Of a DNA stretch of 33,795 nucleotides, positions 1 through 33,795 are shown piece after piece. The DNA is taken from contig VGIQ01000018.1 of the NCBI GenBank assembly GCA_016867835.1, positions 1 through 33,795 on the forward strand. The letters are read 5' to 3'. Under the pieces are notes generated by a model, which was not told the DNA's origin, searched no databases, and saw only the letters and a list, made by a program, of their open reading frames with translations. Origin of the DNA: Calditrichota bacterium. GTDB taxonomy: Bacteria > Electryoneota > AABM5-125-24 > Hatepunaeales > Hatepunaeaceae. A program made the translations under genes and the position numbers. The number at the start of each line of letters is the position of its first letter. Within the stretch, counting starts at the first letter, position 1.

Positions 1-450
1 GTAAGCCGGTGTCAGGGCAATCACCGGCCTGTCGCCGTGTGTGCCCCAGCGCGCTTGCATGATGTCGGACTGACCCAACTGGGTCGGCAGTCCGGTCGAT
101 GGCCCACCCCGCATCACATTGACGACGACGCAGGGCGCCTCGACCATATTGGCAAAGCCGATGTTCTCCTGCTTGAGGGAGAATCCGGGGCCGCTGGTCG
201 CGGTCATCACCTTTAGTCCGGCGATAGAGGCGCCGATTACGGCGCCCATAGCCGCGATTTCGTCTTCCATCTGGATGAACTTCCCCCCCACCTGGGGAAG
301 CCGCCTGGCCATCGTATGCGCAACCTCTGAGGAGGGCGTGATGGGGTATCCGGCAAAGAACCTGCAGCCGGCGGCTATTGCAGCCTCGGCAATGACCTCG
401 TTGCCGGGCATAAAGGCTATTCGTACAGCAGGACTTTCTGATCTATCCAA
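1..450 (-). CDS. korA: 2-oxoglutarate:ferredoxin oxidoreductase alpha subunit, partial
   Basis: This is the N-terminal ~150 residues of a 2-oxoacid:ferredoxin oxidoreductase alpha subunit; the rest lies beyond position 1. The family converts 2-oxoglutarate and CoA to succinyl-CoA, CO2 and reduced ferredoxin, or the reverse. The translation contains the family hallmarks GCRFFAGYPITPSSE near the N-terminus, then MEDEIAAMGAVIGAS and TATSGPGFSLKQENIG. I chose the TTG at 450-448 as start. A GGAG stands about 10 nt upstream, and the peptide before the internal ATG (409-411), ending VRIAFMPGNE, looks like real family sequence. That start overlaps the end of korD by 8 nt, so the two are probably translationally coupled. 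A start at the ATG (411) remains possible. Confidence 0.9.
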   Translation of the reverse strand, partial: MDRSESPAVRIAFMPGNEVIAEAAIAAGCRFFAGYPITPSSEVAHTMARRLPQVGGKFIQMEDEIAAMGAVIGASIAGLKVMTATSGPGFSLKQENIGFANMVEAPCVVVNVMRGGPSTGLPTQLGQSDIMQARWGTHGDRPVIALTPAY

Positions 451-784
451 CGGTAGACTTCTCCACGGCTTTAGCCTGCTTCTTAAGGTTATGCACCTCG
501 ATGGCGAAGTCGGGGCATTCGAGTTCGCAAAGCATGCAGGCATTACAGGCTTCCATATCGACAACTTCGACCATCAACCCCTCCCAACGGTCGGGCGTGA
601 CGATCATTTGAAGGACGTCTTTGGGGCAGACTTCCGCGCAAATCTCGCAGCCTTTGCAAAGGTGCCGGTGAATGACGATAGCGATTCCGCCCTCTTGATT
701 CCGGGTGGTCCGGGAGTCCTGGGTGCGTTGTTCGCCTTCCTCGTGGCCATCCCGCCGGATGGAACCGGCGGTTTGATTCGACAT
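443..784 (-). CDS. korD: 2-oxoglutarate oxidoreductase ferredoxin-like delta subunit (2x[4Fe-4S])
   Basis: A 113-residue ferredoxin with two [4Fe-4S] motifs: CKGCEICAEVCPKD and, about 40 residues later, CNACMLCELECPDF. In the KorDABC complex this subunit relays electrons from the thiamine-diphosphate catalytic core to free ferredoxin. The first ~33 residues are an unusual charged stretch rich in Arg, Glu and Gln, which ferredoxins of this kind normally lack, so the true start could lie further in. The ATG at 784 is the only strong start codon seen. It sits 92 nt downstream of sucD and overlaps korA, which fits a shared succinyl-CoA/2-oxoglutarate operon. Confidence 0.9.
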   Translation of the reverse strand: MSNQTAGSIRRDGHEEGEQRTQDSRTTRNQEGGIAIVIHRHLCKGCEICAEVCPKDVLQMIVTPDRWEGLMVEVVDMEACNACMLCELECPDFAIEVHNLKKQAKAVEKSTVG

Positions 785-812
785 TAGAAGTGTTCTCTTT
801 ATTTCAATCTCT

Positions 813-836
813 TGGAAGACGGATAAGAGTCTTCCA
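813..836 (-). repeat. Small hairpin between sucD and korD
   Basis: Two perfect 8-bp inverted arms, TGGAAGAC at 813-820 and GTCTTCCA at 829-836, with an 8-nt loop. No T-run follows on either strand, so it is not a clear intrinsic terminator. It may tune expression or mRNA stability between sucCD and korDA, as intercistronic hairpins can. Function is inference. Confidence 0.4.
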
Positions 837-876
837 TTGGGGTGGGATGAATCCCGCTCTCCAAGTCGCCAATTTA

Positions 877-1779
877 CTATTCGACTCTAAGTCCGGTCGA
901 ACCAGTGGTTCTGTTTAGCGCACTCAGCATTGCCCGGCCAATTTCTGCAGGACTCTCGGCAACTTCGGCTCCGGCTGCGCGGAGGGCAGCGATCTTATCG
1001 GCAGCAGTCCCCTTTCCACCGGCAATGATCGCTCCGGCGTGCCCCATTCGCCGTCCCGGAGGTGCCGTCCGGCCGGCTATGAAAGCCGCAACCGGCTTGC
1101 GCATCGACCGGCCGATGAACTCAGCCGCCCTCTCCTCGGCACTGCCGCCTATTTCCCCGATCATCACCACTCCATCGGTATCCGGGTCGTCATTGAAGAG
1201 TTCCAACAGGTCGGTGAACGACGTGCCGACGATTGGATCGCCTCCAATGCCGACGCAGGTCGATTGCCCCAGACCGAGGGTCGTCAACTGATTGACTGCC
1301 TCATAGGTGAGCGTTCCGGACCGGGAGATGAGACCGATCCGACCTTCCTTATGAATAAAGGCGGGCATTATCCCGACCTTGGCCTTGCCGGGGGAGATAA
1401 TTCCGGGGCAATTCGGCCCGATAAGCCGCACCGGTAGGTGCTTGATATGATGCCAGACCAGGAGCATATCGCGCGCCGGTATGCCCTCGGTGATGCAGAC
1501 GACCAACCTTATTCCAGCATCAGCGGCTTCGATGATCGCATCCGCGGCGTAGGGCGGTGGAACGAAGATCACCGAAGTATCGGCTCCCTGCTGCCGGACA
1601 GCCTCTTCGACGCTTTCGAACACGGGGATTTCGAGGTGTGTTGTTCCGCCTTTGCCGGGGGTAATCCCTCCGACAATCCGGGTGCCGTAGGCGAGCATCT
1701 GCTCGGTATGAAAGGTCCCTTCGCCGCCGGTGATGCCCTGAACGACGACGCGGGAAGCGGTATTAAGCAGGATGCTCAT
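877..1779 (-). CDS. sucD: Succinyl-CoA ligase (ADP-forming) alpha subunit
   Basis: A 300-residue SucD of normal family length. It starts with a CoA-binding Rossmann fold ([18 protein letters not shown]), contains the [10 protein letters not shown] segment, and carries the phosphohistidine region [14 protein letters not shown] with the active-site His. With SucC it interconverts succinyl-CoA plus ADP/GDP and phosphate with succinate, CoA and ATP/GTP. Its ATG directly abuts the sucC stop codon with no gap, so expression is surely coupled. The neighbouring Kor genes make or use its substrate succinyl-CoA, in an oxidative or reductive TCA branch. Confidence 0.96.
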
Positions 1780-2958
1780 TCATGCTCTCCCTTCCACAGA
1801 CTTGGCCGCCGCCACAACCTTCCTCGCCCCATCCTCGAAGTCGTCCGCAACGATGAACTTCAGCGGTGACTCACGCAACATCTGTGCCGCAAGGTCGGCA
1901 TTCGTTCCGGCCAGTCGGACGACTACTGGAACCGAAACCTTCAAGTCGGTCAGCGCGTCGATAATACCCTGAGCCACCCGGTCACACCGGACGATGCCGC
2001 CGAAGATATTGATCAGAACGGCTTTGACATTGGGATCCCGGACAATGATGCTGAAGCCGGCTTTGACCGTCTCGGCCTTGGCACCGCCCCCCACATCGAG
2101 AAAGTTGGCCGGTTCGCCGCCCGCCAGTTTAATGATGTCCATTGTTGCCATTGCCAGCCCGGCGCCGTTAACCATACAGCCAACGTTGCCGTTCAGTTTG
2201 ATATAGTTGAGGTTGAACTCCGACGCCTCAATCTCGGCAGGCTCCTCTTCGTCAAGATCGCGCAGTTCTAATATGTCGGAATGGCGGTCGAGGGCATTAT
2301 CGTCGAAGTTGAACTTGGCATCGAGTGCCAGCACTTCACCCGAATCTGTGACTACAAGCGGATTGATCTCAGCCAGCGAGGCGTCGCACTCCCGATAGGC
2401 ACGGTAGAGCCCGCTCAGAAATGCGGATCCGGCTTTGGCTTGGGCGCCAGATAGACCTAACGTCGTCGTCATCTTGCGCAATTGAAAGGGCCTCAACCCG
2501 GTCAAAGGGTCGATTCGGGTCTTGAGGATCTTCTCCGGTGTCTTGGCAGCGACCTTTTCGATCTCGACGCCTCCTTCGGTGGAGACCATAATGACATCAC
2601 AGGCGCTCTCCCGATCGAGCACTACACCGGCGTAAAGTTCACGGCTGATAACAGCGCCCTCTTCGATCAACAGCCGTTTGACGATACGCCCTTCAGGCCC
2701 GGTCTGATGCGTAACGAGGCGCATACCGAGCATATTCTGGGCAATCTGACGCACCTCATCGGGAGATTTGGCGACTTTGACACCGCCGCCCTTGCCGCGC
2801 CCACCGGCGTGAATCTGCGCCTTAACGACGACGGTTCCACCACCCAGTTGGAGTGCGGCTTGGACCGCCTCATCCGGTGTGAAAGCGGGCAATCCGTCCG
2901 GAACCGCTGCACCGAAACGGCGAAGGATCCCTTTGCCCTGATACTCGTGAATCTTCAT
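1780..2958 (-). CDS. sucC: Succinyl-CoA ligase (ADP-forming) beta subunit
   Basis: A 392-residue SucC, typical for the family. The N-terminal ATP-grasp domain opens with [16 protein letters not shown]. The segment [19 protein letters not shown] binds nucleotide, EINPLVV lies before the metal-binding region, and [16 protein letters not shown] belongs to the C-terminal CoA-ligase domain. It supplies nucleotide specificity and the succinate site to SucD. It lies 42 nt downstream of arcC and immediately upstream of sucD. No separate promoter was convincing in the short gap, so it is probably co-transcribed with arcC and the GTPase gene. Confidence 0.96.
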
Positions 2959-3000
2959 TGTAGAAGTTGTACATCCCCTTGGGTTTCTTATAGGAGGAAC

Positions 3001-3960
3001 TTAAGGCACAATCTCCGTGCCGCAACGACCGGCCAGTGCCTTCTGAATCTCGCCCAGCGCACAAATGATGGCGCGTTCGCCTCCGCGCTCGACGAATTGG
3101 ATCGCAGCCTCGACCTTTGGTCCCATCGATCCGGGAGGGAATTGGCCGCTTGCCATGTGGCGTCGGGCTTCACCGATGCGCATTATGGCTAAAGGTTCGG
3201 AACGGTCGGTGCCGTAGTTTAGCGAAACGCACTTGACATTTGTGACGATGATCAGTTCATCGGCTTCGATGTCGGTGGCGAGCACTGCAGCGGCACGATC
3301 CTTATCGACGACGGCGTCGATGCCTTCGAGACCCAATTCGGGATCGCGATAGACCGGAATGCCACCTCCTCCGGCGGCAATCACAACCACCCCCGACTGC
3401 ACCAACTCCCTTAATGCACGCCGATTGACGATTGCCAGTGGCAATGGAGAGCCGACGACCCGACGCCACTTGCCTCCGTTGCCGTAGGGTTTCATCGTCC
3501 AGCCTTCTTCACGGATGAAACTGCCGGCTGCGGTCTCATCATAGATTTGACCGATGAACTTGGTCGGTTCAGCCAGGGCGGGATCATCGCGACTGACGAT
3601 CACCTGGGTTATTACAGTCATTACCTGCCGATTGATTCCCTCCCGAGCCAGCCGATTTTGAAGTGACTGCTCGATCATATAACCCATAGAGCCTTCGGTA
3701 TCGGCGACGAGGACTCCGAGCGGCACCGGCGGCAGTTCGCTGCCCGCCAGTTCGACACGCCTTAGTGCTGCGCCGACCTGTGGACCATTGCCGTGGGTTA
3801 TAGCGAGATTGAACCCGCGCTGAAGCAAATCGACGATCCCGCCAAGGCTCTCGCGCGTGTGCCGGAATTGTGCGGCAATCGTCCCTGCCTCGCCGGGCGG
3901 CGAGAGGGCGTTTCCGCCAAGTGCGACGACGGCGCAACGTGGGCGGGGAGTAGAGCGCAT
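3001..3960 (-). CDS. arcC: Carbamate kinase
   Basis: A 319-residue amino-acid-kinase-fold protein, the normal size for carbamate kinase, which makes ATP from carbamoyl phosphate and ADP or runs in reverse. Seen in order: VVALGGNALSPPGE at the N-terminus, ITHGNGPQVGAAL, KPYGNGGKWRRVVGSP, VVIAAGGGGIPVYRD, and the ATP-site segment VDKDRAAAVLATDIEAD. No carbamoyltransferase or arginine deiminase gene is adjacent, so the usual arc operon context is missing. Instead it lies between a cyclic-2,3-DPG-synthetase-like gene (34 nt upstream) and sucC. It may serve purine or ureide fermentation, or another carbamoyl-phosphate source. That part is inference. Confidence 0.93.
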   Translation of the reverse strand: MRSTPRPRCAVVALGGNALSPPGEAGTIAAQFRHTRESLGGIVDLLQRGFNLAITHGNGPQVGAALRRVELAGSELPPVPLGVLVADTEGSMGYMIEQSLQNRLAREGINRQVMTVITQVIVSRDDPALAEPTKFIGQIYDETAAGSFIREEGWTMKPYGNGGKWRRVVGSPLPLAIVNRRALRELVQSGVVVIAAGGGGIPVYRDPELGLEGIDAVVDKDRAAAVLATDIEADELIIVTNVKCVSLNYGTDRSEPLAIMRIGEARRHMASGQFPPGSMGPKVEAAIQFVERGGERAIICALGEIQKALAGRCGTEIVP

Positions 3961-3994
3961 TTGAACGCCTGCCGGACTTAAAGGACTGGTCAGA

Positions 3995-5308
3995 TCAAAG
4001 GTAAGCGGCCAAGGCGTCGGTGAGAGTAGGCTGGCCTATCTCCTGAAGGTCGTAGGTTACACGCACGGTCGGCTTTTCGATGTCTATTATCCGACGCAGG
4101 TCGATAGGCGTTCCGATAATGACGACATCGGCGTCGGATCCGTTTATCGTTGCAGCCAGATCGTCCATCTGCTGACGGCTGTAGCCCATTGCCGGGAGAA
4201 CCGGCCCGATATCAGGATAGGTGGCAAAGGTATCAAGAAGAGTCCCCACCAGAAACGCACGGGGATCGACCAGATCGACCGCGCCGAACTTGTGAGCAGC
4301 GACGACACCGGCACCGAAGGTCATCTCACCGTGGGTCACGGTCGGCCCATCCTCCACCACCAGCGCCCGCATTCCCCGGATGGCGCTGGCGTTCTCAACG
4401 TTGATAGGCGATGCCGCATCTATTACTATTGCAGCAGGATTGGCGCTTCGAATGTTGTCGCGCACTTCCTCGATATCCTCGGGATCGGCCGACTCGATCT
4501 TATTGATGACAACGACATCCGCGCGTCGAAGATTAACTTCGCCCGGATGATACCCGACTTCGTGGCCGGGGCGAAGCGGATCGACGACGGTGATATGAAG
4601 ATTGGGCTGATAGAACGGCAGGTCGTTGTTACCGCCGTCCCAGAGGATGATGTCGGCTTCCTGCTCGACCTGCTTCAGAATGGCCTCGTAATCAATGCCG
4701 GCATAGACGATCATCCCTCGCACCAGATGCGGTTCATATTCCTCCATCTCTTCGATGGTGCATTGTTGACGCTCGAGGTCTTCAATGGCTGCGAACCGCT
4801 GAACTCGCTGCCTAACCAGATCTCCATACGGCATCGGATGCCGCACCACGGCGACCTTTCTCCCGGCACCAGCGAGCAACGCTGCAACGCGTCGGGTAGT
4901 CTGGCTCTTGCCGCAGCCGGTCCGGACGGCCGTTACGGCAATGACCGGCTTGCGCGACTTTAGCATCGTAGCCGAAGGCCCAAGCAGAGTGAAGTTGGCT
5001 CCGGCAGCCAGCACGCGTGCGCCCTTGTTCATCAAGTGCTGATACGAGATGTCGCTATAGGAGAAATAGACGTCTGCGACGCTTGCGCGTTCAATAAGGC
5101 GGGTCAAGTCGTCTTCCGGGACGATGGGGATTCCCTTCGGATAATCGGTTCCGGCCAGTTCCGAGGGATAAAGGCGGTCGTCGATGTCGGGTATCTGAGC
5201 CGCGGTGAAAGCGACGACGCGGACATCGGAACGGCCCCTGAAGACCGTGTTGAAGTTGTGGAAGTCGCGACCGGCGGCTCCCATGATGACTATTTGTCGG
5301 GGTTCCAT
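3995..5308 (-). CDS. Cyclic 2,3-diphosphoglycerate synthetase-like P-loop GTPase
   Basis: A 437-residue protein resembling the family annotated as cyclic 2,3-diphosphoglycerate synthetase, which archaea use to make a thermoprotective solute. The N-terminal ~130 residues form a Rossmann-like region (IVIMGAAGRDFHNFNTVF). A P-loop follows at about residue 145 (TAVRTGCGKSQTTR), then LWDGGNNDLPF, DPLRPGHEVGYHPGE and a guanine-recognition-like NKIE segment. The length is close to the archaeal enzymes. In bacteria the substrate is not established, so I do not assign cDPG synthesis. The ATG is preceded by AGCAGG. A promoter (5351-5379) lies 43 nt upstream, making this the first gene of the arcC-sucCD-korDA run. 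Confidence 0.75.
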   Translation of the reverse strand: MEPRQIVIMGAAGRDFHNFNTVFRGRSDVRVVAFTAAQIPDIDDRLYPSELAGTDYPKGIPIVPEDDLTRLIERASVADVYFSYSDISYQHLMNKGARVLAAGANFTLLGPSATMLKSRKPVIAVTAVRTGCGKSQTTRRVAALLAGAGRKVAVVRHPMPYGDLVRQRVQRFAAIEDLERQQCTIEEMEEYEPHLVRGMIVYAGIDYEAILKQVEQEADIILWDGGNNDLPFYQPNLHITVVDPLRPGHEVGYHPGEVNLRRADVVVINKIESADPEDIEEVRDNIRSANPAAIVIDAASPINVENASAIRGMRALVVEDGPTVTHGEMTFGAGVVAAHKFGAVDLVDPRAFLVGTLLDTFATYPDIGPVLPAMGYSRQQMDDLAATINGSDADVVIIGTPIDLRRIIDIEKPTVRVTYDLQEIGQPTLTDALAAYL

Positions 5309-5350
5309 TGCCTGCTGCTAATTGTTCGCTGGACTGGAATGTAAGACTGA

Positions 5351-5379
5351 AATATAGGCAACTCTTTTAAGACGGGCAA
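5351..5379 (-). promoter_or_regulatory. Sigma-70-like promoter for the GTPase-arcC-sucCD-kor operon
   Basis: On the minus strand, -35 TTGCCC (5379-5374) and -10 TATATT (5356-5351) are separated by 17 nt. Transcription would start near 5344, about 36 nt before the ATG at 5308. The same -10 hexamer recurs at three other promoters in this window. Confidence 0.65.
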
Positions 5380-5424
5380 CCGAAGGGATGGCTTTGCGGT
5401 TCGCTATCGCCATTTGGAGGCACG

Positions 5425-5457
5425 AAAAAGGGGTGCAAGTCTTCACTCGCACCCCTT
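5425..5457 (-). terminator. Intrinsic terminator after the T9SS-type secreted protein
   Basis: A 9-bp GC-rich stem (AAGGGGTGC 5428-5436 paired with GCACCCCTT 5449-5457) has a 12-nt loop. On the minus strand it is followed by TTTTT (5429-5425). It lies 26 nt past the stop codon of the gene ending at 5483, so it ends the clpC transcript. Confidence 0.85.
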
Positions 5458-5482
5458 GGCATTGCGAAACAGTAGAAGTTCG

Positions 5483-6502
5483 TTATCGCAGAAACAGGAT
5501 GCTTTGCCAGCGCACTGCGGACGGAGTCGTCAGCCGCACCAAATAGAGTCCGGTAGCAAGGTCATCGGCTGCAACGGTCAATTGACCGTTCGAGGTCGTT
5601 GCAGGCAGGGAGAATCTATGCACCCGTCGTCCCGATGGATCGTAAAGCGCAATCTCAAAGGGAATTCCAAAGGGCACAGCGTAGTCAAGGCGGGTCGTGG
5701 CGTTAAAGGGATTCGGATAGGCCGTGGTCAGTAACAGGTTATTCGGGAGGATGCGTCCGCCCGGCTCGATGACAGCCTGAATGCTGTCGTTTGCTACGAT
5801 GGCTCTCAGCGCAAAGTTGAAGCCTCGTCTTGGCCCGCCGAAGGAGATTTCGATCAGTTTCTTCCAGGACTCGTCAGGACCACTCCAGAGTCCACTCCGG
5901 TCCGACTCGCGAAACCGCCCGTCATCCACAAAGAAAGATAGCAGGTCGCCCTCATTCTCATCCGCCACAAGTTCAAAGACAAGGTGGAAGTCAATGGAGT
6001 CGTTGTAAGATATCCCTAATGACCGCAAGTCGATGAAGTTAAAGATCATCTGACGCCAACTGGGGCTGAAGGTCAACTGCTCGTAAGGGACATAGATTGA
6101 GTCGATAGCATCGACCGGATACCCGGGTTCGTCGTTTTCATTGGCGCCACTCTCATAAACGATGACCCGGCAGTTTGGGGTGCCTATGGTATCGCCATTA
6201 TGGTTCGGCCCAACGGCATAAAAGGCAGCCAGAGCGCCAACGAGCCGGAAGGGATGAAAGGGCGGTGAGAAGCGGACGTTGTAGTAGTGATCTCCGGCAT
6301 CATTGGGGATGTCGATGGCCGAGTAGCCGCCCTGGGCGTAGTCGTGAAAGAGGGTGTCATTCTCGTCGGCTCCAGCAGGACGCGGCATATTGGGCATCGA
6401 CACCAGGCCATTTCCTTCCGCCGGTCGCAAGACGCGACCGGAGGCAAAAGCCGCTAACTGCATACCTCCCAGGATGCAGAGCGTTAGGGCTAAACGCTTC
6501 AC
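5483..6502 (-). CDS. Secreted protein with C-terminal T9SS type A sorting domain
   Basis: A 339-residue protein of unknown function. Residues 1-21 form a signal peptide ([20 protein letters not shown]). The middle has no fold I can name; it is rich in Asp/Asn, Tyr and Phe like beta-sandwich surface proteins. The last ~75 residues match the type IX secretion sorting domain: TAYPNPFNATTRLDY, then a Gly-Arg-Arg turn (YDPSGRRVHRF), then DLATGLYLVRL. Such domains direct export through the outer membrane and anchoring at the surface. The GTG start overlaps the clpC stop codon in a GTGA, with a good GGAGG upstream, so it is translationally coupled to clpC. A terminator follows. Confidence 0.85.
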   Translation of the reverse strand: MKRLALTLCILGGMQLAAFASGRVLRPAEGNGLVSMPNMPRPAGADENDTLFHDYAQGGYSAIDIPNDAGDHYYNVRFSPPFHPFRLVGALAAFYAVGPNHNGDTIGTPNCRVIVYESGANENDEPGYPVDAIDSIYVPYEQLTFSPSWRQMIFNFIDLRSLGISYNDSIDFHLVFELVADENEGDLLSFFVDDGRFRESDRSGLWSGPDESWKKLIEISFGGPRRGFNFALRAIVANDSIQAVIEPGGRILPNNLLLTTAYPNPFNATTRLDYAVPFGIPFEIALYDPSGRRVHRFSLPATTSNGQLTVAADDLATGLYLVRLTTPSAVRWQSILFLR

Positions 6503-8979
6503 TGCCTTTCCTCCACTGCCACCGGTTGCAACTTAGGCCTGACGATGTTAAACGTCAACTCGCCGCGCCGGACGCCAACTCCAATCTGCGAGCCGGGAGG
6601 GAGTTGTTCCCGCAACATCTCATCGGCGAGCGGGTCTTCCAACATACGCTGCAATGCCCTTCGCAAGGTCCGGGCGCCGGTCTCACTGCTGAAGCCCTCT
6701 TCGGCGATGGCCTCCCTGGCTGCAGGTGATACCTTCAAGTCCAGCCCCTGGTCGCGAAGTTTGGCTGAAACCTCACTTAGATAGACATCGAGGATATGAA
6801 GTATCTCGGGACGACCGAGCGGATGAAATACGATTACTTCATCGACCCGGTTAAGAAACTCAGGACGGAAGATGTCCTTCATGATGCCCGTCATTCTCTC
6901 CGACATGCGGGCAAAGTCAACATCAGCCTTCTTGCCGAATTCACCGAAACCGAAGTCGTGCGATTTGGAAGCCTCCCGGGTGCCGAGATTGGAGGTCATT
7001 ATCAAGATCGTGTTCTTAAAGTCAACCTGCCGACCGCTGCCGTCGGTCAGAAGCCCGGCGTCGAGCACTTGCAAGAGGAGGTTGAAGACATCGGGATGAG
7101 CCTTCTCGATTTCGTCGAGCAGGACGACCGAGTAAGGCTTCCGGCGAACGCGCTCGGTCAACTGACCGCCTTCATCGTAGCCGACATAACCCGGAGGCGC
7201 ACCGATCAGGCGGGAGACGTTGAACTTCTCCATATACTCCGACATATCGATCCGTATGAGCGACTTCGGGTCTTCAAACAGGAATTCGGCAAGGACCCGA
7301 GCGGTCTCAGTCTTCCCTACTCCGGAAGGACCAAGGAATATAAATGAACCTATCGGCCGATTGCGAAGATTGAGCCCGGTGCGGTTGCGGCGTATGGCTT
7401 TGGCAATGGCGTTGATCGCTTTCGACTGCCCGATAATTTTGCGTCCGATTTCGCCTTCGATCTTGAGCAAACGCGCAGATTCCGTCACAACGACCCTTGT
7501 AACCGGAATACCGGTCATCATCGCCACGATTTCCGCCACCTGGTCGGCGTCTATCTGAACCGGCTTTTCACGCGTTACTTTCTCCCACTCATCGCGCTCG
7601 AAGGTCAATTGCTCGTCGAGCCGTTTCTTGCGGTCGCGGATCTGTGCCGCCAGTTCGTACTCCTGCCGGCGGACATAATCCTCCTTTAACTTCCGGAGCC
7701 GCTCCGACTCACGTTCGAGGTCGCGGATGTTCTCCGGGACCGTGATGTGAGTAAGTCGGGCGCGGGAACCGGTTTCGTCGATGACGTCGAGGGCTTTATC
7801 AGGTAAAAAGCGATCAGTGATATAGCGGTCGGCAAGGGTTACCGCAGCACGAATCGCTTCGGGAGTATAGACGACGTTGTGGTGATGCTCGTAGCGCGAC
7901 TTGAGTCCGCTTAAGATGGCAATGGTCTCTTCGACTGTTGGGGGATCGACCAGTACCTTTTGGAAGCGCCGCTCGAGGGCGCCGTCTTTTTCGACATACT
8001 GCCGGTATTCGTTCAGCGTCGTCGCGCCGATGCACTGCAGTTCACCGCGCGCCAGCGCCGGCTTGAACATATTTGAAGCGTCGAGCGATCCGGACGCCGA
8101 TCCAGCCCCGACGATGGTGTGGAGTTCGTCGAGGAAGATGATGATGTGAGAGTTCTTTTCGAGTTCGTTGATGATAGCCTTTAGGCGTTCCTCGAACTGC
8201 CCCCGATACTTCGTCCCGGCGACAAGAGCGCCCAGATCCAAGACCACAACGCGCTTGTTGAAGAGCATTGGGGAGACCTTTTGCTCGTGGATGCGTAGCG
8301 CCAGACCTTCGACGATGGCAGTCTTCCCGACGCCCGGATCGCCGATCAGGACGGGGTTGTTTTTCTTGCGCCGGGAGAGAATCTGAGCGACGCGCTCGAT
8401 CTCTCGCTCGCGTCCGATGATAGGATCGAGTTTGCCGGACTGGGCCAGACGGGTCAGATCGCGGCTGTAATGGTCGAGCACTGGTGTTTTGCTCTTCTCA
8501 ACCGGAGCCGCCGTCTCCGTCTTGCCGGTTGAGTGTCCGCCGCTCTCGCGCAAGATGTTATCAAGTTCGCCCTTGATGGCATCGTAGGAGAGATTGAATC
8601 CCATCAAAATCTGTCCAGCGAGGCCGTCATCGTCCTTGGCCAGGGAGAGGAGAAGATGCTCCGTCCCGATGACATCGTTGTGATAATTCTTGACTTCGAG
8701 ATAAGCCAATTTGAGCACTCTCTCAACGCGCTTGGTGAAGGGGATATTGCCCAACTTGAGCGTCGTCGAGGATGCTCCGGCGGTTTCCTCGATCGCCTCC
8801 CGCAGTTCGTCCGGGTCGCAGCCAAGGTTTTGAATGATGCGAATCGCCATGCCTTCACCGAGCCGAAGCATTCCCAGCAGGAGATGCTCGGTGCCGATGG
8901 CGTCATGGCCTAATCTAAGTGCTTCGTCGCGTGCATATTGAAGCACTTGTTGAACCCGGAAGGAGAACTTATTGGTCAT
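6499..8979 (-). CDS. clpC: ATP-dependent Clp protease ATPase subunit ClpC
   Basis: An 826-residue HSP100 unfoldase that feeds proteins to ClpP. Two Clp-N repeats occupy residues 1-145. The first AAA+ module has Walker A GDPGVGKT (213-220) and Walker [15 protein letters not shown]-type coiled middle domain ([17 protein letters not shown]) identifies ClpC rather than ClpB or ClpA. The second AAA+ module has [10 protein letters not shown] and [14 protein letters not shown], then the ClpB D2-small domain. Length is normal. Transcription starts from a near-consensus promoter at 9060-9088, leaving a leader of about 75 nt. No Shine-Dalgarno is obvious before the ATG. No clpP, mcsA or ctsR gene is adjacent, and no CIRCE operator was found. 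Confidence 0.97.
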
Positions 8980-9059
8980 TACTGAAGTTCTGGTGAAATC
9001 TCAACCGCTCGCAAGCGATGGAAGTGAGTGAACCGGATCGAGGGCATTGTATAGTAGTC

Positions 9060-9088
9060 AATATAGTGCCTTCGCCGGCTTCTGTCAA
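9060..9088 (-). promoter_or_regulatory. Near-consensus sigma-70 promoter for clpC
   Basis: On the minus strand, a perfect -35 TTGACA (9088-9083), a 17-nt spacer and -10 TATATT (9065-9060). The -35 hexamer contains the TGA stop codon of lolD (9087-9085), so clpC can be transcribed independently of the upstream operon. Confidence 0.85.
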
Positions 9089-9777
9089 GCGTGAAGAACA
9101 ACCCCACTCAGCCTGCCATCTCGCAGTTCAAGTATGCGCTTCGCTGCTTTGGCCATCTCGTGATTATGTGTAGCGACGATCAGGCCTGCATGATGGTTCG
9201 CGGCAACCGACCAGAGCAGATCTTGCATCTGAAGAGAAGACTCCTGGTCGAGGTTGCCGGTTGGTTCGTCGGCCAGAATGAGACGAGGATTATTGACGAG
9301 CGCACGTGCGAGGGCGACCCGCTGGCGTTCGCCTCCGGATAGTTCACCGGGTCGATGAATCGTCCGGTGCTCAAGGCCAACCTGCTGCAGCAGATCGGAT
9401 GCTCGCTCCCGGGCAGTTGACTTGTCGAGGCCGTTCATCAGCGCCGGTATCATCACATTCTCAACGGCGCTGAATTCGGGAAGGAGATGATGAAACTGAA
9501 ATATGAACCCGATAGATTTGAGGCGAAGTGCCGCGCGTTGTTGTTCGCCAATGTCATCAAGAAAACTTCCGTCGAACTTCACCTGACCGGCCGAAGCGCG
9601 CTCAAGCAGGCCGATGATATGAAGCAGCGTGGACTTGCCGGACCCGGAAGGGCCAATGATCGCTACTGACTCCGACTCTGTGAGCGTCAGGTCAACATTG
9701 CGGAGGACCTCTATGCGGCTGCCATTGAGGTCGAACGTCTTGCTGATGCCGATGGCTTCTATAATGATTTTCGGCAT
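9085..9777 (-). CDS. lolD: Lipoprotein-releasing ABC transporter ATPase LolD
   Basis: A 230-residue ABC ATPase of the LolD/MacB type. Walker A is GPSGSGKST, the Q-loop is [14 protein letters not shown], the signature is [15 protein letters not shown] and Walker B is [12 protein letters not shown]; the H-loop His is in [17 protein letters not shown] is typical of LolD, which powers extraction of outer-membrane lipoproteins with LolC/E permeases. No lolC or lolE gene is nearby, so the permease must be elsewhere, and a MacB-like role cannot be excluded. It starts 14 nt after hpt and probably shares the promoter at 10684-10711. Confidence 0.88.
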
Positions 9778-9791
9778 ACAGAGCCCGGTGC

Positions 9792-10340
9792 TTAAGCCGG
9801 TTCCCTCTCGAGATAGTGGATGTTGGGCAGGTGACGATAGCGCCCGGCGTAGTCGATGCCGTGGCCTACTATGAATCGATTGGGGACTTCAAACCCGATA
9901 TAGTCGATCGGGACGTCAGGTTCACGGGGAATGTCTTTGCGCAAGAGCACGGTAGTGCGCAGACTGAGCGGCGACTTGGCTGCCAGTCGCCGCTGCAACT
10001 CGATTAGCGTCAGACCGGTGTCGAGGATGTCGTCTATTAACAGGACGTGACTGCCGGCGAGGTCACCGGTAGTGTCGAGTTGAAGGGATATCTTGCCACT
10101 CGATTGGTCGTCGACGCCGTAACTTGCCGCTCGCATGAACTCAACTTGAACTTCGAGCCCAAACTCTGCCAGACGTTGCACCAGATTGCTGCCGAAAAGG
10201 AACGCGCCTTTGAGGATAATAACCGCTACCACCGGACAACCATTCAAGTCGCGCGCAATGGCTGCAGCCAGTTCATAGGTGCGGTGGCGGACTTGCAGAT
10301 TAGTGAGCAGGGGAAGTGAGAGCCGGGCAGGTGTGTTCAC
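9792..10340 (-). CDS. hpt: Hypoxanthine phosphoribosyltransferase
   Basis: A 182-residue type I phosphoribosyltransferase that salvages hypoxanthine or guanine with PRPP. The PRPP-binding motif VLLIDDILDTGLTL is intact. VVAVIILKGAFLFGSNLVQRL near residues 36-56 forms the pyrophosphate-binding loop, and the flexible-loop region has MRAASYGVDD with the Ser-Tyr pair. The C-terminal YIGFEVPNRFIVGHGIDY fits purine binding. The start is GTG (10340) with no visible Shine-Dalgarno, so the exact N-terminus is uncertain. It lies between the FmdB-type gene and lolD. Confidence 0.93.
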   Translation of the reverse strand: MNTPARLSLPLLTNLQVRHRTYELAAAIARDLNGCPVVAVIILKGAFLFGSNLVQRLAEFGLEVQVEFMRAASYGVDDQSSGKISLQLDTTGDLAGSHVLLIDDILDTGLTLIELQRRLAAKSPLSLRTTVLLRKDIPREPDVPIDYIGFEVPNRFIVGHGIDYAGRYRHLPNIHYLEREPA

Positions 10341-10404
10341 CGGAAGTTACCGTGACAGTCCAGCAAGAGGCCTCCGGCGAAATCGAATAGCGTCAAAACG
10401 CCGG

Positions 10405-10638
10405 TCAGTTGCAGGTGCTGCAGGTTCCGGTCGAGCAACATCCGCAAGATGAGCCGGCTCCTTCCGACAACATCTCAACCTTGCCGCCCGATGAAAAAGC
10501 GCCTACGCGGGAGACCGCCTTGGTGAGGAACTGCGAACCGCATTCAGGGCAGGCTACACCGGCGGACTTCCAGTCATAGGGTGAGAGTCGCTCGAAAGCC
10601 TCGCCGCAGTGGTCGCAAATGAAATCGTAGATGGGCAT
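10405..10638 (-). CDS. FmdB-family zinc ribbon protein
   Basis: A 77-residue zinc-ribbon protein starting MPIYDFICDHCGEAFE, the classic FmdB-type start. Metal ligands are CDHC near the N-terminus and CPEC about 20 residues later; the tail is Gly/Cys-rich (SCGCCSTGTCSTCN). The reading frame is open upstream to 10680, but that would start inside the -10 region of the promoter, so I prefer the ATG at 10638. The molecular role of this family is not established; regulation is often suggested. First gene of the run with hpt and lolD. Confidence 0.85.
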   Translation of the reverse strand: MPIYDFICDHCGEAFERLSPYDWKSAGVACPECGSQFLTKAVSRVGAFSSGGKVEMLSEGAGSSCGCCSTGTCSTCN

Positions 10639-10683
10639 TTGTATATCCGAAATGGTGAGATGCCGGAACCAAGGCATCATATA

Positions 10684-10711
10684 ATAATACGCTATTAGTC
10701 CGCGGTGTCAA
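10684..10711 (-). promoter_or_regulatory. Sigma-70-like promoter for fmdB-type gene, hpt, lolD
   Basis: On the minus strand, a perfect -35 TTGACA (10711-10706), a 16-nt spacer and -10 TATTAT (10689-10684). The predicted start near 10677 leaves a leader of about 40 nt before the ATG at 10638. This decides the shorter start for the FmdB-type gene. Confidence 0.7.
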
Positions 10712-10749
10712 AAGGAGGGCAAGGGCAAAGTGACACTGCCTCCTAAAAT

Positions 10750-11589
10750 CTACTCGGGCCGGGCATAGAATTCAGCCAGGACACTGGTCTGATCCTTAAC
10801 CGGCGACTCACTGCCCAGGAACGTCCGCGGGCGCTCCGAACCGAGCGGAACAAGTATCAACCCGCCCCGCACTCGCTTGGGAAGCTGGGTCCCATGGATG
10901 CGTCCATCGAATAGCGTCTGAAAGAAATGGAGATACTCCACAATCCATTCGCGGTAACCTGCGTCGAGCGAGTCCGCAAGTCCGACAAAGGTGAGCCCCG
11001 AAGTGCCTTTGGCGAGCACCGCTTGCAGTTCGACGGCATTGAGAGGGTAGCCTTTGAGAACCGGAACGGCTCCAAACTGCCCGTCTGCCATTACCCACTT
11101 TCGTCTATCGGGAAGAAAGGCCTCTACTACGACATGGACCGCGCCGATGCGGCGACTTTCGACATCCAAAGGCATGAGGTCGATCACCCTCGCCCTGATT
11201 CCAACACTGTTGAGACAGCCCGCAAGGACGAAAGAATACTCCAGACAGGCAAATCGTTCGCCGCGGGAAGCCCGATCGAGAATAGCCAACGGATCGGCTT
11301 TTTGCGGACGAGCCTCCCTGCTATGCACCCAGCGCAATGAGACCCACCTGGCAAGCCGTTCCACCCGCTCGAGGTCACTGCGCGCACCAGCAATCACCCC
11401 TTCGAGAGCATACTGCTCGCGCAACTGAGTCAAGATAGGATTATGAAACTTGTTGAAGTAGAAGCGATAGGACTTACGAGCTGGTCCGAAGTCCCAGAGG
11501 AGGTTGGGCGCCCCGGATGCACCGGCTTGAATTGGAAGCAGCGACAGCATCAGCAATGCGACAAGCGCAGGAGGGTTCATTCGGGACAT
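10750..11589 (-). CDS. Secreted transglutaminase-like (papain-fold) domain protein
   Basis: A 279-residue protein when started at the ATG at 11589; a longer frame begins with GTG at 11673. The shorter start is preferred because a signal peptide follows at once (MNPPALVALLMLSLLPIQAGAS). A transglutaminase-like core has the Cys-His-Asp order: Cys in GERFACLEYSF (~residue 115), His in GAVHVVVEAF (~152) and Asp in VMADGQFG (~169). Such proteins may be peptidases, cross-linkers or structural folds, and the substrate here is unknown. A 16-bp palindrome at 11678-11693 separates it from the operon above, so it may be a separate or attenuated unit. Confidence 0.72.
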   Translation of the reverse strand: MSRMNPPALVALLMLSLLPIQAGASGAPNLLWDFGPARKSYRFYFNKFHNPILTQLREQYALEGVIAGARSDLERVERLARWVSLRWVHSREARPQKADPLAILDRASRGERFACLEYSFVLAGCLNSVGIRARVIDLMPLDVESRRIGAVHVVVEAFLPDRRKWVMADGQFGAVPVLKGYPLNAVELQAVLAKGTSGLTFVGLADSLDAGYREWIVEYLHFFQTLFDGRIHGTQLPKRVRGGLILVPLGSERPRTFLGSESPVKDQTSVLAEFYARPE

Positions 11590-11677
11590 TGGATGATCCA
11601 GTTGGCAGCGCAGTGAGGTCCGAAGTGTTTCTTTCTGCAAGGTGAGCCATACATGATCCGCCGGTATGGTCACCCGA

Positions 11678-11693
11678 GCCGGCTCGAGCCGGC
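11678..11693. repeat. Perfect 16-bp palindrome
   Basis: GCCGGCTCGAGCCGGC reads the same on both strands. It begins 15 nt past the stop of the gene ending at 11709 and lies about 90 nt before the likely start of the next gene. As RNA it folds to a 6-bp GC stem with a TCGA loop. No T-run follows. It may be a weak terminator or attenuator, or an operator. Confidence 0.6.
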
Positions 11694-11708
11694 CTACAAT
11701 TTGATACC

Positions 11709-12518
11709 CTAATATACTAAACTAAATCGCAAAATGAAACCCTTGTTCACAGGCAATGCGCTTCCCATTCGCAGTTTGAGGCTGCTGGAACTGCCTTGTC
11801 TGATGCCCATTAGATCGACGGAATTGCCGCGACGGATGAAGAAGTCCACTTGTGTTGCGAGGTATGATATAACCGCCACTGAGCCGAATGCCCAGGCAAT
11901 CTTGAATCTCTCGTTGTAAGACTCGTAGCGGCTGTTGATGATACCCTCATCACGGGACTTGAGGTAGTCCTCTCTGGCGCTGGACGCCTCCTGCGAGGCT
12001 ATTATTGCCCCTATGGCCAGACTAACTGTCGCAGCGCCATACCAGTAGCCCCGGTAGTCACCTTCATAGATGTGTCCCCAACCAGGCAAGATGAGCGACC
12101 GCCATGCGCCCGGTTGTTGATGGCTTTTTGCCGGTGGAATTGAAAGGGAGTCTAGTCGAGTGATGCCGGACGTATCGACGGTGGACTGCTCACTGCGGGC
12201 AGTCGAATAGAGTCGCCAAACCGGTGGAGGAAGGTCGCTCTGGCGGTGAACCATCCCGGGGTAATAGAGTAGCGCCTGCCGCATCGCCAGCATTGCGACG
12301 ACCTCCCGCCCCCGCATAGCCTCGACGCTTGCAAGAGCGAAATAGACGCGGCCCCGCTCTATCGAGGTCGTGGTATCTGATAACTCAACCTGTCGGGCGA
12401 TCTTCTCGACGGCAGTAAAATCGCCGCTCAGAAAAGCTTGCCACGCATCATCGCCCGGACCGGCAGTACAAGTTGCAGCAAGCGCAAGAGCCAGTAAGGT
12501 CGCCAGTCGAAGGATCAT
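11709..12518 (-). CDS. DUF5683-like membrane protein
   Basis: A 269-residue envelope protein with an N-terminal signal peptide (MILRLATLLALALAATCTAG). Residues ~25-115 look helical and TPR-like (AWQAFLSGDFTAVEKIARQV). A conserved-looking LILPGWGHIYEGDYRGYWYG motif leads into two hydrophobic segments, around ATVSLAIGAIIAS and IAWAFGSVAVISYLA, as in the DUF5683 family of Bacteroidota and relatives. The function of that family is unknown. Its ATG overlaps the stop of the kelch gene in an ATGA, so it is coupled to it. Confidence 0.7.
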   Translation of the reverse strand: MILRLATLLALALAATCTAGPGDDAWQAFLSGDFTAVEKIARQVELSDTTTSIERGRVYFALASVEAMRGREVVAMLAMRQALLYYPGMVHRQSDLPPPVWRLYSTARSEQSTVDTSGITRLDSLSIPPAKSHQQPGAWRSLILPGWGHIYEGDYRGYWYGAATVSLAIGAIIASQEASSAREDYLKSRDEGIINSRYESYNERFKIAWAFGSVAVISYLATQVDFFIRRGNSVDLMGIRQGSSSSLKLRMGSALPVNKGFILRFSLVY

Positions 12519-13780
12519 CGGAGAACGACAAATACGCCGCTGCGGATACGACGATCGGTCGTCTCGAAGCGATATAGATAGGCTCCACCGGGGGGAAGAC
12601 TTTCGGGTAACAACCAGACATTGGATGTTCGGTCCGGGACGCCGCCGGCAATAAGCCTGCCGCTTAGATCGTAGATGCCTATGGTTATGGTCCCCTGCGG
12701 GACGGTTAAACGGGAACCACGCCAGGCTGGATTGGGAAAGACACCGGGCAGTTTGTGCTGACTTCGGCCTGGAGCATCGTCGTCAGAAACTGCCGTCGGT
12801 TCGTAGAAGACCTCTACCTCGGACATCCCGATACGATTCTCCCGCATAAAGCGTCCGCCGCCGATGGCATAGAGCCGCCCTTTCGCCTGTAGAAGACTGA
12901 ATTCTACCCGGGGACTACGCATTTCTGGAAGTTCGATCCAGCGCTCCAGACCGAAGTGAAATCCGATGACTGCAGCGCTGACAGGATTGTGCATCATCGC
13001 TCCACCGGCTACGACGAGCATAGTGTCGCCGGAGACGTCGGCAGACAACTCCCCGCGCGGTTCCGGCAGACGCATGGCAGGAACCTCGTGCCAGTTGCCT
13101 TCGCGGAATATCTCGACCCTATCGAGCAGCCCCAGATAAATGCCACCGACGATCCAGATCGCGCCGTCCCGGGCGAATCCGAAATTGCTTGACGGGTGAT
13201 TGAGCGCCGGTCCTCCCTCCCACTCGTTATTGGCAGTATCCCACCAGAGGACTTCACGGGGATATTGCTGGCGGTCGGCAACACCTCCGGCCAACATCAC
13301 CCGACGTCCCACGAGTACGGTTCCGAAAGCCCGTCGAGCGCCCGGCATCCGGCCCACGGTATCATAAGCGTTACGGCGAATGTTGTAACGAAACACGACA
13401 ACGTTGGGACCGTTTTCGCTTAGACCGCCGAAGAGTAAAATTGACTCGCCAACACGAACAGCAGATGCCTGATAAAGCGCCACCGGAAGCGGCGCAAGGT
13501 CCTCCCAGGCATCATCGTCCGGGATATAAACCTCGGCGGTTGCCGTCAATCCCATGCGTGGCATCATCGCCGCTCCCCCAAACACATAGAGCCGTTCGCC
13601 GTCAGTCGCTGCCGCAAACCCCATTCGCCCCTGCTTCATAGAGGCGACCTCGTGCCACGAAGGCGATGCTTCTGCACTGCGAAGTACCACTGCCAGCGCT
13701 GCCAAAACACATCCGGACAATACTGTTCGAACGAGAGCGGACGTCTGGCAGGATTCCGATTTAAGTGATATTCCAATCAT
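12515..13780 (-). CDS. Secreted kelch-repeat protein with T9SS-like sorting domain
   Basis: A 421-residue protein with a signal sequence ending near residue 39 (LSGCVLAALAVVLRSAEAS). Six kelch blades are visible by their Gly-Gly turns: LYVFGG, ILLFGG, VMLAGG, IWIVGG, LVVAGG and LYAIGG. These predict a six-bladed beta-propeller, a binding scaffold. The C-terminal ~75 residues resemble a T9SS sorting domain: VFPNPAWRGSRLTV, GIYDLSGRLIAGG, then GAYLYRF. Its ATG overlaps the kinase stop (ATGA) and its own stop overlaps the DUF5683-like start. Likely cell-surface; the ligand is unknown. Confidence 0.83.
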   Translation of the reverse strand: MIGISLKSESCQTSALVRTVLSGCVLAALAVVLRSAEASPSWHEVASMKQGRMGFAAATDGERLYVFGGAAMMPRMGLTATAEVYIPDDDAWEDLAPLPVALYQASAVRVGESILLFGGLSENGPNVVVFRYNIRRNAYDTVGRMPGARRAFGTVLVGRRVMLAGGVADRQQYPREVLWWDTANNEWEGGPALNHPSSNFGFARDGAIWIVGGIYLGLLDRVEIFREGNWHEVPAMRLPEPRGELSADVSGDTMLVVAGGAMMHNPVSAAVIGFHFGLERWIELPEMRSPRVEFSLLQAKGRLYAIGGGRFMRENRIGMSEVEVFYEPTAVSDDDAPGRSQHKLPGVFPNPAWRGSRLTVPQGTITIGIYDLSGRLIAGGVPDRTSNVWLLPESLPPGGAYLYRFETTDRRIRSGVFVVLR

Positions 13781-15414
13781 TTGCCACTCTCCCGATTGAG
13801 ATTAGTAGCAATCATTGTGCCGGAAGGCAAGTCAACCCTAATCAGAAGGTGCTCTCCGGCATTGGCACCGATAACGTCAGACCACTCGGCATAGTCAGGA
13901 TGGCGGACCACCAGGAGGTGTGCCCCGGGAAGGAGATTGGCCGGCATCTCACGGGGCAGCAAGCCGAGCGAATCGCCATCGATCCATAGGACACCCCAAG
14001 GATTTGCCGCAATGGTCAGGGCCATAGTCTCGGCCGCAAAGTCGATCTCCAGATTGGCGTCCTGCCTGCTGTTAACCTGAATCGAACGCTCGATCGATGG
14101 GTAGTTAGGATGAGTGAAGTGAAGGCGATATCGGCCGGGCATAAGTTTGATCTGCGTTAATGGCGTCAATCCGAGGAGACTGTCGTCCAGCGAGACTTCC
14201 GCCCATGGCAAAGCCGTGATACGTAAAGTGCCGGTTTGCATTAAGGGTGTTGTAGTATCATCCTTATCCAATGACTTCTCATCTGTGTGAGGGGTTAATG
14301 GCTGCGCCTGAGGCAAAGGCGCACCTTCGGCACTCCTCTCGGGGAGGTTTGTGGGACTTAAGTTAGAAGTTAGAGGCGGCTGGGACTGGAAGGAGTCCGT
14401 CCTATTCACCAAGGCCTCAGACTGTTCGGAAGATGGCACATTGTCTCTTCCTTTCCAGGTCAGTGCCGATATAACCATTGCCAATATTGCGAGCACACCG
14501 GATCCGATAAGCACAAGGCGCTGCGAAATTGTCCGTGACTTCGGTTGTTCCGGGGGCTTGAGTGTAGAGGCGACGGGTGGATGTGGGTATTCAACAATAG
14601 GGAGGTCACCATTGCCGTTGCTATTCAACGCAAGGCTCTGGAGGGCAATCTCAGCATCGGCGGGGCGCCGGACGGGGTCGCGCTCGAGAAGCAGGTCGAT
14701 TAGGTTTGCCAGTTTAGGGTCTATTGCCGGATTCTGACCAAGCGGCTGAAGGCTCCGCCGGCGAATCAAATCGAGACTCGCCATTGGATCGGGGGCGTGA
14801 TAAGGGTTGGTGCCGGTCAACGCTTCATAGAGAACGACTCCGAGGCCATAGAGGTCGGACACCGGAGCGGCAACTTCTCCCTCGAGTAGTTCGGGCGCAA
14901 GATAGGCGGGCGAGCCGACAATAGCGCCGTGGCTGGTAAGAGCACTTTGTTCGCCAAAGCCGGCAAGCGAGAAGTCTGCAAGTTTGATGCGCCCCTCGCG
15001 ATCGAGCAGAATGTTATCCGGCTTAAGGTCGCGATGCACCAAACCGGCACGGTGCACAGCCGCCAGACCAGCAAGGGTTTCGCGCCCGATGCGGAGCACT
15101 TCGTGCTGAGGAAGTGGTCCTTCCGCAATAAGATCGCCCAACGTGCGACCATCAATCCACTCGAGGGCGAGGTAAGCCAGTCCCTCCTCGACCCCGGAGT
15201 CGAAGATGCGAACGATGTTGGGGTGGTCGAGCCGCGCCACGGCCTGGCCTTCCCGACGAAAGCGCTCGACTAACTCGGTGTCCCGGGACCACTGGGGGTG
15301 GATGACCTTCAGCAGGACCTTGCGATCAAGGCTCTTCTGCCAGGCTGGATAAGCCGTTGCAATCTGCCCGACGTGGATCGGGGATTCGATCTCAAAGCGG
15401 TCGGTCAGCGCCAT
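13777..15414 (-). CDS. Transmembrane Ser/Thr protein kinase with PEGA repeats
   Basis: A 545-residue bacterial Hanks-type kinase. The kinase domain spans ~1-265: catalytic Lys36 (VLLKVI), alpha-C Glu55, HRDLKPDN with the catalytic Asp129, and APE at 173-175. Two oddities: the Gly-rich loop is degraded (IHVGQIATAY where IGSGGMATVY is typical), and DFG is DFS (residues 147-149). The metal-binding Asp is kept, so activity is possible but not certain. A single transmembrane helix lies at ~297-318 (LVLIGSGVLAILAMVISAL). Two PEGA-type domains follow (ALPWAEVSLDDSLLGLTPLT; ANPWGVLWIDGDSLGLLP), probably outside the cytoplasm. It follows the sigma-54 activator by 11 nt and overlaps the kelch gene. Confidence 0.9.
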   Translation of the reverse strand: MALTDRFEIESPIHVGQIATAYPAWQKSLDRKVLLKVIHPQWSRDTELVERFRREGQAVARLDHPNIVRIFDSGVEEGLAYLALEWIDGRTLGDLIAEGPLPQHEVLRIGRETLAGLAAVHRAGLVHRDLKPDNILLDREGRIKLADFSLAGFGEQSALTSHGAIVGSPAYLAPELLEGEVAAPVSDLYGLGVVLYEALTGTNPYHAPDPMASLDLIRRRSLQPLGQNPAIDPKLANLIDLLLERDPVRRPADAEIALQSLALNSNGNGDLPIVEYPHPPVASTLKPPEQPKSRTISQRLVLIGSGVLAILAMVISALTWKGRDNVPSSEQSEALVNRTDSFQSQPPLTSNLSPTNLPERSAEGAPLPQAQPLTPHTDEKSLDKDDTTTPLMQTGTLRITALPWAEVSLDDSLLGLTPLTQIKLMPGRYRLHFTHPNYPSIERSIQVNSRQDANLEIDFAAETMALTIAANPWGVLWIDGDSLGLLPREMPANLLPGAHLLVVRHPDYAEWSDVIGANAGEHLLIRVDLPSGTMIATNLNRESGK

Positions 15415-15425
15415 ACTCTACCCTG

Positions 15426-16970
15426 TCAAGCGCGTTCGGGGGTGTCGCGCAGATCGCAATTCCCATCATCATCATCGGGATCATCTTCAACATCATCATC
15501 TTCATCCCCACGCCACCTGACAAGCGATTTTTGCAGGTATCGACGGCTTACCCCCAGGATTCGCGCAGCTTCACTACGATTACCTCCAACCGATTGCAAT
15601 ACCTTAAGGATATGCGCTTTGATCGCTTCGTCGAGACTCGCTTGCTCGTGAGCGAGAGACTGGTCAAGGCGGTCGCCCTTGGGGAGGTCTATCTCTTCAG
15701 GTTCGATGATATCGCCCGCCGCAAGGACGGCTGCACGCGCCAGGACGTTTTCCAATTCGCGCACGTTGCCGGGCCAGTCGTAGGATTGCAGCCGGGAGAG
15801 CGATGCTGCGCTGAGTCGTCGCGGCGGCTGCCCGGTTCGATGTGCAATCCGGGCCAGGGTGTAAGCCGAGAGCAACGCCAGATCGCCTTCGCGAGTCCGC
15901 AACGGCGGGACTTCGATGCGCAGCACATTGAGCCGGTAGTAAAGGTCTTCTCTGAATCTACCGGCCGCAATTTCTCCTTCAAGCGACTTATTGGTGGCTG
16001 ATAGAATGCGGGTATCTGAATGCCGAATTGCCGGATCGCCGAGCCGTTGATACTCACCCTCCTGAAGGAAGCGCAGTAATTTTGCTTGAATGATCGGGGG
16101 GACATCGGCAATCTCATCGAGGAATAGCGTCCCCTTGTCGGTAAGGTCGAGAAGACCGGGCTTGTCAGCGATGGCGCCGGTGAAGGCGCCGCGCTTGTAA
16201 CCGAATAGTTCGCTTTCGAGCAAGTCGGCGGTTAGATTACCGCAGAAGATCGCACGCATCGGACCACTGGCACGTCTCCCTACCTGATGTAAGGCGCGAG
16301 CGACCAACTCCTTACCGGTTCCACTCTCGCCAACGATCAAGACCGGCAGGTCAGCAGTGGCGATCCGCTCCATTCGCTCGTAGAGGCGTTGCATTACGGG
16401 CGATTCACCGACGATTCCGGCGAACTTGGGACGTCCGACTATCTCCTCGAAAGCCTCGGCTCTGCGGCTCATATCGAGCACCCGGCCAAGCGCAAGTCCC
16501 GCCAACAGCCCGAATGCATCGAGCAGCGGCAGGTCAGCCTCGGTCAGAACGCCGGACCCTGTAGCATCAAGATAGAGCGCGCCGAGGCGCTCGCCGCGAG
16601 CCTCGAGCGGGACGCAGCAGGCAGACCTTATTCCCCGTATGATCAACGAACTGGATCCACCGAAACGGGGATCGCGAGAGGCGTTGCGGCTAAGGACCGT
16701 GCGACGCTCCTTAAGGGCACGCTCAATCACCGAGGTCGATGGATCGCCGGGCGGCAGCGAGCCGGGTTCGATGCTCCGGGCTTGAACGGGATAGAGTTCC
16801 CCTTTGGCATTGCGCAGGAGGATATAACCTCGCTCGGCGCGGCTCACTTCAAAGGCACGATCCAGCAGCCGCGGCAGGAGGAGTTTAAGATTGCTCTCTT
16901 CCAGCAGAGTCCGGGAGACCTCGACCAGAAGTTCGAGCCCGTGCTGCGATAATGCCGGAGACTCAATCAT
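15426..16970 (-). CDS. Sigma-54-dependent activator: GAF, AAA+, Fis-type HTH
   Basis: A 514-residue enhancer-binding protein. An N-terminal GAF-type sensor (~10-165) replaces a phosphorylatable receiver. The AAA+ core has Walker A GESGTGKE (214-221), the sigma-54 contact loop GAFTGA (261-266, within ELFGYKRGAFTGA), and Walker B TLFLDEIADV (281-290). A Fis-type helix-turn-helix follows (VGGNRSEAARILGVSRRYLQ). The last ~22 residues are an acidic tail (GDEDDDVEDDPDDDD), encoded by low-complexity DNA around 15466-15500. It should activate sigma-54 promoters in response to a small molecule or to the neighbouring kinase. Its ATG overlaps the FN3 gene stop (ATGA). Confidence 0.93.
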   Translation of the reverse strand: MIESPALSQHGLELLVEVSRTLLEESNLKLLLPRLLDRAFEVSRAERGYILLRNAKGELYPVQARSIEPGSLPPGDPSTSVIERALKERRTVLSRNASRDPRFGGSSSLIIRGIRSACCVPLEARGERLGALYLDATGSGVLTEADLPLLDAFGLLAGLALGRVLDMSRRAEAFEEIVGRPKFAGIVGESPVMQRLYERMERIATADLPVLIVGESGTGKELVARALHQVGRRASGPMRAIFCGNLTADLLESELFGYKRGAFTGAIADKPGLLDLTDKGTLFLDEIADVPPIIQAKLLRFLQEGEYQRLGDPAIRHSDTRILSATNKSLEGEIAAGRFREDLYYRLNVLRIEVPPLRTREGDLALLSAYTLARIAHRTGQPPRRLSAASLSRLQSYDWPGNVRELENVLARAAVLAAGDIIEPEEIDLPKGDRLDQSLAHEQASLDEAIKAHILKVLQSVGGNRSEAARILGVSRRYLQKSLVRWRGDEDDDVEDDPDDDDGNCDLRDTPERA

Positions 16971-18151
16971 GGCACAACCCTGAAGCGGGCTTCGCGTGAA
17001 ACCGAACGGTTGCCAAATTCATCGACCACCGCCAGCGTCCAATAGAGATAGCGCGGCGAATCCGGGAGGCTGACCGGGATGTCGTGGCCGGTTGAGTCGG
17101 AACTGATACCCTCTCGACGATAGCGCAAGGTATAGATAAGGTTGGATGAAACGTGCACCACTTCGACCGCATAAGTGAAGTCGAAGTCACGCCATTGCGG
17201 TTCCCAGGTCATCCGGGGAGGATTGGAGACCAGATCGTCGTTTGTTGGACCGATCACTTCAGGCGGTGGCTCGATTACCCGCATTACTGAGTGTGGGCCG
17301 TCGTGACGTAGAAAACCAGCATTATCACGGTAAGATACGACTACTGGATGACCAACCAGCCGACGCAGACTTCCACCCGGAAGTTGGTCTTCCGTAAGAG
17401 TTAAACTCCAAGCCAACGTCTCTTGATCGATCCAGAGACGGCCGAGGTGGGTGCTGTCGATGACCGCCCAAACGGAATCTACCAGATCGGGGTCCTCGAT
17501 TAAGGCAGTCAATTGCAGTTCGACGACTTCGGGAGGGGTCCAGGAACCCCAATAAATAGAATTTGCCCAACTGATAAGCGTGCCTCCACGATCGACGACA
17601 CCGGGTTCGATGACTAAAAGGTTGGAGAGCGGCGACTCGCGTCCCTCGGGTGAAATAGAGTATATTGCCCACGCCCGGGCGGATCCTGAAGGAAGGTCGA
17701 TCCAGGTAGTTGCGACCGTTCCAGCAGGTCGAATGCCGGGGAGTTCACCGCCATATAGGGAAGCCGTTCGGCGGTCGCTTCCGTCCCAGGATGCTACAGC
17801 GTGAAGAAGTCTGTATTCGACAGCACCCACCGGCGTCGTCCAGCGCAGTCGCGCGCGGTTACCATCCAAAGAGTCGAGCGCCAGATCGGTTATGGCGGAC
17901 GGCGGTAGAGGTGGTTTGTAGTAGGGACTGAGGGGATCGAAAGGATTGTCGCGCGGAGCGTCGCAGCCCGGGAGGAGCCAAAGCGTCAGTCCGGTCAGCA
18001 GAGTGGCTAATGGCTTGCCGGCGGCACTTGAACCTGACGATTCTATTGGACAAACCTCTTGTTTCGTTTGCTCTCCCTTCGTAATATAGGGACGCAGCAG
18101 GCAAGGTGTCAAGCCGGTAGTTCCTTTTGACTTGCTTGTCGCCCTTACCAA
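16967..18151 (-). CDS. Putative lipoprotein with fibronectin-type-III-like domains
   Basis: An open frame of up to 394 residues. A lipobox LLPGC (Cys at residue 63 of the longest frame) after a hydrophobic stretch marks a lipoprotein, followed by APRDNPFDP. The mature part holds FN3-like beta-sandwich repeats (AITDLALDSLDGNRARLRWT; a later one ending RYLYWTLAVVDEFGNRSV). It probably sits in the outer membrane or periplasm and could be a sensor partner of the kinase. The start is unresolved. The only ATG/GTG/TTG codons in frame before the lipobox are TTGs at 18151 and in the -35 of the promoter at 18083-18112. Downstream of that promoter only an ATA (18046, with GAGG 8 nt ahead) and CTGs are available. 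Confidence 0.7.
   Translation of the reverse strand: MVRATSKSKGTTGLTPCLLRPYITKGEQTKQEVCPIESSGSSAAGKPLATLLTGLTLWLLPGCDAPRDNPFDPLSPYYKPPLPPSAITDLALDSLDGNRARLRWTTPVGAVEYRLLHAVASWDGSDRRTASLYGGELPGIRPAGTVATTWIDLPSGSARAWAIYSISPEGRESPLSNLLVIEPGVVDRGGTLISWANSIYWGSWTPPEVVELQLTALIEDPDLVDSVWAVIDSTHLGRLWIDQETLAWSLTLTEDQLPGGSLRRLVGHPVVVSYRDNAGFLRHDGPHSVMRVIEPPPEVIGPTNDDLVSNPPRMTWEPQWRDFDFTYAVEVVHVSSNLIYTLRYRREGISSDSTGHDIPVSLPDSPRYLYWTLAVVDEFGNRSVSREARFRVVP
18083..18112 (-). promoter_or_regulatory. Sigma-70-like promoter of the envelope-signalling operon
   Basis: On the minus strand, a perfect -35 TTGACA (18112-18107), an 18-nt spacer and -10 TATATT (18088-18083). Transcription would start near 18076. It lies inside the longest reading of the FN3 lipoprotein frame, which argues that translation starts further downstream. 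Confidence 0.7.
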
Positions 18152-18174
18152 GTAGCCGACTTCAATTCCATAAT
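18145..18174 (+). promoter_or_regulatory. Possible promoter for the DUF2007-eno-ftsB run
   Basis: TTACCA (18145-18150), an 18-nt spacer and CATAAT (18169-18174). Transcription would start only about 7 nt before the ATG at 18188, giving a nearly leaderless mRNA; no Shine-Dalgarno is visible there. The match is moderate. Confidence 0.35.
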
Positions 18175-18187
18175 TGATAGTTTTGTA

Positions 18188-18571
18188 ATGAGATATTGCC
18201 CAAAATGTGCGGAGTCTTACACCCTCGAACTTGATGTTTGCGACGACTGCGGCGCCGATTTGATCGACACCGAGCCGATATCCCCGTTGGACCAGATCGA
18301 GGATAATGATTGGGTGGAACTGCTGACCCTGCCAGGGATGCTCTATTCCCGAATGGCAATCGAACTGCTCCAGCGGGAGGGGATTCCCTCCTATTCAGAG
18401 ACTTCTTCCAACGGCGCCGGTTTTTTGAATGGATCGAATCGTGGAGAATACATAGGCGCCAAAGCTGCCATATTCGTCTTGGAGAGCGATCTGGAGCGCG
18501 CACGTGAAGTGATGAGTCCGGTGCTTGATGAACTGCCGGGCGATGATGATAGCGACGTCGAGGAAGAGTAG
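18188..18571 (+). CDS. Zinc-ribbon DUF2007-type protein
   Basis: A 127-residue protein. It begins with a zinc ribbon, CPKC at residues 4-7 and CDDC at 18-21. The core resembles DUF2007, a small alpha-beta fold annotated as a putative signal transducing protein: WVELLTLPGMLYSRMAIELLQREGI, then AIFVLESDLERAREVM. The last ~15 residues are acidic. Function is unknown. It lies divergent from the FN3 lipoprotein operon and 44 nt ahead of enolase, with which it is probably co-transcribed. Confidence 0.8.
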   Translation: MRYCPKCAESYTLELDVCDDCGADLIDTEPISPLDQIEDNDWVELLTLPGMLYSRMAIELLQREGIPSYSETSSNGAGFLNGSNRGEYIGAKAAIFVLESDLERAREVMSPVLDELPGDDDSDVEEE

Positions 18572-18594
18572 CATAGAGATTGGATTAACATTAA

Positions 18595-20218
<1,624 letters not shown>

Positions 20219-20245
20219 CAGGCTTGAGGTATCTTGAGGTTTGGG

Positions 20246-21133
20246 CTACGCTGCAACCACCGGATTGGCGAGACACCCCAAATGCTCGATTTCTACGACG
20301 ACCTCATCGCCCGGGACGATCGGACCGACCCCGCCTGGAGTGCCGGTTGCAATGATATCCCCTGGCAAAAGCGTCGTCGTCGCAGTAATCGCTTCAATCA
20401 ACTCCCCCACCCCCCAAATCATGTCGCTCGTCAGGGCATCCTGACGCAGGGCATCGTTAACCCGGACCGTGATTCGAACTCCTTCGTCCAGGAACATCTC
20501 TGAGGTATCGATCCAGGGTCCCATCGGCAGGAAGGTATCGATCCCCTTGGCTGCGAACCAGGGCAAGCCTTGCGCCGCAAGCGAACGTTGAAACTCCCGT
20601 GCTGTAACGTCGTTGAGAACGATGTAGCCAAAGATGAACTCCACCGCCCTATTGCGCCCCACTCTTGACGCCTTCTTCCCTATCACCACCCCCAACTCAC
20701 CTTCATGCTCGATACGACCGAGGTTGCCTGGAAGTCTAATCGCCTCGCCTGGTCCCACTGCGCAGTTGTCACCTTTTAGGAAGTAAGTCGGCGCAGACGG
20801 CGGAGGATTGCCGCCTTCGCGGGCGTGCTCTCGATAATTGCGAGCCATGCAGACTACCTTGCCCGGTCGGTAAGGCAGGAGCGGCGTTAAACCCTCAACC
20901 GACACTTCGAATCTGCGACCGGCACGTCGCGCCCACTCTGCTTGTTCTGCGATGAAGTCATGGTCGAGGAGCCCGTGCCTGAGCATTCTTGGGATGCGCC
21001 TTTCGGGATCTGCTCCGGCAGCCATAGCGCCATAACCGCGAGCCTCGAGGGCTGCACCGTAGTCGAAAAACTCCCGGCCATCATCGACCAGTATCGCCGG
21101 ACGTCCGGCTGCCATAAAGCGCGCAATGCGCAT
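20246..21133 (-). CDS. Fumarylacetoacetate hydrolase (FAH) family protein
   Basis: A 295-residue FAH-family enzyme. The catalytic domain begins near residue 80 with VVCMARNYREHARE. Metal ligands appear as the Glu pair in EHEGELGVVIGK and the Asp in GYIVLNDVTARE; Lys in WFAAKGIDTF and TGTPGGVGPI complete the usual pattern. Relatives hydrolyse acylpyruvates or fumarylpyruvate, or isomerise and decarboxylate homoprotocatechuate intermediates. The substrate cannot be told from sequence. It starts 3 nt after nth with GAGAGGA ahead of the ATG, so it is the third gene of the rfaE1-nth run. A short direct repeat (CTTGAGGTAT/CTTGAGGTTT, 20223-20242) lies at its 3' end. Confidence 0.88.
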   Translation of the reverse strand: MRIARFMAAGRPAILVDDGREFFDYGAALEARGYGAMAAGADPERRIPRMLRHGLLDHDFIAEQAEWARRAGRRFEVSVEGLTPLLPYRPGKVVCMARNYREHAREGGNPPPSAPTYFLKGDNCAVGPGEAIRLPGNLGRIEHEGELGVVIGKKASRVGRNRAVEFIFGYIVLNDVTAREFQRSLAAQGLPWFAAKGIDTFLPMGPWIDTSEMFLDEGVRITVRVNDALRQDALTSDMIWGVGELIEAITATTTLLPGDIIATGTPGGVGPIVPGDEVVVEIEHLGCLANPVVAA

Positions 21134-21136
21134 TCT

Positions 21137-21871
21137 TTAGTCCTCTCGTTTACCTTTTGCGTCGAAAACGCATTCGTCCCACAATGGGCACTGTGCACAA
21201 GCAGGTGACCGGGAGTGGCAGATCGCTCTCCCAAAGCGAAGAAGATTCAGGTGAAATCGGGCTGCCCGGTCGGGGGGCATTGCCGGTCGGAGGTGGTGAA
21301 AGGTACGCCCGGCACTGCTTCGTTCGGGAACCCATCCAAGCCGGTGTGCAATTCGGTGCACATGGGTATCGACCGGGCATAGATTGCGTCCAAAGGCGAA
21401 AGCCAGGACTACACAAGCGGTCTTTATACCGATTCCGGAACGGGAGGTCAACAGGTCGATGGCCTCATCGTCGCTCATCTTGCTAATAACGGCAAGGTCG
21501 AAGCCGCCAAAGGAGTCCATCAGCCAGGCGAGAGTTTCCTTTATATGTAGAGCCTTTTGACGTCCCAGCCCGGCGGGTCTAATGACCGCCTCAAGTGAGT
21601 CAAGATCGGCAACCAACACCTGTTCCCAAGACGGATAGGATACCTTCAGTTGCCTATATGCAGCGTCTCGATTGCGGTCATTGGTATTTTGGGAGAGGAT
21701 TGTAATGATCAACTCCTCCACCGGGTCGCGCTGCGGGGTATCCGGTTTCCCGAAAAGTCCCAGCAGTATCCGATCGGCTCGCTCGAGGCGTCCAGCCAGA
21801 GCGGTTGAGGAATCCTCCTGGACCGGCTCCCGGATCTTTCGTTCTCCCCCTTGTTCCTTCTGCGCCGGCAT
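21137..21871 (-). CDS. nth: Endonuclease III-type DNA glycosylase/AP lyase
   Basis: A 244-residue base-excision repair enzyme. The helix-hairpin-helix SRSGIGIKTACVVLAFAFG carries the catalytic Lys, and PVDTHVHRI carries the catalytic Asp. The [4Fe-4S] cluster ligands are the Cys residues of ICHSRSPACAQCPLWDEC. It removes oxidised pyrimidines and nicks abasic sites. An N-terminal charged extension of ~25 residues precedes the domain. Its ATG follows the rfaE1 stop codon with no gap, and FAH starts 3 nt after it. Confidence 0.92.
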   Translation of the reverse strand: MPAQKEQGGERKIREPVQEDSSTALAGRLERADRILLGLFGKPDTPQRDPVEELIITILSQNTNDRNRDAAYRQLKVSYPSWEQVLVADLDSLEAVIRPAGLGRQKALHIKETLAWLMDSFGGFDLAVISKMSDDEAIDLLTSRSGIGIKTACVVLAFAFGRNLCPVDTHVHRIAHRLGWVPERSSAGRTFHHLRPAMPPDRAARFHLNLLRFGRAICHSRSPACAQCPLWDECVFDAKGKRED

Positions 21872-22858
21872 CTAACCGGGTTGTCCTACTACCCGGCGCA
21901 ACTCACGAATTTGAATCGGAACCGCACCCAACTCGGCAATGACGACTCCAGCAGCATGATTGGCAATATGCGCGGCTTCGAAGACATTTGCCCCCGCTGC
22001 CAGTGCCGTAATCAAGGTTGCAATGACAGTATCTCCCGCGCCGGAGACATCGTGCACCCTGCGAGCCCGGGTAGGAATGAAGTCGACTTCCTGACCGGTT
22101 ACGAGTGCCATACCGGATTCGCCTCGCGTAACCAGAAGATGCTCGACCTCCAAGCGGTCTCTCGCCTCTCTCGCACCTGACACCAGCAGTTCCTCACTCC
22201 CCAAAGACCGTCCCAACGCCGTCTGCAACTCGCGCAGATTGGGCTTGAAAAGTGTTGCGCCTTTATACTCCCAGAAGTTAGTGTGCTTTGGATCGACGCC
22301 GACCGGTATTCCGCGCTCCTTTGCAAGAGTAATGATGCCGCGGATTAGTTGTGGAGTCAGGAGCCCTTTGTTGTAATCCTCGAGGATGAACGCATCGACA
22401 CCTTCCAAGAGCAGTGCCAGTCTGTTGAGAAGATTTGCGGCCGTCGCATCATCTATTGGAGCAGTGCTTTCCCGGTCAATCCGGACGACATGTTGGCCAT
22501 GGGCTATCACACGTGTCTTGACCGAAGTCGGCCGGTCGTCCGAGATCAGGATACCACCGGCTTCGAAGCCGCTCTTTTCAACCAATTCCAGCAACTGCCG
22601 TCCGGAAGGATCATCGCCGATCAAACCGACCAATAGCGCCGATGCACCAAGTGAGGCAACATTGGCGGCAACGTTAGCCGCTCCGCCAAGATTTAGCGAT
22701 TCGCCGGTCTGCAACACCACCGGCACCGGGGCTTCGGGGGATATGCGTTCAACCGTGCCCCACAAGTAACGGTCGAGCATAACATCGCCAACTACGGCGA
22801 TGCGGCGGCGGTTCATTTCGCTGGCGAGCAGGTCGAAGCGTTCGAGGGTCAAATGCAC
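21872..22858 (-). CDS. rfaE1: D-glycero-beta-D-manno-heptose-7-phosphate kinase
   Basis: A 328-residue PfkB-family kinase equal to the N-terminal half of HldE. It makes heptose-1,7-bisphosphate for the inner core of lipopolysaccharide. Seen: VVGDVMLDRYLWGTVERISPEAPVPVV, split here as VVGDVMLDRYLWGT and RISPEAPVPVV, the sugar-binding LNLGGAANVAANVASLG, and the anion-hole/catalytic VSGAGDTVIATLI with the base Asp. It lacks the nucleotidyltransferase (HldE C-terminal) domain, so RfaE2 must be separate. The start is GTG at 22858 with no strong Shine-Dalgarno; a hairpin and a promoter lie upstream. Confidence 0.92.
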   Translation of the reverse strand: MHLTLERFDLLASEMNRRRIAVVGDVMLDRYLWGTVERISPEAPVPVVLQTGESLNLGGAANVAANVASLGASALLVGLIGDDPSGRQLLELVEKSGFEAGGILISDDRPTSVKTRVIAHGQHVVRIDRESTAPIDDATAANLLNRLALLLEGVDAFILEDYNKGLLTPQLIRGIITLAKERGIPVGVDPKHTNFWEYKGATLFKPNLRELQTALGRSLGSEELLVSGAREARDRLEVEHLLVTRGESGMALVTGQEVDFIPTRARRVHDVSGAGDTVIATLITALAAGANVFEAAHIANHAAGVVIAELGAVPIQIRELRRVVGQPG

Positions 22859-22884
22859 GGCGGTTAGCGAACTACTTGAAGAAA

Positions 22885-22910
22885 CCCGGTAGTGTTGATC
22901 TAATACCGGG
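22885..22910 (-). repeat. Hairpin in the rfaE1 leader
   Basis: A perfect 7-bp inverted repeat, CCCGGTA (22885-22891) and TACCGGG (22904-22910), with a 12-nt loop. It lies between the promoter at 22924-22952 and the GTG start, so it would fold in the leader RNA. It could be an operator or a translational control element. Confidence 0.5.
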
Positions 22911-22923
22911 ACAGATTGCTTTC

Positions 22924-22952
22924 AATATATTGCCACCTTCACTTGCTGGCAA
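22924..22952 (-). promoter_or_regulatory. Sigma-70-like promoter for rfaE1-nth-FAH
   Basis: On the minus strand, -35 TTGCCA (22952-22947), a 17-nt spacer and -10 TATATT (22929-22924). The predicted start is about 60 nt before the GTG of rfaE1. Confidence 0.65.
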
Positions 22953-23052
22953 GTCGTTGCTCAACTTCAGGCGATCCTCCCTTGCTCGATAGCAATGCCA
23001 GATCGAAAAGTGAGTAATGTCGCCAGACCGTCGCGTTGTCTGCAAGGAAAGT

Positions 23053-23080
23053 TAAAGTTAGGGAGTCGATATGCCGATAG
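23053..23080 (+). promoter_or_regulatory. Sigma-28 (FliA/SigD)-like promoter for merR-flagellin
   Basis: TAAA (23053-23056, within TAAAGTTA) and GCCGATAG (23073-23080) are 16 nt apart. The sigma-28 consensus is TAAAGTTT, a spacer, GCCGATAA, with about 15 nt between TAAA and GCCGATAA, so this fits within one nucleotide. It lies about 40 nt before the ATG of the MerR gene and upstream of flagellin, as expected for a late flagellar promoter. Confidence 0.65.
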
Positions 23081-23120
23081 AAAAGGCGAAGGATCATTCA
23101 CCGCAAACAGGAGGCAGGAA

Positions 23121-23519
23121 ATGGCGAGAGGGAACGGGACTGGCGAGGCGCTCTTCTCCATCAGTCAGGTCAATGCATTGACCGGCGTCCCCAAATCGAC
23201 CATACGGTTCTGGGAGAAGGAGTTCGGCGATTACCTCGCCCCCTTAAGGAGCATCGGCGGACAACGCCGATACACCCGTGAAACGGTGGAACGGATCGAG
23301 AAGATCAACCGGCTGGTGAATCAGGAGGGCTACACTCTGGAAGGCGCCCGTCGGAGACTCGAACCGGAGCCATCAGCGGCAACAGTAGTTAGGGAATCAG
23401 ATAGCGATACAGAAGTTAGCATCAACGACCTGGCTGTAACGATGTCCGACTACCTGCTGCAGAAGTTATTCGAGCGGATACGCGCCGAGGAAGCGCACCG
23501 CATCAACCCGGCTGGATAA
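23121..23519 (+). CDS. MerR-family transcriptional regulator
   Basis: A 132-residue regulator. The winged helix-turn-helix lies at ~10-75: FSISQVNALTGVPKSTIRFWEKEF, given here as FSISQVNALTGVPKST and IRFWEKEF, with RSIGGQRRYTRETVERI as the wing. The C-terminal part is short and Asp/Glu-rich, with no cysteine metal site, so this is not a metal sensor. I chose the ATG at 23121 because GGAGGCAGGAA precedes it directly; the frame is open to 22995 but that part overlaps the sigma-28-like promoter. It is 30 nt upstream of flagellin and probably co-transcribed with it. It may regulate flagellar or surface genes; this is inference. Confidence 0.85.
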   Translation: MARGNGTGEALFSISQVNALTGVPKSTIRFWEKEFGDYLAPLRSIGGQRRYTRETVERIEKINRLVNQEGYTLEGARRRLEPEPSAATVVRESDSDTEVSINDLAVTMSDYLLQKLFERIRAEEAHRINPAG

Positions 23520-23549
23520 GAAGCCAATACCAAGCAAAGGAGAACGCGA

Positions 23550-24392
23550 ATGAGCACCCGCATCAATCACAACGTCCTCTCGCTGACCGCCCAGCGCCAT
23601 ATCGGGCAAACCCAGATGGCGCTCGATCAGGCGGTGGGACGGTTGTCGAGCGGACTACGGATCAACAACGCCTGGGAGGATGCCGCCGGGCTTGCGATAT
23701 CGGAGCGCTTCCGGGCGCAGATCGCCAGCATTCAGGAGGCAGAACGGAACGCCAACTACAACATCAACCTGTTGGAGACGGCGGAAGGCGCCCTCAGTGT
23801 GATCGATGAGAAACTGGTTCGGATGCGCGCCCTGGCGGTGCAAGCCTCGAATGGCGCGTTGCTCGACAGCGACCGCGACGTTCTGGACACCGAGTTCCAG
23901 GCGCTGAAGAGCGAAGTGACCCGCATAGCGAACGTCACCAACTACAATGGGCTGAGCCTGTTGAATGGAGACTTCGCCCCCGGGAGCAGCGACCTGAAGT
24001 TCCACATCGGCACCTACAACAACGACGGTGACGACTACTACACGGTAAACCTCGCCGGAGTGACCGCCTCGGATCTGGGGATCGACTCGCTGGCACTGTC
24101 CGATACGACCTCGGCTCAGTCAGCAATCGATACCCTCGACGCGGCGATTACCTCCAAGGATACCGTCCGGACGCAAATCGGCACCTACGTCTCGCGTCTG
24201 CAAAGCGCCATCACCAATCTGCAGGTGAGCCGCGAGAGCGCCACCCGGTCGGAATCAGCAGTCCGCGACGCCGATGTCGCCGCCGAAATGTCCAACTTTG
24301 TCAGGGCGCAAATCCTGATGCAGTCGGGCGTGGCGATGCTGTCCCAAGCCAATATGGTCCCCCGCACCATCGCACAACTGATCGGCCAGTAA
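23550..24392 (+). CDS. fliC: Flagellin, short form
   Basis: A 280-residue flagellin with only the conserved core. The N-terminal D0/D1 helices include INHNVLSLTAQRH, RLSSGLRINNAWEDAAGLAI and the QEAERNANYNINLLETAEGAL hallmark (seen as NANYNINLLETAEGAL). The C-terminal D1/D0 contains ESAVRDADVAAEMSNFVRAQ and ends QANMVPRTIAQLIGQ. The middle (~140-195) is short, so the outer D2/D3 domains are absent or minimal. AAAGGAG precedes the ATG. No other flagellar gene is in the window. The expected sigma-28 control is supported by the promoter at 23053-23080. Inverted repeats follow the stop. Confidence 0.96.
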   Translation: MSTRINHNVLSLTAQRHIGQTQMALDQAVGRLSSGLRINNAWEDAAGLAISERFRAQIASIQEAERNANYNINLLETAEGALSVIDEKLVRMRALAVQASNGALLDSDRDVLDTEFQALKSEVTRIANVTNYNGLSLLNGDFAPGSSDLKFHIGTYNNDGDDYYTVNLAGVTASDLGIDSLALSDTTSAQSAIDTLDAAITSKDTVRTQIGTYVSRLQSAITNLQVSRESATRSESAVRDADVAAEMSNFVRAQILMQSGVAMLSQANMVPRTIAQLIGQ

Positions 24393-24398
24393 CCCTCA

Positions 24399-24435
24399 GG
24401 ATCCGGCCCGGGACCACCGGCTCCGGGCTGGATCC
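24399..24435 (+). repeat. Inverted repeat 1 downstream of flagellin
   Basis: Arms GGATCCGGCCCGG (24399-24411) and CCGGGCTGGATCC (24423-24435) pair over 13 bp with one mismatch and an 11-nt loop. It begins 7 nt after the flagellin stop. No T-run follows, so it may protect the mRNA 3' end or terminate through a factor. Confidence 0.6.
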
Positions 24436-24472
24436 AGGATCTTGACGCGGCAACCACCGCGTTTCCCAGACC

Positions 24473-24508
24473 GGCCGGGGAAGACATCCGCACCACCCTT
24501 CCCCGGCC
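24473..24508 (+). repeat. Inverted repeat 2 downstream of flagellin
   Basis: Perfect 11-bp arms GGCCGGGGAAG (24473-24483) and CTTCCCCGGCC (24498-24508) with a 14-nt loop. Very GC-rich; no T-run follows. A smaller stem CGCGG/CCGCG lies between this and the first repeat (24446-24461). Confidence 0.6.
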
Positions 24509-24526
24509 AATGGAAGGATGAAAGTA

Positions 24527-24576
24527 GAATGCAGAATGCCGTGTGAAGATTAGTCTTCTCACGGCATTCTGCATTC
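24527..24576. terminator. Long convergent hairpin between flagellin and response regulator
   Basis: 23-nt arms (24527-24549 and 24554-24576) pair with one mismatch around a 4-nt TTAG loop. After a 3-nt internal bulge five more pairs form. It ends 6 nt before the stop codon of the response regulator (24582), between converging genes, which suits a bidirectional terminator. There is no strong T-run on either side, so a mobile palindromic element is the alternative. Confidence 0.55.
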
Positions 24577-24581
24577 GCATT

Positions 24582-24968
24582 TCAAGGCTTCCCGGAATTG
24601 CTCCCCAAGAGACGCTTTATACTATCCAACAACTTCTGCAAACTGAACGGTTTGGGGATATACTCGTCAGCCCCCGCATAATGCCCCAGGCTCCGGTCTT
24701 CATCCGCTTCGCGCCAGGTCCAGAGGATGATCGGGATAGATTTGAACTGCTCGTCGAACTTGAGCAAGCGCGCGATCTTGAAGCCGTCGAGACGCGGCAG
24801 ATTGACATCAAGCAGAATTAGATCCGGCGCCATTGTGCGAGCCAACTGCAAGCCTTGCATGCCGTCGCTGGAGTGGGTTACGGCATAGCCCTCCGCTTCA
24901 AGTTGCTCTTTAATGAAGCAGGCGAGTTCGACCTCATCTTCAATGAGTAGTATGGTGCGTGCTTGCAT
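24582..24968 (-). CDS. Single-domain (CheY-like) response regulator
   Basis: A 128-residue receiver domain with no output domain. The acidic pocket is in LLIEDE (Asp11, Glu12), the phosphoacceptor is Asp54 in LILLDVNLPRLDG, the switch Thr84 is in IILWTWRE, and Lys106 is in YIPKPFS. All catalytic residues are present. The residue after the switch Thr is Trp instead of the usual small Ala or Gly, which could alter phosphotransfer or partner binding. It converges on the flagellin gene; a chemotaxis or motility role is only suggested by position. No adjacent histidine kinase was seen. Confidence 0.9.
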   Translation of the reverse strand: MQARTILLIEDEVELACFIKEQLEAEGYAVTHSSDGMQGLQLARTMAPDLILLDVNLPRLDGFKIARLLKFDEQFKSIPIILWTWREADEDRSLGHYAGADEYIPKPFSLQKLLDSIKRLLGSNSGKP

Positions 24969-25020
24969 TAGAAGGCGAAATGCTTTAGGCTATAGGTGTT
25001 ACTACTTGGTGCAGTTAGTT

Positions 25021-25125
25021 CTTGTCTTCTCCCTCCTGCTTCGCGGGGGGGAAAAAGGGGGGGCAATATGGGGTTGCACTTTTACCGCCCTGTAGTCCCC
25101 CCGCAGAGCGGAGAGACAAAACAAG
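25021..25125. repeat. Large imperfect inverted repeat, REP/MITE-like
   Basis: The left arm (25021-25051) and the reverse complement of the right arm (25094-25125) share, in order, CTTGT, TCTC, CTCC-like and GCnnGCGGGGGG blocks. Between them, GCAA and TTGC (25063-25078) make a smaller inner hairpin, and G/C runs flank it. The base composition differs from its surroundings. This is the main content of the 315-nt gene-free stretch 24969-25283, together with the tRNA promoter. It could be a dispersed intergenic repeat; only a genome-wide search can tell. Confidence 0.45.
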
Positions 25126-25238
25126 ATGATACTGCACCCATCAATAACAGAAATTGAATTGGTTTCACCGATTGTCAACATCGAGACAATGGTCAACCAT
25201 ATCTTTCGACTGGGAAGGGTGCAGATGGAATCGACAAA

Positions 25239-25267
25239 TTGACAGATGATGGTCGTCGCATTAACTT
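25239..25267 (+). promoter_or_regulatory. Sigma-70-like promoter for tRNA-Lys
   Basis: TTGACA (25239-25244), a 17-nt spacer and TAACTT (25262-25267). Transcription would begin about 10 nt before the mature tRNA 5' end. Confidence 0.6.
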
Positions 25268-25283
25268 ATAGGTTCGTTCGTTT

Positions 25284-25356
<73 letters not shown>

Positions 25357-25514
25357 CTTCCTATAGACTTTAGTAGTGAACAGTGTCTCCCAGTCGCTCC
25401 GCTGTTTGATGTCCTGCCACTGAGACTTAGAGTAATGTAACACCGGAATCGGAAATCGAGAGCATTGTCAGTAAGAAGGACTGGATGCCGCGATTCCTGA
25501 CTCATTAAAACAAC

Positions 25515-26720
25515 ATGATCGGACCTGTCGAAGTCCTTCCTCCGGAACACTTCAAACGCCAGTGGTATTGCAATGCACTTCCCGTTGAGGTTCGGAGTGT
25601 GGCAATCACTTCTCGACAAGCGTCTGAAGATTCACGATCCCTCCTTCCAATATCCCGACTTCCCCGTATCACTTGCTCCGAAGCGCCTTGGCTTGCAGCC
25701 ATGCGCCTGGCTATAGATAGCATCCATGTTAGCGGCCCGGTAGTGATCGGGAGCACTGGCAGCATCGGCTGGGAATACCCGGTCTGGTATGCAAACAGGA
25801 AACGCCAGCCGATCGTTGTCGTTCTAATGCCAGGCAGCGTGATTGGTATGCATCAAGAGGCGAAGCAAACGATTAGCCAACTGGCGCTCGACTCAACCAG
25901 GACGACCTTTCTTAAACCCCTTGTCGAAGGACCTGCCAGGCGCACCGAGCGATTTCATCTGCGGGATGAGTTTGCGTTTCTCCTTGCTGATCGGGTGTTT
26001 CCCATATCGATTCGTCCGGGTGGATATTGGGATCGTGTCCTGGAGGGTGACGCAAGGGTAGATCAAAGGTTTGCAGTGAATCCCCCTCAACCGGTGCGGA
26101 GCCGGGTGCAAGGATGGTCGTATAGGACGCATCAGGAAGACCTGCCCTTTGAGGCATTCCTCTTTCACTGGACTCGCGGCGCAAGCGGGCCGTTTCCGGG
26201 AGAGACTCGCGGCAATTATTATTCCGTGCTAACCGAAGGTCGTAACGGAAATCCGCGAGATGGCGCTGCGACGTTGTGCCACATACTTGAAACCGGCATC
26301 CTTCGTGGTGAAGGACGGATGTTTCGGGGGGCTGTTCCAGCATTGTCGTTCACATCACTGGCACCGGACAAGTGGCTGAAATCGCGTGGCTATCGAAACG
26401 CTTTGGGACGATGGAATTTCGAGCCGTATGCGATTGGCATACCTAAAGTTACACTTGCAGCGCTTGGCGCAAGGCCGGTCATTTATGGCGAAGAGAGCCT
26501 GTTCGCTACATTATCGCCCGAAGACCGCCCTTACTTTCAGTTGCGCAGTAGTCCTCAGTCTCTCGACTGGTCAGGAGAGAATGAATGGCGACTGCCGGGG
26601 GATCTCGATCTGGCGAGCCTCGCCGACAAGTTGCTAATCATCGTCCCCGAGACCTTCGATTTGAATCGCCTTCCCGACCACCTGAGATCGAACCGGATAC
26701 TATTCCTTGGTGAATCCTGA
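25515..26720 (+). CDS. Uncharacterised two-part protein; C-terminal half AbiGi-like
   Basis: A 401-residue protein I cannot assign with certainty. The N-terminal part (~20-165) looks like a Rossmann nucleotide-sensor (SLOG-like) domain: VAITSRQ at 29-35, PVVIGSTGSIGWEYPVWYA, then QPIVVVLMPGS. The C-terminal part (~210-400) has an ordered set of motifs: FLFHWTRGASGPFPGE, ATLCHILETGILRGEGR, LSFTSLAP, RWNFEPYAIGI, GARPVIYG and ENEWRLPGDLDL. That pattern recalls AbiGi/ART-like abortive-infection proteins, in which a Tyr-Gly and a Glu-Trp-Arg motif recur. The homology is from memory and unverified. The gene starts 158 nt after tRNA-Lys, has no clear Shine-Dalgarno, and ends 62 nt before an ABC exporter. 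Defence function is speculative. Confidence 0.6.
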   Translation: MIGPVEVLPPEHFKRQWYCNALPVEVRSVAITSRQASEDSRSLLPISRLPRITCSEAPWLAAMRLAIDSIHVSGPVVIGSTGSIGWEYPVWYANRKRQPIVVVLMPGSVIGMHQEAKQTISQLALDSTRTTFLKPLVEGPARRTERFHLRDEFAFLLADRVFPISIRPGGYWDRVLEGDARVDQRFAVNPPQPVRSRVQGWSYRTHQEDLPFEAFLFHWTRGASGPFPGETRGNYYSVLTEGRNGNPRDGAATLCHILETGILRGEGRMFRGAVPALSFTSLAPDKWLKSRGYRNALGRWNFEPYAIGIPKVTLAALGARPVIYGEESLFATLSPEDRPYFQLRSSPQSLDWSGENEWRLPGDLDLASLADKLLIIVPETFDLNRLPDHLRSNRILFLGES

Positions 26721-26782
26721 AATCAATCATTAATCACACAACCACACATTCTCCTTCCGGCGCGATCCCTTTCGGAGCCCGG

Positions 26783-28528
26783 TTGTTCGTCAGCGCGCGT
26801 CCCTATCATAGCAAGTTGCTTCTCGGTCTGGCTGCGACGGTTCTGGCATCAGTCGCCGAGACCGCCGGACCGATGCTACTCAAAGCAGGCATCGACGGCA
26901 TTCAAGCCTCGGCCGGATTTCGGGCTTTAACACTTACGGCTGGCGCGATCCTGCTCGTCGCTCTAATCGGCAGCCTTTTTCGTTTTTGGATGCGCGACCT
27001 GATCATCGTCGTTTCGCGCTGGATCGAAAGTGACTTGCGTGAGGGGTTTTTTCGACATTTGTTAAGACTGCCTCCTGCCTTTTTCGACCGCAATCAGACC
27101 GGCGACCTGATGGCTCGGGCAACCGACGATATCGAACGCATCCGGATGGCTGCGGGACCGGCTTTGCTCTACGCAGTCAACACCCAATTGACGATACTCT
27201 TTTCGCTGGCGATGATGTTCTACTTGAACGTAAAACTGGCGGCGCTGGTGCTGCTACTTGCTCCACTGGTTGGAGGTGCAATGCTGGCAATTGCGAGAGC
27301 CCTTCACACTGCCAATCTGCGTCAGCAAGAGACCTATGGCCGTATGACCTCGCGTATTCAGGAGAATATTGCCGGGCTAAGAGTGATCAAAAGTTACACC
27401 CGTGAGGCGTTCGAGTCAGTCCGTTTCGAAGGAGTGGCACGGGAGTATTTCTCGCGCAGTCTTGTTGTGGCGCGATGGCAGGCTCTGATGTTTCCGATGA
27501 TAGGGACGCTCATTGGACTCGGCATTGCCGGCATCGTCTGGATCGGAGGGCGGCAAACTGCGGCAGGCGCGTTTAGCCTTGGCGGCTTCGTTGCGTTCAT
27601 GAGTTATCTCTCGGTGATGACATGGCCAATGATCGCACTCGGCTGGGTAATCCATCTCTATCAACGTGGCTCAGCTTCACACCAAAGACTCGAAACCGTG
27701 ATGGCTGAAGCGCCACAATTTGAGCCTACGGTATCCGAGGTAAGGGAAAAGCCGTCTGATCCGAGCGGCGGAATTTGCTTTCAAGGGATTGGTTTCCGGT
27801 ATCGGGATGATCTGCCACCGGTTCTTGATGGGTTCGATCTAACTATAGAGCCCGGGACGCTCCTGGTGCTCGTGGGAGCGACCGGATCCGGTAAGAGCAG
27901 CATAGCACGGCTGTTGGCGAGACAGTATCGTCCCGAGTCGGGTAAAATTTTCCTTACTGGGCGGCCCATCGATACTCTCCCCATCGATGACTATCGCCGC
28001 AACCTGGCAGTTGTCGAGCAGGTGCCGTTTCTCTTCTCCACCACTATTCGGGACAATGTCCGGTATGGAAATAGGAATGCCACTGATAAGGAAGTTGTCA
28101 ACGCGCTTGATATAGCAGGGTTGTCCGGTGAGGTTCAGGCCTTCCCAAACAGCATCAATACCGTTATCGGAGAGCGCGGTATCACCCTCTCCGGTGGTCA
28201 ACAGCAGCGATTGGCGTTGGCCCGTGCCTTGGTCCGCAAAGCGCCTATCCTCTTGCTGGACGATGCCCTGTCAGCGGTCGATACAGAGACCGAAAAAAAC
28301 ATCCTCGACCGACTCGCGCTTGAAGAGGCGCATCGGACGATCATCTTCATCACCCATCGGCTGGCTGTCGCGGAGCGGGCTTCAAAGGTCGCCGTCCTTG
28401 CTGAAGGGAAGATTGTCGAGGCTGGTAGTCACTCTGAATTAATGGCTCTGGACGGTCATTTTGCTGCGCTCTACCGGTTACAAAGGCTGAGGTCGGAACT
28501 GGAAACCGGGCAACTCAATGCCGCGTAA
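26783..28528 (+). CDS. ABC exporter subunit 1 (half-transporter, non-canonical Walker B)
   Basis: A 581-residue ABC exporter half: six predicted transmembrane helices over ~1-310, then an ATPase domain with Walker A GATGSGKSS, signature LSGGQQQR and H-loop ITHRLA. Walker B reads ILLLDDALSAVD: the catalytic Glu is replaced by Asp. The start is TTG at 26783 with CGGAG five nt upstream; the frame is open further back to the previous stop, so a few more N-terminal residues are possible. Its end overlaps the next subunit by 11 nt. The two form a heterodimer of the TM287/288, BmrCD or TmrAB kind, exporting drugs, lipids or peptides. The substrate is unknown. Confidence 0.92.
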   Translation: MFVSARPYHSKLLLGLAATVLASVAETAGPMLLKAGIDGIQASAGFRALTLTAGAILLVALIGSLFRFWMRDLIIVVSRWIESDLREGFFRHLLRLPPAFFDRNQTGDLMARATDDIERIRMAAGPALLYAVNTQLTILFSLAMMFYLNVKLAALVLLLAPLVGGAMLAIARALHTANLRQQETYGRMTSRIQENIAGLRVIKSYTREAFESVRFEGVAREYFSRSLVVARWQALMFPMIGTLIGLGIAGIVWIGGRQTAAGAFSLGGFVAFMSYLSVMTWPMIALGWVIHLYQRGSASHQRLETVMAEAPQFEPTVSEVREKPSDPSGGICFQGIGFRYRDDLPPVLDGFDLTIEPGTLLVLVGATGSGKSSIARLLARQYRPESGKIFLTGRPIDTLPIDDYRRNLAVVEQVPFLFSTTIRDNVRYGNRNATDKEVVNALDIAGLSGEVQAFPNSINTVIGERGITLSGGQQQRLALARALVRKAPILLLDDALSAVDTETEKNILDRLALEEAHRTIIFITHRLAVAERASKVAVLAEGKIVEAGSHSELMALDGHFAALYRLQRLRSELETGQLNAA

Positions 28529-30512
28529 GGCTTTGAAAGAAGACGATCGTCTCCCGGTGGTTCCTGTCGCAAACAGAGACGAGAGGGTTGACGATCCCTC
28601 CGGAGACGGGGGGGTTAAGCATGTCGATAGTTCGGCAGGTCGTGAGGCAATGCCTGACGATACCGTTCTGGGGCAGGCCTTCGATCTGCAACTGACGCGA
28701 CGACTTCTGACCTATCTTCGCCCCTACCGGGCGCAACTTGCGATTGCGATCGGACTTCTCCTGTCGGCCACAGTTGTTGAACTGGCCGGCCCGCTGGTTC
28801 TCAAGAAAGGTATCGACGATCACGTCTCCACCGGCCGTATCGACGGGTTAGGGAGCATTGTCCTGGTCTATCTCGGCGTCTTGATGCTCGGCCTGATACT
28901 GCGTTTCTATCAGATCTATTCGGCCTCCTGGATAGGTGAGCGAGTCGTATTCGATTTGCGCCGCCTGCTATTCGATCGGGTGCAGCATCTGCCGCTTTCT
29001 CGCATTGATTCCCGGCCGGTTGGGTGGTGGATGACTCGGGTAGCCAACGATGTCCAGACTTTGAACGAGATGTTTTCGACGGTGGTAGTATCAGTCTTCG
29101 GTGATTTCCTTGCATTAGCCGGCATTGTCGGTATTCTCTTCTATCTTGACTGGCGTTTGGCATTGGTAACGCTCAGCGTCCTGCCGCCCCTGGTCTTGGT
29201 CGTGGCGCTCTTTCGCAAGCGGGTCCGGCGCAATTTCAGGATCATAAGGGAAGCCCTTGCCAAACTGAACGGATTCATCCAGGAGCGTATATCCGGGGTC
29301 CGAACGGTGCAACTCTTCGGTAGAGAAACCGCCTCGGAGAGAGAGTTCCAGCCGCTAAATCATGCCTTTCGATCGGCGTACATCAAGACTATCCGCTACT
29401 ATGCTCTCTTTTTCCCGGCGGTAACATTCCTGTTGTCACTCTCAACGGCACTAATTCTCTTCACGGGCGGCAGGATGATCTATTCCGGAGTCGTCACTTG
29501 GGGGCTGTTGGTGGCGTTCCTGCAATACGCCGAGCGATTCTTTAGACCGATTCGCGATCTGGCCGAACGCTACAACACAATGCAGGCAGCAATGGCGGCG
29601 GCTGAGCGGGTCTTCTGGGTCCTCGACTCTTCCGTCGAGGAGAAGAGAGGTTCGCGGTTGGATAGACCAGGTACAGGGTATCTAGAGAGCGCCACATTGA
29701 CGGACATCACCGAAATCTCAGTAGGGCAGGTTGAAGTCCCGCATGCGGAGAAGACCTTGCGATCCTCCGGAGAAATTCACTTCGACCATGTCGGATTCGA
29801 ATATCTGCGTGGTGAGCCGGTTCTGCAGGATGTATCTTTCATGGTAGAGCCGGGCAGCACGGTGGCGGTTGTCGGGGCGACCGGCGCCGGCAAGACCACG
29901 TTGATCAGCCTCCTATTGCGCTTCTGGGATGTAACCTCGGGGCGCATACTGCTGGACGGGGTCGATATCCGCGAGATGCCGCTTTCCGACCTGCGAAGAC
30001 GATTCGGGGTGGTTCTGCAGGATTCGTTTCTCTTCAGCGGAAGCGTTGCCAGCAATGTCCTTCCCGAGGCCTTGGACGGCAATGCAAACGGTGCGCAGGT
30101 CCGTTTGAAGAAGGCACTTAGGGATTCCGGTGCCGGGGATTTCGTCGATCGACTGCCGGAAGGAACGGATGCCGAAGTAGGCGAACGCGGATCTTCCATA
30201 TCGGTCGGCGAGAGACAAATGCTGGCTATTGCACGGGCTATGGCAGCGGATCCGGAAATCCTTCTGCTTGACGAAGCCACGGCATCGGTGGACACTGGAT
30301 CCGAACGCCGTATTCAAGAAGCCTTCGACCGGTTGATGGAAGGTCGGACGTCCATCGTCGTTGCCCACCGGCTCTCGACAATACGAAAAGCTGACCGCAT
30401 CCTGGTGATGCATCAGGGACGATTGAGCGAAGCCGGGACGCACGAAGAGTTATTGTCGCGAAACGGCATCTATACACGCCTACACCGGCTTCAGTTCGCG
30501 GACGAAAATTGA
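28518..30512 (+). CDS. ABC exporter subunit 2 (half-transporter, degenerate signature)
   Basis: A 664-residue partner of the preceding subunit. A ~55-residue hydrophilic N-terminal extension precedes the six transmembrane helices. A linker longer than usual (~residues 370-415) separates them from the ATPase domain. Walker A is GATGAGKTT, Walker B is ILLLDEATASVD with canonical Glu, and the H-loop is VAHRLS. The signature is degraded to ISVGERQ where LSGGQ is normal. Together with the Asp of subunit 1 this puts both lesions in the same ATP site, leaving one consensus and one degenerate site. ATG start overlapping the preceding gene. Confidence 0.92.
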   Translation: MPRKALKEDDRLPVVPVANRDERVDDPSGDGGVKHVDSSAGREAMPDDTVLGQAFDLQLTRRLLTYLRPYRAQLAIAIGLLLSATVVELAGPLVLKKGIDDHVSTGRIDGLGSIVLVYLGVLMLGLILRFYQIYSASWIGERVVFDLRRLLFDRVQHLPLSRIDSRPVGWWMTRVANDVQTLNEMFSTVVVSVFGDFLALAGIVGILFYLDWRLALVTLSVLPPLVLVVALFRKRVRRNFRIIREALAKLNGFIQERISGVRTVQLFGRETASEREFQPLNHAFRSAYIKTIRYYALFFPAVTFLLSLSTALILFTGGRMIYSGVVTWGLLVAFLQYAERFFRPIRDLAERYNTMQAAMAAAERVFWVLDSSVEEKRGSRLDRPGTGYLESATLTDITEISVGQVEVPHAEKTLRSSGEIHFDHVGFEYLRGEPVLQDVSFMVEPGSTVAVVGATGAGKTTLISLLLRFWDVTSGRILLDGVDIREMPLSDLRRRFGVVLQDSFLFSGSVASNVLPEALDGNANGAQVRLKKALRDSGAGDFVDRLPEGTDAEVGERGSSISVGERQMLAIARAMAADPEILLLDEATASVDTGSERRIQEAFDRLMEGRTSIVVAHRLSTIRKADRILVMHQGRLSEAGTHEELLSRNGIYTRLHRLQFADEN

Positions 30513-30548
30513 CCGCAATAGAGAGAATCGCACAGGCTTTCCCAACAC

Positions 30549-30571
30549 TGATCGACGATTGTCGTCGATCA
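30549..30571. repeat. Perfect 10-bp inverted repeat upstream of gcvPB
   Basis: TGATCGACGA (30549-30558) and TCGTCGATCA (30562-30571) are perfect complements around a 3-nt TTG. It lies 36 nt after the ABC exporter stop and 41 nt before the preferred gcvPB start. It suits a dimeric repressor operator, or a terminator lacking a T-run. Confidence 0.6.
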
Positions 30572-30612
30572 CTGAACTAAATCAACCAAACGCGCAATAT
30601 CTCAGACCAGAA

Positions 30613-32040
30613 ATGCTCATTTTCGACCATCATCGCCCCGGTGTCCGTTGCGGCTACATGCCGAAGAGCAGCGCTCTCGATGAGCGTCCGGGACCAGCCT
30701 TGGAACATCTGCGCGACGACCTTGACCTCCCACAGGTAGCCGAACCGGAGGTGATGCGGCATTTTGTGAACCTCTCGACCTTGAATCACCACGTTGACAA
30801 GGGTTTCTATCCCCTTGGCTCGTGCACGATGAAGTATAATCCCAAGATCAACGAGAACGTCGCCGCACTTCCCAGATTCGCCGGACTTCACCCCCATCAG
30901 CCGGAAGAGACCCTTCAGGGGGCTTTGAAGTTGATGCTTGAACTGGAACATTGGCTGGCTGAAATCACGGGACTGGAAGCCGTAACACTTCAGCCCGCAG
31001 CCGGTTCGCACGGCGAACTGACCGGCATTTTCGTAGCCCGGTCTTACCACTTGTCCAGGGGGGAGCTCCGCTCCAAGGTTTTGATCCCCGATTCAGCCCA
31101 CGGCACCAATCCGGCTTCCATTTCTATGGCCGGGTTCGAGACCGTTTCGATACCTTCCAATAGTCGCGGGCGAATCGACCTCGAAGCGCTACGGAAGGCA
31201 ATGACTGCCGACGTGGCAGCATTGATGGTCACGAATCCCAACACGCTTGGGCTGTTTGAAGATCAGATCGACGCCGTGGCAGAGATCGTCCATCACGCCG
31301 GCGGACTGCTCTATATGGACGGCGCCAACCTCAACGCACTGGTCGGACTTGCCAAACCGGGAGCAATGGGCTTTGACATCGTTCATATCAATCTCCACAA
31401 GACCTTTTCAACGCCGCATGGCGGAGGCGGACCTGGATCCGGTCCGGTTGCTGTTCGCGCCGACTTGGAGCGCTTTTTACCCGTACCCCGCATCCGAGAG
31501 TCAGACCAGGGGGCGCTTTGCTGGGACTACGACCAACCCGATGCCATTGGCCGGATGCACGGCTGGTTTGGCAACTTCGGCATGCACGTCCGGGCTCTCA
31601 CATATATGAAATCGCTCGGATCGGACGGTCTCCAGAACATGTCCGAGACAGCCATTTTGAACGCCAACTACCTCCTGGCACGGCTTGCCGGTGTCTATAA
31701 ACTGCCTTTCGACAGGTATTGCACCCATGAGGTGGTCTTCTCGGCGGACAACCAGATGAAGTCTGGCTTGCGCGCAGTCGATTTCGCCAAACGACTGCTC
31801 GATTTTGGATTCCACGCCCCGACGATCAACTTCCCGCTTGTGATTCACGAAGCGCTAATGATCGAGCCGACCGAGACCGAGACATTGACAACGCTCGACG
31901 CTTTCGTTACAGCGATGCTTCAGATCGATCGAGAAGCGAATGGCGATCCAGATATCCTGCGCAATGCCCCGACGACGACACCGGTCTCACGCTTTGACGA
32001 AGCGGCGGCTGCCAGAGCGCTCGACATCGCCATGATATAG
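30613..32040 (+). CDS. gcvPB: Glycine dehydrogenase (decarboxylating) subunit 2
   Basis: A 475-residue PLP enzyme of the two-subunit P-protein, which decarboxylates glycine and passes the aminomethyl group to lipoyl-GcvH. Seen: FYPLGSCTMKYNPKINE, EPAAGSHGELTG-like QPAAGSHGELTGIFVARSY, SAHGTNPASISMAGF, MDGANLNALVG, the PLP Lys in NLHKTFSTPHGGGGPGSGPV, and LMIEPTETET. I prefer the ATG at 30613 because family members begin with an LIFxxSRxGR-like segment and this one begins MLIFDHHRPG. A longer TTG start (30559) would lie in the loop of the inverted repeat. gcvPA, which normally precedes it, is not here; ABC exporter genes are. Confidence 0.94.
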   Translation: MLIFDHHRPGVRCGYMPKSSALDERPGPALEHLRDDLDLPQVAEPEVMRHFVNLSTLNHHVDKGFYPLGSCTMKYNPKINENVAALPRFAGLHPHQPEETLQGALKLMLELEHWLAEITGLEAVTLQPAAGSHGELTGIFVARSYHLSRGELRSKVLIPDSAHGTNPASISMAGFETVSIPSNSRGRIDLEALRKAMTADVAALMVTNPNTLGLFEDQIDAVAEIVHHAGGLLYMDGANLNALVGLAKPGAMGFDIVHINLHKTFSTPHGGGGPGSGPVAVRADLERFLPVPRIRESDQGALCWDYDQPDAIGRMHGWFGNFGMHVRALTYMKSLGSDGLQNMSETAILNANYLLARLAGVYKLPFDRYCTHEVVFSADNQMKSGLRAVDFAKRLLDFGFHAPTINFPLVIHEALMIEPTETETLTTLDAFVTAMLQIDREANGDPDILRNAPTTTPVSRFDEAAAARALDIAMI

Positions 32041-32097
32041 TCCGGTAGTGCGGGGGAGGGATGATTTGACACTGACCGGTGGACAGGGAGCCGCTAC

Positions 32098-33795
32098 TTG
32101 ATTCAGTCCCGTCAGATGGATGCAGATTCACCGGCCGCAACAATTCTGAACGACTTCGTCGCGATCGACCTCGAAACGACCGGGCTCGATCCGGCTTCGA
32201 ACGAGATCATCGAGTTGGGTGCGGTGCGGTTCAATAATGGTCGGGAGGTCGGTCGGTTCCGGCAATTCGTCAAACCGACCATCGCGCGGCTTCCGGTTGA
32301 AATCACCCGGCTGACCGGAATCACCAACCGGGACCTAAAAGGTGCGCCGCTGCTTGCCTCGGTGGCGGAGAAGTTCATCGAGTTCACCGGCGACCTCCCA
32401 TTGGTAGGACATCATGTCGCATTCGACCTCGGTTTCCTTGCTGCAGCCCCGGGACTTTCAGGGTGGTTTCACCCCCGTCGGGTCAGCCGGATCAGCCACG
32501 ATACCTCCCCCCTCGCCCGCTTCCTCCATCCCGCTCTCGAGAGTTATAGCCTCGCCTCGCTGACCACGCTCCACCGCTGCCCAACGCGGTCGTGCCACCG
32601 CGCCGCCGAAGATGCCGCCGCGACAGGTGAGCTTTTCCTGATGCTCCTCGACAAGTTAGCCCGGGTTGCCCAACACCAGTTGGTGCTGGCCTACGGTCTC
32701 GTCGAAGGCACACCCTCGCCTTTCGCAAACACACTACGGACGCTGCTTGAAGAGGCGACCGGCTGGCGCGACGCAACAGCCGATTCTCCGGATCCGTTTT
32801 GGTCATCATCCGGCGGACGGAACAATGTCTATATCAGTTCAGGTCAGGCATCCAAGCCGGCCACGCCGGTAGAAGGCGCCCTGGTGAAGCGGCTTTTCAG
32901 CATCCGCGAGCGCTTTGAACCGGTTCTTCCACGCTATGAGGAGCGCCCCCAACAAGCCGAAATGTCTGCCGAGGTATCAGATGCCATAGCAGGCGGCAAG
33001 GCGCTCATCGTCGAAGCCGGCACCGGAGTCGGCAAGTCACTTGCGTATCTGGTTCCGCTCTTGCTCTCCGGTCGCAAGTGCACTGTAGCGACACATACCC
33101 GGCATCTGCAGGAGCAACTCTTTTACAGTGAAGTGCCACGCGTCGGGACACTTCTCAAATTCCCATTCAAAGCCGTTCTGCTCAAGGGTCGTCGCAATTA
33201 CCTCTGCCGAACCAAATGGCAGCGGATGATCGACGATCCAGGAGGTTTTTCAGCCAACTGGCGGGAGCGTCTGGCAGTCATGGTGAGGTGGGTCGATGCA
33301 ACGCAAACCGGCGATCTTAGCGAACTTACGGCAGTGCGGGGTGATCGGGACGAGACCGACGGCTTTATCGGGAAATTAGCCTCCGAACCGGGCTATTGCG
33401 GCGGACGTTCGTGCCAGCATAAAGAACGGGAGTGCCCCCTTGTCCGGGTGCGCAATCAGGCGCTTACGGCCGATCTGCTCATTGTCAACCACAGTCTGGT
33501 GATGGCCGATTTGCTGAGTGAATTAGGACTCTTCGAGGCCTTTCCAGTGATGGTCTTCGACGAAGCGCATCACCTTGAGGATGCAGCGACGGATCAACTC
33601 ACGACCGACCTTTATCAGCAGGTGTGCAATGCGACCCTCGAACGGATCGGTCAACTTTGTCGTCGCAATGGGGAGTTCTGGAACCTGATTCTGGCTGGCC
33701 GTCACTATGAACGGCAGCATCGCGCTCTGGAACGGGTGCAAGGTGCTTTGAGTGAGTTAACTGGACTAACTGACCGGATCTTTCAGACCGCCCGG
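32098..33795 (+). CDS. dinG: DnaQ-type exonuclease fused to DinG-type helicase, partial
   Basis: The first 566 residues of a protein cut by the window end. Residues ~15-185 form a DEDDh 3'-5' exonuclease: VAIDLETTGLDP, GHHVAFDLGFL, and HRAAEDA with the catalytic His and Asp. The helicase has Walker A EAGTGVGKS, DEAH in FDEAHH, and four Cys (NYLC, GYC, SCQHKEREC) that should bind a [4Fe-4S] cluster as in DinG/XPD; the segment ADLLIVNHSLVMADL follows. This fusion is the Bacillus-type DinG layout, usually ~900 residues. The TTG at 32098 is preferred over the ATG at 32116 because GGGAG precedes it at good spacing. Confidence 0.9.
   Translation, partial: MIQSRQMDADSPAATILNDFVAIDLETTGLDPASNEIIELGAVRFNNGREVGRFRQFVKPTIARLPVEITRLTGITNRDLKGAPLLASVAEKFIEFTGDLPLVGHHVAFDLGFLAAAPGLSGWFHPRRVSRISHDTSPLARFLHPALESYSLASLTTLHRCPTRSCHRAAEDAAATGELFLMLLDKLARVAQHQLVLAYGLVEGTPSPFANTLRTLLEEATGWRDATADSPDPFWSSSGGRNNVYISSGQASKPATPVEGALVKRLFSIRERFEPVLPRYEERPQQAEMSAEVSDAIAGGKALIVEAGTGVGKSLAYLVPLLLSGRKCTVATHTRHLQEQLFYSEVPRVGTLLKFPFKAVLLKGRRNYLCRTKWQRMIDDPGGFSANWRERLAVMVRWVDATQTGDLSELTAVRGDRDETDGFIGKLASEPGYCGGRSCQHKERECPLVRVRNQALTADLLIVNHSLVMADLLSELGLFEAFPVMVFDEAHHLEDAATDQLTTDLYQQVCNATLERIGQLCRRNGEFWNLILAGRHYERQHRALERVQGALSELTGLTDRIFQTAR

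Follow-up and report, generated by a model that had tools for sequence, protein, structure and literature searches.

The window analyzed here, a stretch of 33,795 nucleotides of contig VGIQ01000018.1 from a Calditrichota bacterium, carries a gene whose product appears to join a DprA-like domain to an ADP-ribosyltransferase (ART)-like domain. Is this an accessory anti-phage gene inserted at a tRNA, or a chromosomal gene with another role, and what might its two halves do together? The features concerned are the following.

25284..25357, + strand, tRNA-Lys(CTT), identified by ARAGORN (context, outside the protein)
25515..26720, + strand, fusion gene, open reading frame of 401 amino acids with an ATG start
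25524..26093, + strand, predicted N-terminal DprA/SLOG Rossmann domain, residues ~4 to 193 (fold and profile matches)
26136..26717, + strand, predicted C-terminal AbiGi/ART (DarT-like) domain, residues 208 to 401 (model and profile)
26783-28528 and 28518-30512, + strand, two ABC exporter genes (Pfam ABC_membrane/ABC_tran; context)

The fusion gene and its relatives

The tRNA-Lys(CTT) gene lies 157 bp upstream of the fusion gene start, and a response regulator gene is also found on that side; the ABC exporter genes lie downstream. An earlier note on this DNA had placed the gene between a tRNA and an ABC exporter, and both neighbors are present. The open reading frame that it described is also real, since all five of its ordered motifs (HWTR, SFTSLAP, WNFEPYAIGI, PVIYG, and ENEWR) occur in the 401-amino-acid translation and homologues exist in several phyla.

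As a single sequence, the window protein had no match in Pfam, NCBIfam, PADLOC, PHROGs, or PDB sequences, so alignments were needed to reveal its relations. A genome search recovered homologues in 25 other genomes, with one match each, and the 24 that were aligned shared 20 to 41% identity with the window protein. The resulting 25-row alignment and profile of the fusion family (A1) has 20 invariant residues. Two of 25 members weakly matched the PADLOC model PDC-S31 (best E 5e-4), and a profile of alignment A4 gave only chance matches against PDB sequences. None of the libraries searched names the fusion. Our literature search found no DprA-ART fusion, although an earlier mention, for example in the main SLOG survey, is still possible.

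The N-terminal half resembles DprA

An AlphaFold2 model of the full-length protein built on A1 had a pLDDT of 89.2 and a pTM of 0.88. The top structural match of residues 4 to 193 was ShosA (Z 15.0, 169 residues aligned, rmsd 3.0), and DprA matched with Z 11-13.3 over 169-176 residues. Profile comparison agreed with the fold: hhalign of the N-terminal half against the phylum's own DprA gave E 2.6e-4 with 25 rows and 6.1e-7 with 63 rows, and a Desulfobacterota-type subset of N-terminal halves reached E 3e-8 against DprA, compared with a best E of 0.028 among 40 column-shuffled control alignments. The homologue L058 exceeded the PF02481 cut-off (E 1.9e-10, 40.7 bits versus 29.6); at E <= 0.01, this model matched five of 30 family members, the window protein not among them. 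An SLOG-like N-terminus, as the earlier note had suggested, is thus well supported by the predicted fold and by the profile match to DprA, and more exactly the N-terminal half is probably a DprA-type extended Rossmann domain.

The motifs S47-R48, S80-x-G82, R150-D151, and R167-x-x-G170 are found in this half, and the first three occupy GTR-like S-R, S-x-G, and R-[ND] positions shared with DprA/Smf. In Helicobacter pylori DprA, R52, K137, and R143 are required for single-stranded DNA (ssDNA) binding (PMC4489622). L058 matched that protein by phmmer (E 2.4e-4), with R/K/R aligned to R52/K137/R143. In the window protein, R48 and R150 fall by alignment at the R52 and R143 positions and T144 at that of K137, so that two of the three ssDNA-binding residues appear to be in place. 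R48 is conserved in 52 and R150 in 63 of 64 homologues. The fusion differs from DprA/Smf in that an ART-like domain replaces the DprA C-terminal domain, in that most members fall below Pfam thresholds, and in that these genomes also have a canonical DprA gene of their own (31 of 31 searched, including that of the window).

The C-terminal half is related to AbiGi and has a predicted ART fold

Eight AbiGi-type proteins, including two that NCBI annotates as AbiGi, aligned with the C-terminal half by hhalign across 155 columns (probability 99.5, E 6.3e-23), and H-x-T, F-T, PYGI, and E-x-E-W-R are shared within that span. The A1 profile independently found two AbiGi loci (G005:C24 and G022:C15). 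The Pfam AbiGi model (PF10899) matched five of 59 C-domains, all short of the gathering score (best E 0.0027) and none of them that of the window protein, and two C-domains weakly matched DUF2971.

When the C-domain was modeled alone from 59 sequences (pLDDT 91.9), its seven best structural matches were all DarT (Z 7.6-8.3, 133-144 residues), followed by Tpt1/KptA (Z 5-5.6, 78-88 residues), Rhs toxins, cholera-type toxins, and PARP. Residues 208 to 400 of the full-length model likewise matched DarT (Z 7.5-7.8). Z values near 8 are at the edge of the comparison tool's stated gray zone; we nevertheless assign an ART fold because the leading matches are almost wholly ARTs. Foldseek on its own found no match for the C-terminal half at E <= 0.001. 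A Foldseek search of BFVD also gave nothing at this threshold. hhalign against DarT alignments was not significant, and the DarT profile PF14487 found nothing in the window genome. Profiles thus fail to tie this half to DarT (DarTG1/DarTG2 toxins), and the link consists of fold and motif position: DarT is the nearest structure, its first strand likewise carries an H-x-T and one of its late strands a glutamate, and it differs in having no profile-detectable sequence similarity. That the C-terminal motifs recall AbiGi/ART-like proteins, as had been proposed, is well supported by the AbiGi alignment and the DarT-like model.

The motifs of this half, H218-W-T220, T280, E303-P304, Y324, and E355-x-E357-W-R359, are retained across 64 homologues (H218, T/S280, and P304 in 64; Y324, E355, E357, and R359 in 63; T220 in 62). 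H218, T220, T/S280, and E357 lie on or next to the predicted core strands 215-219, 276-280, and 357-361. In DarT1, H17 and T19 contact NAD+, F18 stacks on the nicotinamide, and E152 is the ART glutamate and is required (PMC11543638). Judged from alignments and strand positions, the H-x-T and the ART glutamate of the fusion appear to have counterparts in DarT1.

An ART fold may also serve other chemistry, such as Tpt1-like tRNA/RNA 2'-phosphotransfer, RNA ADP-ribosylation, or NAD+ hydrolysis, or the domain may lack catalysis. Tpt1/KptA is the next structural group, and four separate lineages have an RNA gene no more than about 0.5 kb upstream of the fusion gene. Against this, the DarT matches are longer and higher, and the near-invariance of H-x-T and E-x-E argues against loss of catalysis. 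We consider this reading unlikely.

DarTG membership was also considered for the fusion and was rejected, with no macrodomain or NADAR partner in the genome and no sequence match to DarT. The window genome had no Macro, NADAR, or ARH match. These results, together with the separate canonical DprA, indicate that the fusion is neither a DarTG pair nor the DprA of its genome.

In contrast to the fusion, the AbiGi proteins examined, which NCBI names "abortive infection system antitoxin AbiGi family protein," stand alone and are encoded on plasmids or next to defense genes. One such AbiGi-type protein (L127:1318-1980) is encoded beside a DUF1156-type methylase gene, and two others (L128:2962-3609 and L133:2926-3609) beside a Shedu immune nuclease gene. 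Lactococcal AbiGi alone was not toxic in Escherichia coli (PMC3985639). No AbiGii-like partner was recognized among the neighbors of the window gene.

Distribution and inheritance

The A1 profile found 24 full-length copies and one remnant in 39 genomes of the phylum, so that 23 genomes besides that of the window carry an intact homologue. Families f2 and f3 (13 genomes) have no full copies, nor does G030, and outside these two families 24 of 26 genomes carry one intact copy. The remnant (L033:5721-6164, genome G004) encodes 147 amino acids and lacks the equivalent of residues ~75 to 315 of the window protein. Its decay indicates that the fusion gene can be lost. L070 and L074 each seemed to hold a second copy, but these were clustering artifacts that the family profile did not match.

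Scanning named genomes yielded 57 loci in several little-studied phyla, among them Calditrichota/Electryoneota, LCP-89, Zixibacteria, Omnitrophota, Desulfobacterota, and Planctomycetaceae metagenome-assembled genomes. A 63-row tree had 13 changes of phylum label; the minimum is 10, and shuffling gave a mean of 29.5. The tree thus largely follows the phyla, and inheritance of the fusion gene has been mostly vertical, with some transfers possible. Searches found no full-length fusion match on plasmids or phages and no fusion match on viral contigs. An unannotated "Salmonella phage" record of 1,457 bases gave a 31% match (E 4e-3), which we disregarded, treating the record as an unverified stray contig.

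In the phylum, a divergent DarT-like protein that stands alone is common in genomes without the fusion, and most examples have an H-S-T-H motif (L112-L118 and L120 in family f3 genomes, L119 in G009). It was present in nine of 14 genomes without the fusion and in none of 25 with it, a pattern confounded by phylogeny. It is possible that this protein functionally replaces the fusion.

Genomic context argues against a recent insertion

The earlier note read the tRNA and a possible repeat as marks of an accessory insertion. That the gene had recently been inserted at the tRNA as an accessory anti-phage gene fits the adjoining tRNA-Lys, yet we regard this as very improbable. The order of tRNA-Lys(CTT) and fusion gene is common to four genera (the window, L009, L011, and L015), and the gene-ABC-ABC order recurs in the window's family (L015, L033-L036, L038, and L039). 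Most families of the phylum have the gene near-universally and in one copy, and its tree largely follows phyla. The only repeats at the locus, one 20-nt direct repeat and one 18-nt inverted pair, are at chance level; neither copies the tRNA end or resembles an attachment site. The gene's GC content is close to that of its neighbors (0.551 versus 0.57 for the window; mean difference from surroundings +0.013 over 52 loci), and its GC3 (0.542) is slightly below that of every other gene in a comparison of ten.

In four separate lineages, a count made post hoc, the fusion gene has an RNA gene on its upstream side, often within 0.5 kb, and the kind of RNA differs: tRNA-Lys as above, tmRNA (L016-L019 and L024), tRNA-Leu (L053, L057, and L059), and tRNA-Ser (L029). 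The tmRNA is seen in five genomes of family f6, at about 50 bp to 3.6 kb.

In six Desulfobacterota loci (L054, L058, L070, L074, L081, and L088), a BPL_N-like gene lies upstream, and it overlaps the fusion gene by 8 bp in L058 and 47 bp in L054; it may be an operon partner there. In Desulfomonile-type genomes (L056 and L068), the fusion gene has ComEC/RodZ on one side and a prepilin peptidase gene on the other, the ComEC-RodZ side recurs in L090, and in L054 and L058 the gene is beside exeA/gspB/gspE-like genes. These neighbors might indicate a housekeeping recombination or DNA-uptake enzyme, in which the DprA half would cooperate with machinery of the RecA/ComEC type and ssDNA ends would be marked or protected by the ART half, acting in normal physiology and not as an effector. 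Single copy number, mostly vertical inheritance, and core positions fit such an enzyme. However, each of the 31 genomes tested already has a canonical DprA gene, one copy of the fusion gene has decayed, and competence-like neighbors are confined to Desulfobacterota and related lineages, the neighbors in other lineages being ABC exporters, RlmN/MoxR, and others. We hold this reading to be doubtful, though not far-fetched.

In the loci read, the fusion itself was not in mobile or defense contexts. This bears on a self-contained toxin-antitoxin, in which the DprA half would hold a toxic ART half in check until phage infection or DNA damage sets it free, as a single-chain version of shosTA or DprA-PRTase. 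DprA homologues act as antitoxins in shosTA, syrTA, and rqlHI (PMC9122126), ShosA is the top structural match, and standalone relatives of the C-domain adjoin Shedu or methylase genes. The chromosomal setting, with no full-length copy on plasmids, phages, or viral contigs, makes this improbable in our view.

Taken as anatomy, the earlier description of a sensor plus an effector remains a good reading, since the two-domain architecture is supported by fold and profile; the accessory insertion and defense island attached to it are unsupported. That note held that homologues in core positions or a housekeeping fold would count against it: the homologues largely occupy core positions, and structure prediction did not return a housekeeping fold.

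A proposed mechanism

We favor, at a probability of roughly 0.5, a chromosomal, mostly vertically inherited ADP-ribosyltransferase that is targeted by its DprA domain. The DprA-type domain would bind exposed ssDNA, or another nucleic-acid or nucleotide cue, and would thereby bring or switch on the AbiGi/DarT-type domain. The latter would use NAD+ through H218, T280, and E357 to ADP-ribosylate nucleic acid, with DNA bases as a first guess, or a bound protein, and this modification may slow replication or another core process. From the domains and conserved residues, we infer NAD+ use, DNA as ligand or target, and regulation of one half by the other; physiologically, the fusion would then be a chromosomal response to DNA stress or foreign DNA and not a mobile toxin-antitoxin.

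There is precedent in a DprA-like protein that, paired with an effector gene, defends against phage (PMC9122126). The DprA-PRTase and shosTA modules resemble the fusion in coupling a DprA-like protein to an effector enzyme, but they are separate genes with a PRTase effector on phages and other mobile elements, whereas the fusion is a single chromosomal polypeptide with an ART-like effector. Several results count against the favored mechanism: no partner or hydrolase gene points to a substrate, profiles fail to tie the C-terminal half to DarT, Foldseek gives that half no match at E <= 0.001, T144 occupies the K137 position, and lactococcal AbiGi alone was not toxic. A further idea, which we think quite unlikely, is a core non-toxic pathway across several phyla, in which a DprA-guided enzyme places ADP-ribose on ssDNA during normal recombination or DNA-damage handling and the AbiGi "antitoxins" are its mobile relatives.

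The DprA-targeted ADP-ribosyltransferase proposed here predicts that AbiGi-family proteins are themselves ADP-ribosyltransferases. For AbiGi, which the libraries consulted name only as antitoxins, the predicted chemistry is an NAD+-dependent transfer that relies on the H-x-T and E-x-E-W-R motifs. Neither the AbiGi family nor the DprA-like proteins that act outside competence have a clear mechanism, and this mostly vertical fusion unites the two in one protein, in which it can be asked if an ADP-ribosyltransferase is guided to ssDNA by a DprA domain.
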